Notes under the pieces: generated by a model
Seen by the model: only the letters and a program-made list of their open reading frames with translations
The model's database searches: none
What the model was told of the DNA's origin: nothing
Made by a program: the position numbers and the translations under genes
In this document: piece by piece, positions 1 to 50,608 of the stretch
How the letters are laid out: the number at the start of each line of letters is the position of its first letter
Position numbering within the stretch: position 1 is the first letter of the stretch
Assembly: GCA_903925275.1 (NCBI GenBank)
Contig: CAIYES010000278.1
Coordinates: 1 to 50,608 of the forward strand
Length of the DNA stretch: 50,608 bases
Source: an uncultured Bacteroidales bacterium
Lineage (GTDB): Bacteria; Bacteroidota; Bacteroidia; Bacteroidales; FEN-979
Direction: 5' to 3'

Positions 1-533
1 GATTTCAAATGATAATATTTATTTTTTTCGGGTCACATGGAATACCCATAATTATCATTCACGGTTTGCATGAACTTTATTCTTATGGGTATTTCATGAA
101 TGGTCTAACGGTTTCTGGTTTTAAAACATAGTTTAATCGGTCTTCCCATTTTTTACATGCATAATATGATTGAATAAGGAAAATTATAGAATCTTCTTCA
201 TTTTTTGGAGTAGTTATCAACCTTTTCAGGATCTCACTTCACCCATTGGAAACCCGCTTTTTCATAACCAGTGACCTGCGGATTATGAAACCGATCCGGA
301 GTATGTTATTTATCTGTAATAAACAATATATTAGTTAGATAAGTGAGCTCAATCTTAAATCATACCTTACCTGGCCCCACAAATTCAACATTTAACCTTA
401 CCTCATTTCTTACCTCGGTTGAGCGACCAGCAAAGATAACTCAGTTTATCCAGGCGGTCTCATTTCAAGTTGTCGGGGCAATTTGGATTCCTGAGTTGTA
501 TGTGTTAAATTTACATGTTTTATTAAAACGATT
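1..533. other. Intergenic region upstream of hybrid kinase, no intact gene
   Basis: This is AT-rich sequence with no convincing coding region. A 64-codon open frame at 343-537 overlaps the kinase start by four bases, but its product resembles nothing I recognise and it is probably chance. A short stretch on the minus strand (234-305) may be the tail of an acetyltransferase gene and is listed separately. No clean TAnnTTTG promoter element was found ahead of the kinase. Confidence 0.5.
234..305 (-). pseudogene. Possible GNAT acetyltransferase C-terminal remnant
   Basis: On the minus strand a 23-codon open stretch ends in NPQVTGYEKAGFQWVK and a stop at 234-236. The segment YEKAGF preceded by an Asn-Pro is typical of the last helix and strand of GNAT N-acetyltransferases. 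An in-frame stop lies directly upstream (306-308) and nothing else of the fold is visible, so at best this is a decayed fragment. The match is short and could be chance. Confidence 0.2.
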
Positions 534-3500
534 ATGAAAGATAAATTCAAGACAAGAGAAGAGCTTGTAAAGGAACTTCAGGAAGTACGCAAGGAACTTG
601 ATTCAATAAAAGCTTTGAGGGAAAAAAATATCACATGGAGCAATCCTGAGGATGAACCTTTATCGGTAAGCGAGGAAAATTTTCGGTCAATATTCGAAAA
701 TAATTCAGCAGCAGGGGCTCTTATTGAACCGGATACAACCATTTCAATGGTCAATGAGGAATATTGTAACCTAAGCGGGTACACCAAAGAGGATGTTATC
801 GGGAAAAGCTGGACGCAACAAATTCCACCTCAAGACCTTGAACGGTTAAAAGAATATAACCGCCGCAGGCTGATAAACCCAAAGGACGCCCCTGATAAAT
901 ACGAGTTTACTTTCTATCGGAAAAATGGTGAAATAAGGCATTCGTTGATGTCCGTCACAATGTTAAGTAATCAAAAAATAATAGCGTCATTTATTGATAT
1001 TACTGAACGCAAGCAAGCTGAAGATCTATTGCAACAAACACAATTGTTTCTTTACGACATCATAGAACACAGTCCGAACTCAATGTGGATTTCAGATGAA
1101 CAAGGCAATGCGGTGCGACTTAATCAGGCTTGCAGAGATCTTTTTAAATTGAAGGATGAAGAAGTGATAGGCACTTATAATATATTTAAGGATAACATTG
1201 TCGAAGAGCAGGGGTTTATGCCAAAGGTTAGGGAGGTGTTTGAAAATGGTTCTACTGCCCGTTTCACCATCCATTATGATACTTCAGCTGTTAAGATTCT
1301 TAAATTGGGACGGACTACACAAGCTTTTTTTGAGGTACATATTTCACCTATCCTGAATTCGAAGGGGAAAGTAACCAATGCAATTATTCAACACGTTGAT
1401 ATTACTGAACAGAAGCAGGCTGAAGAAAAACTGCGCGAATCAAAGAATATTATCGAAGGGATCATCAACATCATCCCTGCCGGAGTATTCTGGAAGGATA
1501 AAAATCTCAATTATTTGGGATGTAACCTGGTAACCGCAATTGATGCCGGATTTTCTGATCCGAAAGAGGTAATCGGGAAAAATGATTTTCAAATGGCATG
1601 GCACGATCGAGCTGAATCATACCGAATCGATGACCTTCAGGTTATAGAAAGTGAATCTCCCAAAGTAAACATTGAAGAATTTTTGACAAATGCCGCCGGT
1701 GAAACAGTTATAATTCTTACAACCAAAATACCTTTAAAAAATTCAGTTGGTGAAGTGACCGGTTTACTAGGAACATATGTGGACATCACCAAACAAAAAC
1801 ATTTTGAAGAGAAAATATTAAAGAGTGAGGCAAGGTACCGTAATATTATTAATATTTCACCTGTGCCGATGGCGCTGAATGATGAACAAGAGAACATCAC
1901 GTTGCTAAACCCTGCCTTTATCCGGACGTTTGGTTATTCGCAGGAAGAAATTCCAACGCTGGCAAACTGGTGGCCGAAGGCTTATCCCGACTTAGATTAC
2001 CGTCAGGTGGTCACCGAAAACTGGCAATCCGAACTTCAGAAATCAAAACAAACCGGGGCGCCATTCACGCCAATGGAGTTGAAGGTGAAATGCAAAAACG
2101 GAACAGATAAAATCGTCTTGGTAACAGCCAGTTCGATTTCCAATGCTTATGAGGACGAGCACCTTGTAATTTTATATGACATCACCGAACGTAAGCAGGC
2201 GGAAGAGAAAATTATGAAGAGCGAAGCTCAACTTGCAAATGCACTTGATATTGCGCTGTTGGGTCCCTGGGAATATGATGTGGCAACTGACACTTTTACA
2301 TTCAACGATTATTTCTATAATGTTTTTCGTACGACAGTTGAACGGGAAGGTGGCTACACAATGACTTCTGCTCAATATGCCAGGCGTTTCGTTCATCCGG
2401 ATGATATGCTTCTGGTTGGTATGGAAACCCGAAAGGCAATTGAAACAACAGACCCCAACTTCAGCCGTGACTTAGAGCATCGAATTTTCTATGCTGACGG
2501 TGAATTAGGATACATCAACGTCCACTTCTTTATCATCAAAGATGCACAGGGTCAAACTATCAAGACTTATGGAGTTAATCAAGATATTACTGAGCGCAAA
2601 AAAGATCAAGAATCTTTAAAGGCTAGTGAACAGCGCTATCACAACCTGTTCGAGAATGTTCAGGATGTTTTTTATCAGATCGACCTTGCCGGGATTATTC
2701 AGGACATAAGCCCGTCAATTAAGCATTTTTCCGAATTTAGCAGGGACGAAATCATAGGTACCAAAGTGTCTGACCTTTACTTTGACCAGGATGACAGGGA
2801 GTTGTTTCTTAATGAAATAAAGAATAAAGGTGAAGTCAGGGGTTATGAATTGACAATCAGGACGAAAAGTGGTAAAAAAAGGTTTGCTTCAATTAACGCC
2901 AGTTTAATTGCCGATGTCGACGGTAAACCAAATCACATCGATGGGGCATTGAGGGATATCACTGAGCGCAAACTGGCGGAGGACAAAATTCGCGAAAAAG
3001 ACATCCAGTTTAGAAAACTTTCTTCGAATCTGCCGGACTTGATTTTTCAATTTTCAAGGAAACCCGACGGAACCTACTGCGTCCCCATAGCATCAGAAGG
3101 TATAAAAAATATATTTGGCTGTTCCCCGGAAGATGTACTTGATGATTTTGCACCTATTGGTAGGGTAATTTTCCCTGAAGATGCAGAAAGAGTTATTAGC
3201 GAAATCGAATACTCGGCGAAGCATTTGACCTACTTTACGTGTGAGTTCAGAGTGCAAATACCCGGCAAGCCGATCCAATGGATTTTTTCCAGATCGACAC
3301 CTGAAAAACTGGCGGATGGGAGTATAACCTGGTATGGTTTTAATGCAAACATCACCGAGATGAAGCAAACGGAGATGGAGCTTGTCAAAGCCAAAGAAAA
3401 AGCAGAAGAAAGCGACCGACTGAAATCAACGTTTCTGGCCAATATGAGCCACGAAATCCGTACGCCGATGAACGGAATTCTTGGGTTTGCCGGATTGCTG

Positions 3501-4526
3501 AAAGAACAGCATCTATCAGGGGAAGAGCAACAAAATTATATCAGCATCATAGAGAAAAGCGGCAAGCGTATGCTCAATATCATTGGCGATATTGTCAGCA
3601 TCTCGAAAATTGAATCGGGGCAAATGGAAGTTTCGATAAATGAAACCGACATTAATGAACAAATCGAATTTATCGATACCTTCTTCCGACCTGAGGTTGA
3701 GAAAAAAGGGATACGGCTTCTGGTTACCAAGGCTCTGCCGGCAAACGAATGCCATATTAAAACAGACCGTGAAAAAATTTACGCCATCCTGACGAACATC
3801 GTTGGCAATGCCCTTAAATATACCCACGCAGGCTCCATTAAAATCGGTGTTGAGAAAAAGGGCGACTTCCTTGAATTTTTCGTGAAAGATACCGGCAAAG
3901 GGGTGCCTGAAAATCAGAGGAAGATCATTTTTGAACGCTTCAGGCAAAGCAATGATTTAATAACAGAACCATATGAAGGGGCAGGATTGGGGTTATCCAT
4001 TTCAAAAGCTTACGTGGAAATGCTTGGGGGTGAAATTTGGTTGGAAAGTGAATTGGGGAAAGGGTCTGCATTTTATTTCACAATCCCTTATAACGCTGAT
4101 ATGATAGCGAAACCTTCGATCATCAAAGGTGCTGCCAAAACTGAAGCAGACCAACAAGTTAAAAAGCTGAAAATTCTAATCGCCGAAGACGATGAAGATT
4201 CGGCATCGTTTCTGTCCACAACACTCCAGAATTCTAGCAGGGAAATTTTAACAGCAGGAACGGGGTTTGAAGCCGTGGAAGCCTGCCGTAACAATCCCGA
4301 CATTGATTTGATTCTGATGGATATCAGGATGCCCGAACTGGACGGGTATTCAGCAACCCAACAGATAAGGCAATTTAACAAAGATGTAATCATTATTGCA
4401 CAAACAGCGTTTGCAATGACTGGTGACAGGGAAAAGGCGATCGCAGCCGGATGCAATGACCATCTTTCAAAACCTGTCATAATCGAAGAACTCAGGAGAT
4501 TGATGCAACAATACTTAAGTAAATAG
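534..4526 (+). CDS. Seven-PAS hybrid sensor histidine kinase/response regulator
   Basis: Cytoplasmic hybrid two-component kinase of 1330 residues with no signal peptide or membrane segment. A short N-terminal coiled coil (about 5-30) is followed by seven PAS/PAC modules, each closed by a DITERKQAE-like PAC ending at roughly 160, 295, 425, 560, 695, 825 and 960. HisKA follows with the phospho-acceptor in NMSHEIRTPMN (His973), then HATPase_c with N box (NIVGNALKYTH), DTGKGVP and GAGLGLSI motifs. A C-terminal receiver carries the acceptor Asp in LMDIRMPELDG (Asp1263). PAS domains commonly bind small ligands or cofactors, but the ligands here cannot be read. No output regulator is adjacent, so the downstream partner is unknown. 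Domain calls are firm; the stimulus is not known. Confidence 0.93.
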   Translation: MKDKFKTREELVKELQEVRKELDSIKALREKNITWSNPEDEPLSVSEENFRSIFENNSAAGALIEPDTTISMVNEEYCNLSGYTKEDVIGKSWTQQIPPQDLERLKEYNRRRLINPKDAPDKYEFTFYRKNGEIRHSLMSVTMLSNQKIIASFIDITERKQAEDLLQQTQLFLYDIIEHSPNSMWISDEQGNAVRLNQACRDLFKLKDEEVIGTYNIFKDNIVEEQGFMPKVREVFENGSTARFTIHYDTSAVKILKLGRTTQAFFEVHISPILNSKGKVTNAIIQHVDITEQKQAEEKLRESKNIIEGIINIIPAGVFWKDKNLNYLGCNLVTAIDAGFSDPKEVIGKNDFQMAWHDRAESYRIDDLQVIESESPKVNIEEFLTNAAGETVIILTTKIPLKNSVGEVTGLLGTYVDITKQKHFEEKILKSEARYRNIINISPVPMALNDEQENITLLNPAFIRTFGYSQEEIPTLANWWPKAYPDLDYRQVVTENWQSELQKSKQTGAPFTPMELKVKCKNGTDKIVLVTASSISNAYEDEHLVILYDITERKQAEEKIMKSEAQLANALDIALLGPWEYDVATDTFTFNDYFYNVFRTTVEREGGYTMTSAQYARRFVHPDDMLLVGMETRKAIETTDPNFSRDLEHRIFYADGELGYINVHFFIIKDAQGQTIKTYGVNQDITERKKDQESLKASEQRYHNLFENVQDVFYQIDLAGIIQDISPSIKHFSEFSRDEIIGTKVSDLYFDQDDRELFLNEIKNKGEVRGYELTIRTKSGKKRFASINASLIADVDGKPNHIDGALRDITERKLAEDKIREKDIQFRKLSSNLPDLIFQFSRKPDGTYCVPIASEGIKNIFGCSPEDVLDDFAPIGRVIFPEDAERVISEIEYSAKHLTYFTCEFRVQIPGKPIQWIFSRSTPEKLADGSITWYGFNANITEMKQTEMELVKAKEKAEESDRLKSTFLANMSHEIRTPMNGILGFAGLLKEQHLSGEEQQNYISIIEKSGKRMLNIIGDIVSISKIESGQMEVSINETDINEQIEFIDTFFRPEVEKKGIRLLVTKALPANECHIKTDREKIYAILTNIVGNALKYTHAGSIKIGVEKKGDFLEFFVKDTGKGVPENQRKIIFERFRQSNDLITEPYEGAGLGLSISKAYVEMLGGEIWLESELGKGSAFYFTIPYNADMIAKPSIIKGAAKTEADQQVKKLKILIAEDDEDSASFLSTTLQNSSREILTAGTGFEAVEACRNNPDIDLILMDIRMPELDGYSATQQIRQFNKDVIIIAQTAFAMTGDREKAIAAGCNDHLSKPVIIEELRRLMQQYLSK

Positions 4527-4568
4527 CGAAGAACTAATTTGCAATTATGAATAGAGACAACCGATCGG

Positions 4569-5126
4569 GTGTGGAAAAACGCCAAAAAGATTGCTCAATC
4601 AGAGTCAGTCAATCCTTTTGTTGTAGAATTGGGTGCTCTGCTTCACGATATTGCTGACCATAAGTTTAATGATGGGGATGAATCAATTGGTGTCAGCAAA
4701 GCCCGAAAATTTCTTGAAAGTCTTTCCGTTGAAGAAAATGTAATTGACCACGTTGAAAAAATCATGGTGAATATCTCTTTCAAGGGGGGCAACTTTTCAC
4801 AAAAGTTTTCCTCTTTAGAGTTGGCGGTTGTTCAGGATGCAGATAGGTTAGATGCAATTGGAGCCATTGGTATCGCCCGGGCATTTAATTACGGGGGTTT
4901 TAAAGGCAGGGAACTTTTTAATCCTGCAATTCATCCTGAAATTGGGATGACTGTAGAACAATACAAGAAGAGTACTGCACCAACCATCAATCATTTCTAC
5001 GAAAAGTTATTGCTGTTGAAAGACAGGATGAATACTGAAGCTGGTCGGAAAATGGCTGAACAACGACACCGGTTCATGGAGCAGTATCAGAAGCAGTTCT
5101 TTATGGAGTGGGATGGCAATTACTAG
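4569..5126 (+). CDS. HD-domain phosphohydrolase (YedJ-like), lacking its 5' end
   Basis: The 185-residue product matches the YedJ/YpgQ group of HD-domain metal-dependent phosphohydrolases. It has the HD pair in LLHDIAD, the QDADRLDAIGAIGIAR segment and a family-typical C-terminal helix. The only start in frame is GTG at 4569, directly before WKNAKKIA; an in-frame stop sits at 4548-4550. Family members begin about 30 residues earlier and carry the first metal-binding His of the HD signature just before an RVW motif. Here the frame still reads DRVWKNAKK, but that His and the preceding helix are absent. Only 42 bases separate it from the kinase stop, so there is no room for the missing part. I infer a 5'-deleted, probably inactive gene. 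Confidence 0.75.
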   Translation: MWKNAKKIAQSESVNPFVVELGALLHDIADHKFNDGDESIGVSKARKFLESLSVEENVIDHVEKIMVNISFKGGNFSQKFSSLELAVVQDADRLDAIGAIGIARAFNYGGFKGRELFNPAIHPEIGMTVEQYKKSTAPTINHFYEKLLLLKDRMNTEAGRKMAEQRHRFMEQYQKQFFMEWDGNY

Positions 5127-5198
5127 GCTATCCGAAACAATTCAAATATCTAAACTTCAGTCGGTTAATTAGAAACAATCGCAATAATACTCACAAAA

Positions 5199-5654
5199 AT
5201 GAATCGGAAAGAAACGGCCACAAGTTATTACGCTGATGCATTCGCATGTTCTCAGGCAGTATTCGCTGCCTTTGGAAAAGAAATGGGGCTTACCGCAGAC
5301 CAGTGCCTAAAAATCGGAAGTGCATTCGGTGGAGGGATGGCTCGGAAACAGTTGACCTGCGGTGCGGTTACAGGTGCAATGATGGTCGTTGGGTTGCTTT
5401 ATGGGAGAGGGCTGTGTGATGAAGTATCGCAAAAAGAAATTACTTACGAGAAAACCAATGAACTTTTCAAGGAATTTCAGAGTAGAAATGGTTCGCTGAA
5501 TTGTAGAGATCTCTTACAAGGGTTGAATCTGAACGATCCTGAAGAATTAATGAAGATTCAGGAACTGGGCTTATTCAAATCTTCCTGCGTTAAATATATT
5601 CAGGATGCAGTTGTGATTGTTGAAGGAATGATCAAGGGTTCTGATGTCACTTAA
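5199..5654 (+). CDS. C_GCAxxG_C_C family redox protein
   Basis: The 151-residue cytoplasmic protein belongs to the C_GCAxxG_C_C family (putative redox-active protein). Spaced cysteines lie in ACSQAVFAAFG, LTCGAVTGAM, LNCRDLLQG and SSCVKYIQDA, together with the glycine-rich IGSAFGGGMA segment. The length fits the family. Biochemical function is not established; cysteine pairs suggest metal or thiol redox chemistry. Start chosen at the ATG giving the usual N-terminal helix before the first Cys. It lies 72 bases downstream of the truncated HD gene and is followed within 20 bases by a small open frame. Confidence 0.88.
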   Translation: MNRKETATSYYADAFACSQAVFAAFGKEMGLTADQCLKIGSAFGGGMARKQLTCGAVTGAMMVVGLLYGRGLCDEVSQKEITYEKTNELFKEFQSRNGSLNCRDLLQGLNLNDPEELMKIQELGLFKSSCVKYIQDAVVIVEGMIKGSDVT

Positions 5655-5671
5655 TTTGAATCGAAACTGAA

Positions 5672-5821
5672 ATGAGAATTGGAAAAGTCATTGAAGCGCC
5701 AGCGTATCCAGGAGCAAAAGTAAGTTTTCTAATCGATGTCCGGCTTGAAGATCGTGAATGGATAAGCGACTTAATCAGGATAACAGATGAAGAGGTACCT
5801 GAACCGAAAGTGAAGAGGTAA
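5672..5821 (+). CDS. Small 49-residue hypothetical protein
   Basis: ATG at 5672 opens a 49-codon frame ending TAA at 5819-5821, seven bases before the next gene, so the spacing is operon-like. The product begins MRIGKVIEAPAYPGAKVSF and ends in a charged tail. The start faintly recalls the tRNA-binding OB fold of CsaA-type proteins (R-x-G-x-I-x-x-A-x-x-x-P-x-A), but the SSAQIT part of that fold is not recognisable. It could be a genuine short protein or the decayed front of such a gene. Confidence 0.4.
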   Translation: MRIGKVIEAPAYPGAKVSFLIDVRLEDREWISDLIRITDEEVPEPKVKR

Positions 5822-5827
5822 TGAGAT

Positions 5828-6307
5828 ATGGAACCAAGGTTAGAAACAATAGCTGAGAAAAAATTAGTAGGAAAGCGGATCAGAACTTCATTTTCCGTCA
5901 ATAGAACCTTCGAATTGTGGAGCAACTTCATGCCAAGACGAAAAGAAATTCAAAACGTCATTGGCACAGAACGCTATTCCATCCAGATTTATGAACCGCT
6001 TTTTTTTAGAAAATTCGATCAAAACAAAGAATTTGAAAAATGGGCAACCGTTGAGGTAACGGATTTTGACGCTGTTCCAGATGGAATGGAAAAATTCATT
6101 TTAATCAAAGGACTTTATGCTGTCTTTTTGTATCATGGCGCTGCAAGTGAGGCAGCGCCGACATTCCAATATATTTTAGGTACTTGGTTGCCAAACTCTG
6201 GATACAAATTGGATGACAGACCACATTTTGAAGTATTAGGAGAAAAATACAACAACGAAGACCCAAACTCAGAAGAAGAAATATGGCTACCAATAAAAGG
6301 AAAATGA
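5828..6307 (+). CDS. GyrI-like / AraC effector-binding domain protein
   Basis: A 159-residue stand-alone protein of the GyrI-like small-molecule-binding (Rob/AraC effector-binding) fold. It starts with MEPRLETIAEKKLVGKR, the usual first strand, contains a WATVEV segment and the LDDRPHFEVLGEKY strand, and ends with the characteristic EEEIWLPIKGK. No DNA-binding helix-turn-helix is present, so it is not itself a regulator. Such proteins bind amphipathic small molecules. The stop overlaps the start of the next frame by four bases (ATGA at 6304-6307), which implies translational coupling with the YCII gene. Confidence 0.85.
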   Translation: MEPRLETIAEKKLVGKRIRTSFSVNRTFELWSNFMPRRKEIQNVIGTERYSIQIYEPLFFRKFDQNKEFEKWATVEVTDFDAVPDGMEKFILIKGLYAVFLYHGAASEAAPTFQYILGTWLPNSGYKLDDRPHFEVLGEKYNNEDPNSEEEIWLPIKGK

Positions 6308-6486
6308 ACGAATTCGCACTTTTATTCCGCATGGACATTAAAACCAAAGAAGTTCAACCAACACCTGAGCAAATGAAAGTTTACATGGAACAGTGGCAGG
6401 ACTGGATAGATGGTATTGCCGCTCAGGATAAATAGGCCATCGGTGGTAATCATTTATCATCGGAAGGAAGGGTGGATGATCATTAA
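6304..6486 (+). pseudogene. Truncated YCII-related domain protein with in-frame stop
   Basis: From ATG at 6304 the frame reads MNEFALLFRMD, an acidic linker, and EQWQDWIDGIAAQDK before a TAG at 6433-6435. This is the N-terminal half of a YCII-family ferredoxin-like protein (families usually about 100 residues). Reading past the TAG in the same frame gives AIGGNHLSSEGRVDDH, which matches the next strand of the family (GNRLS-x-EGRV), before a second stop at 6484-6486. The coding sequence therefore carries a nonsense codon and then loses its 3' half; a dispersed repeat starts about ten bases further on. Coupled by ATGA overlap to the upstream effector-binding gene. Confidence 0.7.
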
Positions 6487-6496
6487 AATATTCAAA

Positions 6497-6665
6497 GTCT
6501 GTTTAAACTTGTTTTAAATCCCTTTGCAGATTCTTGTCTGTATCAAAACAGGAAATGATTCATTATTTCCTCCTGTACGAAAAGAAATGGCTCCCGGAAC
6601 ATTCGGTTTCTACCCATTTATGGTGTGCCTGTGGCACAACCTAACATCCGGAAAAATACCTCAAA
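6497..6665. repeat. Dispersed intergenic repeat, copy A (diverged)
   Basis: This stretch is recognisably similar to 47160-47325. Both contain a TTTTAAATCCCTTT block, then CATTATTTC-x-TCC-x-GTACG, GAACATTCG-x-TTTCTACCC and GGTG-x-GCC-x-x-x-GGCACA in the same order and spacing. Copy A is degenerate at the centre, where copy B has a perfect 16-base palindrome. A 66-codon frame across it (6524-6724) is a by-product of the repeat. It occupies the gap between the broken YCII gene and the first T9SS gene; the remainder (6767-7001) shows no feature. Confidence 0.65.
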
Positions 6666-6733
6666 AAAAAATGAAACAAACTTTCAGATTAGGTGTCAAC
6701 CATGAAGATTACGTATCATGCTGAATATCAATG

Positions 6734-6766
6734 AAAAATCCCTTAGCGGATTTGGGATTTTTTTTT
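6734..6766 (+). terminator. Rho-independent-type terminator hairpin
   Basis: AAAAATCCC (6734-6742) pairs with GGGATTTTT (6754-6762) around an 11-base loop, and a run of T continues to 6766. It would end transcription from the small-gene cluster before the T9SS gene. Because the stem is A/T rich, its strength is uncertain. Confidence 0.6.
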
Positions 6767-7001
6767 CGTTTAAGCGTGTTTTTTATTGAAAACTGATGTA
6801 ATTTTACGATCGCACAGGCGATGATTTGTTACTGTTTTTCAATTCATTCAATGATTTTCGTTTCTTCGGGATGTTTGCCGGTCAGGAAAGGCAAAAACCA
6901 ATCGAAGAATAAACATATCTTAGAATTTTTTTGCCAGCTATAAAGAAAGAAAAGATTATCCGACAAGTAAATAAACCAGAATAAACTCAAACCACCATTT
7001 T

Positions 7002-10000
7002 ATGAAAAGATCCTTACTCTTATGCTTAGTCCTTCTGACAAGTATTTTTACGTTTGGGCAAGTCATTTTCACCCAAAATTTCGAAGCAACATGGACTTTA
7101 CCTCCTACACTCGCCCCTGCCTGGAGTGGTACCACGACGCCTGCCAATAATGTGTGGCATAAGAATAGTTATACCACCGGATGGACAAGCGGCACTACCG
7201 CTGCATACTCTCCAACGGGAGCCAACGGCACTACCGCTTCGGCCAGGTTTCACACGTACTACGCTAATGCAGGAACAACCGGGGACATCATTACACCGGT
7301 CATGAATTTCTCGGCGTACACAGCGGGACAGGTGGTGGTTAAATTTTATTATATCAATTTAGACGGATCTGATTTTCTGGATGTTTATTCTTCCGACAAC
7401 GGTGGTACAACCTGGTCGGCTTCCCTGGCAACATTAACCACGACGGCCACATGGCAGGAAATCTTTATTTTCCTGCCAGGAAATTCTGCTACGACCAAGT
7501 TGAAATTTACAGCCACCTCCGATTATGGATATACCGACATTGGCATTGACGAAGTCAGAGTGCTGAACCCGATTATTCCCGGTCCTCCCATTTCTTTTAC
7601 CGCAACAGCTGTTACAAGTGGCGGGATGACGATCGGATGGACCGACAATTCGACCAATGAAGCCGGGTTCAGGGTTTATCGCTCTTCCGATGGAATTACC
7701 TATCAGCAGAGCGGTGCAGATATCATCACGACCACGGCAGGAACTACCGGCACGCTGTATTCCCAGGTTCAAACCGGGCTTTGGGCGAATGTTACCTATT
7801 ATTATAAAATTGTTGCTTATGCCGACCTTGAATCTACGGTTCTTGCAGGTTCGAGAGCGACCCTGACTGCAACTCCCGCTTGTGGGGTGAAAACAATCGG
7901 AACTGCAGGTGCTGATTTTCCAAACCTTTATACCGCTGTTAATGATTTGAAAGGTCATTTTCTGAGTTGTCCCGTCACCTTCCTGCTGAATGCAGATTAC
8001 AGTTCGGCAGGCGAGACCTGGCCTGTCGTTATTCCTGTTGTTCCCGGATCCAGTGCAACAAACACCATTACGATCAAACCAAATACCGGTGTTACGGCAG
8101 CCATCACAGGAAGCATGTCAAATGGAGCACTCATTAAAATATTGAACAACAATATCATCATTGATGGTTCAAACACTGCCGGCGGAACAACCAGGGATCT
8201 TACGTTTACCAATACTTCAGCAACGGCGCCCAATGTTTTTTTATTTGGTTCCACTGGGACGACTCCTATTTCGAACATCACGCTGAAAAACACGATTGTC
8301 ATCAATGGCGTGAATACCTCCTCCGCTATATATCTGAGCGATGGCGCCATAACAGGCAATCCGGGATATTTCAACAACATTACTTGTCAGAATAACAGTG
8401 TTCAGAAAGCATTGGTTGGCATATACTGCAATTCGGTGAAGGCTGCCGGGAACGGCACGGGCATACTGATTACCGGAAACGATATGAATACAGCAGGCGC
8501 AAATTCAATCCGGGATGCCGGAATCTATGTCAAGGGATTGGATAATGTAACCATATCCGGCAACAATATCGGGAACATTGCCAATTCCAACGCTGAGAAC
8601 GTAAATGGGATCTGGATCGCCGACGGGGTCAATAATGCAACAATCTCCGGAAACAACCTCTCCACCATTTCGCTCACATCCAACAATACCGGCGTCTCCA
8701 TGGCAGGGATTTATGTAAACACCATTACGGCGCCAACCAGTATCAACATCTCCGGCAACACGATCCAAACCCTGGCCAATACAGGTAATGCCGGAGGATT
8801 TGCGGGAATAATTACATTCGGCCCAAATACAAATATTACGAATAATACAGTATCCGGTTTGACGCAAAATGCCTCAAATGCCTCTTACAATGCTTTTTGG
8901 GGGATTTTACAGGTTAATGCAGCCAATTCTGGTATTTCAGGCAATACCGTTTCCGTGCTCACCACCAGCAGGGCCAGCTCTATTGCTACGGGAATTGAGG
9001 TTCAGAGTGTCAGTTCCGGGATCACCATCGAAAAGAATTTAATTTTCAACATCAAAAGCACGAATGCAAACAGCACGGCCGTCGGGCTGGCATTGAATTC
9101 CTCCCTGGCCGCATCAAATATCGATCTTTATAACAATTTGATTTATGATGTGGCCTGCGCCGGATTTAATTCCACATCGCAACGTAACGGATATGGAATT
9201 TTACTCGGGACAGGCGGCGGATACACCCTGTTTCACAATACCGTCCGTTTATCCACAAATCAAACGCTGGCCACCGGATTACCGGCTTGTTTGATGATAG
9301 CCTCAGGAGTTGTTTCTCTGGATATCAGAAATAATATTTTCTTCATTGATGCAACAGTGGGAACTAACCGTTATGCCATTATTTCCAATGGAAGCATCAC
9401 GGCATTTGACAAGATTGATTACAACGATTATTTTTCGTCGGGTCCAAATTTGGGCTATATTGGCAGCAACCGGGCAACCCTTGCCGACATACAAACCGGG
9501 TTCGGCGGTAATAATAATTCACAGAATATTAACCCGACGTTTGTTGGCACTGACCTTCACCCAACCAATACAGCGCTTGCTGATAAAGGTTTCTACCTGT
9601 CTTCAGTTCCGACAGATTTCTCAGGCGCCTTCCGGCCCGATCCCCCTGATATGGGCGGTTACCAGTTTTCACCCATCCAGTCAATAATCACGGTAGCTGC
9701 AACCAATAGCACATGTACTTCTGTAACGCTTAACGGATCAGTGAATGCCTATAACCTGTCGATCGTATCAGGGTTTGAATATGGCCTTAACACTTCTTAC
9801 GGTAATTCGGTTTCTGCAGGCACCATCACAGGGAATACCCCGACGGCCATCTCTGCCGACGTTACCGGGCTGATAATTAACAATACATATCATTACCGGG
9901 CAAAAGGAAACAGCGGAAGTACGGTAATCTATGGCGCAGATATGACTTTCAGTACAGCAGTCCCGCCGGTTGTTGCTACGGTCGCAGCACTCCCTGTTCT

Positions 10001-12050
10001 CCCTACATCAGCCACGTTGAACGGAACGGTCAATCCCAAGAATGGGAACACAACGGTATCGTTTGAATACGGGACCACCTTAGCGTATGGTTCAGTAGCG
10101 ACTGTTCCCGGAATTCTGACAGGAAATACAGTACAAAATTTCAACGCTACCATTACGGGGCTTACTATCAATACTACCTATTATTTCCGGGCGAAAGCTG
10201 TCAGCCCGGCAGGAACCGTATATGGCGGTGATATGAGCTTATATACATTCTGTATTATCCCGCCTGTTACGGGAGCAATTACGGGTCCTCCCGCCGTGTG
10301 CAAAAACGGTTCCGGATATGTTTTTTCCGTAGCGATTGTTCCGAATGGCTTTTTATATAACTGGACCTTCCCGGCAGGATTTACCATCACATCCTACCCT
10401 CATTCAAATGTGATCACGGTAGATGTTTCGAATGCTGCGGTTTCCGGCAATGTTTCAGTTCAGGCTGTAAGCGATTGCGGTGCTCCGAGCACACCTGTAA
10501 CAAAGGCGATCACGGTAAACAATCAGCCCGTCCCGACTATCTATTCAGGATCCTCAACAGCTTGTCAATATACCAATAATACTTACGCAACCCAGTCCGG
10601 TAAATCATCCTATGTTTGGAGCGTTTCACCCAATGGTACCATCACGCCAACCGGAAATCCTGAGGTTGTCACGCTTAACTGGACATCTGCCGGTGCGAAA
10701 ATCGTGGGCGTTGTGTATACCGATCCTGTTACCGGTTGTCCTGCTGCAGCTCCCGGCACCAAGGCGGTTGCGGTGGCTGCCGCCCCGATTCCCACTATCA
10801 CAGGCATCACCAGCATGTGCATGAATTCCGGATATTATGATTACACAACAGAAACAGGGAATACAGCCTATAACTGGACTGTTTCTTCAGGTGGTATCAT
10901 TACGGCAGGGCAGGGTACGGCTGTGGCGCAGATAGTCTGGAATGCACCTGGCCCCCAATGGGTAGCAGTGAATTATAATAACGCTTCCGGTTGTGCAGCA
11001 CTGATCCCGACAGTGTTCAATGTCAATGTAAATGCTATGCCGGGTCAGGCCGGATGGATTTCAGGATCAAATACGGTATGCTTTGGCAGCAGCGGTATTG
11101 CATACTCGGTGTCGCCTGTCACAAACGTCGTCACTTACATATGGTCGCTGCCAGCCGGAGCAAGCATTTCCTCTGGGGCTGGAACCAATTCCATTGTTGT
11201 TGACTTTAATCAAACAGCTCAGTCAGGAAATATTACAGTTTACGGCAACAGCTTATGCGGGAACGGACCTGAGTCGCCTCCTTACGCTGTAACCGTAACC
11301 CAGTTGCCCCTTGCAGCAGGAGCAATTTCAGGCGTGGATTCAGTTTGTCCCGGCGAAACGGGCGTTCCTTTTTCTGTCAGCCCTGTTACCAATGCGACCG
11401 GCTATACCTGGAGTTTACCTTCAGGGGCGACCATAGCTTCCGGGAACAATACAAACGAAATTACCGTCGATTTTGACTTGTTTGCAGTTTCAGGTACAAT
11501 TTCAGTAAATGGAACCAACCAATGCGGCATTGGGATTGTATCTCCCGGTTTCCCGGTGGCAATTAAACTCTTGCCTCATACGCCGGTTATCTATGCTATT
11601 GGCGACACCCTTTTCAGCGATGTACCTGACGGTAACCAATGGTATTATGAAGGCAGTCCGATATTTCATGGCACAGGCCAAACGCTGGTGGCTCACTACA
11701 CCGGCTGGTATTGGGACAGGGTTTTTATAAACGGTTGCGGATCGGATACTTCAAATCATATCCATTTTGTAATAACCGGAATCAGTGAACCGAATTCTGC
11801 CAGCTTTGTTGTCTATCCGGTACCAAACGTCGGGGCCTTCACCTTGAAAATGAATACTCCTGAGACGGAATCCTTCGACATCAGCATCAGCAATAATCTG
11901 GGTGTCGTTGTATTCACCAGGCAGAACATCCGGGTACAGAGATCTGCTGACTATTTAATAGACCTTGGCCGGGTTTCTTCAGGGGTATATACAATGGTTA
12001 TCAACAACTCCAACTACAGGGTCGTCAGGAAAATAGTTGTCAACCGGTAG
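7002..12050 (+). CDS. Giant T9SS cargo: beta-helix, Fn3 and Ig/PKD-like repeats
   Basis: Secreted 1682-residue protein. It has a signal peptide (1-20, ending TFTFGQ) and a MAM/anchor-J-like jelly-roll (about 22-190). One fibronectin III domain follows (about 193-290, with IGWTDNSTNEAGFRVYRSSDG). A right-handed parallel beta-helix of short Asn/Gly/Ile-rich coils spans about 293-890 (motifs such as ISGNNIGNI, ITGNDMNT). Two Fn3-like TLNGSV modules (about 897-1080) and a series of PKD/Ig-like repeats of about 85 residues (1085-1580) come next. The end is a type A T9SS sorting domain (about 1595-1682) starting VYPVPNVGAFTL and closing RVVRKIVVNR. It should be exported by the Por system and attached to the surface or released. 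No catalytic residues are apparent; the beta-helix suggests polysaccharide binding or adhesion. Confidence 0.9.
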   Translation: MKRSLLLCLVLLTSIFTFGQVIFTQNFEATWTLPPTLAPAWSGTTTPANNVWHKNSYTTGWTSGTTAAYSPTGANGTTASARFHTYYANAGTTGDIITPVMNFSAYTAGQVVVKFYYINLDGSDFLDVYSSDNGGTTWSASLATLTTTATWQEIFIFLPGNSATTKLKFTATSDYGYTDIGIDEVRVLNPIIPGPPISFTATAVTSGGMTIGWTDNSTNEAGFRVYRSSDGITYQQSGADIITTTAGTTGTLYSQVQTGLWANVTYYYKIVAYADLESTVLAGSRATLTATPACGVKTIGTAGADFPNLYTAVNDLKGHFLSCPVTFLLNADYSSAGETWPVVIPVVPGSSATNTITIKPNTGVTAAITGSMSNGALIKILNNNIIIDGSNTAGGTTRDLTFTNTSATAPNVFLFGSTGTTPISNITLKNTIVINGVNTSSAIYLSDGAITGNPGYFNNITCQNNSVQKALVGIYCNSVKAAGNGTGILITGNDMNTAGANSIRDAGIYVKGLDNVTISGNNIGNIANSNAENVNGIWIADGVNNATISGNNLSTISLTSNNTGVSMAGIYVNTITAPTSINISGNTIQTLANTGNAGGFAGIITFGPNTNITNNTVSGLTQNASNASYNAFWGILQVNAANSGISGNTVSVLTTSRASSIATGIEVQSVSSGITIEKNLIFNIKSTNANSTAVGLALNSSLAASNIDLYNNLIYDVACAGFNSTSQRNGYGILLGTGGGYTLFHNTVRLSTNQTLATGLPACLMIASGVVSLDIRNNIFFIDATVGTNRYAIISNGSITAFDKIDYNDYFSSGPNLGYIGSNRATLADIQTGFGGNNNSQNINPTFVGTDLHPTNTALADKGFYLSSVPTDFSGAFRPDPPDMGGYQFSPIQSIITVAATNSTCTSVTLNGSVNAYNLSIVSGFEYGLNTSYGNSVSAGTITGNTPTAISADVTGLIINNTYHYRAKGNSGSTVIYGADMTFSTAVPPVVATVAALPVLPTSATLNGTVNPKNGNTTVSFEYGTTLAYGSVATVPGILTGNTVQNFNATITGLTINTTYYFRAKAVSPAGTVYGGDMSLYTFCIIPPVTGAITGPPAVCKNGSGYVFSVAIVPNGFLYNWTFPAGFTITSYPHSNVITVDVSNAAVSGNVSVQAVSDCGAPSTPVTKAITVNNQPVPTIYSGSSTACQYTNNTYATQSGKSSYVWSVSPNGTITPTGNPEVVTLNWTSAGAKIVGVVYTDPVTGCPAAAPGTKAVAVAAAPIPTITGITSMCMNSGYYDYTTETGNTAYNWTVSSGGIITAGQGTAVAQIVWNAPGPQWVAVNYNNASGCAALIPTVFNVNVNAMPGQAGWISGSNTVCFGSSGIAYSVSPVTNVVTYIWSLPAGASISSGAGTNSIVVDFNQTAQSGNITVYGNSLCGNGPESPPYAVTVTQLPLAAGAISGVDSVCPGETGVPFSVSPVTNATGYTWSLPSGATIASGNNTNEITVDFDLFAVSGTISVNGTNQCGIGIVSPGFPVAIKLLPHTPVIYAIGDTLFSDVPDGNQWYYEGSPIFHGTGQTLVAHYTGWYWDRVFINGCGSDTSNHIHFVITGISEPNSASFVVYPVPNVGAFTLKMNTPETESFDISISNNLGVVVFTRQNIRVQRSADYLIDLGRVSSGVYTMVINNSNYRVVRKIVVNR

Positions 12051-12150
12051 GCTTTGCCGTTTCAATAAATACAGTAACAACATAATTATAAACAGAGCCA
12101 TTATTTTAACCATTCAGGCAAAAAAACAAACAATAAACAGAACTCAAACC

Positions 12151-15100
12151 ATGAGAAAGATTCCATTATTTTTATTAGTGCTTCTATTTAGCATTAATAC
12201 CGTTTTCGGGCAGGACGATGTTTCCAAGCCTATCGTTCAATCTCCGGTTTACTTTGATGTGTCGCCACCCTTACGGGATATGGTGGCCCGTTTGCCAAAG
12301 AAAGCTGAAACTTCCTGGAAGGACGGGATCGTCAAGAACAGATTCAATATCAAGCCCCGGACACAAGGGCAGGCACCCGGGGGACTGACAGATCCATCCC
12401 TTCAGACAACGAATGGAATGATTATGACAGATACCACCATCGCGAACTTTGAAGGAAACTCCAACACAGAGGGTTATTCGCCACCTGATACCCATGGAGA
12501 TGTTGGTCCAAATCATTATTTTCAGACTGTAAATTGCCATTATTCCATATACAGTAAAACAGGCACTTTATTGCTTGGCCCTTTGCCAAACAACTCTGTA
12601 TTTGCCGGGATGCCAAACAATTCAAATGACGGCGATGCCGTTGTGTTGTATGATGAACAGGCTGACCGATGGTTTTTTTCTCAATTCTCGCTGCCCAATT
12701 ATCCGGCGGGACCTTTTTTCCAGATGATTGCGATATCGGCAACAGGTGATCCGACCGGCAGTTGGTACCGGTACCAATATTCCTTTACCAATATGCCTGA
12801 CTATCCGAAATTCGGTGTGTGGCCTGATGCATATTATATGTCGATGCACATGTTTACGGCAACCGCAGGCGCTTATGCAGGCATCGGTGCTGTAGCCTAT
12901 AACCGGACACTCATGCTGGCTGGAACCCCTTCGGCCACTATGATCATGTTTACGAAACCGGCATCAAACGAAGCTTACGGATGGCTTCCGTCCGATTGTG
13001 ACGGACCGTTCCCGACAGGTAATCCGCCCAACTATTATCTTTATTCTATTGGTGGTGGTACTCCCCATCTTGGGATTTATGAATTTCATGTTGACTGGGC
13101 TACACCGGCCAATTCATCTTATGCCAATTATCTCGCTCTTACGATTAATACGTATACAGCGAATATCACCGGTATCAGACAACCAAATACAAGTGTAAAA
13201 GTCGATCCGCTCAATGATCGCATGATGTACCGGCTTCAGTATCGTTCATTTGCAGGATATGCTGTAATGGTTTGCAACCAAACGATAGATATTTCAACTA
13301 CCATTGCAGGGATCCGATGGTATGAGTTAAGAAAAACAACAGGTGCCTGGTCGCTCTATCAACAGGCAACCTATGCCCCGTCCGACAATAACAGCCGCTG
13401 GATGGGAAGTATCGCCATGGATTCGAGTGGAAATATAGCCTTGGGTTATTCTGTCTCCGGTACTGCTACGTACCCATCCATAAGGTATACCGGTCGGAAA
13501 AAGAATGACGCGCTGAACCAGATGACCATCGCCGAAAGAGGGATTATCAATGGCGGCGGATCACAAACCGAGGCTACGTACCATCGTTGGGGCGATTACA
13601 GCGCCCTGAGCTGTGATCCGATTGAAAGAGGTACTTATTGGTATACAAATCAATATTATACATCGACCGCCTCAAGTGCGTGGAAAACCAGGATTGCCTC
13701 TTTTAAATGGAACAATCCGCCAACTGTTGTCACGACGGAAGCTACCGGAATTACCTGTACCGGGGCTACCCTCAATGGCAGCGTTAATCCCAATGGGGCG
13801 CCGACGAACTACCATTTCGAGTGGGGAACATCGACGGCTTATGGCTTCAATACCACCACAACTGCGGCAGGTTCAAGCTATGCGATCACCAACGTCGCTG
13901 CACCCCTTGCAAGTCTTACAGCCGGAACCACCTATCATTTCCGCCTTGTGGCCGTGAGCGCTGATGGTACCAGCAATGGCAACGATATGACATTTATTCC
14001 GTGTGTTGCCGCAGTGGTTACCAACACACCAACGGCAATCACCATGACTACCGCCACTTCCGGAGGGACCGTGACTGCCGAAGGAGGATCGCCCGTTACA
14101 GCCCGCGGTGTTTGCTGGAGCACATCCATCAACCCGACAACTGCGAACAGCCATACAACTGATGGTTCGGGTTTAGGAACTTTTACAAGCTTTCTGACCG
14201 GCCTGACCGCAAATACCCTTTACCATGTCAGAGCCTATGCTACAAATGCAAACGGGACATATTACGGGATTGATCTTACTTTCAGGACTCAGTGTGTAGC
14301 TTCCACGCTGCCCTTCAGTGAAGGATTTGCTGCCGCAAGCATCCCTGATTGCTGGAGCCAGGTTGACCACCAGGGGAACGGGCAAACATGGCAGTTTGGC
14401 GTTATTTCCAGTCAAACCCCATTGCCAAACCTGACCGGAAATTATGCTTTTCTTAACAGCGGCGGCTATGGGGCAGGTTTTACGCAGAATGCAGATCTGG
14501 TGAGCCCGGTAATTGATTGTTCTACCTTTGGTAATGTTACCCTTCAGTTTAACCATTATTTTAAAGCCTATACAGGTACATCCGGAACGCTTTCATACAC
14601 CAACAATGGAGGAACAACCTGGACCACCATACAAACATTCACCACAACATCTGCCACCAATCCTGCTACTTTCAGCATGGTTATTCCAGGCGTTGCCGGA
14701 TATGCCCAGGTAATGTTCCGCTGGAATTATACCGGAACCAATGGATATTCCTGGGCATTTGATGATGTTTCGGTGACCGGAACCTCTACAAATACACTTT
14801 CAGTGGCACCGGCGAATCAGAACGTACCCGCGACACCAACAGGATCGACGGCATTTACCGTAACTTCCAACACATCCTGGAATGCATCAAGCAATCAAAG
14901 CTGGTGTACCGTTAACCCTTCAGGAACCGGAAACGGAACCATTACTGCAACGTATACGCTAAATACGCTGGTCACTCCGAGGGTTGCCACCATTACCGTC
15001 ACAGCCTCGGGAGCTCCGACTTCTACGGTCACTGTAACACAACTTGGTGCAACCCCGACGCTCAGCGTGACTCCGGGAAACCAGAGTGTACCATACACTC

Positions 15101-16374
15101 CTTCAGGCTCAGCAGCGTTTTCCGTAACTTCCAATACTACCTGGACCGTAGTGTCTGATCAGACCTGGTGCACGGTGACTCCTTCGGGCACAGGAAACGG
15201 AACCATCACGGCATCCTATGCAGAGAACACTACAACGGTCGCCAGGACAGCAAACATTACCACGACTGTAGCATCTCTGGCCCCTGTCGTGGTTACTGTA
15301 ACCCAGGCTGCGGCTCCTTCTCTGAGTGTTGTCCCGCCTCAGCAAGCTGTTTCTTATACACCTGCAGGGTCGGTAACTTATGCGGTTACTTCGAATACAG
15401 CATGGGTGGTTAGCAGCAATGCAAGCTGGTGTACCGTGACCCCGCCCTCTTCATCAGGGAATGGCACCATAACGGCTGCATATACTGTGAATCCCGACAT
15501 TATCACACGCACGGCCAGCATCACCGCTACAGCAACAGGTCTGGCGCCGGTTATAGTGACATTGATCCAGGATCCGGCAGCACCCAGCATTTCAGTTCAA
15601 CCAGCAAATCAGACTGTACCGTCAGCACCACCATCATACACCAATTTCAGTGTAGTCTCAAATACAAGCTGGACCGTTGTTTCCGATCAAACATGGTGTA
15701 CCGTGAATTCTTCCGGTACAGGTAACGGAACGATCACGGCAACCTATACTCAAAATTTAGCCACCACCGACCGTGTTGCAAATATTACAGCAACGGCTTT
15801 GAACGCGCCACCTGTTGTTGTCACGGTGACCCAGGCAGGAACCATTCCAACCTTATCGGTAAGTCCACCAAACCGTGATGTTACCTATCTTTCGGGCGTT
15901 ACAACATTCACCGTTACTTCGAATTCCCCATGGAGTGCAGTGAGTGATTCTTCCTGGCTTACCGTTACTTCTTCAGGTGTTGGGAATGGTACGCTAGATG
16001 CCAATTATGCAGCAAATCCCTATCATTGGAGCAGGTTGGCAACTGTAACGGTATCTGTGACCGGAATTTCGCCACAAACTGTTACTGTAACCCAGGCCCC
16101 GTTATCCGTTTCAATTCATGAAACTTCTGCAAGTGCAATTCAATTAATTCCCAATCCAACCAAAGGTACTTTCCGGATTGAAACAGGAGAATTGAAATAC
16201 AAATCACTTGAGGTGGCCATCATGGATTTAAGTGGAAGAACATTAACAACAAGGGTAATTCATGAAAAATCGGACCTCCGGTTTGATATTTCAAATTTTC
16301 CGCAAGGATCATATCTGGTAAAGATTAAACAGGATAATGTATCAACGACCCAAAAACTGATTCTGAATCAGTAA
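12151..16374 (+). CDS. Giant T9SS cargo protein with five BACON domains
   Basis: A 1407-residue secreted protein. I chose ATG 12151 because it opens a clear signal peptide (MRKIPLFLLVLLFSINTVFGQ); the frame extends 38 codons further up without sense. Residues 40-515 form a region with the PPDTHGDVGPNHYFQ motif and a beta-propeller look, of a widespread but uncharacterised secreted family. Two Fn3-like modules follow (about 520-715), then an anchor-J/MAM-like jelly-roll (718-880). Five BACON domains (882-1318) each carry SNTSW and W-C-TV-x-PSGTGNGTI signatures. The type A T9SS sorting domain is at 1327-1407 (LIPNPTKGTFRI to QKLILNQ). BACON domains are linked to carbohydrate or mucin binding. 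It lies 100 bases after the other T9SS gene and may be co-transcribed with it. Confidence 0.88.
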   Translation: MRKIPLFLLVLLFSINTVFGQDDVSKPIVQSPVYFDVSPPLRDMVARLPKKAETSWKDGIVKNRFNIKPRTQGQAPGGLTDPSLQTTNGMIMTDTTIANFEGNSNTEGYSPPDTHGDVGPNHYFQTVNCHYSIYSKTGTLLLGPLPNNSVFAGMPNNSNDGDAVVLYDEQADRWFFSQFSLPNYPAGPFFQMIAISATGDPTGSWYRYQYSFTNMPDYPKFGVWPDAYYMSMHMFTATAGAYAGIGAVAYNRTLMLAGTPSATMIMFTKPASNEAYGWLPSDCDGPFPTGNPPNYYLYSIGGGTPHLGIYEFHVDWATPANSSYANYLALTINTYTANITGIRQPNTSVKVDPLNDRMMYRLQYRSFAGYAVMVCNQTIDISTTIAGIRWYELRKTTGAWSLYQQATYAPSDNNSRWMGSIAMDSSGNIALGYSVSGTATYPSIRYTGRKKNDALNQMTIAERGIINGGGSQTEATYHRWGDYSALSCDPIERGTYWYTNQYYTSTASSAWKTRIASFKWNNPPTVVTTEATGITCTGATLNGSVNPNGAPTNYHFEWGTSTAYGFNTTTTAAGSSYAITNVAAPLASLTAGTTYHFRLVAVSADGTSNGNDMTFIPCVAAVVTNTPTAITMTTATSGGTVTAEGGSPVTARGVCWSTSINPTTANSHTTDGSGLGTFTSFLTGLTANTLYHVRAYATNANGTYYGIDLTFRTQCVASTLPFSEGFAAASIPDCWSQVDHQGNGQTWQFGVISSQTPLPNLTGNYAFLNSGGYGAGFTQNADLVSPVIDCSTFGNVTLQFNHYFKAYTGTSGTLSYTNNGGTTWTTIQTFTTTSATNPATFSMVIPGVAGYAQVMFRWNYTGTNGYSWAFDDVSVTGTSTNTLSVAPANQNVPATPTGSTAFTVTSNTSWNASSNQSWCTVNPSGTGNGTITATYTLNTLVTPRVATITVTASGAPTSTVTVTQLGATPTLSVTPGNQSVPYTPSGSAAFSVTSNTTWTVVSDQTWCTVTPSGTGNGTITASYAENTTTVARTANITTTVASLAPVVVTVTQAAAPSLSVVPPQQAVSYTPAGSVTYAVTSNTAWVVSSNASWCTVTPPSSSGNGTITAAYTVNPDIITRTASITATATGLAPVIVTLIQDPAAPSISVQPANQTVPSAPPSYTNFSVVSNTSWTVVSDQTWCTVNSSGTGNGTITATYTQNLATTDRVANITATALNAPPVVVTVTQAGTIPTLSVSPPNRDVTYLSGVTTFTVTSNSPWSAVSDSSWLTVTSSGVGNGTLDANYAANPYHWSRLATVTVSVTGISPQTVTVTQAPLSVSIHETSASAIQLIPNPTKGTFRIETGELKYKSLEVAIMDLSGRTLTTRVIHEKSDLRFDISNFPQGSYLVKIKQDNVSTTQKLILNQ
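14797..16113 (+). repeat. Five in-frame tandem repeats encoding BACON domains
   Basis: Units start at 14797, 15061, 15322, 15589 and 15853, giving periods of 264, 261, 267 and 264 bases, each encoding about 88 residues. Units 1, 2 and 4 are the most alike (shared TWCTV, GTGNGTITA and VTVTQ blocks), while unit 5 has diverged most. The pattern indicates intragenic duplication; copy number may vary between strains. Confidence 0.85.
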
Positions 16375-16413
16375 ACAGTAATTCATTTTCGCAGGAAATA
16401 TCCTGCATTATAA

Positions 16414-16456
16414 GGCTGCTGCCGTAATTTCGATTGTTCCGGCAGCAGCCTTTTTT
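16414..16456 (+). terminator. Strong rho-independent terminator after T9SS gene
   Basis: GGCTGCTGCC (16414-16423) and GGCAGCAGCC (16441-16450) form a perfect ten-base GC-rich stem with a 17-base loop, followed by six T. It lies 40 bases after the stop codon. A smaller hairpin, GCAGGA-aata-TCCTGC at 16391-16406, precedes it. The following stretch to 16655 shows no gene. Confidence 0.85.
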
Positions 16457-16655
16457 ATGAAATGTGGTTGAAGTCAATGGTAGGATCAAGTACCCATCCT
16501 GAGTAGTTTATATACAATCAGAGGTTTCGGTTGCAACCCGATACGAGTAGCGACTTACAAATACCGCGATCACAGAAGTCTTTAAAAAATCAACCAGCGG
16601 ATTCCTAAGTGTATTCCAATAAGTATTACTAGCTTACTTTTCGTAATCAAATTAA

Positions 16656-16687
16656 TTGGTTTGTTAAACAAAAAAAATGTATGTTTG
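16656..16687 (+). promoter_or_regulatory. Promoter of the chemosensory operon
   Basis: TATGTTTG at 16680-16687 is an exact match to the Bacteroidota -7 element TAnnTTTG, with a TTGGTTTG block at 16656-16663 in the -33 region. Transcription would start near 16693, just upstream of the first small frame (16710) and the CheW gene (16873). No other such element was noticed upstream of the operon. Confidence 0.55.
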
Positions 16688-16709
16688 ATGAAATTTGAAC
16701 AAGATCAAC

Positions 16710-16907
16710 ATGGAATACCCAAAAACACCTTCATCTGATTCATCCAGATTTCCATGCCATACAGAAGAACTGCTTAAAAGGGAGCATCTGGAACCAGAGA
16801 AGCAACATCGTGATGAAGAAACAATAGCAGAAAGGAAAGACCCAATTTCTTTACAAGGTAAACCTTTTATCCATGAAAAATCAACCTACAGCGTTTTTTT
16901 GTTTTAA
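16710..16907 (+). CDS. Small leader ORF ahead of cheW
   Basis: ATG 16710 opens a 65-codon frame (the frame also has an ATG at 16695). The product is hydrophilic and rich in Glu, Lys and His, with no recognisable domain. It overlaps the CheW start by 35 bases in another frame and sits immediately behind the predicted transcription start. It could be a real small protein, a translational-coupling leader, or chance. Confidence 0.3.
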   Translation: MEYPKTPSSDSSRFPCHTEELLKREHLEPEKQHRDEETIAERKDPISLQGKPFIHEKSTYSVFLF

Positions 16908-17346
16908 AATTGATAACCAGTCACTTGCCATTCCACTATTGACTGTTGAAAGGGTTCTAATGGCAACGGAGGTGTTGGAAGTTCCTGAAGCGCCTCCTGT
17001 AATACATGGAATTATTGATTTTCATGGCCTGATAATACCTGTAATAAACCTTCGGTACAGATTGAAATTACCCTTATTCCCTATTAGAATAAACGACATT
17101 TTTATTATTGTGGAAACCTCTAAACGTAAGATTGCTGTGGTAGCCGATTCGGCAAATGGTGTGATTGTTCACGTCGAAACCGATCTGGTACGCGCTGAGG
17201 ATGTTGATCCGGGTTTTAAGTCAGAAGGCATGCTCCGACGCGATGACGGAATTGTTTTGATTTATGATATCGAGAAGTTTTTATCTGAACAGGATGAGGC
17301 CGGAGTGCAGATTGCGATTGATAAACAAGTTCAGGATAAAAAGTAG
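16873..17346 (+). CDS. cheW: CheW-like coupling protein (WspB-like position)
   Basis: The 157-residue CheW-domain adaptor links receptor signalling tips to the CheA-type kinase. It starts FFCFKIDNQSLAIPLLTVERVL, typical of the first CheW subdomain, followed by IHGIIDFHGLIIPVINLRYRL, the conserved segment that contacts kinase and receptor. A third stretch, IAVVADSANGVI, matches the second SH3-like half. First established gene of the chemosensory operon, with only three bases to cheR. A second CheW (18833) is present, as in Wsp and other alternative-function chemosensory systems. Confidence 0.9.
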   Translation: MKNQPTAFFCFKIDNQSLAIPLLTVERVLMATEVLEVPEAPPVIHGIIDFHGLIIPVINLRYRLKLPLFPIRINDIFIIVETSKRKIAVVADSANGVIVHVETDLVRAEDVDPGFKSEGMLRRDDGIVLIYDIEKFLSEQDEAGVQIAIDKQVQDKK

Positions 17347-17349
17347 CTT

Positions 17350-18843
17350 ATGCTTCCTGAGTCGACATTAAATAAACTAAGTCACGTTGTAGCTGATCAA
17401 CTGGGGCTGAATTTTCCTCCAAACAGGTGGGTTGACCTTGAACGGGGAATTTTATCAGCTGCCAGGGAGCTCGGCATTAAGGAAACAATTCCTGCTGTCA
17501 CAGAATGGTTGTCAGGCGCCAATTTGACTTCGGAAGAATTTAGTGTTTTGGCTACATTCCTGACGGTTGGAGAAACTTACTTTTTTCGTGAGCCGGCAGG
17601 ATTTGAAATATTCCGGACAACGATTATTCCAGAATTAATCAGGGAGCGACAGTGTGGCGACCAGTACCTGAAAATTTGGAGTGCCGGGTGCTGTACGGGG
17701 GAGGAACCCTATACGATTGCGATGCTTCTGAAAGAGCTCCTGCCGGATTTACAAAATTGGAAGATTACGATCCTTGCAACAGATATAAACCGCAATTTTT
17801 TGAAAAAAGCCCAAACCGGCATTTTTAGTCCATGGTCTTTTCGTGAAACCCCCATGGAAGTTAAGAATAAATATTTTTCGCCTTCAGGAAAAAACTGGGA
17901 GATCAACCCTGATCTAAAGAAGATGATCTCTTTTGAAATCCTTAACCTTGCAGATGACCTTTACCCGTCAATGCTGACAAACACCCAAAACATAGATGTA
18001 ATCTTTTGCAGGAATGTACTGATGTATTTCAAACCTGCACAGGTCGGGCAGGTGGCACACAGGTTTTTTCAATCACTGGCGGAAAAGGGTTGGCTGTTGA
18101 CCAGTGCGGTGGAACTGAATGATGAATATTTCAGTGACTTTGCCGTTCTGAAATATAACCAGGGTATCTTTTACCGGAAGGTTCCAAAGGACGACAATAT
18201 TATACATTCACCGCGCGTAAATATGGCGGCCGGGAATTCTGTCAATTCCGGAAAACCTGCTCCATCGCTGAAAGTTAAACCAGCACAGTCAGTGCCACGC
18301 CTGTCATCACCAGTGCCTTCCAGGCCAAAAGCAACAACAACAAACCTTCTGTCGACCGGTGAAGTTCGCGATCTTTTTGAGAAGGGGCAATATCACCAGT
18401 GTGCGCAACAATGCATCCGGTTGCTTGAAAAAAAATCTTCGGATATTGATGTGTTTACATTGCTGGTTAAATCTTACGCCAATTCAGGGAACCTGGCAGA
18501 AGCGCGAAGGTGGGGAGACAAATTGCTTCTTCAGGACGGAGCAACTGCTGACTCTTATTGTCTTGTAGCAACTATCATGATTGAGAAAAACGAGACATCA
18601 ATGGCTGAATCAATCCTAAAACGGGCGCTTTTCATGGATCAGAATCATGTACTGGCCCATTTTCTGATGGGAAATTTATCTCTGCGAAACGGGAACAGGC
18701 GCACCGCTGTAAAACATTTTAAAAATGTGAGGGACCTTTTATCGGCATTTCCCGGAAATGACATCGTGACTGGTTTTGAAGGATTGACTGCCGACAGAAT
18801 AATTGAAATTACAGAGACTCTAATTATGACCAATGAAAAATGA
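17350..18843 (+). CDS. cheR: CheR methyltransferase with C-terminal TPR region (WspC-like)
   Basis: The 497-residue CheR-type protein methylates glutamates of the receptor using S-adenosylmethionine. It has a helical CheR N-terminal domain (about 1-75) and the ETYFFREPAGFE motif. The SAM-binding loop SAGCCTGEEPY is at 111-121, and the DVIFCRNVLMYF motif completes the methyltransferase (to about 280). After a Pro/Ser-rich linker (285-335) come TPR-like helices (about 340-490). CheR fused to TPRs is characteristic of WspC and related alternative systems rather than flagellar CheR. The end overlaps the next gene by 11 bases, implying coupled translation. Confidence 0.92.
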   Translation: MLPESTLNKLSHVVADQLGLNFPPNRWVDLERGILSAARELGIKETIPAVTEWLSGANLTSEEFSVLATFLTVGETYFFREPAGFEIFRTTIIPELIRERQCGDQYLKIWSAGCCTGEEPYTIAMLLKELLPDLQNWKITILATDINRNFLKKAQTGIFSPWSFRETPMEVKNKYFSPSGKNWEINPDLKKMISFEILNLADDLYPSMLTNTQNIDVIFCRNVLMYFKPAQVGQVAHRFFQSLAEKGWLLTSAVELNDEYFSDFAVLKYNQGIFYRKVPKDDNIIHSPRVNMAAGNSVNSGKPAPSLKVKPAQSVPRLSSPVPSRPKATTTNLLSTGEVRDLFEKGQYHQCAQQCIRLLEKKSSDIDVFTLLVKSYANSGNLAEARRWGDKLLLQDGATADSYCLVATIMIEKNETSMAESILKRALFMDQNHVLAHFLMGNLSLRNGNRRTAVKHFKNVRDLLSAFPGNDIVTGFEGLTADRIIEITETLIMTNEK

Positions 18844-19345
18844 CCAGGTTATTCTCAGGGAGCGTGCAAAAAGGGTTGCAGGCCATAAAACGGAGACAGA
18901 AAAAATGGGAAAACCCATATTGGTGGTTGAATTTCTGCTGATCCCCGAAAAATATTGTATTGACAGTTCTTTTATCTCGGAAGTTCTACCGGTTAAAGAG
19001 ATAACTGTTATTCCAGGGACGCCTGATTTTGTAGTCGGTGTAATGAATATGCGTGGAAAAATTATCTCGGTCATTAACATTAGGGATTTCTTTAACCTGA
19101 GGGACAAAGGCATTTCGGAACTGAATAAAATAATTGTTCTCAACCATAACCAGATAGAATTTGGTATACTTGCAGATTCGATCACTGGAACCAGGGAAAT
19201 CGATGCGGACAAGCTGAGTATACCGCCGGTAACCGTAACCGGAACAGGATCCGGATATATCAAAGGAATAACCGCTGATGGTCATATCCTGCTTGATGCC
19301 GCTGCCATCCTTACAAGCAAAATGATCATCGTCAATCAAAAATAA
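18833..19345 (+). CDS. cheW: Second CheW-like coupling protein (WspD-like position)
   Basis: A 170-residue CheW-domain protein with an N-terminal extension, [16 protein letters not shown], of the kind seen in WspD-like CheW proteins. The core shows [21 protein letters not shown], then [21 protein letters not shown], the canonical CheW interaction strand, and [14 protein letters not shown]. Start overlaps cheR by 11 bases. Two CheW proteins in one operon may serve different contacts in the receptor array or stoichiometric tuning. Confidence 0.92.
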
Positions 19346-19360
19346 ACAAATATTTCATAA

Positions 19361-19366
19361 AGGAGG
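19361..19366 (+). promoter_or_regulatory. Perfect Shine-Dalgarno ahead of the MCP gene
   Basis: AGGAGG lies eight bases before the ATG at 19375, within AAAGGAGGAAACAGCA. Bacteroidota genes mostly lack Shine-Dalgarno sequences, and its operon neighbours do not show one this good. It fixes the start and suggests that the receptor is translated at a high, independent rate. Confidence 0.75.
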
Positions 19367-19374
19367 AAACAGCA

Positions 19375-20868
19375 ATGAAATCAATATCATCGTTAAGTAC
19401 CCGCAACAAGCTTTTTCTTGGGTTCGGACTCATCATCCTGGCAATCATCGTCACGGTGTTTGTGTCATACCTGAGCAGCACCCACAGCAACAGCGCCCAA
19501 GGTCAGATGATCAGGTCGTTTGAGCTAAGCCGGTCGCTTACCCAGGTCCGGTCAGATGAAAACCGGATTCGCTCATTAATCCTTGAAATGATTATGTCTC
19601 GGGAGAAGTCAATGAAAGACACATTGCAACAAGAAATCGCGGTTCAGGTTGAGGAAATTGAAACCCGTTGTACCTCAATTGAACAGAGCCTGCAGGATTT
19701 GCCAAAAGAATTGCAGCAATTCGGTGAAATAAGAAAGATGATGGGGATCTACCGTGAGAACCGGAAGGCTCAGATCAGCATGATTCAGGTGGGGAAGGTG
19801 GATGATGCGGCTGCCCTTTCATTGAATGTTCAGAAACCTCTTTATGAAAACATCCGGTTACGGATTCTGGCTCTTGAGAAGGACCTTGACATCCGGGACA
19901 AGGAGATCATCAGCCATTTCAATTTACTCGTAAAAACTGATTTTTATATCCTGATCGGCATAGGAACCGGTATGGTAATTCTCTCGTTGATCATTATTGT
20001 GTGGATGTTCAGAATGCTGAGAAAAATATTTTCCGAGATCAGAAGTGGTGTAAACATCCTTGGGACATCAGTTGCCGAAATACTTACTACGGTCACGGAA
20101 GTGTTCACCAGCGCAGCTGAAACGGCAACCTCTATATCTGAAACAGCCACCACTGTTGAGGAAATTCGCCAGACAGCCATGCTCGCTACCCAAAAGGCGC
20201 AAACGGTTCTGACAAACTCTCAACAGGCTTCAGAGGCTGCAGAAAACGGGAAGGAATCAGTTTTGCAAACCATTGAAGGGATGAAAAAAATCGACCAGCA
20301 AATGAACCTGATTGCTGAAACGGTGGTAAAGCTTTCAGAGCAAAACCGGTCGATAGGCGAAATAACGTCGACGGTTAACGACATTGCCGATCAATCCAAC
20401 CTGCTGGCGGTCAATGCCGCCATCGAAGCTGCAAAAGCCGGAGAACATGGAAGGGGGTTTGCGGTGGTTGCCCAGGAGATCCGCAGTTTGTCAGAACAAT
20501 CCAAGCAGGCCACCGCACAGGTCAAGCAAATTTTAAATGATATACAAAAAGCCGTAAATCAAGCCGTAATGGCAACAGAGCAGGGGGCCAAAGCAGTCGA
20601 AAATGGCAGCAATCTGGCCATGCAGAGCGGCGAGATGATCGAAACCCTTGCAGAGACTGTGAATGAAGCGGCAAAGTCGGTGATCCAGATATCTGCCTCT
20701 ATTCAGCAGCAAATGGCTGCTATGGACCAGATTGTTCCTGCCCTGGAGAATATAAAACAAGCCAGCGAACAAAATGTTGTTGGTACCAAACAGACTCAGA
20801 CTGCCGCAAACGGGCTCAACGATCTGGGACTAAATTTGAAAAACATTATAGAAAAGTTTACTCTTTAG
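19375..20868 (+). CDS. Methyl-accepting chemotaxis protein (WspA-like receptor)
   Basis: Membrane receptor of 497 residues. TM1 is at about 12-33, a roughly 150-residue helical periplasmic region (four-helix-bundle type) follows, and TM2 is at about 187-212. The cytoplasmic signalling coiled coil runs to the end, with the hairpin tip [21 protein letters not shown] and [12 protein letters not shown]. Heptad-repeat Ala/Ser/Thr/Glu-rich helices flank it and would carry methylation sites for the operon's CheR and CheB. I see no clear HAMP domain between TM2 and the signalling helices, only a short Ser/Thr/Ala-rich link, unlike WspA. No C-terminal CheR-docking pentapeptide is apparent. The ligand is unknown. 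Confidence 0.92.
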
Positions 20869-20876
20869 GTAATGTC

Positions 20877-23069
20877 ATGGACAGAAAACAAGAAGCCTTT
20901 CTGCTTGAATTGCTTGCTGAATTTAAGATTGAAGCAGCCGAACACCATCAGGCCATCATAAGTGGCTTGCTGGAGCTTGAAAAGAGCCCTGCCCCACCTG
21001 CTCTGAAAACCTTGATCGAAACTGTATTTCGTGAGATTCACAGCATGAAAGGAGCTGCAAGGGCAGTAAATCAAGGTGAAATCGAACGGCTTTGCCAGGC
21101 GATGGAGAGTGTTTTTCACCTTGCAAAACAGGGCACACTCACACTTTCGGCGTCAATGTACGATATACTGTATAAGGTGGTTGATACCCTCGGGGTGTTG
21201 TTGTCAGAAATTGATGCAAGTGAAAAAAGCATAGGAGCAAACAGAATAGTGCAACTTACAAAGCAAATTGAAGTAATTCTGAATACCCGGGATTTGAAAG
21301 GCGAAGAGCCTGCATCAAACACATTGCCTGTTGTGGATGCCGGAACAAAAGAGAAAACTGCCGGACCTTCTGCCAAACCCATTCCAATGCCGGTTTTTGA
21401 AACGCCGGTGCATCCGGTTCTGTTGGGGAAGGTTGAAAAACCTTTATCACCGGACACTGTGAGGATTTCAACAGCAAAATTAGGCGTGTTGTTACGCGAA
21501 GCGGAGGAGTTTATTTCAGCCAAGGCGACGCTCGGTTACCTTATCAATGAGGTTGCAAAAAAGAGGGACAAGGAAATGCAACCGGTGGTTAAGGAGATGG
21601 AGCAGTTTCACCGGTCGATGGCACGAATGATCGACGATCATTTAATCGATATTAAAACCACGCTGCTTAGCCCCTTTTCCACAATCCTGGAAATTATTCC
21701 GAAAATTGTACGCGATCTTGAAAAGGCATTTGACAAGCAGGTCGTTCTTACAATACAGGGAGAAGAAATTGAAATAGACAGGAGGATTCTGGAAGAGATG
21801 AAAGATCCGTTAATTCATCTCATCCGCAATTGCGTAGATCATGGACTGGAAACCCCGGATACACGTAAAAGAGCGGGAAAAGCGACAGCAGGAAGCCTGA
21901 TGATCACGATCACAAAATTGTCAGGCCTGGATGTCGAATTGCATATCAGGGATGACGGCGCAGGGATCAACAGGGCAAGTGTGCTTCAATCAGCCATTAA
22001 AATGGGAATGGTGACCAGTGAATCCGCGCTTCAAATGACCGACCAAGAGATTTTTCCGTTGATTTTCAGATCAGGAATATCCACGAGTTCGTTTATAACA
22101 GATATTTCCGGGAGAGGTCTCGGCATGGCCATTGTTGCTGAAAAAATCGCGAAACTCGGGGGCAGCATTTCTGTCGATTCATCCCATGGGCAGGGAACTT
22201 CATTTAACATCTCCCTGCCTGTTACGCTTGCTACTTTCCGTGGCATCCTGGTCCGGGTAAACGAACAAATGTTCATCATCCCGACAACAGCCGTGGAAAA
22301 GGCGATCAGGGTGCGGAAGGAGGAGGTGAAATCAGTTGAGACAAAACAGATTATTATTTACAATGGTGAAAGCCTTGCCCTGGTTAGGGTTGGAGATGTG
22401 CTTGGAATTCCTGAACGGAAATCAAAGCTGGAAAATATGCTGCCGATGCCGGTATTAATTCTTGCAATGGTGCAGAAACGAATTGCCTTTGTGGTCGATG
22501 AAGTGCTTGGCGAGCATGAAGGCATGGTGAAAACCCTGGGCCCCCAGTTGGCTCACATCCGTAACATTTCAGGAGCAACTATTCTTGGCAATGGCCGGAT
22601 TATACCTATTCTCAACATACCGGAACTCATGGAGTCTGCGGCGCAGGTGAGGCAAACCCTTGCGGAAGCTGAGACTGACAACTACGAAGGGACTCGCGAA
22701 GCCAGGGAGAGGTATATTCTCGTTGCCGAAGATTCAATTACGTTACGTGCCCTGCTTAGAAATATTATCGAATCAGCCGGATATATCGTAAAGACAGCAG
22801 TTGACGGGATGGAAGCTTTCCAGTTTTTGAAAAATGAAACCTTCGATTTGGTGGTGTCAGATGTGGAGATGCCCCGGATGAATGGTTTTGATCTGACTGT
22901 CAGAATCAGAGATGATAAACGGCTTTCTGAATTGCCCGTTATCCTTGTAACGGCGCTTGATTCTCCTGATGATCGCCAGCGGGGCATGGAGGCTGGCGCC
23001 AATGCTTATATTGTTAAAAGCAGTTTTGAACAAAGTAACCTGCTGGAAATGATAAAACGACTTTTATGA
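20877..23069 (+). CDS. cheA: Hybrid CheA kinase with C-terminal receiver (WspE-like)
   Basis: A 730-residue chemosensory kinase. The N-terminal Hpt domain carries the phospho-acceptor in REIHSMKGAARAVN (His55). After a linker and dimerisation helices comes HATPase_c (N box LIRNCVDHGLE, then DDGAGIN and GRGLGMAIV). A CheW-like regulatory domain (about 455-590) includes FIIPTTAVEKAIRV and FVVDEVLGEHEGMVK. The C-terminal receiver (about 612-730) has its acceptor Asp in VVSDVEMPRMNG (Asp662). No P2 domain is evident. The Hpt-ATPase-CheW-REC order is that of WspE and other alternative-function kinases; the built-in receiver may act as phosphate sink or relay. Starts eight bases after the receptor gene. 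Confidence 0.93.
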   Translation: MDRKQEAFLLELLAEFKIEAAEHHQAIISGLLELEKSPAPPALKTLIETVFREIHSMKGAARAVNQGEIERLCQAMESVFHLAKQGTLTLSASMYDILYKVVDTLGVLLSEIDASEKSIGANRIVQLTKQIEVILNTRDLKGEEPASNTLPVVDAGTKEKTAGPSAKPIPMPVFETPVHPVLLGKVEKPLSPDTVRISTAKLGVLLREAEEFISAKATLGYLINEVAKKRDKEMQPVVKEMEQFHRSMARMIDDHLIDIKTTLLSPFSTILEIIPKIVRDLEKAFDKQVVLTIQGEEIEIDRRILEEMKDPLIHLIRNCVDHGLETPDTRKRAGKATAGSLMITITKLSGLDVELHIRDDGAGINRASVLQSAIKMGMVTSESALQMTDQEIFPLIFRSGISTSSFITDISGRGLGMAIVAEKIAKLGGSISVDSSHGQGTSFNISLPVTLATFRGILVRVNEQMFIIPTTAVEKAIRVRKEEVKSVETKQIIIYNGESLALVRVGDVLGIPERKSKLENMLPMPVLILAMVQKRIAFVVDEVLGEHEGMVKTLGPQLAHIRNISGATILGNGRIIPILNIPELMESAAQVRQTLAEAETDNYEGTREARERYILVAEDSITLRALLRNIIESAGYIVKTAVDGMEAFQFLKNETFDLVVSDVEMPRMNGFDLTVRIRDDKRLSELPVILVTALDSPDDRQRGMEAGANAYIVKSSFEQSNLLEMIKRLL

Positions 23070-23146
23070 TTTAAGAGTCACTATTTTAATGAGAATCTTA
23101 ACTATATAGTTTTATTCCTGCTTTAATCGTAATTAATAACATTGAT

Positions 23147-23242
23147 ATGAAAGGTGCCATAGCCAATTGTTTAAAAGAGATGGTTGTTTCAAGATTTGGA
23201 CAATCCACATGGGAAGAAATACTGAAAAATTTCGGCGACTAA
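23147..23242 (+). pseudogene. Remnant of a haem-NO-binding (H-NOX) gene
   Basis: ATG 23147 opens 31 codons beginning MKGAIANCLKEMVVSRFGQ and continuing STWEEILKNFGD before TAA. This closely resembles the first helices of H-NOX/HNOB domains (consensus MKG-x-I-x-N-x-x-x-x-x-V-x-x-x-FG-x-x-x-W-x-x-x-L). The haem-ligating His, about 70 residues further on, is absent. After the stop a different frame gives FL and the same frame gives PVAQDDCFLWSSFW, weakly recalling the FLP-x-QDVDD stretch of the family, so the body may have decayed by frameshifts. It occupies the only large gap (268 bases) in an otherwise tightly packed operon. The first 31 residues are persuasive; the rest is guesswork. Confidence 0.6.
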
Positions 23243-23337
23243 AGTAGAAATAACCTTCCTGTAGCCCAGGATGATTGTTTTTTATGGAGTTCCTTTTGGC
23301 AGACCGGACAAGGTATTTTGCAATAAAATGAATATCA

Positions 23338-24423
23338 ATGGTTAACAATAAGAAAATTCGGGTTTTAATTGTTGAGGATACGCTTGTTGGACAGAGTTTG
23401 TTAAAAGGTCTGCTCGCGGAGGATCAGAGGTTTGAGGTGGTCGGAGTGGCCCTTAATGGACGGCAGGCTGTCGAATTCGTTGCCTCCTTGGGTCCTGATG
23501 TTGTAAGTATGGATATTTACATGCCTGTCATGGATGGGGTGGAGGCAACCCGGTTGATTATGGAGTCAACTCCCGTCCCGATAGTCATTGTCAGCAGTTT
23601 TTACAATCCGTCCGAAATTAAAATGTCCTTCAGCATCCTGGAGGCTGGCGCCCTGACCATTCTTCCGAGGCCCTTTGGCCCGGGTCACCCTCAGTTTACG
23701 AAAACTGCGAGAAACTACAGGAACACACTGAAAATGATGTCGGAAGTCAAAGTCGCTCCTCGACGCAAAGTCGCAAGAAACTCTGGCAGCACTCGGCCAC
23801 GGGGCTCGGATGAAACGCATGCCGGGCAGATTTCAACGGTCGCTGATTATTCTCAAAGTAAAATCATTGCAATAGGGGCATCCGCAGGCGGTCCCCAGGT
23901 TATCCAGTCAATCCTGCAGGAACTGCCAAATAGTATCCCGGTTCCGGTTTTGATCGTTCAGCATATTGATACCCATTTTGCCGAGGGTTATGTTGACTGG
24001 CTTAATTCGACTTCAAATTTGCCGGTTCATATTGCCACGAATGGGGAACTCATGCTTCCTGGCCATGTTTATTTCCCTCCGGGAGACCATCACCTGGGAT
24101 TGCAGCGCGAAGACATCATCGCTGTTACACGGAATCCTCCTGAAAAAGGATTAAGGCCGGCGGTTGGTTACCTGTTTAACAATGTCAACCTGGTTTATGG
24201 AAAGCATTCTGTTTGTATCCTGCTATCCGGGATGGGCGTAGATGGTGCCAGGGAATTAAAAATGTTGCACGATTCGGGGGCCTTAACTATTGTCCAGGAT
24301 GCTCAATCTGCCCTTGTTTACGGAATGCCCGGGGAAGCGATCAGATTGGGTGGAGCAGTCAAAGTTCTGCCTCCCGGTGATATTGTAAAAGAAATTGTAC
24401 AAATTTTCACTATTTTAAAATAA
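23338..24423 (+). CDS. cheB: CheB methylesterase/deamidase (WspF-like)
   Basis: The 361-residue protein-glutamate methylesterase reverses CheR modification of the receptor. Receiver domain at 5-125, acceptor Asp in VSMDIYMPVMDG (Asp59). A basic linker (about 130-170) leads to the catalytic CheB domain with Ser in IAIGASAGGPQ, His in IVQHIDTHFAEGY and Asp in SGMGVDGARELK. Receiver phosphorylation by the CheA homologue would activate esterase activity and provide adaptation feedback. Separated from cheA by 268 bases that hold the H-NOX remnant; six bases to the next gene. Confidence 0.94.
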   Translation: MVNNKKIRVLIVEDTLVGQSLLKGLLAEDQRFEVVGVALNGRQAVEFVASLGPDVVSMDIYMPVMDGVEATRLIMESTPVPIVIVSSFYNPSEIKMSFSILEAGALTILPRPFGPGHPQFTKTARNYRNTLKMMSEVKVAPRRKVARNSGSTRPRGSDETHAGQISTVADYSQSKIIAIGASAGGPQVIQSILQELPNSIPVPVLIVQHIDTHFAEGYVDWLNSTSNLPVHIATNGELMLPGHVYFPPGDHHLGLQREDIIAVTRNPPEKGLRPAVGYLFNNVNLVYGKHSVCILLSGMGVDGARELKMLHDSGALTIVQDAQSALVYGMPGEAIRLGGAVKVLPPGDIVKEIVQIFTILK

Positions 24424-24429
24424 CTGGTT

Positions 24430-25698
24430 ATGCAGACATCCTATCAGATTTCGTTGGGCAATGGTTATATCATGGCTGTTGAGGATTCAAGGGTTCAGGC
24501 CAAAAAACTTAAGAATCTTTTTGACAGTAATAATCTGAACAACAAAATGTACAGCAATGCAGACGATGCATATACTGCTGCATTGGAACGGGCACCGGTA
24601 CTGGTAATCAGTGATATCGTGATGCCCGGAATGGACGGATATGAATTCTGCTACAAACTCAAATCCCATCCGACTTTAAAAGATGTCCCTGTCATTCTGC
24701 TGACCTCGTTAAGGGATCCCCTCGATATTATTAAAGGATTGCAGTCGGGTGCCGATAATTTTATCACCAAGCCTTATGAGGAGCAATACCTGTTATCGAG
24801 AATTCATTACCTGCTCGCCAACCGTGACCTTAGGGCAGGAGGTTCTGCGGAAATGGTCATTGAAATCATATTCCGGGGTGAAAAGTTTAAGATAAATTCT
24901 GAAAAGAAGCAGATATTGGACCTGCTTTTATCTGTTTATGAAGCTGCTGTGGAACGGAACGACCAGCTGACATCAACCCAGGCAGAGCTCATGGCTGCCA
25001 ATGAAAACCTGGTGTCTGCAAACCAGCAGCTGGAGGCATTTTCGTCCATGGTATCCCACGATTTGCGTTCTCCTTTGAATATTGTGGCAGGATACACTCA
25101 CCTTCTTCAGGAGGAGTATGCTGATGCTCTAAATGATGAGGCAAAAGAGTTCCTTGCCAGGATAAATAAGTCTGCTTATGCAATGTCCAAACTAATTGAT
25201 GATTTACTTCAATTTTCACATTCTGCAAAAATAGAAATCAAGACCGAATTTGTTGACCTCAGTGATATAGCCCGGAATGTTGTAAAAGAATATATTGAAC
25301 AGGAGAAGGAACATAAGGCTGACTTCCATATAGAGAATGGCCTTATAATCCTTGCTGACCCTGACCTGATGCATGTTGTGCTTAATAATCTGCTTGGCAA
25401 TGCCTGGAAATATTCCGGTAAAGTGGATCATCCCATCATTACTTTTGGTAAAACAGTCTCAGAAAGGGAAATTGTTTTTTTTATAAAGGATAACGGTGCC
25501 GGGTTTGACATGTCAAAAGCAACAACCCTGTTCACTCCGTTCCAACGCTTTCATACCAGCAAGGAGTTTGCCGGAACAGGAATTGGATTAGCTACCGTGC
25601 ACAGGATTATTGAAAGGCATGGAGGCCGCATATGGGCAGAATCGGAACCGGGAAAGGGCGCAACCTTCTTTTTTTCGATCAGTAATAAATGGCAATGA
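24430..25698 (+). CDS. Receiver-histidine kinase output protein (in the WspR position)
   Basis: A 422-residue soluble protein. The N-terminal receiver (about 15-135) has its acceptor Asp in LVISDIVMPGMDG (Asp62) and Lys in FITKPYEE. A linker with the INSEKKQILDLLLSVYEAAVERN helix leads to a coiled coil (175-200). HisKA follows with SMVSHDLRSPLN (His210), then HATPase_c (NNLLGNAWKYSG, DNGAGFD, GTGIGLATV). It is probably phosphorylated on its receiver by the CheA-type kinase and then controls its own kinase activity, passing the signal to an unlinked regulator. The last gene of the operon, where Wsp systems usually have a diguanylate cyclase; no GGDEF or EAL motif is present. Confidence 0.92.
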   Translation: MQTSYQISLGNGYIMAVEDSRVQAKKLKNLFDSNNLNNKMYSNADDAYTAALERAPVLVISDIVMPGMDGYEFCYKLKSHPTLKDVPVILLTSLRDPLDIIKGLQSGADNFITKPYEEQYLLSRIHYLLANRDLRAGGSAEMVIEIIFRGEKFKINSEKKQILDLLLSVYEAAVERNDQLTSTQAELMAANENLVSANQQLEAFSSMVSHDLRSPLNIVAGYTHLLQEEYADALNDEAKEFLARINKSAYAMSKLIDDLLQFSHSAKIEIKTEFVDLSDIARNVVKEYIEQEKEHKADFHIENGLIILADPDLMHVVLNNLLGNAWKYSGKVDHPIITFGKTVSEREIVFFIKDNGAGFDMSKATTLFTPFQRFHTSKEFAGTGIGLATVHRIIERHGGRIWAESEPGKGATFFFSISNKWQ

Positions 25699-25739
25699 TC
25701 AGCAAATAGCCTCTGTTTGCCCTCCGATTCTGCATTCGG

Positions 25740-26398
25740 TTATTCGTCAATCATTGCGATTGCCCTGATGGGCGAACCATCCGCATTTTCAACCTTCATT
25801 GGAAAACATTGAAATGTAAATACGCAATCTGAGATTTTATCCAGATTGGTCAGGTTCTCGATCAGCAGAATCTCTTTTCCGAGCAGAATATGATGGTTTG
25901 GTAAGTTTTCCTCAGTTACTTTATTTGCGGTGATCATCGAATCCAGTGAGAAAGCATCAACCCAATACCCTTCAGGTTGAATTTTGTCAGCCATTGCGCC
26001 GCTGCTCCTGTTGGAATGGGACAATCGTCAAAGTAACCGCTGGTGCCCCATTTTTCCTGCCAACCAGTATAGAAGAGTATGAAATCAACCTTAGCTATCT
26101 TTTCTTCAAACGTTTGAAGGTATTCCATGCTGATTTCATTCCGGCCCCGGCAAGGGATTACGATAGCTTTGCCAACGAACCTGTCAACTGAGAACTGGTC
26201 AAGTGATCTTGCATCTTGCACTACATGACAGGGTGCATCAATATGGGTTCCCGTGTGAGAAGCCATCGACATCTGCATCTCGGTAAACCCATCTTTCGCT
26301 ACCGTATTGGAAACTTCAAAGGTGGGTGCAACAGTATCAGGGTAGACCGTGATTTTCCCATTAAGAAGCTGTGTAAGGTCTATTATTTTTTGTTGCAT
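25740..26398 (-). pseudogene. Cyclase / kynurenine formamidase family gene with frameshift
   Basis: On the minus strand ATG at 26396-26398 opens a cyclase-family protein (PF04199) with the metal-binding motif SHTGTHIDAPCH (His48, His52, Asp54, His58). The frame runs correctly to FNLKGIG and then breaks into LMLSHWIR-stop. The adjacent frame continues exactly where the family should: VDAFSLDSM, LPNHHILLGKEILLIENLTNL, FTFQCFPMKVENADGSPIRAIA, stop at 25740. One G missing from the run at 25961-25963 (CCC on the plus strand; four expected) accounts for the break. Restored, the protein would be about 219 residues. A homopolymer error in assembly is as likely as true inactivation. Confidence 0.82.
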
Positions 26399-26450
26399 GG
26401 TTTGTTTTTCATTGTTGTGCGGTTAACGGATGTCGTTTTTTCATATGTCG

Positions 26451-26993
26451 TTATCTGGCTTGTGCTTTTTTTGTTTTGCCATAATCATAATTTGGTTCAT
26501 ACAGTTCAATTTTGTTTCCTTCGATGTCCATAATATGAATAAACTTGCCATATTCATAAGTTTCAATTTGGTCGACAATAGTTACTCCTTCTTTTCTAAG
26601 TTGCTCAACAAGGCTAACCAAATTCGCGACGCTGTAATTAATCATGAAATCCTTGGTTGAAGGGTCAAAATAAGTTGTTTTTTCCGAAAACGGACTCCAT
26701 TGGATGGAACCTTTTTTTGTTGTGTCGGCACCTTCCTGCCACTCAAAGCGTGCCCCGTACTGGTCTGTTGCAAACCCCAGATGGGTTTTATACCAGTCTT
26801 TAATTTTCTTCGGGTCTTTACACTTAAAAAAGACACCTGCAATTCCTGTAACTTTTTTCATGATAATCGTATTGTCGGTTTTTTGTTCGACATTGACATT
26901 GAGGACATGGTCTTTTGTAATGAGTGTCTTGAAGAGGAAGCCAAAACAAAATGATGCCGCAAATCCGAAAATCAGTAAAATCGGTTTTTTCAT
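26451..26993 (-). CDS. VOC (glyoxalase-like) protein with N-terminal membrane anchor
   Basis: A 180-residue vicinal-oxygen-chelate protein. Residues 46-170 form the VOC fold: ITGIAGVFFKCKDP-type start (here VTGIAGVFFKCKDPKKI), WYKTHLGF, the FEWQE strand, and the final FIHIMDIEGNKIELYEP motif with a putative metal-ligand Glu. The first 27 residues (MKKPILLIFGFAASFCFGFLF) form a hydrophobic segment, unusual for VOC proteins, so the domain may be anchored outside the membrane. An internal Met at residue 45 could give a soluble form. The substrate is not predictable. It lies 52 bases upstream of the cyclase gene on the same strand, possibly the same transcript. Confidence 0.85.
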   Translation of the reverse strand: MKKPILLIFGFAASFCFGFLFKTLITKDHVLNVNVEQKTDNTIIMKKVTGIAGVFFKCKDPKKIKDWYKTHLGFATDQYGARFEWQEGADTTKKGSIQWSPFSEKTTYFDPSTKDFMINYSVANLVSLVEQLRKEGVTIVDQIETYEYGKFIHIMDIEGNKIELYEPNYDYGKTKKAQAR

Positions 26994-27024
26994 GATAATT
27001 TGAATTAAGGTTTTAATTTTTTAT

Positions 27025-27070
27025 GACCTCTCCCCCTGCTCCCTCTCCTTCAAGGGGATGGGGTGGGGTC
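27025..27070. repeat. Imperfect G/C-rich palindrome
   Basis: The segment begins GACC and ends GGTC, with C-rich left and G-rich right arms meeting at CCTTcaAGG. It looks like one of the pyrimidine/purine-biased intergenic hairpins common in Bacteroidota. A 62-codon frame running through it on the minus strand (27013-27201) does not look like a gene. Confidence 0.45.
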
Positions 27071-27266
27071 ATTTGGGTTAATTCCCCGCTACCCTGCGGC
27101 GAAGTATCAATTGCAATGATAACAACTTTATCCGGATGATCCGCCAAATATAACAGTATACCAAAACCAACGGAGATGCTGGTGTATTCGACATATCTCA
27201 CAGATCATAAGGATGTTGTATTAGATCAAGAGGAAAATCTGAGGGTTTTACATTTTTTTCCAAACT

Positions 27267-27466
27267 GGCAGCGTAGCTGCCTAATCTTTGTAGTAATAAT
27301 ATGGGGTTAATCTTAGAGCAGCGTAGCTGCGAAATAAATTATTCGTCTTAATATTTGATAAGCTCAACAGCACTGATTAGACAGGTTCAACAAACATGTC
27401 GCCCCGACGGGGCTTTTAGGAATAGACCGATTTTCTCTTGCTACAGAGATATCACCCCTATGGGGT
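27267..27466. repeat. Cluster of short hairpin repeats in an 800-base gene-free gap
   Basis: The gap 27002-27807 has no gene. Inside it GCAGC-gta-GCTGC occurs twice (27267-27281 and 27318-27330), followed by GCCCC-gac-GGGGC at 27401-27413 and ACCCC-tat-GGGGT at 27454-27466. The last two are joined by a CTACAGAGATATCA-containing spacer. They resemble REP-like elements dispersed between genes in this phylum. From 27480 to 27790 the sequence is AT-rich and I see no feature. Confidence 0.6.
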
Positions 27467-27807
27467 TTTAAGATTGCAATTATTTTCCAGATTCTCTCAA
27501 TAAATCGAATTCAATTTCAAAGTAATCCCCCAAAAATTTCTCTTGATCCATTGTTTTTTAGGTAAAAGACGGTGCAGAACCAAAGATTTGCTTTGATTGT
27601 ACAGGTGTAGCCGGACACAGGTTGCGGAGAATTTGAGCTTTTTTTGAACCGTTATGACAGGTGTTGATATTTTAGTTTTAACTTGCGGGTTGAATGGTCA
27701 ACCCCTGAATTTGAACCAACGCTGCAAAGTCAAATCTTGACATTTGCTACAGAGAAAAAATGATGCAAATAATACATATTTAACAACATAAACCTTCGCG
27801 TCTCGCT

Positions 27808-28818
27808 GTGAAAAACACCTTTTATAGACGACTCTATTATTGTATGCTGTGCATACTTTTTTCCTTCGGGTTCTCTTTTGCCCAGCAGGAAATCACAAAC
27901 CCTGACGGCAGGATGATTCTCCTGTACGCTGATGGAACGTCGAAACCCGCTCCCACCGGATCAGCCATGAGTTTTCACCCGATTTCAATTTCCCATCTTG
28001 AGCTTCCCCAGGCCAATCCCAATGACCAGATAATTACGCATACGGCATACACCCTTTCATTCAATAAATCCTGCCGCATGGCCAACTGGGTTGCTTATGA
28101 GCTCACGGCAGAAGAAACAGTTCCGGTGGTAAAAAGAAATAACCATTTCGTTCCCGACCCGCTATTATCTTCCTGTGCCATTTCCAATGCGGATTATAAA
28201 GGTTCGGGCTATGACAAGGGTCATCTGGCGCCGTCGGCTGATATGTGCTTTTCTTATAAAACGATGGAGGAGTCCTTCTACTTGTCAAATATGTCACCGC
28301 AGAAACCAAGTTTTAACCGGGGTATCTGGTCAAAGCTTGAAGGGCAGGTGCGGCAGTGGGCTGTCGACGACAAGGCTGTTTACGTGGTTACAGGGACGGT
28401 TTTATCCAAGGGTCTGCCAACAATAGGCGCCGGCAGGATAACTGTTCCTGCGTTCTTCTACAAGGTAATCATGGACTACACCGAACCTGAAATCAAAGGT
28501 ATCGGATTCATTTTGCCAAATAAAGGGTCGCAGGAACCGTTGCAACATTATGCCGTGACCATTGACAGCGTTGAAAAGGTGACAGGCACTGATTTCTTTT
28601 ACCAGTTGCCTGATGACCAGGAGAAGGTCATAGAAAGCACGCTTGATATCAGCAAATGGAGCTGGACGGAGATAAAAACCCATTCGTCAAATTATTCACT
28701 GATGCAAAACACCTCCGTTTCCTCATGCCGCGACGCAACAACGATTTTTGTACCGTTTGCATGCCTGCTGAAGAGTTCATGCACCAATTGCGGGTGGTTA
28801 TTCTCGGCCGAGAGATGA
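27808..28818 (+). CDS. Secreted DNA/RNA non-specific endonuclease, extended C-terminus
   Basis: The 336-residue NUC1-type ββα-metal nuclease cleaves DNA and RNA outside the cytoplasm. GTG start (27808) opens a signal peptide (about 1-26, ending FSFAQ). The catalytic motif is YDKGHLAPSADM (Lys replaces the Arg of the usual DRGH), with the metal-binding Asn in SNMSPQKPSFNRGIW. The fold ends near DQEKVIESTLDISKWSW (about residue 290), where family members usually stop. The last 45 residues are a Cys/Ser-rich tail read antisense through the MBL gene at 28692, so the original stop appears to have been lost. Convergent overlap 127 bases. Confidence 0.88.
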   Translation: MKNTFYRRLYYCMLCILFSFGFSFAQQEITNPDGRMILLYADGTSKPAPTGSAMSFHPISISHLELPQANPNDQIITHTAYTLSFNKSCRMANWVAYELTAEETVPVVKRNNHFVPDPLLSSCAISNADYKGSGYDKGHLAPSADMCFSYKTMEESFYLSNMSPQKPSFNRGIWSKLEGQVRQWAVDDKAVYVVTGTVLSKGLPTIGAGRITVPAFFYKVIMDYTEPEIKGIGFILPNKGSQEPLQHYAVTIDSVEKVTGTDFFYQLPDDQEKVIESTLDISKWSWTEIKTHSSNYSLMQNTSVSSCRDATTIFVPFACLLKSSCTNCGWLFSAER

Positions 28819-29459
28819 GAAAGTATCAGGAGTTGCATCCAGGATGGCCGGTGGGTGGTGAAGAGTTCTAACGCCTGGTCGTTCGACAAATGGCCTTCTG
28901 TTCCCCGGATGCGTTGTTTAAGGAAGATGGGATAACGTCCTCTTTCCAGCATTCCATCATCATAGTTTGCCTCCAGAAACGCTGCATTGCACCTGCCGAG
29001 GTGGTTCACCACATGTTCGCAAGCCATACCGATATCGGTAAAAACCCCTGCAGTGATGCCGTTTGTACTTACTGTAAAGCTATGCGGTTCGGTGGCATCG
29101 TGCCGTTTGGGAAATGGATTCACGCGGAGGGCACCGATATGCACAGGGCTATGTGCGGAAAAAGATTTCATCACTTGTGGATCCAGGTTAAGACGGCTGT
29201 TGCGGTATGTTGCTTCGGTGATGTAAACCGGTATCCTGTATTTCCGGGAAAGTACCTCTGCACCCCGGGTATGATCGGTATGTTCATGTGTGATGAATAT
29301 CGCTTTCACGCTTCGCACAGACAATCCCGAACGGATCAACCTTCGCTCCGTTTCACGACAGGAGATGCCTGCATCGATCAGGACGGCCTCCTGCCCGTTG
29401 CCGATGTAGTAACAGTTTCCGTTGCTTCCTGAATTGAGTGAGGCGAGGTAGAGGGGCAT
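28692..29459 (-). CDS. WalJ/YycJ-like MBL-fold hydrolase
   Basis: A 255-residue metallo-beta-lactamase-fold protein of the YycJ/WalJ group. The family start MPLYLASLNSGSNGNCYYIG places the initiator at 29457-29459, although the frame is open upstream. Metal-binding motif FITHEHTDH, then FTDIGMA, LEANYDD and the terminal LSHLSAENNHP. The family is related to 5'-3' exonucleases and, in Firmicutes, is linked to cell-wall/DNA stress through WalRK; its substrate here is unknown. Its 3' end overlaps the nuclease gene on the other strand. Confidence 0.9.
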   Translation of the reverse strand: MPLYLASLNSGSNGNCYYIGNGQEAVLIDAGISCRETERRLIRSGLSVRSVKAIFITHEHTDHTRGAEVLSRKYRIPVYITEATYRNSRLNLDPQVMKSFSAHSPVHIGALRVNPFPKRHDATEPHSFTVSTNGITAGVFTDIGMACEHVVNHLGRCNAAFLEANYDDGMLERGRYPIFLKQRIRGTEGHLSNDQALELFTTHRPSWMQLLILSHLSAENNHPQLVHELFSRHANGTKIVVASRHEETEVFCISE

Positions 29460-29636
29460 GGGTGCAAAGAACGGAAAAAAACCAACATTGCCGACGAAGC
29501 AATCCATCAGGCGACCCTGATCAGCCGAGCGGCGCAATTTCCTGCAAATGGTCACGGACTGTTGCCGGGGCGTCTGCGACTTTTTTTGGGTATCCGGAAA
29601 GATTGCCGTTACTTTGCCAAAAAATGAGTTGCTCCA

Positions 29637-30254
29637 ATGACGAATAAAGCGTATACGACGTTGCTGGTTTCCCTTATCCTGGTAATTCTAGCCATTGATC
29701 TTCAAGCCCAGAAATGGGAGTTTATCAAAGAAAAGGAAGGGATTAAGATTTACACCCGCAAAGATGCAGGCAGTGTTCTCAAATCATTCAGGGGGGAAGC
29801 AGACCTCCATACCACGATGGAAAAAGTTTGCAACCTGATCGGGAATGTGAAAAACGTCGACTGGTGGGATAAAAACCTCCGGGAAATTAATGTTTTGCTC
29901 TACGAGAAAGACAAGCATATTCAGTATTATCTGGTATACGGGGCGCCCTGGCCGGTGACCGACCGCGACCTGTGCGTCGATGCAACCATAACGACTGATC
30001 CCGTTACAGGAATACGTACCATCTATTCTGTGCCGCTTCTCAATACGATCCCCGAGAATCCAGAATATGTCCGGATAAAAAACTACTGGCAGAAATGGGT
30101 CATCCAGGACATGAAAAACGGAACCATTCATGTTTACCTTGAGGGGTATGTCGACCCGGCCGGCAGCGTACCAAACTGGATCTACAACATGGTGATCACC
30201 GATACTCCTTTAAAGATCATGCGCGGAATCAAGGAGCGGTTGGAAAAGAAGTGA
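29637..30254 (+). CDS. START-domain lipid-binding protein
   Basis: A 205-residue exported protein with a signal peptide (1-25, ending DLQAQ) and a START/SRPBCC-type lipid-binding fold: WEFIKEKEGIKIYTRK, SFRGEADL, VDWWDKN, YGAPWPVTDRDLCV and the VPNWIYNMVITDTPLKIM C-terminal helix. Such proteins in Bacteroidota are periplasmic and bind hydrophobic ligands, probably lipids. Transcribed divergently from the MBL gene. Confidence 0.88.
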   Translation: MTNKAYTTLLVSLILVILAIDLQAQKWEFIKEKEGIKIYTRKDAGSVLKSFRGEADLHTTMEKVCNLIGNVKNVDWWDKNLREINVLLYEKDKHIQYYLVYGAPWPVTDRDLCVDATITTDPVTGIRTIYSVPLLNTIPENPEYVRIKNYWQKWVIQDMKNGTIHVYLEGYVDPAGSVPNWIYNMVITDTPLKIMRGIKERLEKK

Positions 30255-30413
30255 AAAAATAGAATCCCAGCCCATTTCCTAAAAACTGAAGAGCAACGCA
30301 TGGTTGTAACGGATCAAGCGGAATTTCCGGGGGGAAGGTAGCAAAGTATAATTCGCATTTCATATTTCATATTTCACTTCTCGCATTTCACATTTTTCAC
30401 CCCCTGTGAGGCA

Positions 30414-30497
30414 TGAAATCTGAAATCTGAAATCTGAAATCTGAAATCTGAAATCTGAAATCTGAAATCTGAAATCTGAAATCTGAAATCTGAAATT
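30414..30497. repeat. Tandem heptamer repeat, 11 copies of TGAAATC
   Basis: Eleven uninterrupted TGAAATC units occupy 30414-30490, followed by TGAAATT (30491-30497). Just upstream (30355-30398) ATTTCAT/ATTTCAC units occur on the opposite sense, so the two blocks could fold into a long hairpin. The rest of the gap 30255-30737 holds only the paired direct repeat listed separately. Confidence 0.92.
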
Positions 30498-30623
30498 GTA
30501 ATCCCGGACTTTAAAGGCAAGAACAATACATTACCATAACCAAGGCGTATCTGTGGAAAAATTATCGTGTTACCCCACAGAAGCCCGGAAGAATTCAGCT
30601 ATTTTCAGAATATGCAGATTGCA

Positions 30624-30712
30624 CCCTACGAGGCGACGATCTGGCTGATGAGAAAATGAAAAGGATATGGCCCCTTACGAGGCGACGATCTGGCTGAAGA
30701 GTGAATGAAAGG
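30624..30712. repeat. Direct repeat pair, 49-base period
   Basis: Two copies of a roughly 41-base unit (30624-30664 and 30672-30712) share an identical 22-base core starting TACGAGGCGACGATCTGG at 30627 and 30676. Both then continue with a GA-rich stretch ending AATGAAAAGG or AATGAAAGG. The second copy runs into the terminator hairpin of the CBM48 gene. Probably part of a dispersed family. Confidence 0.8.
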
Positions 30713-30729
30713 GGCCTCGCCCCTTTCAT
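30705..30729 (-). terminator. Terminator-like hairpin after CBM48 gene
   Basis: ATGAAAGGGGC (30705-30715) and GCCCCTTTCAT (30719-30729) form a perfect 11-base stem with a three-base loop, nine bases beyond the stop of the minus-strand CBM48 gene. There is no following U run on that strand, so it may act as a 3' stabiliser instead of a classic terminator. Confidence 0.6.
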
Positions 30730-30737
30730 CAGTATTA

Positions 30738-31043
30738 TCAGAGTGCGAGAACTGAATTCTCGGAACCCAGGCCGCTTGGAACGAATTTATCGGCTTCGGG
30801 ATCGTTTTCCCAGTTGGTGCCATCGATCAGGTAACGGAACTGATACTCTTTACCTGTTTCCAGGTCCAGAGAAACAGACCATACACCGGTCTTAGCCTTC
30901 TTTAAAGGGGTTTCGCCCATCTGCCAATTATTGAAATCCCCAACGAGGAGGATTGACGATGTGGAATTATACTGATCTCCTGAAAGGGAGAATTTAACTT
31001 TGCAAACAGGTTTGGCTTTTAATAACTTCTTTTCGATACTCAT
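30738..31043 (-). CDS. Stand-alone CBM48 / glycogen-binding (isoamylase E-set) protein
   Basis: The 101-residue protein consists of one early-set (CBM48/AMPK-beta type) domain: VKFSLSGDQ, then the hallmark LLVGDFNNWQMGETPLKK, the WSVSLDLETGKEYQFRYLIDG glycan-contact strands, and WENDPEADKFVPSG. Aromatic residues Trp and Tyr in these positions bind alpha-glucans in homologues. No catalytic domain is attached. It may target glycogen or regulate a partner enzyme. A perfect -7 element lies upstream. Confidence 0.9.
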   Translation of the reverse strand: MSIEKKLLKAKPVCKVKFSLSGDQYNSTSSILLVGDFNNWQMGETPLKKAKTGVWSVSLDLETGKEYQFRYLIDGTNWENDPEADKFVPSGLGSENSVLAL

Positions 31044-31076
31044 TTTTTGATATGTTAATTTATACTAAATATTGTG

Positions 31077-31084
31077 CAAAAGTA
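31077..31084 (-). promoter_or_regulatory. -7 promoter element of CBM48 gene
   Basis: On the minus strand 31084-31077 reads TACTTTTG, an exact TAnnTTTG match, 34 bases before the initiator ATG (31043). No clear -33 TTTG is seen. Confidence 0.55.
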
Positions 31085-31263
31085 CACATATTTTTTTACA
31101 TGAATGTGAAATTTTTGTTAAATTTTCATGAACATGATCTCAACAGGTACAATTCCGCTTAATCAGAAAAGATTTTCCGGTAAAAGTATGTTACACGTAC
31201 GAGCTGAAAAATATTCTCTAACTTTACTGAAAATTAGGATCAATATTTTTTAAATACACCAGT

Positions 31264-31713
31264 ATGAAAAAAGGTAAAAACCAACCTGAAAAAAAGAAAA
31301 GTGAGGTTAAAAAGCAGTTAAGTAAAGCAGAACTTGCCATTAAAAGCGAATTTTATCTTGAGGCTTCGTGGATTCTGTCATCCATGATGGAAAAAAAACT
31401 GAAAAAGATACTGGAGAAAATTGAAAATCTTAGTCCGGGCACCGGATATTCACTTGAACAATCTGTTAAAAGGGTTAAGCATCTGCATATAACCTCCAGA
31501 TATCCTCTTTTTTCAAATCATTTTGAAGTCAGATTGATCGATGAGATACGTAACTGGAAAAATCAGCGCAATGCCATTCTCAAAGATATGCAGGATGTAC
31601 ATGTTTCACAAGCCAGGCTGGAGCGTCTGGCACTAGAAGGTATGCGGTTGTTAAAGGAATGGAATAAGGCATATAAAAAATTCAAGTCCGAATTTAGTTC
31701 TTCTGCCACCTGA
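31264..31713 (+). CDS. Uncharacterised basic helical protein, possibly HEPN-like
   Basis: A 149-residue protein, very Lys-rich at the start (MKKGKNQPEKKKSEVKK) and predicted almost wholly helical. It has no signal peptide. The segment LIDEIRNWKNQRNAILKDM resembles the second helix of HEPN domains (R-x4-6-H), but the expected His is replaced, so RNase activity is not supported. I do not recognise the family. It is divergent from the CBM48 gene. Confidence 0.65.
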   Translation: MKKGKNQPEKKKSEVKKQLSKAELAIKSEFYLEASWILSSMMEKKLKKILEKIENLSPGTGYSLEQSVKRVKHLHITSRYPLFSNHFEVRLIDEIRNWKNQRNAILKDMQDVHVSQARLERLALEGMRLLKEWNKAYKKFKSEFSSSAT

Positions 31714-31737
31714 GAAACGATTCCGACGGATATTTCA

Positions 31738-31767
31738 TTTGTGGTCTTAATGTAATTGCTATCTTTG
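31738..31767 (+). promoter_or_regulatory. Promoter of the TPR sensor kinase
   Basis: TATCTTTG at 31760-31767 matches TAnnTTTG exactly, and TTTG at 31738-31741 stands 22 bases earlier in the -33 position. The ATG is at 31790, with an AAAGGAG Shine-Dalgarno-like stretch starting at 31773. Confidence 0.65.
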
Positions 31768-31789
31768 AACCCAAAGGAGAAGGCATTGC

Positions 31790-34162
31790 ATGAATAAATA
31801 TTTGTTGATACCAGCCATTTTTCTTTCTGTCATTACCCAGGGATTATATGCTCAGTATACCCCGCGGGATCGTTGTGTCCATGATAGCCTATACCGAATC
31901 ATGTCTCATTCAGGCCAGATAAAAAAAGGTGAAATTTATCTTGAACTTGCACGGTTGATATGGGATACACTGCCTCAAAAAGCTTTTATTAATATCGAAA
32001 TGGCGTTACAAATTTCGATCAAGGCGAACAATCCGCAATTGAAAGCCAGGACAAGGATAGTCATGGGAGATTATTTTGCAGGCAGACGTAATTTTTTGCA
32101 GGCTCAGGAACACTATCTTGCTGCATTGAAAATTTATAACATGAGCAAGGACACTGCCGGGGAGTTGGACGTTTTAGCCCAAATAGGCGCTTTGAACCGC
32201 TCGTTGGAGAATTACGATAAAGCACTGTTCTTTCTCAACAAAGGGCTGAATTTGTCACAAGTTACGAATAAACCCATAATGACGGGGACATTCCTTGAAT
32301 ATCTGGCGCTGATCCATCAAAGCAACGGGGATTATGTAAAAGCAATGCAGTATTACCAGGATGCGCTTGCAGCTTTTCAACGGGCCGGTGACAAGAAAAA
32401 CGAATTCTTTGTTCTGAACAATATCGGAAGTGTTTATATGGATCAGCAGAAGTATGATGTGGCATTGTCCTATTATAAGGATCTCATAAAAGATGCAGAT
32501 ACTACCCAGGGAAGTTTAATGGGCTCCTTGTATACACGGATCGGCCATGTATATTTTCAGAAAAAAGATTATCTGAACTCACTGTTATTTAACAAAAAGG
32601 CATTACATACCAGACAACTTTCTCATGCACCCATCGAAGTGAATAGTTCATTGATTAATATCGGAGGAGATTTTTATATGCTGGGAAAAGCTGATTCCGG
32701 AAAGTTTTATTTTGACAAAGGTTTGAGTCTTGCGATTAAATATGACCGGAAAAATCTGGTTGAAAATGCATACCGTCATCTTTATTCATATTATCTGAAG
32801 CACGGTGATTACAAACAATCCCTGGAATATTACCGGAAATATATTTCGGTTTATGAAGCCCTGGAGCAGGAAAAAAATAAAAGCAACATTGCTATTCTCG
32901 AAGCCAATCAACATATTCAGCAAATCAGGGAATGGCGGAAAATGCTCATAAAAAGACATGAAATCCAAACGCTGAACATGGAAAACCAGAAATACCAGTT
33001 TACTTTTATGAAAATAGTAACTGGTCTGGCAGCTGTTTTAATGGTGATTCTCGTCTTTCAGCTCCTCTATAACCGAAGGGTGAGATGGGATATGCAAAGC
33101 CTGAATGTGATGCTGTCAGCTGAAATAAAGGAAAGGGAAACAACTGAGATGCAAACCCGCGACCGGGAACAGCAGTTTCGGTTTCTTTCTGAAAATTCAG
33201 GTGATTTCATAACGCATACGGATAGCAACAAGAAACTCACCTATGCTTCTCCGGCTTCCCTGAAGGTATATGGATATGAACCGGAGGAAATTTTGCAATT
33301 ATTGCCCTTTGATCTGACACATCCGGATTATACAGATTATGTTGAGAATAGCTTCGACGAAATGTTGAAGACCCGGGCTTCTCAACAATTTATTTACATG
33401 GCAAAGAAGAAGAATGGTAGTTTTTTTTGGGTTGAATCGATATTAAACCCGCTTTTTGACCCCAATACCGGGATATTTAAAGGCATGGTTGGGGTTACAC
33501 GCGATATTCAGGAACGTAAAACAAAAGAACTTGAAATAATGGATGGAACCAAACAAAAGGAAAATCTTCTGAAGGAGATTCATCACAGGGTAAAAAATAA
33601 TTTTGCGATCCTGGTCAGTCTGATTAACATGCAGATGGCGCAAACAAAAAACCAGGAACTGCTTCAGTCATTGACAAACCTGCAATTGCGCATACGTACC
33701 ATGGCACTTGTGCATGAAATGCTCTACCGGTCGAAGGATTTTGAGAACATTTCCTTTTCCGACTATCTCAGGTCGCTTGCATCGGTAATTGCCGGAACCT
33801 ATAACAGGCGGGATATTGTATTGAAATTTGAAGCCGACGAATCGGTGATGGATATTGAAGCATCAATCCCTCTCGGGCTGATCGTCAACGAGATTCTGAG
33901 CAATTCCTATAAACATGCATTCCCTGATGGCAGAACGGGCAATATATGGATAACCTTAAAAGTTGATTCTCTTAGCGGTGACTATAGTCTTATGTTAAAG
34001 GATGACGGGATCGGCATCCCGTCTGACATTCCGCTCGAACATCACAAAAGCATGGGATTACAGGTTGTTCATATTTTGTGCCAGCAGATTGAAGGAGAAA
34101 TGAAGCTGACAAACGACCATGGCACCACCTTTACGCTGAAATACAAAACACCGGAGAAGTAA
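31790..34162 (+). CDS. TPR-PAS sensor kinase of the HisKA_2 family
   Basis: The 790-residue sensor has a signal peptide (1-21, ending GLYAQ). A periplasmic TPR array (about 40-370, e.g. NYDKALFFLNKGLNLSQ, DYVKAMQYYQDALAAF) leads to a coiled coil and one membrane helix (about 404-425). A PAS domain follows (about 465-585, ending GVTRDIQERK). HisKA_2 carries EIHHRVKNNFAIL (His598/His599), and HATPase has NEILSNSYKHAF and DDGIGIP. HisKA_2 kinases usually phosphorylate a separate regulator; none is encoded nearby. It lies directly upstream of the phosphate operon, but a Pho-type promoter separates them, so a functional link is only conjecture. Confidence 0.92.
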   Translation: MNKYLLIPAIFLSVITQGLYAQYTPRDRCVHDSLYRIMSHSGQIKKGEIYLELARLIWDTLPQKAFINIEMALQISIKANNPQLKARTRIVMGDYFAGRRNFLQAQEHYLAALKIYNMSKDTAGELDVLAQIGALNRSLENYDKALFFLNKGLNLSQVTNKPIMTGTFLEYLALIHQSNGDYVKAMQYYQDALAAFQRAGDKKNEFFVLNNIGSVYMDQQKYDVALSYYKDLIKDADTTQGSLMGSLYTRIGHVYFQKKDYLNSLLFNKKALHTRQLSHAPIEVNSSLINIGGDFYMLGKADSGKFYFDKGLSLAIKYDRKNLVENAYRHLYSYYLKHGDYKQSLEYYRKYISVYEALEQEKNKSNIAILEANQHIQQIREWRKMLIKRHEIQTLNMENQKYQFTFMKIVTGLAAVLMVILVFQLLYNRRVRWDMQSLNVMLSAEIKERETTEMQTRDREQQFRFLSENSGDFITHTDSNKKLTYASPASLKVYGYEPEEILQLLPFDLTHPDYTDYVENSFDEMLKTRASQQFIYMAKKKNGSFFWVESILNPLFDPNTGIFKGMVGVTRDIQERKTKELEIMDGTKQKENLLKEIHHRVKNNFAILVSLINMQMAQTKNQELLQSLTNLQLRIRTMALVHEMLYRSKDFENISFSDYLRSLASVIAGTYNRRDIVLKFEADESVMDIEASIPLGLIVNEILSNSYKHAFPDGRTGNIWITLKVDSLSGDYSLMLKDDGIGIPSDIPLEHHKSMGLQVVHILCQQIEGEMKLTNDHGTTFTLKYKTPEK

Positions 34163-34268
34163 GGAAACCGAAAAACCTCACTTTCCTGCCATCGCTCCGT
34201 CATAAGAGGGGGTAAGATGTGTTTAATCACTGGATATCAGTTTATAAGTTCTATAATCAGGTAATCCG

Positions 34269-34335
34269 TTAACAATTTGTTAACCTAAAGGTAACCATTT
34301 GTTAACATTACCTGAGGACGGTAGAAATACCTTTG
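34269..34335 (+). promoter_or_regulatory. Pho-box-like array plus -7 element of the porin-pst operon
   Basis: Four hexamers stand exactly 11 bases apart: TTAACA (34269), TTAACC (34280), GTAACC (34291) and TTAACA (34302). This is the architecture of the Bacillus PhoP box (TTAACA-like direct repeats with about 5-base spacers). The Bacteroidota -7 element TACCTTTG follows at 34328-34335, and the array ends where a -33 element would lie. The ATG of the porin is at 34359. I infer activation by a PhoB/PhoP-type regulator under phosphate limitation; that regulator is not in this window. Confidence 0.7.
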
Positions 34336-34358
34336 CCGCAAATTATAAACCTATAAAC

Positions 34359-35897
34359 ATGAAAAGAATTACAAACTTCCTTTTAACCCTCGGATTGATC
34401 CTTCCGATGTTGGTTTTGTCAACTGTTACCAAAGCACAAAACCAGTTTGATGCACTGAAAAAAGAACAGGATACCCTGAAAGAAAATGTCAGCACCCTGC
34501 GCGACAAGGTTGGTGGTGTTGAAGAAAGAGTTGCAACCGCCGAAGCGGATCTTGCCAAATTGACCAAAATTAAATTATCAGGTTATATCCAGGCCCAGTT
34601 TCTGCATTATGAAGCTTCGAATGCATACCCCGACAATGTGTTTATGCTTCGCCGCGTAAGAATTAAATTTCAGTATGAACCGATTAACGGGGTGGTATTT
34701 GTACTGCAGCCGGATTTCCAGCCAGGCAACATTACCTTGAAAGATGCGTATGTTCAGTTGAATGACCGTTGGTTAAAGACCTTTTCACTATATGCCGGTA
34801 AATTCAACCGGCCCAATTACGAAGTCGAATATTCATCGAGCAGCCGTGAGGTGCCTGAGCGTTCACGCGTAATCCGCGCCATTTACCCCGACGAACGTGC
34901 AACCGGCGCCAAGTTGGAAATTGCACCGCCTAAAATTCCATTGAAAGTGCAGTTGGCATTGTTCAACGGCAATGATGGTCTTACCATTCCCGATGCTGCA
35001 GGTGTAAATATAAATCCGCTGAACAATGATTTTGACAATCACAAGGACTTTATGGGACGAGTAACCTATACATTCAAATTTGGAAATATCGGTGCCCTGG
35101 GCATTGGCGCTCATGGATATTATGGTGCAATAAAAGCCAACACAACAGATCTGCTCAAATCAGATTATACATATGATAAAAAGCTTGACAACATCGGCAA
35201 GTTGATCAAGAAGAACTGGGTGGGTTTCGAAGGCCAGTTGTACTTCGACTTTCTGGGCGGTCTTGCCCTCAAGGGGGAATACATCTTTGGTGTAAACGGA
35301 ACTCCCGGCTACACATCAAAAACGACCGTGGTAAGTCCGATGACTTCTGCCATAAAGGGTGACACCCTTACCCTGACTACGCTGACTACCTCAACAACTA
35401 CAAGCAGACCGGCTATCGAGAAGAGTTTCAGCGGGTATTATGTTTATCTGATAAAGAATATCGGAAAGCGCAACCAGATTGCCATCCGCTACGATTATTA
35501 TGATCCCAACACAAAAGTCGCTTCCGACCAGATCGGTATAGCCAAATGGGATGCCGCCGTAAAAACCGTCATTACCGATAAATTCACCTATGCCGGAACC
35601 GGTCCCGTTGTTGCCACAAACGCGCAATCCAAAACCGTGGTGGTCAACAACCTCAAAAGTGGCACCAGCGATATCAAATATCAGACAATTACCCTGGCCT
35701 ATACCTATTTCTTTGACGACAACATCAAGATTATGCTCGGCTATGAGATCCCGATGAATAAAAAAGTAGGTACAGATGCCAAAGGCGTCGGAAATGTTAC
35801 CTCTGCCTACTCAGTAAATGGTATTGCCGGAGTGTATGATTACAGCAATTCGCTCAAGCAGAATACACTGACCCTCCGTTTGCAGGTAAAGTTTTAA
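34359..35897 (+). CDS. Phosphate-selective porin-like outer-membrane protein
   Basis: The 512-residue outer-membrane barrel starts at ATG 34359, which opens a signal peptide (1-28, ending TVTKAQ); the in-frame ATG at 34299 lies inside the Pho-box region and upstream of the -7 element. A short coiled coil (29-65, FDALKKEQDTLKENV) precedes the barrel, as in OprO/OprP-type porins (PF07396). Barrel strands include KLSGYIQAQFLHYE, LRRVRIKFQYEP, LYAGKFNRPNYEVEYSSSS and the terminal LTLRLQVKF ending in Phe. First gene of the pst operon, so it probably admits phosphate or phosphate esters. Confidence 0.9.
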   Translation: MKRITNFLLTLGLILPMLVLSTVTKAQNQFDALKKEQDTLKENVSTLRDKVGGVEERVATAEADLAKLTKIKLSGYIQAQFLHYEASNAYPDNVFMLRRVRIKFQYEPINGVVFVLQPDFQPGNITLKDAYVQLNDRWLKTFSLYAGKFNRPNYEVEYSSSSREVPERSRVIRAIYPDERATGAKLEIAPPKIPLKVQLALFNGNDGLTIPDAAGVNINPLNNDFDNHKDFMGRVTYTFKFGNIGALGIGAHGYYGAIKANTTDLLKSDYTYDKKLDNIGKLIKKNWVGFEGQLYFDFLGGLALKGEYIFGVNGTPGYTSKTTVVSPMTSAIKGDTLTLTTLTTSTTTSRPAIEKSFSGYYVYLIKNIGKRNQIAIRYDYYDPNTKVASDQIGIAKWDAAVKTVITDKFTYAGTGPVVATNAQSKTVVVNNLKSGTSDIKYQTITLAYTYFFDDNIKIMLGYEIPMNKKVGTDAKGVGNVTSAYSVNGIAGVYDYSNSLKQNTLTLRLQVKF

Positions 35898-35950
35898 AAA
35901 ATTAAAAATCACAGATTAAAAATTACTAATTTTCCAGAAATATTATAGAA

Positions 35951-36790
35951 ATGAAAAAATCGAAAAAAGTTTCAGGTTTAATGGCCATTATCGCGATCGC
36001 CCTTATAGGGTTCGCCTTTATGCCGGCTCCTAAAAAAATAACTGTCAAAGGATCGGATACTATGGTTATCCTGGCCCAGAAATGGGCTGAAGTTTATATG
36101 AAATCGCATCCCACTGCGATCATTCAGGTAACAGGTGGCGGATCAGGCACAGGTATTTCCGCCCTTATCAATGGCGCCACCGATATCTGCAACTCAAGCC
36201 GCCCGATGAAACAATCGGAAATGGATAAGCTGAAAGACCGCTATGCCTCGATGGGCATTGAAATACCTTGTGCGAAAGATGGGATCACCATTTTTCTCAA
36301 TGAATCAAACCCGGTAAAAGAGTTGACCATAAAACAACTGAGTAACATTTTCTCTGGTAAAACACGCAACTGGAAAGAGGTTGGCGGACCCGATCAGGAC
36401 ATCAAATTGTACGGCCGTGAGAACAGTTCGGGAACCTATGTGTTTTTCAAGGACAATGTTGTAAAAACTGATTATGCAGCCAGTTGCCAGACTTTACCTG
36501 GTACGGCCGCAGTGGTAAATGCCGTATCGAAAGATAAATTCGGAATCGGTTATGGCGGTGCTGCCTATGCAGCCGGCGTAAAACATTGTTTGGTAAAAAA
36601 AGATGATAAAAGCCAGGCTTATGTTGCCAATGCTGAAACTGTAAAAAATGGCCAGTACCCGATTACCCGTTACCTTTACATGTACTTGTGCAACAGACCT
36701 ACCGGCGAGATTAAAGCTTACATCGACTGGATTCTTGGCGCAGAAGGACAAAAGCTTGTGACAGAAATCGGCTATTTCCCTGTAAAATAG
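35951..36790 (+). CDS. pstS: PstS phosphate-binding protein
   Basis: The 279-residue periplasmic component of the phosphate ABC transporter has an N-terminal hydrophobic export segment (about 8-26). Phosphate-binding loops are KGSDTM, GGGSGTGISALINGATDICNSSR and GRENSSGTY. The C-terminal half (TRYLYMYLCNRPTGEIKAYIDWIL, EIGYFPVK) fits PstS. No lipobox Cys is visible, so it may be soluble or retain the hydrophobic segment as an anchor. It lies 53 bases after the porin gene. Confidence 0.95.
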   Translation: MKKSKKVSGLMAIIAIALIGFAFMPAPKKITVKGSDTMVILAQKWAEVYMKSHPTAIIQVTGGGSGTGISALINGATDICNSSRPMKQSEMDKLKDRYASMGIEIPCAKDGITIFLNESNPVKELTIKQLSNIFSGKTRNWKEVGGPDQDIKLYGRENSSGTYVFFKDNVVKTDYAASCQTLPGTAAVVNAVSKDKFGIGYGGAAYAAGVKHCLVKKDDKSQAYVANAETVKNGQYPITRYLYMYLCNRPTGEIKAYIDWILGAEGQKLVTEIGYFPVK

Positions 36791-36870
36791 GTTTTGGTTA
36801 ATACGTAAATTTGTAAATCGATGACTGGCAGCATTAATTAAATGTTGCCTTTCATCGTTAATAAAAAACA

Positions 36871-37995
36871 ATGGATAATCCGATAGTAAAAAAGGGATTT
36901 GTCTTTACCAAAGAGTCGTTGAGGAAGAAGTTCCGATGGTCGGAATTTCTATCCGAAAAGATTATCACAGGTGTGGCTTTTCTCTCCATCACCATTATTG
37001 TCCTGATCTTTTTCTTTGTGTTCAAGGAATCTCTACCAATTTTTTCTGCTAAAAAAAAGGAGGCTGCCAAGGTTGAACATGTTCAGAAACAGGAACAGTA
37101 CGGTGGTGCCGAAGATAATGTGCAAACAAATGCTTCGGGGCAGGAGCAGTATGGCGTAACAACCAAAGATACTTCAATGATCGAGAACCAGGTTCAGGGT
37201 GAAGATACCGTTGTTTATGGGTCTGATCAGGCAACGTTTAAAAGTCTGACAGGCAAGCAATGGCTGCCTGTTTCCGACAATCCCAGGTATGGGTTGATCC
37301 CCCTGATTGTCGGTACGTTGAAAATAACCCTCATTGCCATGTTATTTGCTGCGCCCATTGCTATCCTGGCTGCTATGTTTTCGGCATCATTTGCACCGTA
37401 TTGGATGCGTGAAATTATCAAACCGGCCATCGAACTGCTAGCGGGGTTTCCATCGGTTGTTATCGGGTTTTTTGCCCTGATGGTAATGGCCACTTTTTTT
37501 CAGAATATCTTTGGATACGATGGCCGGCTGAACGCTTTTGTAGGTGGTGTCGCCATGGCGCTTGCAGCCATTCCGATTATTTTCACCATCACCGAAGATG
37601 CGCTGACAGCCGTTCCGCGTACCTATACGGAAGCCAGTCTGGCACTTGGAGCCACCCGATGGCAAACAGCTTTGTTCGTGACTCTTCCTGCCGCTACCCC
37701 GGGCATTTTCGCCGCGATCCTGCTCGGGATCGGACGAGTGTTCGGGGAGACCATGATCGCGCTGATGGCTACCGGGAATGCAGCCATGATCTCAGCCAAC
37801 CCATTTGAATCGGTTCGCACGCTTGCTGCGACCATCGGCGCTGAAATGGCCGAAGTGGTGTTTGGCGATACCCATTACAACGTACTCTTTCTGATAGGTT
37901 CCCTGCTCTTTATCTTCAACTTCAGCCTCAATGCCCTGGCTGAATTCTATGTGAAGGGAAAATTGGTTAAACGTTTTCAAGGGAAGCAGTCATGA
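36871..37995 (+). CDS. pstC: PstC phosphate permease with unusual charged insertion
   Basis: The 374-residue inner-membrane permease of the Pst system has TM1 at about 32-52. The remaining helices begin near 142 (LIPLIVGTLKITLIAMLFAAP), with the EAA loop in ASLALGATRWQTALFVTLP. Between them (about 60-118) sits a hydrophilic, Gln/Glu-rich insertion containing QEQYG twice (74-78, 91-95). Most PstC proteins have only a short loop before the conserved LTGKQWLPVSDNPRYGL stretch, present here at 126-141. The insertion would be periplasmic and may contact PstS. The stop overlaps pstA by four bases. Confidence 0.94.
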   Translation: MDNPIVKKGFVFTKESLRKKFRWSEFLSEKIITGVAFLSITIIVLIFFFVFKESLPIFSAKKKEAAKVEHVQKQEQYGGAEDNVQTNASGQEQYGVTTKDTSMIENQVQGEDTVVYGSDQATFKSLTGKQWLPVSDNPRYGLIPLIVGTLKITLIAMLFAAPIAILAAMFSASFAPYWMREIIKPAIELLAGFPSVVIGFFALMVMATFFQNIFGYDGRLNAFVGGVAMALAAIPIIFTITEDALTAVPRTYTEASLALGATRWQTALFVTLPAATPGIFAAILLGIGRVFGETMIALMATGNAAMISANPFESVRTLAATIGAEMAEVVFGDTHYNVLFLIGSLLFIFNFSLNALAEFYVKGKLVKRFQGKQS

Positions 37996-38891
37996 TCTGG
38001 AAAAAAACAATAACCGGCGGATTATTCATAGGGGCAACCGCATTCTCTGCCATACTGATCATTGCGGTGATCATCATTCTGCTGGTCGTGATCATCATCG
38101 GAGGAAAAGAGACCTTTTCCTGGGAATTCCTCACCTCTTTTCCTACAGATGGCATGATGAAAGGGGGAATTTTCCCGGCCATCTATGGAACCGTATTGCT
38201 GGTGCTGATCATGTCCGTTGCAGCTGTTCCGTTCGGGACCATCACGGCCATTTATCTGACCGAGTATGCCCATGAGAAATCAATCCTGGCACAAACCATC
38301 CGGTTTGCCGTCAGAACCCTTGCTACCGTGCCCTCCATCATTTTCGGGTTATTCGGACTGGGATTTTTTATCAAGTTTGTCGGTAGCGGCATGGATGATG
38401 CATTTTTAGGCGGTCAATTAAAATGGGGACAGCCTAACATTCTGTGGGCCAGCCTGACCATGGCGCTGCTTACACTTCCTGTAGTGATCGTCTCTGTTGA
38501 AGAAGCCATTCGCACCGTACCACGCGAATTGCGCGAAGCAAGCCTTGCCCTTGGCGCCACGAAATGGGAAACCATAAAGCGCATTGTAATCCCAGGTTCA
38601 CGGTCGGGGATTATGACCGGGACCATATTAGCCGTCAGCCGGGGCGCCGGAGAGGTTGCACCCATCCTGTTTACCGGGGCGGCCTACTACCTGGCAACGC
38701 TTCCAACCTCGTTGAGTGATCAGTTTATGAACCTGGGATATCACATATACATCATGGCCACTCAATCGGCCAACGTTGATCAAACCATGCCCATTCAGTT
38801 TGCCACCACCATGGTTTTATTACTGCTCACCTTTACCTTAAATTTAACAGCCGTCATCATCCGTGCGCGATTGCGCAGGAAAACCAAATGA
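37992..38891 (+). CDS. pstA: PstA phosphate permease
   Basis: A 299-residue inner-membrane permease partner of PstC with about six helices. Conserved features are FLTSFPTDGMMKGGIFPAIYGT, the TEYAHEKS stretch, VPSIIFGLFGLGFFI, and the EAA loop REASLALGATKWETIKRIVIP that docks PstB. Start overlaps pstC (ATGA). Followed after 19 bases by pstB. Confidence 0.95.
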   Translation: MIWKKTITGGLFIGATAFSAILIIAVIIILLVVIIIGGKETFSWEFLTSFPTDGMMKGGIFPAIYGTVLLVLIMSVAAVPFGTITAIYLTEYAHEKSILAQTIRFAVRTLATVPSIIFGLFGLGFFIKFVGSGMDDAFLGGQLKWGQPNILWASLTMALLTLPVVIVSVEEAIRTVPRELREASLALGATKWETIKRIVIPGSRSGIMTGTILAVSRGAGEVAPILFTGAAYYLATLPTSLSDQFMNLGYHIYIMATQSANVDQTMPIQFATTMVLLLLTFTLNLTAVIIRARLRRKTK

Positions 38892-38910
38892 CCAACGAAG
38901 TATTTGAATA

Positions 38911-39669
38911 ATGAAAGAGATAAAAATTAAAACAAGGGATTTAAGCCTCTATTACGGCGCTAAGATGGCATTGAATTCCATCTCCCTGGATATTCCGGAA
39001 AAGGAGGTTACCGCCTTTATCGGGCCATCGGGATGCGGTAAGTCTACCTTTCTCCGTACCCTGAACCGCATGAATGACCTGATCCCCAGTGTCCGGATCA
39101 CCGGTGAAGTACTGGTGGATTCGCTCAACATCTATGACAAGCAGATCGATGTGGTCAACCTGCGTAAAAAAGTGGGAATGGTGTTTCAGAAATCGAATCC
39201 CTTTGCCAAATCGATTTTTGAGAATGTGGCCTATGGCCCGCGGATCAATGGGATCAACAAAAAAACAACCCTGGAAGAGATTGTGGAAAAGTCGCTGAAA
39301 AAAGCCTTTATATGGGAAGAAGTGAAAGACCGGCTGCACGATTCAGCTATGGGCTTATCGGGTGGTCAGCAGCAGCGCATGTGCATTGCCCGCACCTTGG
39401 CGGTGGAGCCCGAGATCATTTTGATGGATGAACCGGCCAGTGCGCTTGATCCGATTTCCACCGCAAAAATCGAGGAGCTGATCTTCGAGCTTAAAAAGAA
39501 CTATACCATCGTCATCGTTACACATAACATGCAGCAGGCCGCCCGCGTAAGTGATCTCACGGCTTTTTTCTACCTTGGGGAGCTGATCGAATTCGGGAAA
39601 ACAAAGAAAATATTTACCACGCCTGATAAAAAGCACACCGAGGAATACATCACCGGGAGGTTCGGGTAA
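38911..39669 (+). CDS. pstB: PstB phosphate ABC transporter ATPase
   Basis: The 252-residue ATPase powers phosphate import with PstA/PstC. Walker [10 protein letters not shown] (38-46), Q-loop [10 protein letters not shown], signature [16 protein letters not shown], Walker [13 protein letters not shown] and H-loop [13 protein letters not shown] are all intact. The length equals that of typical PstB proteins. Ends 42 bases before phoU. Confidence 0.97.
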
Positions 39670-39711
39670 AAAAAGTCAGGTATAACAAATCATCTATAAA
39701 TAATACCGATC

Positions 39712-40443
39712 ATGGAAAGACATTTTGAACAGGAGTTGCAAAAACTGAACAAGCGGATCCTCAAGATGGGGAACCTGGTGTACGATCAGATACACAATTC
39801 GCTTGAAGCTTTGCTGACGTGTAACATCGAACTGGCACAGCAGGTTGTCGGAAAGGATAACAAGGTGGATAAGCTGGATGTTAAAATTGATAAGTTATGC
39901 CAGCGCATTTTTGCACTGACGCAACCGGTCGCAACCGATTTACGCCTGATCATGTCGGCGTTGAAAATGAACAATGACCTGGAACGCCTGGGCGACCTGG
40001 CCGTGAACATTTCCACAAAAGTCGAAGGAGTGAGTGATTACCAGGAAATCCTGACCGACCTTCATGTGGATGAACTGGCAAATATGGCCGATCTGATCGT
40101 GAAAGATGTCATTACCATCCTGAACACACGCAACACGACCTTTGTCAGGGATATCTTCTCATCGGCCAATGCCATTGAAGAGAAGGTACAGGCCGTATCC
40201 TCACGCATTCTCGACGAAATGATGCATAAAACCGAGGTGATCGTGGTGGCTACCAACCTGATGATCATCCTGACCCAGATCGACCGCATCGCGGGGTATT
40301 CGACCAACATCGCCGAATCGATCGTGTTCATTGTTGAAGGAAAGATGATCAAGCACAAAAACCCGTTCAAACACATTGACGGTGCTGAGATCAATCCGGG
40401 GCATGAGAATCCGGTAGAAGATTCCGGAAATTCAGGCATATGA
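39712..40443 (+). CDS. phoU: PhoU phosphate-signalling regulator
   Basis: A 243-residue protein with two three-helix PhoU bundles. Metal-site helices are TQPVATDLRLIMSALKMNNDLERLGDLAVNI and LMIILTQIDRIAGYSTNIAESIVFIVEG. PhoU restrains Pst uptake and, in other bacteria, represses the PhoR kinase when phosphate is plentiful. The C-terminal 20 residues (HIDGAEINPGHENPVEDSGNSG) are a loose acidic tail. Last gene of the operon; no phoR/phoB pair follows, so the two-component partner lies elsewhere. Confidence 0.95.
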   Translation: MERHFEQELQKLNKRILKMGNLVYDQIHNSLEALLTCNIELAQQVVGKDNKVDKLDVKIDKLCQRIFALTQPVATDLRLIMSALKMNNDLERLGDLAVNISTKVEGVSDYQEILTDLHVDELANMADLIVKDVITILNTRNTTFVRDIFSSANAIEEKVQAVSSRILDEMMHKTEVIVVATNLMIILTQIDRIAGYSTNIAESIVFIVEGKMIKHKNPFKHIDGAEINPGHENPVEDSGNSGI

Positions 40444-40478
40444 CGAATATGCCCCTGTAACCCGGAAGTGATGGTGGA

Positions 40479-41987
40479 TTACTTCTGCGGGGCTTTGGCG
40501 ATATACTGATCCATCACAAGGTCCAACGTCTGGCGGCATACTTTGCAAAAGTGGATGTGGCGTGTGAACATGATACAGTCGAGTTGTGAACGATAGAGCC
40601 CTTTGGGCGTGTATCCGGCGCCTTCAAAAGCTCCAACGGCATCTCGGTACTGATCTCTTGCGAAATATTCATTTTCCTGCCTGTACTGTTTCATGAATAA
40701 TGCTTCCATCACCTCTTCCGGAACTTTTGCTTTTCTCAGACTGTCCCGCTGCTTTTGTATACCATAACCGAATTTATCGAAAGCTTCCTTGTTCCAGGGA
40801 GTGGGCAATGGTGTTCCCGGATCTGCCAGGTCCTTCCATTTGAGCTTATCTTTATCAAGTAAGGCGGTAATATTACGTTCCCAGGGTTCTAAAGTAATAT
40901 CAGGGGCTTCATAGGATACGGATGAGGTATAGTATTCATCAGCAAGACCTGCCATATGATGGCCGAATTCATGAACCATGATGTAATCGGCAAACTTGTT
41001 ATCGGCTGAAACCGTGGTATAGAGGTTATAAATCCCCCCGCCTCCGTACGTCCGCTCATTCACGAGGATTACCATGAAGTCGTAAGGCACCTGCGATGCG
41101 ACATTCCTTACCGTTTTATTGTCGAAAGTGAGGGCATAACGTTCGGAGTCAAACGCGCCATACTGCACTGATAAGGGCGTGCGTTTGAATACACCGGGAT
41201 GGGGTTTGCAAACGCCTGAAACATCAGAAGGTGTTTCAACAGCCCTTATATTAATATCCCTGGCCCTGGATTTGAAGGGTTCGTTGGCCATCAGCACTGC
41301 TGAAAGCCGCGTAGCATCATTTTTAAATTTCCCCATCTCTGCGCGGGTATAACCATCGCCCAGGATGACAATATCGACCTTCTCGGCCGCATTTCCATTG
41401 TCCCGGATGACGTCCACTGTATTTGAATGGACAAGATCGGCAGGATTCACTTCACGTGAAGCCGGGTCAACATCGACTGTCCAGACAGGCAGAAATTTAT
41501 TATTTGTAAGGTTGCGCTTGTTCAGGATTATGGTGACTGGTTTCCCGGGCCATGGAAAACGGATTGATTCATTGAATGATCCCCACTGTTTGTCTGACTC
41601 CGGCGTTGTCTGCCATTCTCCGAAAATGCTTGCAAACCCGCGGGAGTACAGCAGGATTTTGCTTTCCCGGTCGATGACCTGGAGCGTGTAAAGCCCCATT
41701 TCCAGTTTATCAATGAGGATGAATTTGTTTCCGGGCCATGGTCCGTCGGAAACGATGTGGTCGATGGCGAAATGCTCCTCTTTTGAAGTACCGCTGTGGT
41801 TAAAATCCAACCGCATGGTTTTACCGGTGAAGTATTGATCATATGCGACATTCCCCTGATCTGAAACCTGAATCTCTTTGATGGTGGTCGAATCGGCATT
41901 GCCGGAAACCGGGTTATGGGTATTTCGGGAGCGGGTGCAAGAAAGAAATGTTATCGCAATAAAAAACACTGTTACAATTGTTTTCAT
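40479..41987 (-). CDS. Peptidase M64 (IgA peptidase M64 family) lipoprotein
   Basis: A 502-residue zinc metalloprotease. ATG 41987 opens a lipoprotein signal (MKTIVTVFFIAITFLSC, lipobox Cys17). An N-terminal beta-sandwich (about 40-165, M64_N type) is followed by VDIVILGDGYTRAEMGKF and the catalytic HEFGHHMAGLADEYY (His339, Glu340, His343, with the third ligand Asp in the ADEY turn). This is the M64 family, named after Clostridium ramosum IgA protease; most members have unknown substrates. Cell-surface or periplasmic. Convergent with phoU. Confidence 0.93.
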   Translation of the reverse strand: MKTIVTVFFIAITFLSCTRSRNTHNPVSGNADSTTIKEIQVSDQGNVAYDQYFTGKTMRLDFNHSGTSKEEHFAIDHIVSDGPWPGNKFILIDKLEMGLYTLQVIDRESKILLYSRGFASIFGEWQTTPESDKQWGSFNESIRFPWPGKPVTIILNKRNLTNNKFLPVWTVDVDPASREVNPADLVHSNTVDVIRDNGNAAEKVDIVILGDGYTRAEMGKFKNDATRLSAVLMANEPFKSRARDINIRAVETPSDVSGVCKPHPGVFKRTPLSVQYGAFDSERYALTFDNKTVRNVASQVPYDFMVILVNERTYGGGGIYNLYTTVSADNKFADYIMVHEFGHHMAGLADEYYTSSVSYEAPDITLEPWERNITALLDKDKLKWKDLADPGTPLPTPWNKEAFDKFGYGIQKQRDSLRKAKVPEEVMEALFMKQYRQENEYFARDQYRDAVGAFEGAGYTPKGLYRSQLDCIMFTRHIHFCKVCRQTLDLVMDQYIAKAPQK

Positions 41988-42178
41988 AATGTCAATGTTT
42001 AACAAGTTTAAATGGAAGCGTAAAATTATAAGAATATTTTCAACCTGAGGATGGTCTTATTTTCATCGTCAAATCAGCTGTCAATATCGAGTTTCCATAT
42101 GGGGAAAACGAATTTTGTTTTGAAATTGTTTTTCATTCCCTATTTTTAAGCACGAAAAGAATTTAAAATCCCACGACA

Positions 42179-45100
42179 ATGCAAAGGACAACTACAAATG
42201 TAACACATACTGTTAAAAGACTGGCCATTCTGGTCATTCTAGCGTGTGTGTTTTTTTTAATTTCTGATATGAAAGCACAAGAGGTCAGTCACGGTTTCAA
42301 ACTGATAGAAAAACGGTTTGTCAAAGAAGTGAATGCAGAATGTTATTATTATGAACATGTAAAAAGCGGTGCCCGGTTGCTCAAAATCGCGGCCGACGAT
42401 CCCAACAAGATGTTCGGTATTGCTTTCAAAACCATTCCCGAATCCGACAACGGAACCCCTCACATTCTGGAGCATTCTGTGCTGAATGGATCTAAAAAAT
42501 TCCCGGTTAAGAGTCCGTTTGATGTATTGTCGAAGGGTTCGCTTAAAACTTTCCTGAATGCCATGACCGGTAAAGATATCACCTTTTATCCGGTAGCCAG
42601 CATGAATGAAAAGGACTATTTCAACCTGATGAATGTTTATCTCGATGCCGTGCTCAACCCGCTGCTCTATTCCGATCCGCGGATTTTAAAACAGGAAGGC
42701 TGGCATCATGAGATGACTGATAAAGAGAGTCCGGTTACCTATAAGGGAGTGGTTTATGGTGAAATGAAGGGCGCTTTCTCCGACCCAAACGAAGAACTCA
42801 GCTACCATATTTACAAAAACCTTTTTCCAGATAATGGTTACGGATTTGAATCCGGAGGGTATCCGGCTGCAATCCCGACCCTCACCCAGGAAGCTTTTAC
42901 CGGGTTCCACAAACGATTTTATCATCCGGAAAACAGCTACATCCTGCTTTATGGCAATGCCGATCTGAATAAAGAACTCGCATTCATCGACCAGGAATAT
43001 CTGTCGAAATACAACAGGGCCAATTCCCGGGCGGTGATCGACGACCAGAAGCCATTTGCAGCCATGAAGGACATTACTGCTTTTTACCCGGTTCTGGAAG
43101 GTTCAGATACAAACAACCAGACCTTTCTTTCTCTTACTTTGGTGGCAGGGCATAATACAGACGGGGCACTCGATATGGCACTCGATATGATTACCGAATT
43201 GCTTGTAAACCAGGAGTCGGCGCCCATCAGGCTGGCCCTCCAGAAAGCAGGTATCGGACAGGATGTATCAGCTTCCGTTTCCAACTATAAACAAAACGTG
43301 GTTCAAATTACGGTCCAAAATGCAAATGCTTCGGATAAACAAAAGTTTTATGAAATCGTCCAAAATACGATCCAGGAAGTACTGAAAAAAGGTCTGGATA
43401 AAAGTGAAATCCAGGGGATTATGAATCGTTCTGAATTTAGCCTGAGAGAAGGTAACAATGTTCAGAAAGGACTCGTTTACCTCATGCGGATCTATCCGGG
43501 ATGGTTTTTTGCGGATGATCCTTTTCGGGGGCTGGAATACGAGAAGACGCTTGCAGTGGTAAAGAAATCTCTGACAACAAACTACCTTGAAGCGATCATA
43601 AAACAATATTTTGTAGACAACCCGCATTCCATTCTCCTTACCATGGTTCCGGATTCCCGATTGGATAAGCAGCGGAATGCAGCTGTACAGGAAGAACTGA
43701 AAAATTACAAATCAAAACTGGATGATAATGCAGTTGCTTCTCTGGTTCAGGAGACGCAGGATCTGATTGCTTTCCAGAAACGTCAGGATAGTCCGGAAGC
43801 ACTTGCCACCATCCCCTTATTGACATTGAAAGATATTGATCCGAAAGCCACCTGGTATGGTGTAACCCAGAAACAGATAGCCGGAGTTCCTGTATTGCAT
43901 CACGAAACTTTTACCAATGACATTATTTACACCAGCCTCTATTTTGACATGCGTACGGTATCGAAAGAAATGATTCCCTATGTTTCACTGCTTTCAAATC
44001 TGCTGGGTTCCCTGAATACGGAAAAGTACACTTATGGAGACCTTAACAAGGCGATGAACATCAATACCGGAACACTCTATACAACCATAAGATCATATCT
44101 TGAAAACCTTGATGATGCGAACCTCATTCCGAAATTTGTGGTGGTGTCTTCAGCCATGAAAGACAAGGTTGACAAGGCTTTTGAGCTTTCGTTCGAAATC
44201 GTGAACAAGACCCGTTTTTCGGATACTGCGCGATTGAAAATGCTGTTGGTCCGCCATCAATCACAACTTGAAGCATCAAAAAAGCAGGAAGGCGCTGGTG
44301 TTGCGGCCACACGTCTTCCGTCGTACTACAGCAATTCGGGAATGTTCAATGAGATGACCGGGGGCCTCGACTATTACTGGTTCGTGACTGACCTTACCAA
44401 AGGATTCGAAAAAAATTCGGATCAGATCGTTGCCAACCTTGAAAAAGCAGCCACCCTGCTTTTCACCAGGGGGAACCTGATGGCATCGGCCACCTGTGCA
44501 GCCAAAGACCTGGGTAACTTCAGCAAAGCCATGACCAATCTGGCCGAATCCTTACCACAATCAAAACCTGTTTATCAAACCTGGGCTTTCAACCTTGAAA
44601 AGAAAAATGAAGGTATCCGAACTGCATCGAAAGTTCAGTATGTTTATGAGGGCTATAATTATAAAAAGTTAGGCTACAGCTGGAACGGAAAAATGCGTGT
44701 ACTCAATCAGATTCTTTCGAGGGATTGGCTGAGAACCAGGATCCGCATCATGGGGGGCGCATATGGTGCATCTGCAAGCATTTCGCCAACCGGAATGATA
44801 TATTTCTCTTCTTACCGGGATCCCAATCTGAAAGAAACATTTGAAACTTACCAGGGGGCAGCGGATTACCTGACTAAATTCGAAGCAGATGAACCCGGTA
44901 TGACACGATTCATCATCGGGACCATAGCCGGGATGGATATGCCGCAATCCAATGTTCAAAGAGGGGATCAGGCAGTGAATTATTACTTTACCAAACGCAA
45001 GGCTGAAGACCTTCAGCGTGACCGCGATGCCGTTATTACCACGAAGGTTGAAGATATCCGCGGATTCGCCGGTATGATCAGGGATATGATAAATCAGCGG

Positions 45101-45181
45101 AACTACTGTGTTTATGGTAATTCGGATAAACTCAACACTTCGAAAGACCTTTTTGACAACATGATACAGGTTGACCGGTAA
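42179..45181 (+). CDS. M16C (PreP/Cym1-like) zinc metallopeptidase
   Basis: A 1000-residue insulinase-superfamily peptidase of the presequence-protease type. A signal sequence (about 12-33, ending DMKAQ) implies export. The inverted zinc motif HILEH (His95, Glu98, His99) is followed by SVLNGSKKFPVKSPFDVLSKGSLKTFLNAMTG, diagnostic of PreP. The distal Glu lies in GVVYGEMKGAFSDP. The second half contains the non-catalytic M16C-associated domain and two further M16 lobes. These enzymes degrade short unstructured peptides; in this phylum a periplasmic peptide-scavenging role is likely. Divergent from the M64 gene. Confidence 0.95.
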   Translation: MQRTTTNVTHTVKRLAILVILACVFFLISDMKAQEVSHGFKLIEKRFVKEVNAECYYYEHVKSGARLLKIAADDPNKMFGIAFKTIPESDNGTPHILEHSVLNGSKKFPVKSPFDVLSKGSLKTFLNAMTGKDITFYPVASMNEKDYFNLMNVYLDAVLNPLLYSDPRILKQEGWHHEMTDKESPVTYKGVVYGEMKGAFSDPNEELSYHIYKNLFPDNGYGFESGGYPAAIPTLTQEAFTGFHKRFYHPENSYILLYGNADLNKELAFIDQEYLSKYNRANSRAVIDDQKPFAAMKDITAFYPVLEGSDTNNQTFLSLTLVAGHNTDGALDMALDMITELLVNQESAPIRLALQKAGIGQDVSASVSNYKQNVVQITVQNANASDKQKFYEIVQNTIQEVLKKGLDKSEIQGIMNRSEFSLREGNNVQKGLVYLMRIYPGWFFADDPFRGLEYEKTLAVVKKSLTTNYLEAIIKQYFVDNPHSILLTMVPDSRLDKQRNAAVQEELKNYKSKLDDNAVASLVQETQDLIAFQKRQDSPEALATIPLLTLKDIDPKATWYGVTQKQIAGVPVLHHETFTNDIIYTSLYFDMRTVSKEMIPYVSLLSNLLGSLNTEKYTYGDLNKAMNINTGTLYTTIRSYLENLDDANLIPKFVVVSSAMKDKVDKAFELSFEIVNKTRFSDTARLKMLLVRHQSQLEASKKQEGAGVAATRLPSYYSNSGMFNEMTGGLDYYWFVTDLTKGFEKNSDQIVANLEKAATLLFTRGNLMASATCAAKDLGNFSKAMTNLAESLPQSKPVYQTWAFNLEKKNEGIRTASKVQYVYEGYNYKKLGYSWNGKMRVLNQILSRDWLRTRIRIMGGAYGASASISPTGMIYFSSYRDPNLKETFETYQGAADYLTKFEADEPGMTRFIIGTIAGMDMPQSNVQRGDQAVNYYFTKRKAEDLQRDRDAVITTKVEDIRGFAGMIRDMINQRNYCVYGNSDKLNTSKDLFDNMIQVDR

Positions 45182-45271
45182 ATTTTTCATCCGGAATTCG
45201 AAAATCGTTGAATCCTAAATAGCATAATTGATGGAGCAATCATGTCAGCGATGGATTTGGTCAGCAATCAG

Positions 45272-45465
45272 CCACGAAGTGGTGTAACATAATTAACCGT
45301 GGGTGAAGCCCACGGTTGTTGCAAATCACTCCCAACTTTAGCCCTGAAAGGGCGGCATTTTGCTGCTAATGTGAGATATATCGCCCTTTCAGGGCTCAGG
45401 TTTGGATTGTAGCATGGTTTCCGTGGGTTTCACCCACGGTTAATAATATTACGCGCTTTCAGCGC
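45272..45465. repeat. Nested inverted-repeat element
   Basis: Outer arms AACCGTGGGTGAAGCCCACGG (45295-45315) and CCGTGGGTTTCACCCACGGTT (45421-45441) are reverse complements apart from one position, and each is itself a hairpin. Inner arms AGCCCTGAAAGGGCG (45340-45354) and CGCCCTTTCAGGGCT (45382-45396) are also reverse complements and self-hairpins. Side elements CCACGAAGTGG (45272) and GCGCTTTCAGCGC (45453-45465) add two more hairpins. The gap 45182-45779 holds this element and a promoter but no gene. Confidence 0.85.
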
Positions 45466-45730
45466 TGGTTCTTTTTTAACCGATCTTTTAGTAATTTCAG
45501 CCTTTTACTGGTATGATTGTGCCCAACCAGTTAGAATATGTTGATTAAGCGCAATTGTACCAGTTGCAATTAAGAACCCGTCGCATGCATGTCAACAACC
45601 ACATCCCATCCCCTCAGTTCAGTCACACCATTGATCATGTCAGATAAGAAGGGAATGGGCCGGATTTCACAGTTTTCTTCTTGTTGCTGAAATTTAAGAG
45701 ATCGCTTAGTGATCACAGCAAAAATTCCAT

Positions 45731-45738
45731 TATTTTTG
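45731..45738 (+). promoter_or_regulatory. -7 promoter element of MFS gene
   Basis: TATTTTTG matches TAnnTTTG exactly and stands 42 bases before ATG 45780. It lies inside the longer open frame (ATG 45681), which argues for the downstream start. Confidence 0.55.
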
Positions 45739-45779
45739 CCGGGAATGAGCTGTCACTATTCCTCACTAAAACCAAAGCA

Positions 45780-47129
45780 ATGACACACCTGGCAAGCTTG
45801 CCGCAAAACGGTCAGAACAAAAGGAATTATATTCTTTCGATAACCATTATCGGAATATTTTTCTTTATTTTCGGGTTTGTTACCTGGCTTAATTCGGTAT
45901 TGATCCCTTTCTTGAAAATCGCCTGTGAAAAAAATAATTTTGAATCCTATTTTGTTGCCTTTGCCTTTTACATCTCCTACTTCGTGATGGCCATTCCCTC
46001 CTCGGTTGTCCTCCATAAAATCGGATTTAAAAACGGGATGTCGCTGGGGCTGGTATTGATGGCACTGGGCGCTCTGATCTTTATCCCGGCAGCCTACAGT
46101 AGGATGTTCGGACTCTTTCTGACCGGCCTTTTTGTACAGGGCACCGGACTGGCTGTTCTGCAAACCGCATCAAATCCTTATGTAACCATCCTTGGCCCGC
46201 TCGAAAGTGCCGCCAAACGCATCAGCATCATGGGGATCTGTAATAAAATTGCAGGCGTGATCAGTCCGCTGATCCTGGGTGCCATCGTGTTGAATGGAAT
46301 GGAACGGTATGATAAAACCATCCTCAGTTCGATGGCGGAATTGCAAAAAGTTGCCGCACTTGACGAGCTGGCCGGAAGGATCATTCTGCCATACGTTATC
46401 ATGGCGGTGGTTCTTGTGATACTTGCCGTTTTGTTACGGTTTTCGGCACTCCCCGATATTGATACCGATAAGGAAGATGAAAGTACTTTGCTGGCCAACA
46501 GCACCAGGAACAGTGTTTTTCAGTTCCCGCAACTTGTTCTGGGGGTCGTGGCGCTTTTTGTCTATGTAGGCGTAGAGGTGATAGCCGTGGATACAATTAT
46601 CAATTACGGTAAGGCTCAGGGATTTTCGTTTGGACTGGCCAGGTATTTTGCTTCCTATACCCTTGCGGCTATGGTTCTGGGGTATATCATCGGGATTATC
46701 ACCATACCGAAATACCTGAAACAGGAGAAGGCGCTGATGTTTTCGGCGCTTGCGGGCATTGTTTTCGGCGTTCTTGCCATCCTGACGGCAGGCTTACATT
46801 ATCAGACAACTTTTTCCATTGACATTCCGGGATTTTCGATGATCCTGCCTTTTGATCTTTCGGTTTTCTTTATCGCATTGCTGGGATTGGCCAATGCCAT
46901 CATGTGGCCTGCCATCTGGCCGCTGGCTATCGACGGGTTGGGCAGGTTTACAAAGATCGGATCGTCATTGCTCATCATGGCCATTGCCGGAGGCGCTTTG
47001 TTACCCCTTTTGTATGGGAGAATGGTCGATATGTTCAGCCCGCAGATTGCCTATTGGATCATCATTCCCTGTTACATGATCATTTTTTACTATGCATTTG
47101 CAGGGCATAAAATCCGTTCCTGGAAATAA
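45780..47129 (+). CDS. FucP/GluP-type sugar:proton MFS transporter
   Basis: The 449-residue, 12-helix transporter belongs to the FHS family (glucose/galactose/fucose symporters). Start at ATG 45780 is preferred because the 33 upstream codons are charged and contain the -7 element. Signatures include FGFVTWLNSVLIPFLK, FYISYFVMAIPSSVVLHKIGFKNGM, LQTASNPYVTILGP and GLANAIMWPAIWPLAIDGLG. Specificity among glucose, galactose, fucose or N-acetylhexosamine cannot be read. The sugar nucleotidyltransferase downstream is compatible with sugar catabolism. Confidence 0.92.
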   Translation: MTHLASLPQNGQNKRNYILSITIIGIFFFIFGFVTWLNSVLIPFLKIACEKNNFESYFVAFAFYISYFVMAIPSSVVLHKIGFKNGMSLGLVLMALGALIFIPAAYSRMFGLFLTGLFVQGTGLAVLQTASNPYVTILGPLESAAKRISIMGICNKIAGVISPLILGAIVLNGMERYDKTILSSMAELQKVAALDELAGRIILPYVIMAVVLVILAVLLRFSALPDIDTDKEDESTLLANSTRNSVFQFPQLVLGVVALFVYVGVEVIAVDTIINYGKAQGFSFGLARYFASYTLAAMVLGYIIGIITIPKYLKQEKALMFSALAGIVFGVLAILTAGLHYQTTFSIDIPGFSMILPFDLSVFFIALLGLANAIMWPAIWPLAIDGLGRFTKIGSSLLIMAIAGGALLPLLYGRMVDMFSPQIAYWIIIPCYMIIFYYAFAGHKIRSWK

Positions 47130-47159
47130 TTTTTCATTGAAATAGTGCCAACAATTAAC

Positions 47160-47325
47160 AGACTGTTAAAATTTGTTTTTAAATCCCTTTTGGGATTTTA
47201 TGAGGGTAGAATAACAGGGATAGGTGCATTATTTCGTCCCGTACGGGACGAGATGGTTCTCAGAACATTCGATTTCTACCCGGATTTGGTGCCTACGGCA
47301 CAGTTATACACGGAAATATAACTAA
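47160..47325. repeat. Dispersed intergenic repeat, copy B
   Basis: Counterpart of copy A at 6497-6665. It begins with an AAATCCC-tttt-GGGATTT hairpin (47181-47198), which may terminate the transporter transcript, and centres on the perfect palindrome CGTCCCGTACGGGACG (47235-47250). GAACATTCGATTTCTACCC and GGTGCCTACGGCACA follow, the latter also a hairpin. Confidence 0.7.
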
Positions 47326-47391
47326 ATACGAAATCTTAACAGACGCTAAGTAAAAAACATTCCATTACCCGTCTGGGTATAAAAAATTAAG

Positions 47392-48300
47392 ATGAAACCA
47401 ACACTACTGATTCTTGCTGCCGGGATTGGCAGCCGTTACGGGGGCCTCAAACAACTCGACCAGATCGGCCCAACCGGAGAAACGATCATTGATTATTCCA
47501 TTTATGATGCCATCATGGCCGGCTTCGGCAAGGTGATCTTCATCATCAAGGAGCGCATCGAGGATGATTTCAAGGAGATCTTTGTGGAGCGGTTAAAGGA
47601 CAAGATCGCCATCGATTATGTTTTTCAGGAAACCTGGATGGTGCCGGAAGGGATCACAATTCCCGACAACCGCAGCAAACCATGGGGCACCGGTCATGCA
47701 GTGATGATGGCTGATGGTAAGATTGACGGGCCATTTGCCGTGATAAACGGAGATGATTTTTATGGTCGCGGTGCATTTGAAACCCTCGCGGCCTATTACA
47801 AGGATTGGACCCCGGCTCGAAGTAACGATTATTGCATGGTTGGCTATCCGGTAGATAAAACTTTGTCGGAATTCGGCGCCGTTTCACGTGGCGTATGCCA
47901 GTCGGATGAAGATTTCCTTTTGGCAGAGGTTGTGGAACGCACGCAAATCGAACGGATTGGAACAGGGATAGTTTATAAGAACGAAAAAGGTCAGGATGTG
48001 AACATTGAAGGGAATACCATTGTTTCCATGAACTTCTGGGGCTTCACCCCGTCATTTTTTGGCTACCTGAACCGTGGATTTGAAACGTTTATCGAACAGA
48101 ATTCAGGTAACCTCAAGGCTGAATTTTATATCCCAAGCGTGGTCAATGAATTGATTAAAACGAAAACAGCCGCCGTCCGACTCCTCCAATGCGACGAAAA
48201 ATGGTTTGGAATGACCTATAAGGAGGATCGCGAATCGGTTGTTAAAAGCATTCGCCAACTGGTAAAAACGGGCGTTTATCCTGAAAACTTATGGGGATGA
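47392..48300 (+). CDS. Sugar-phosphate nucleotidyltransferase
   Basis: A 302-residue NDP-sugar pyrophosphorylase-like enzyme (NTP_transferase fold). The nucleotide-binding loop is LILAAGIGSRYGGLKQLDQIGPTGE; the second motif is GTGHAVMMA and the metal-binding motif is VINGDDFYGRGAF. The family couples a sugar 1-phosphate to a nucleoside triphosphate. In many Bacteroidota it sits beside an aminoglycoside-phosphotransferase-like sugar kinase; none is here. The substrate is undetermined. Confidence 0.9.
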   Translation: MKPTLLILAAGIGSRYGGLKQLDQIGPTGETIIDYSIYDAIMAGFGKVIFIIKERIEDDFKEIFVERLKDKIAIDYVFQETWMVPEGITIPDNRSKPWGTGHAVMMADGKIDGPFAVINGDDFYGRGAFETLAAYYKDWTPARSNDYCMVGYPVDKTLSEFGAVSRGVCQSDEDFLLAEVVERTQIERIGTGIVYKNEKGQDVNIEGNTIVSMNFWGFTPSFFGYLNRGFETFIEQNSGNLKAEFYIPSVVNELIKTKTAAVRLLQCDEKWFGMTYKEDRESVVKSIRQLVKTGVYPENLWG

Positions 48301-48392
48301 TCCAATTTAGGGTTGTGTATAGCGTAATAAAGAGGCAGTAAATTCGTTTTATGAACGCAATCTGGCGAAAATGGAGTAATCAATTAAATAGT

Positions 48393-48400
48393 TACTTTTG
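48393..48400 (+). promoter_or_regulatory. -7 promoter element of barrel gene
   Basis: TACTTTTG, an exact TAnnTTTG match, 22 bases before ATG 48422. It overlaps an in-frame ATG at 48398 and so excludes that codon as the start. Confidence 0.6.
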
Positions 48401-48421
48401 TATCCGTCAAAAAACAAAATT

Positions 48422-49120
48422 ATGAAGAGCTTTAAAAACACCATGATCAGCTTTCTCGCTGTTATAGTTATGATTTTTATCCTTTTGCCCCGCAGCGGGG
48501 AGGCGCAGGTGGTGAATTCATCGGCAAAAAAAAGGATCAGCATCGGCTTTGGATTGTTCACGGATATCTGGATGAACACGCCGGCCGGGATGAAAACCCG
48601 CACAATTAACCAGGGGGTTAATGTTTTTGGTACCTATAATTTACCATTAGGTAAGAGCAATTTCAGCTTTGCCATCGGGGTTGGGATCAGCGTCCACAAC
48701 CTTTACTGGAATTATTATTTTAATGAGCATCCATCAGACTCAATCCAATTTTCGAAGATCCCCGACAGTATAGGGCACAAACGAAGCAAACTCACGATGC
48801 CCTATCTTGAAATTCCCCTCGAATTCAGGTTCAAAACGAAGAGTAAGTTCGCAGTTTGCGTCGGTTTTAAGGTTGGTTACATGATTTATTCACATTCCAA
48901 ATGGGTTGGCGACGATTACTTGTGGCAGTCGGGAAACACGCTTAAAGCCTCCTTCAAGGATATAAAGAATCTTGAGAATTTCGCTTACGGTCCGACATTT
49001 CGCATCGGTTATAAATGGTTTCACCTGAACGCCTATTATTCGCTTTCCAATATATTTACAAAGGGAAAAGGTATTGATATGTACCCGGTTTCGGTCGGCT
49101 TTGTGTTATTGCCGTTCTGA
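48422..49120 (+). CDS. PorT-like outer-membrane beta-barrel protein
   Basis: The 232-residue protein has a signal peptide (about 1-26, ending RSGEAQ) and alternating amphipathic strands typical of the PorT/OmpA-like eight-stranded barrel family: ISIGFGLFTDIWMN, FSFAIGVGISVHNLYW, LTMPYLEIPLEFRFKTK, FAVCVGFKVGYMI and the terminal VGFVLLPF ending in Phe. Function unknown. The stop codon abuts the stop of the convergent membrane-protein gene with no intervening base. Confidence 0.85.
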   Translation: MKSFKNTMISFLAVIVMIFILLPRSGEAQVVNSSAKKRISIGFGLFTDIWMNTPAGMKTRTINQGVNVFGTYNLPLGKSNFSFAIGVGISVHNLYWNYYFNEHPSDSIQFSKIPDSIGHKRSKLTMPYLEIPLEFRFKTKSKFAVCVGFKVGYMIYSHSKWVGDDYLWQSGNTLKASFKDIKNLENFAYGPTFRIGYKWFHLNAYYSLSNIFTKGKGIDMYPVSVGFVLLPF

Positions 49121-49732
49121 TCAGAGCAGGATCATTAGCAAGGTCATTGTAACAACTCCCATGAAAAAGCCTGAATAAATTTCGGCCGGATCATGGGAGT
49201 TTGATTTTAAACGGGCAAACCCGATGATGCCCGACAACATGATCCCTGTAAACACCTCTGCATTGAAATTCAAGCCAAAATTCAGTGACAGTCCCAGAAA
49301 CAGACCTGTAAAACCACCTGCGCCTATCATGTGAAGACTGATTTTCCGATAGAAAGTTATGATGAGCGACAAAATTGTAAGCAGGGTGGCGCCAAGCATG
49401 TAATAACTGAAAATTGTTGAAAAAGGAATGCCTTTCAGCATGTACCAGGTAGCATAATAAAAAACCGAAATTGACAGGATCGGGTAGATACGTTCTTCTT
49501 TAGTGACTAGAAAAAATGAAGATATCAGCCTGAGTTTGTAAAGAAACCAGGTGAGCACAAGGGGGATCAATAGGGTGGTTAACAAAACGACTCCCAGCAG
49601 GATCATCTTATTTGAAAAGGGAATCGAACGGGAGACAAGGGTGTCAATGTTCAATAGCAGCAACAGGGTATAGCAGGGGATCAACAATGGGTGAAAGAGA
49701 TAGGATATTCCCCTGGCAATTTTGGTTTCCAT
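49121..49732 (-). CDS. Integral membrane protein next to rpoN
   Basis: A 203-residue protein with about six hydrophobic helices and a conserved-looking C-terminus, ARLKSNSHDPAEIYSGFFMG. This resembles the last helix of PAP2-type membrane phosphatases, but the catalytic K-x6-RP and SGH motifs are not present, so phosphatase activity is not supported. It starts 14 bases after rpoN and is probably co-transcribed with it. Confidence 0.7.
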   Translation of the reverse strand: METKIARGISYLFHPLLIPCYTLLLLLNIDTLVSRSIPFSNKMILLGVVLLTTLLIPLVLTWFLYKLRLISSFFLVTKEERIYPILSISVFYYATWYMLKGIPFSTIFSYYMLGATLLTILSLIITFYRKISLHMIGAGGFTGLFLGLSLNFGLNFNAEVFTGIMLSGIIGFARLKSNSHDPAEIYSGFFMGVVTMTLLMILL

Positions 49733-49746
49733 CAGGCAAACGGAGG

Positions 49747-50608
49747 TTAAAGTTCTTTTCTGAGGCGGGCAACAGGAACATTGAGTTGCTTGCGGTATTT
49801 GGCAATCGTCCTGCGGGCAATATTATAACCCTGAATTTTTAAAAGGTCCACCAGTTCATCGTCGGTAAGCGGTTTTGACTTGGTTTCAGCTTCGATGGTA
49901 TCTGAAAGAATCTTTTTAATTTCGCGTGTTGATATCTCCTCGCCAACGGTATTCAGCATTGATTCGCTGAAAAAGCTTTTCAGCAGCAGGGTTCCGAAAG
50001 GTGTTTGTACATATTTGCTGTTGGCGACGCGCGAAATGGTGGAGATGTCGAGTGATACAATGTTTGCAATGTCTTTCAGGATCATGGGCCTGAGTTTGAT
50101 ATCATCGCCGGTGAGGAAATATTCGGACTGATAATCCATAATGGCCTTCATGGTAATGTACAGGGTTTCCTGTCGTTGTTTGATGGCATCAATGAATCCG
50201 CGTGCGGAATCGAGTTTCTGTTTAATGAACACAAGCGCATCTTTCTCGGAGGTTTTCCGTTTGGCTCCGCCATATTCATGCAGCATGCTGATATAGTCGC
50301 GGTTCAGCGATAATTCGGGTGTGTTCCTTGAGTTGAGTGTGAGTTCAAGTATTCCGTCGTTGTTGGTAATCAGGAAGTCGGGAATGATGTATTGACTATC
50401 GCGTGAAACTTCTGAGATCGTAATTCCCGGCTTGGGGTTCAATCGTTGGATCTCGGCAATGGCCTCCCGTAGTTCTTCTTCTGAAATATTTCCTTTCTGC
50501 AGAATTTTTTCGTAATGTTTTTTGCTGAATTCGTCGAAATAGAATTTAATGATAATGGCTGCAAGCTCGGTTGCATAGGTACGATCGGATTTGTTTTCGA
50601 GTTGAATA
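49747..50608 (-). CDS. rpoN: RNA polymerase sigma-54 factor RpoN (3' part)
   Basis: The gene runs off the window end, leaving about 287 C-terminal codons. Core-binding region: EEELREAIAEIQRLNPKPG and DFLITNNDGILELTLN. Central helix-turn-helix: LRPMILKDIANIVSLDISTISRVANSKYVQTPFG. The C-terminal RpoN box ARRTIAKYRKQLNVP binds the -24 promoter element. Sigma-54 needs AAA+ activators, none of which is seen here. The frame is open to the window edge, so the gene continues; an internal Met at 50442 is not the start. Confidence 0.96.
   Translation of the reverse strand, partial: IQLENKSDRTYATELAAIIIKFYFDEFSKKHYEKILQKGNISEEELREAIAEIQRLNPKPGITISEVSRDSQYIIPDFLITNNDGILELTLNSRNTPELSLNRDYISMLHEYGGAKRKTSEKDALVFIKQKLDSARGFIDAIKQRQETLYITMKAIMDYQSEYFLTGDDIKLRPMILKDIANIVSLDISTISRVANSKYVQTPFGTLLLKSFFSESMLNTVGEEISTREIKKILSDTIEAETKSKPLTDDELVDLLKIQGYNIARRTIAKYRKQLNVPVARLRKEL

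Follow-up and report, generated by a model that had tools for sequence, protein, structure and literature searches.

The window, the whole 50,608-nucleotide stretch of DNA analysed here, contains seven intact, co-oriented chemosensory genes, assigned by Pfam as CheW, CheR-TPR, CheW, a methyl-accepting chemotaxis protein (MCP), CheA with a receiver (REC), CheB, and a REC-histidine kinase, which we call the effector (Table 1). This seven-gene block is confirmed, and with it the parts list of the first-pass annotation, with the TPR part of CheR below the curated Pfam cut-off (TPR_19, 21.1 against 25 bits); this TPR-like region matches the corresponding region of CheR in relatives. Pfam gave no match to a HAMP domain in the MCP or to a P2 domain in CheA. 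His55 and Asp662 of CheA are invariant in an alignment of 15 sequences of relatives. The first gene starts at 16873 and not, as had been proposed, at 16710, where the ATG lies in another frame (ORF 16695-16907), and the same-strand block is tight, as described, apart from a 268-bp gap that separates cheA from cheB. Between the operon and the upstream gene, which ends at 16374, we read a terminator-like hairpin by eye; a hairpin scan, whose limit on loop length it exceeds, did not report it. No response-regulator gene occurs on the operon strand past 25698 within the window, and none follows the effector in the nearest operons; single receivers follow it in a few relatives (L082, L080, L097, L100, and L111).

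Table 1. Features of the chemosensory operon and its surroundings (positions are those of the window).
Feature	Coordinates	Strand	Evidence
Terminator-like hairpin	16414..16450	+	11-bp stem, 15-nt loop, six T
CheW 1	16873..17346	+	Pfam CheW E 1.2e-21
CheR methyltransferase with C-terminal TPR-like region	17350..18843	+	Pfam CheR E 2.2e-47; TPR_19 E 4e-4
CheW 2	18833..19345	+	Pfam CheW E 1.7e-27
MCP with 4HB_MCP_1 sensor	19375..20868	+	Pfam MCPsignal E 1.8e-39, 4HB_MCP_1 E 1.7e-12
CheA with C-terminal receiver	20877..23069	+	Pfam Hpt, HATPase, CheW, C-terminal REC
H-NOX/HNOB-like 31-codon fragment, then stop	23147..23242	+	Pfam HNOB E 3.7e-4, genome search E 0.0135
CheB methylesterase with receiver	23338..24423	+	Pfam CheB_methylest E 8.1e-55, Response_reg E 1.4e-16
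Terminal effector, REC (Asp62)-LINK-HisKA (His210)-HATPase	24430..25698	+	Pfam, alignments, model m5828caf86901
LINK module (effector residues 130-203)	24817..25038	+	No meaningful Pfam or NCBIfam match

The gene order is not due to chance, because CheW-CheR-CheW-MCP-CheA-CheB recurs: 11 of the 15 loci fetched from the same taxonomic order have it, as do 34 of 80 named loci (41 when counted up to CheA). The named loci comprise the 80 best among 527 confirmed CheA-relative candidates, and their proportions are therefore no census. Many of the remaining named loci among these best 80 of 527 are broken off at contig ends. The next labelled gene past cheB is a kinase with the same REC-LINK front in 12 of the 15 order loci and in 29 of the 80 named loci (best 80 of 527). 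Membership of the CheA family was set at E 8.6e-74 or better, at a gap in the data (next value 1.2e-67). CheB used as a probe matched 56 of 396 genomes of the class, mostly through its catalytic domain only, and the better of these loci (L086-L094) were rejected as other chemotaxis clusters; CheA worked better as a probe.

The terminal kinase carries, directly after its receiver, an unnamed module of about 60 residues, here called LINK. The structure model predicts a beta-hairpin (residues 144-148 and 151-155) followed by a long helix (159-229) running into HisKA, and its best Foldseek match is LvrB (8vc9, E 1.3e-20). Searches of LINK against PDB sequences returned coiled-coil matches only (best E 0.016). 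Asp62 and Lys114 of the effector are invariant in 18 aligned REC-LINK-kinases, and His210 is invariant in the 7 closest sequences. LINK precedes histidine-kinase or GGDEF outputs in 65 of the 80 named loci (best 80 of 527), as counted with a profile built partly from those loci, and a profile made from only seven Bacteroidota sequences still found it in 60 of the 80 (best 80 of 527). Across 295 genomes, LINK and this CheA occurred together in 13, LINK only in 3, CheA only in 2, and neither in 277; 7 of the 13 order genomes with both had contributed rows to the LINK profile, which leaves the absence elsewhere unaffected. In a sample of 40 genomes from one Pseudomonas genus, the three with LINK are also the three with this CheA. 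Two relatives of the operon (L081 and L082) have effectors without LINK and with SpoIIE or histidine-kinase output. A plasmid search with REC and LINK matched mostly plain receivers; one match, H61 (Alteromonas pMIT1002), is a LINK effector adjoining such an operon.

The distance from the LINK Ser to the kinase His follows a heptad rule when it is short. At spacings up to 70, all 22 kinases (from 21 distinct contigs) have multiples of seven (28, 35, 42, 49, or 70), and the kinase in the window has 42. The rule fails at longer spacing, where multiples of seven were found in 1 of 6 kinases at 74-99 and in 1 of 9 at 187 or more. On the CheA tree, the output changed between kinase and GGDEF at least 8 times, a count restricted to the 65 rows whose output is unambiguous and made without the mixed or unlabelled ones. 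LINK may be an adaptor common to a large branch of these operons, in which a constant receiver-hairpin-helix front would dock to this branch of CheA, while the outputs (histidine kinase, hybrid kinase, GGDEF, and GGDEF-EAL) would have been swapped repeatedly and the coupling to kinases kept in whole heptads; we judge the odds of this generalization to be about even. The heptad rule makes it possible to test directly how a kinase is driven by its receiver, and LINK provides a sequence handle for finding and classing such effectors, orphans included.

Our preferred reading, to which we assign a probability of roughly 70%, is that the operon specifies a single-receptor array of the alternative cellular function (ACF) kind, whose output would be a receiver-controlled histidine kinase acting on an unlinked regulator. 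Computation gives the genes, the conserved residues, LINK, the heptad spacing, and the lack of GGDEF described below, and we infer every phosphotransfer, the signal, the sign of the switch, and the final target. One membrane MCP with a four-helix sensor, two CheW proteins, and CheA would form the array, and CheR-TPR and CheB would adjust the receptor. After autophosphorylation at His55, CheA would have three acceptors for the phosphoryl group: Asp662 in its own receiver, which is a likely sink, CheB, and Asp62 in the REC-LINK-kinase. Once phosphorylated, the receiver of this kinase would signal by way of the LINK hairpin and the continuous heptad helix to HisKA and so switch the kinase core, and the switched kinase would phosphorylate, or dephosphorylate, a response regulator encoded elsewhere. 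The transfer from CheA to the receiver of a second kinase, which the first-pass annotation had already proposed, is supported by the invariance of Asp62 in the REC-LINK-kinases and by the Rhodospirillum centenum Che3 system, in which CheA3 phosphorylates REC1 of CheS3, a transfer whose demonstration called for CheA3 lacking its receiver Asp, as stated in the sections cited (PMC3868531). The effector might instead not be a target of the array: its own kinase domain, or some other kinase, would then phosphorylate its receiver, and CheA would signal only to CheB and an unlinked regulator. LINK proteins do occur apart from che genes in a few places (three fetched stretches, L208-L210, two of them short contigs); however, the effector gene adjoins cheB and LINK strongly co-occurs with this CheA, and we consider this alternative improbable.

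In the 94.9%-complete genome, the three CheW domains and the one MCP of the operon were the only ones found, and a genome search gave no match at all to GGDEF. A hidden GGDEF partner is therefore unlikely. With one receptor and no GGDEF, this genome could serve as a simple model, within Bacteroidota, for the coupling of a chemosensory array to a two-component system. A further genome search found no match to FlhA, in agreement with the earlier remark that no flagellar gene lies nearby. Frz in Myxococcus steers surface movement, and the array might similarly steer gliding or T9SS-linked surface motility, control of surface or T9SS-related behaviour having been suggested earlier; the genome encodes SprA and gave no FlhA match. 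However, SprA lies on contigs other than that of the operon, the genes flanking the operon vary among relatives, and no motility gene stands beside it among the loci listed, where most neighbours were unidentified. We found no support for surface or T9SS control and regard it as quite unlikely.

The first-pass annotation had also called the operon Wsp-like, with a kinase in place of the diguanylate cyclase. The parts list is identical, and in Burkholderia the WspH effector of a chemosensory operon is indeed a receiver-kinase and not a diguanylate cyclase, with c-di-GMP unaffected, according to the sections of the report cited (PMC8552884). Trees of CheA nevertheless separate the two. These included 15 flagellar-type and 6 pilus-type rows; near-identical rows (L073, L081, and L082) were dropped before the first tree and long-branch rows (L213, L229, and L171) before the later ones, including that used for the AU test, and one locus (L163) gave no CheA core. 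In these quick trees without bootstrap, the CheA of the window falls among Bacteroidota ACF operons (99) and away from the flagellar, pilus, and Wsp rows, and Wsp CheA forms its own clade (100). The CheR tree resembles this picture, with Wsp at 99 and the window within a seven-row Bacteroidota set at 98. The AU test did not reject the window clade and Wsp as sisters (p 0.102). The Wsp loci (L224-L228) read MCP-CheW-CheR-..-CheA-CheB-REC-GGDEF, with the second CheW unlabelled there, whereas the window MCP lies between the second CheW and CheA and the order wspA to wspF is absent. LINK had no match at E up to 10 in WspR (5 loci) or in the B. arboris REC-kinase, and the WspH operon differs further by its wsp gene order and an effector gene that lies upstream (PMC8552884, sections cited) and lacks LINK (L231). 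Moreover, the published survey, in the part cited, places Wsp only in beta- and gammaproteobacteria and WspH only in Burkholderia (PMC8552884). A CheA-based search for WspE in seven genomes recovered mostly flagellar and pilus clusters. With synteny, CheA clade, and effector all against it, we rejected Wsp membership; a Wsp or WspH-type system in a new phylum, with a kinase directly replacing WspR, is largely refuted and very unlikely.

In the 268-bp gap between cheA and cheB lies a fragment that is similar to the N-terminus of H-NOX/HNOB proteins (profile positions 1-29 of 163, with both E values below the Pfam cut-off), which is probably a gene remnant. The gaps in the nearest relatives (L071 and L095) are 13 and 5 bp, too short to accommodate an H-NOX gene, which suggests that the fragment entered this lineage specifically; two other relatives (L076 and L077) carry 23S_rRNA_IVP-like genes in the gap, which therefore appears to be a place where genes land. 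H-NOX as the sensor of the array was rejected, given the shortness of the fragment, its score, and the absence of a full-length H-NOX in a search of the genome. That this truncated start between cheA and cheB signals a decaying operon and loss of the locus is barely credible, as none of the seven che genes is truncated, their motifs are intact, and the fragment appears to have arrived in this lineage.

Kinase-ended chemosensory operons are known, and the operon belongs to the known ACF kind with CheR-TPR. It has a CheA/CheW/MCP core with a multidomain response regulator (REC-HisKA-HATPase), a CheR-TPR fusion common to its relatives, and a CheA outside the flagellar and pilus classes on the trees. 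The cited sections on CheR-TPR clusters describe the same CheR-TPR, a CheA-REC without P2, and multidomain response regulators, about 40% of which carry a kinase module; the phyla named there do not include Bacteroidetes, and no common linker is described in them (PMC3447774). R. centenum Che3, in the sections cited, likewise combines CheA with a C-terminal REC, two CheW, one MCP, CheR, CheB, and a receiver-bearing kinase in one cluster, but CheS3 is a REC-REC-PAS-HWE kinase and the cluster includes CheY3, a linked CheY output that the window lacks (PMC3868531). Leptospira LvrB, a Rec-controlled histidine kinase that switches by coiled-coil formation, shares with the modelled effector the REC-signalling helix-DHp-CA arrangement and the heptad preference of the REC-DHp linker; in LvrB, however, the helix continues straight from receiver alpha5, the cited sections report no hairpin module, and the protein is not chemosensory (PMC13269768). 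The CheA3-CheS3 and LvrB precedents are opposite in sign. Pseudomonas and Burkholderiales operons (L153, L154, L156, L161, L101, and L108) have the CheW-CheR-CheW-MCP-CheA-CheB order and the REC-LINK front of the window but end in REC-LINK-GGDEF(-EAL), a c-di-GMP enzyme output (the EAL label is rough, resting on a single query that also matched CheB and others), where the window has a kinase. In the literature searched, we did not find a coupling module common to kinase-ended operons and their c-di-GMP-ended counterparts with identical gene order; LINK, an unnamed module common to the effectors of many related operons, is what is new here.

The seven-gene operon ends in an effector in which LINK, a module of ~60 residues, stands between the receiver and a histidine kinase; it lies on a window that is the entire contig G000:C278 (50,608 bases) of a 5.65-Mb genome in 574 contigs that is 94.9% complete. 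The first-pass annotation began the operon at 16710, where the ATG is in another frame; the first gene begins at 16873. The catalytic motifs of the operon proteins were all present in alignments. The MCP contains a 4HB sensor and lacks a HAMP match; among the MCPs of six relatives, 0/6 had a HAMP match and 4/6 a 4HB sensor. Searches of the 94.9%-complete window genome located three CheW domains, all inside the operon, and a sole MCP, which belongs to the operon, and returned no match to GGDEF or FlhA. SprA was present in pieces on the off-window contigs G000:C229 and C501, with one internal stop each, suggesting an assembly break or error. The same genome also has a second, diverged CheB-like match at G000:C157:2256-3293, which is 25% identical (E 1.1e-22) and interrupted by three stops.

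Features of the chemosensory operon and its flank, in window positions
Feature	Position	Strand	Remarks
CheW, CheR with TPR-like tail, CheW, MCP, CheA with C-terminal receiver, CheB, receiver-histidine kinase	16873-25698	+	co-oriented, seven genes
Terminator-like hairpin	16414-16450		5' of operon; read by eye
31-codon fragment resembling the start of an H-NOX/HNOB protein	23147-23242		between cheA and cheB

The remainder of the H-NOX/HNOB gene was not found in the window genome. The cheA-cheB gap is absent from relatives L071 and L095, and is occupied by a 23S_rRNA_IVP-like gene in L076 (9459-9746; E 8.3e-8, just under the cut-off) and L077 (5616-5999; E 2.6e-23).

A close CheA match (E 8.6e-74 or better; next best, 1.2e-67) occurred in 15/295 genomes of the same order, and 15 loci were drawn from 14 of these, the window's own genome excluded. 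The order CheW-CheR-CheW-MCP(s)-CheA-CheB recurred in 11/15 of these order loci, some of which end at contig edges, and the next labelled gene after cheB encoded a REC-LINK-kinase in 12/15. A GGDEF effector directly followed cheB in 0/15; the first-pass annotation held that a GGDEF regulator consistently just outside the operon in relatives would speak against its reading. In a scan of named genomes, many of them MAGs, we retained the best 80 of 527 candidate loci (order loci L073, L081, and L082 are also among, or closely match, named loci L096, L131, and L135). CheW-CheR-CheW-MCP-CheA was present in 41/80 of these, continued through CheB in 34/80, and was followed directly by a LINK effector in 30/80. 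By record title, these best 80 represent Bacteroidota, Ignavibacteriota, Chlorobiota, Pseudomonadota, Thermodesulfobacteriota, Myxococcota, Nitrospirota, Omnitrophota, Acidobacteriota, Verrucomicrobiota, Planctomycetota, Chloroflexota, Synergistota, Spirochaetota, and archaea. The archaea-titled contigs (ANME-2, Methanomicrobiales, Methanoculleus; L097, L155, L168, L173), which carry the operon and LINK effectors, suggest transfer or misbinning. The operon-bearing MAG contig titled Klebsiella pneumoniae (L103) is probably misbinned; its CheA groups with that of a Methylococcaceae MAG (quick-tree support 95).

The first-pass annotation had read the operon as Wsp-like, with a kinase in place of WspR. 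Wsp loci L224-L228 (Pseudomonas-genus genomes and Cupriavidus metallidurans) show the order MCP-CheW-CheR-..-CheA-CheB-REC-GGDEF, where the second CheW is unlabelled in all five and the first also in L226 and L228. In a 117-row quick tree of CheA, Wsp (support 100), pilus (99), and flagellar-type (65) rows formed separate clades, and the window CheA fell inside a nine-row Bacteroidota clade (99), all of whose effectors are REC-LINK-kinases (9/9, spacing 42); the flagellar placement raised as a counter-reading was not found. Forcing the window clade and Wsp together was 48 log units worse and was not rejected (p 0.102), so a sister relation is still compatible with the data. In the CheR tree, the window likewise stood apart from Wsp (99), within a seven-row set from the same Bacteroidota operons (98); the eight-row group around it was not a single clade. 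LINK had no match at E up to 10 in WspR proteins or in the REC-kinase 5' of the wsp-like operon of Burkholderia arboris, which by position is WspH. A published survey lists 794 Wsp systems, all from beta- and gammaproteobacteria, and 206 of these end in WspH (PMC8552884). We therefore no longer regard the operon as a Wsp system with its WspR exchanged.

LINK (window residues 130-203, after the receiver) is conserved above what is expected of a linker. Searched against Pfam (E up to 10) and against NCBIfam and PDB sequences (both E up to 1), it yielded nothing meaningful. Among the best 80 of 527 named loci, it was detected in 60 with a seven-sequence Bacteroidota profile (E < 1e-5) and in 65 with the 44-row profile A3. 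The 72 labelled LINK proteins of these loci comprise 40 with a kinase, 21 with GGDEF, and 11 with no labelled output, some truncated by contig ends. The 15 LINK-less named loci include early-ending contigs (e.g., L127, L133, L134, L166), a REC-SpoIIE (L131), a REC-kinase (L135), and REC-GGDEF genes between cheA and cheB (L142, L150, L158). The latter three are deltaproteobacterial MAGs, as is L172, where a LINK kinase occurs in addition to such a LINK-less REC-GGDEF. REC-SpoIIE phosphatase proteins lie in or beside the effector position in L080, L081, and L131, and are a putative further output type of the operon.

LINK also accompanied CheA across genomes. It was detected (E up to 1e-3) in 16/295 order genomes, 13 of them among the 15 close-CheA genomes; seven of these 13 had supplied rows to the LINK profile and six none. 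LINK occurred without close CheA in G561 (weak, E 9e-4, 107-aa ORF), G567, and G633, close CheA without LINK in G555 and G613, and neither in 277/295 (Fisher 3.7e-18). Of 40 genomes congeneric with Pseudomonas sp. F(2018), three had an operon-family CheA (E 5.7e-124 or better), and the same three had LINK (E 2e-27 or better) on that contig within ~3 kb, one of them (G680) having contributed one profile row; the remaining genomes gave weak partial matches in three (E 0.006-0.008) and none in 34. L208, L209, and L210 encode LINK proteins on retrieved stretches that carry no labelled che genes. On Alteromonas macleodii plasmid pMIT1002 (L213), the operon is plasmid-borne, and a divergent LINK kinase lies beside it and beside an EAL response regulator.

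For the window kinase, AlphaFold2 (mean pLDDT 82.7, pTM 0.52) predicts a hairpin (144-148, 151-155; pLDDT about 75) and a single helix (159-229) bearing His210. The modelled REC-LINK-GGDEF protein L132 has the same element order, its hairpin being of low confidence (pLDDT about 50-52; 5-row alignment). In the 37 proteins with both motifs recognised, LINK Ser and kinase His were a multiple of seven apart in 22/22 spacings of 28-70 (28, 35, 42, 49, 70; 21 distinct contigs), in 1/6 of 74-99, and in 1/9 of 187 or more. Short spacings changed at least five times over 19 rows of the CheA tree. Because all short spacings fit and longer ones mostly do not, a heptad register is kept where LINK is near the kinase core but does not extend to proteins with longer inserts. 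The best Foldseek match of the model was LvrB, for which coiled-coil formation with linkers of heptad length has been reported as the switch (PMC13269768).

Operons of this kind are already known, since CheR-TPR clusters with REC-kinase regulators (~40% of regulators; PMC3447774) and P2-less CheA-REC, typical of the ACF class (PMC10782961), have been described. Neither the Bacteroidota branch nor the shared LINK module turned up in the mostly open-access literature searched, which suggests that these are what is new. We propose that array activity would set Asp62 phosphorylation of the effector, that LINK and the helix would transmit this state to the kinase core, and that an unlinked regulator would be the kinase's output. 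LvrB is turned on by receiver phosphorylation (PMC13269768), and CheS3 of R. centenum is thought to be turned off by phosphorylation of REC1, which CheA3 with its own receiver disabled carries out in vitro (PMC3868531). The window operon shares the logic of CheA3-CheS3, with CheA-REC as the putative donor and sink and the REC-kinase as the putative target.
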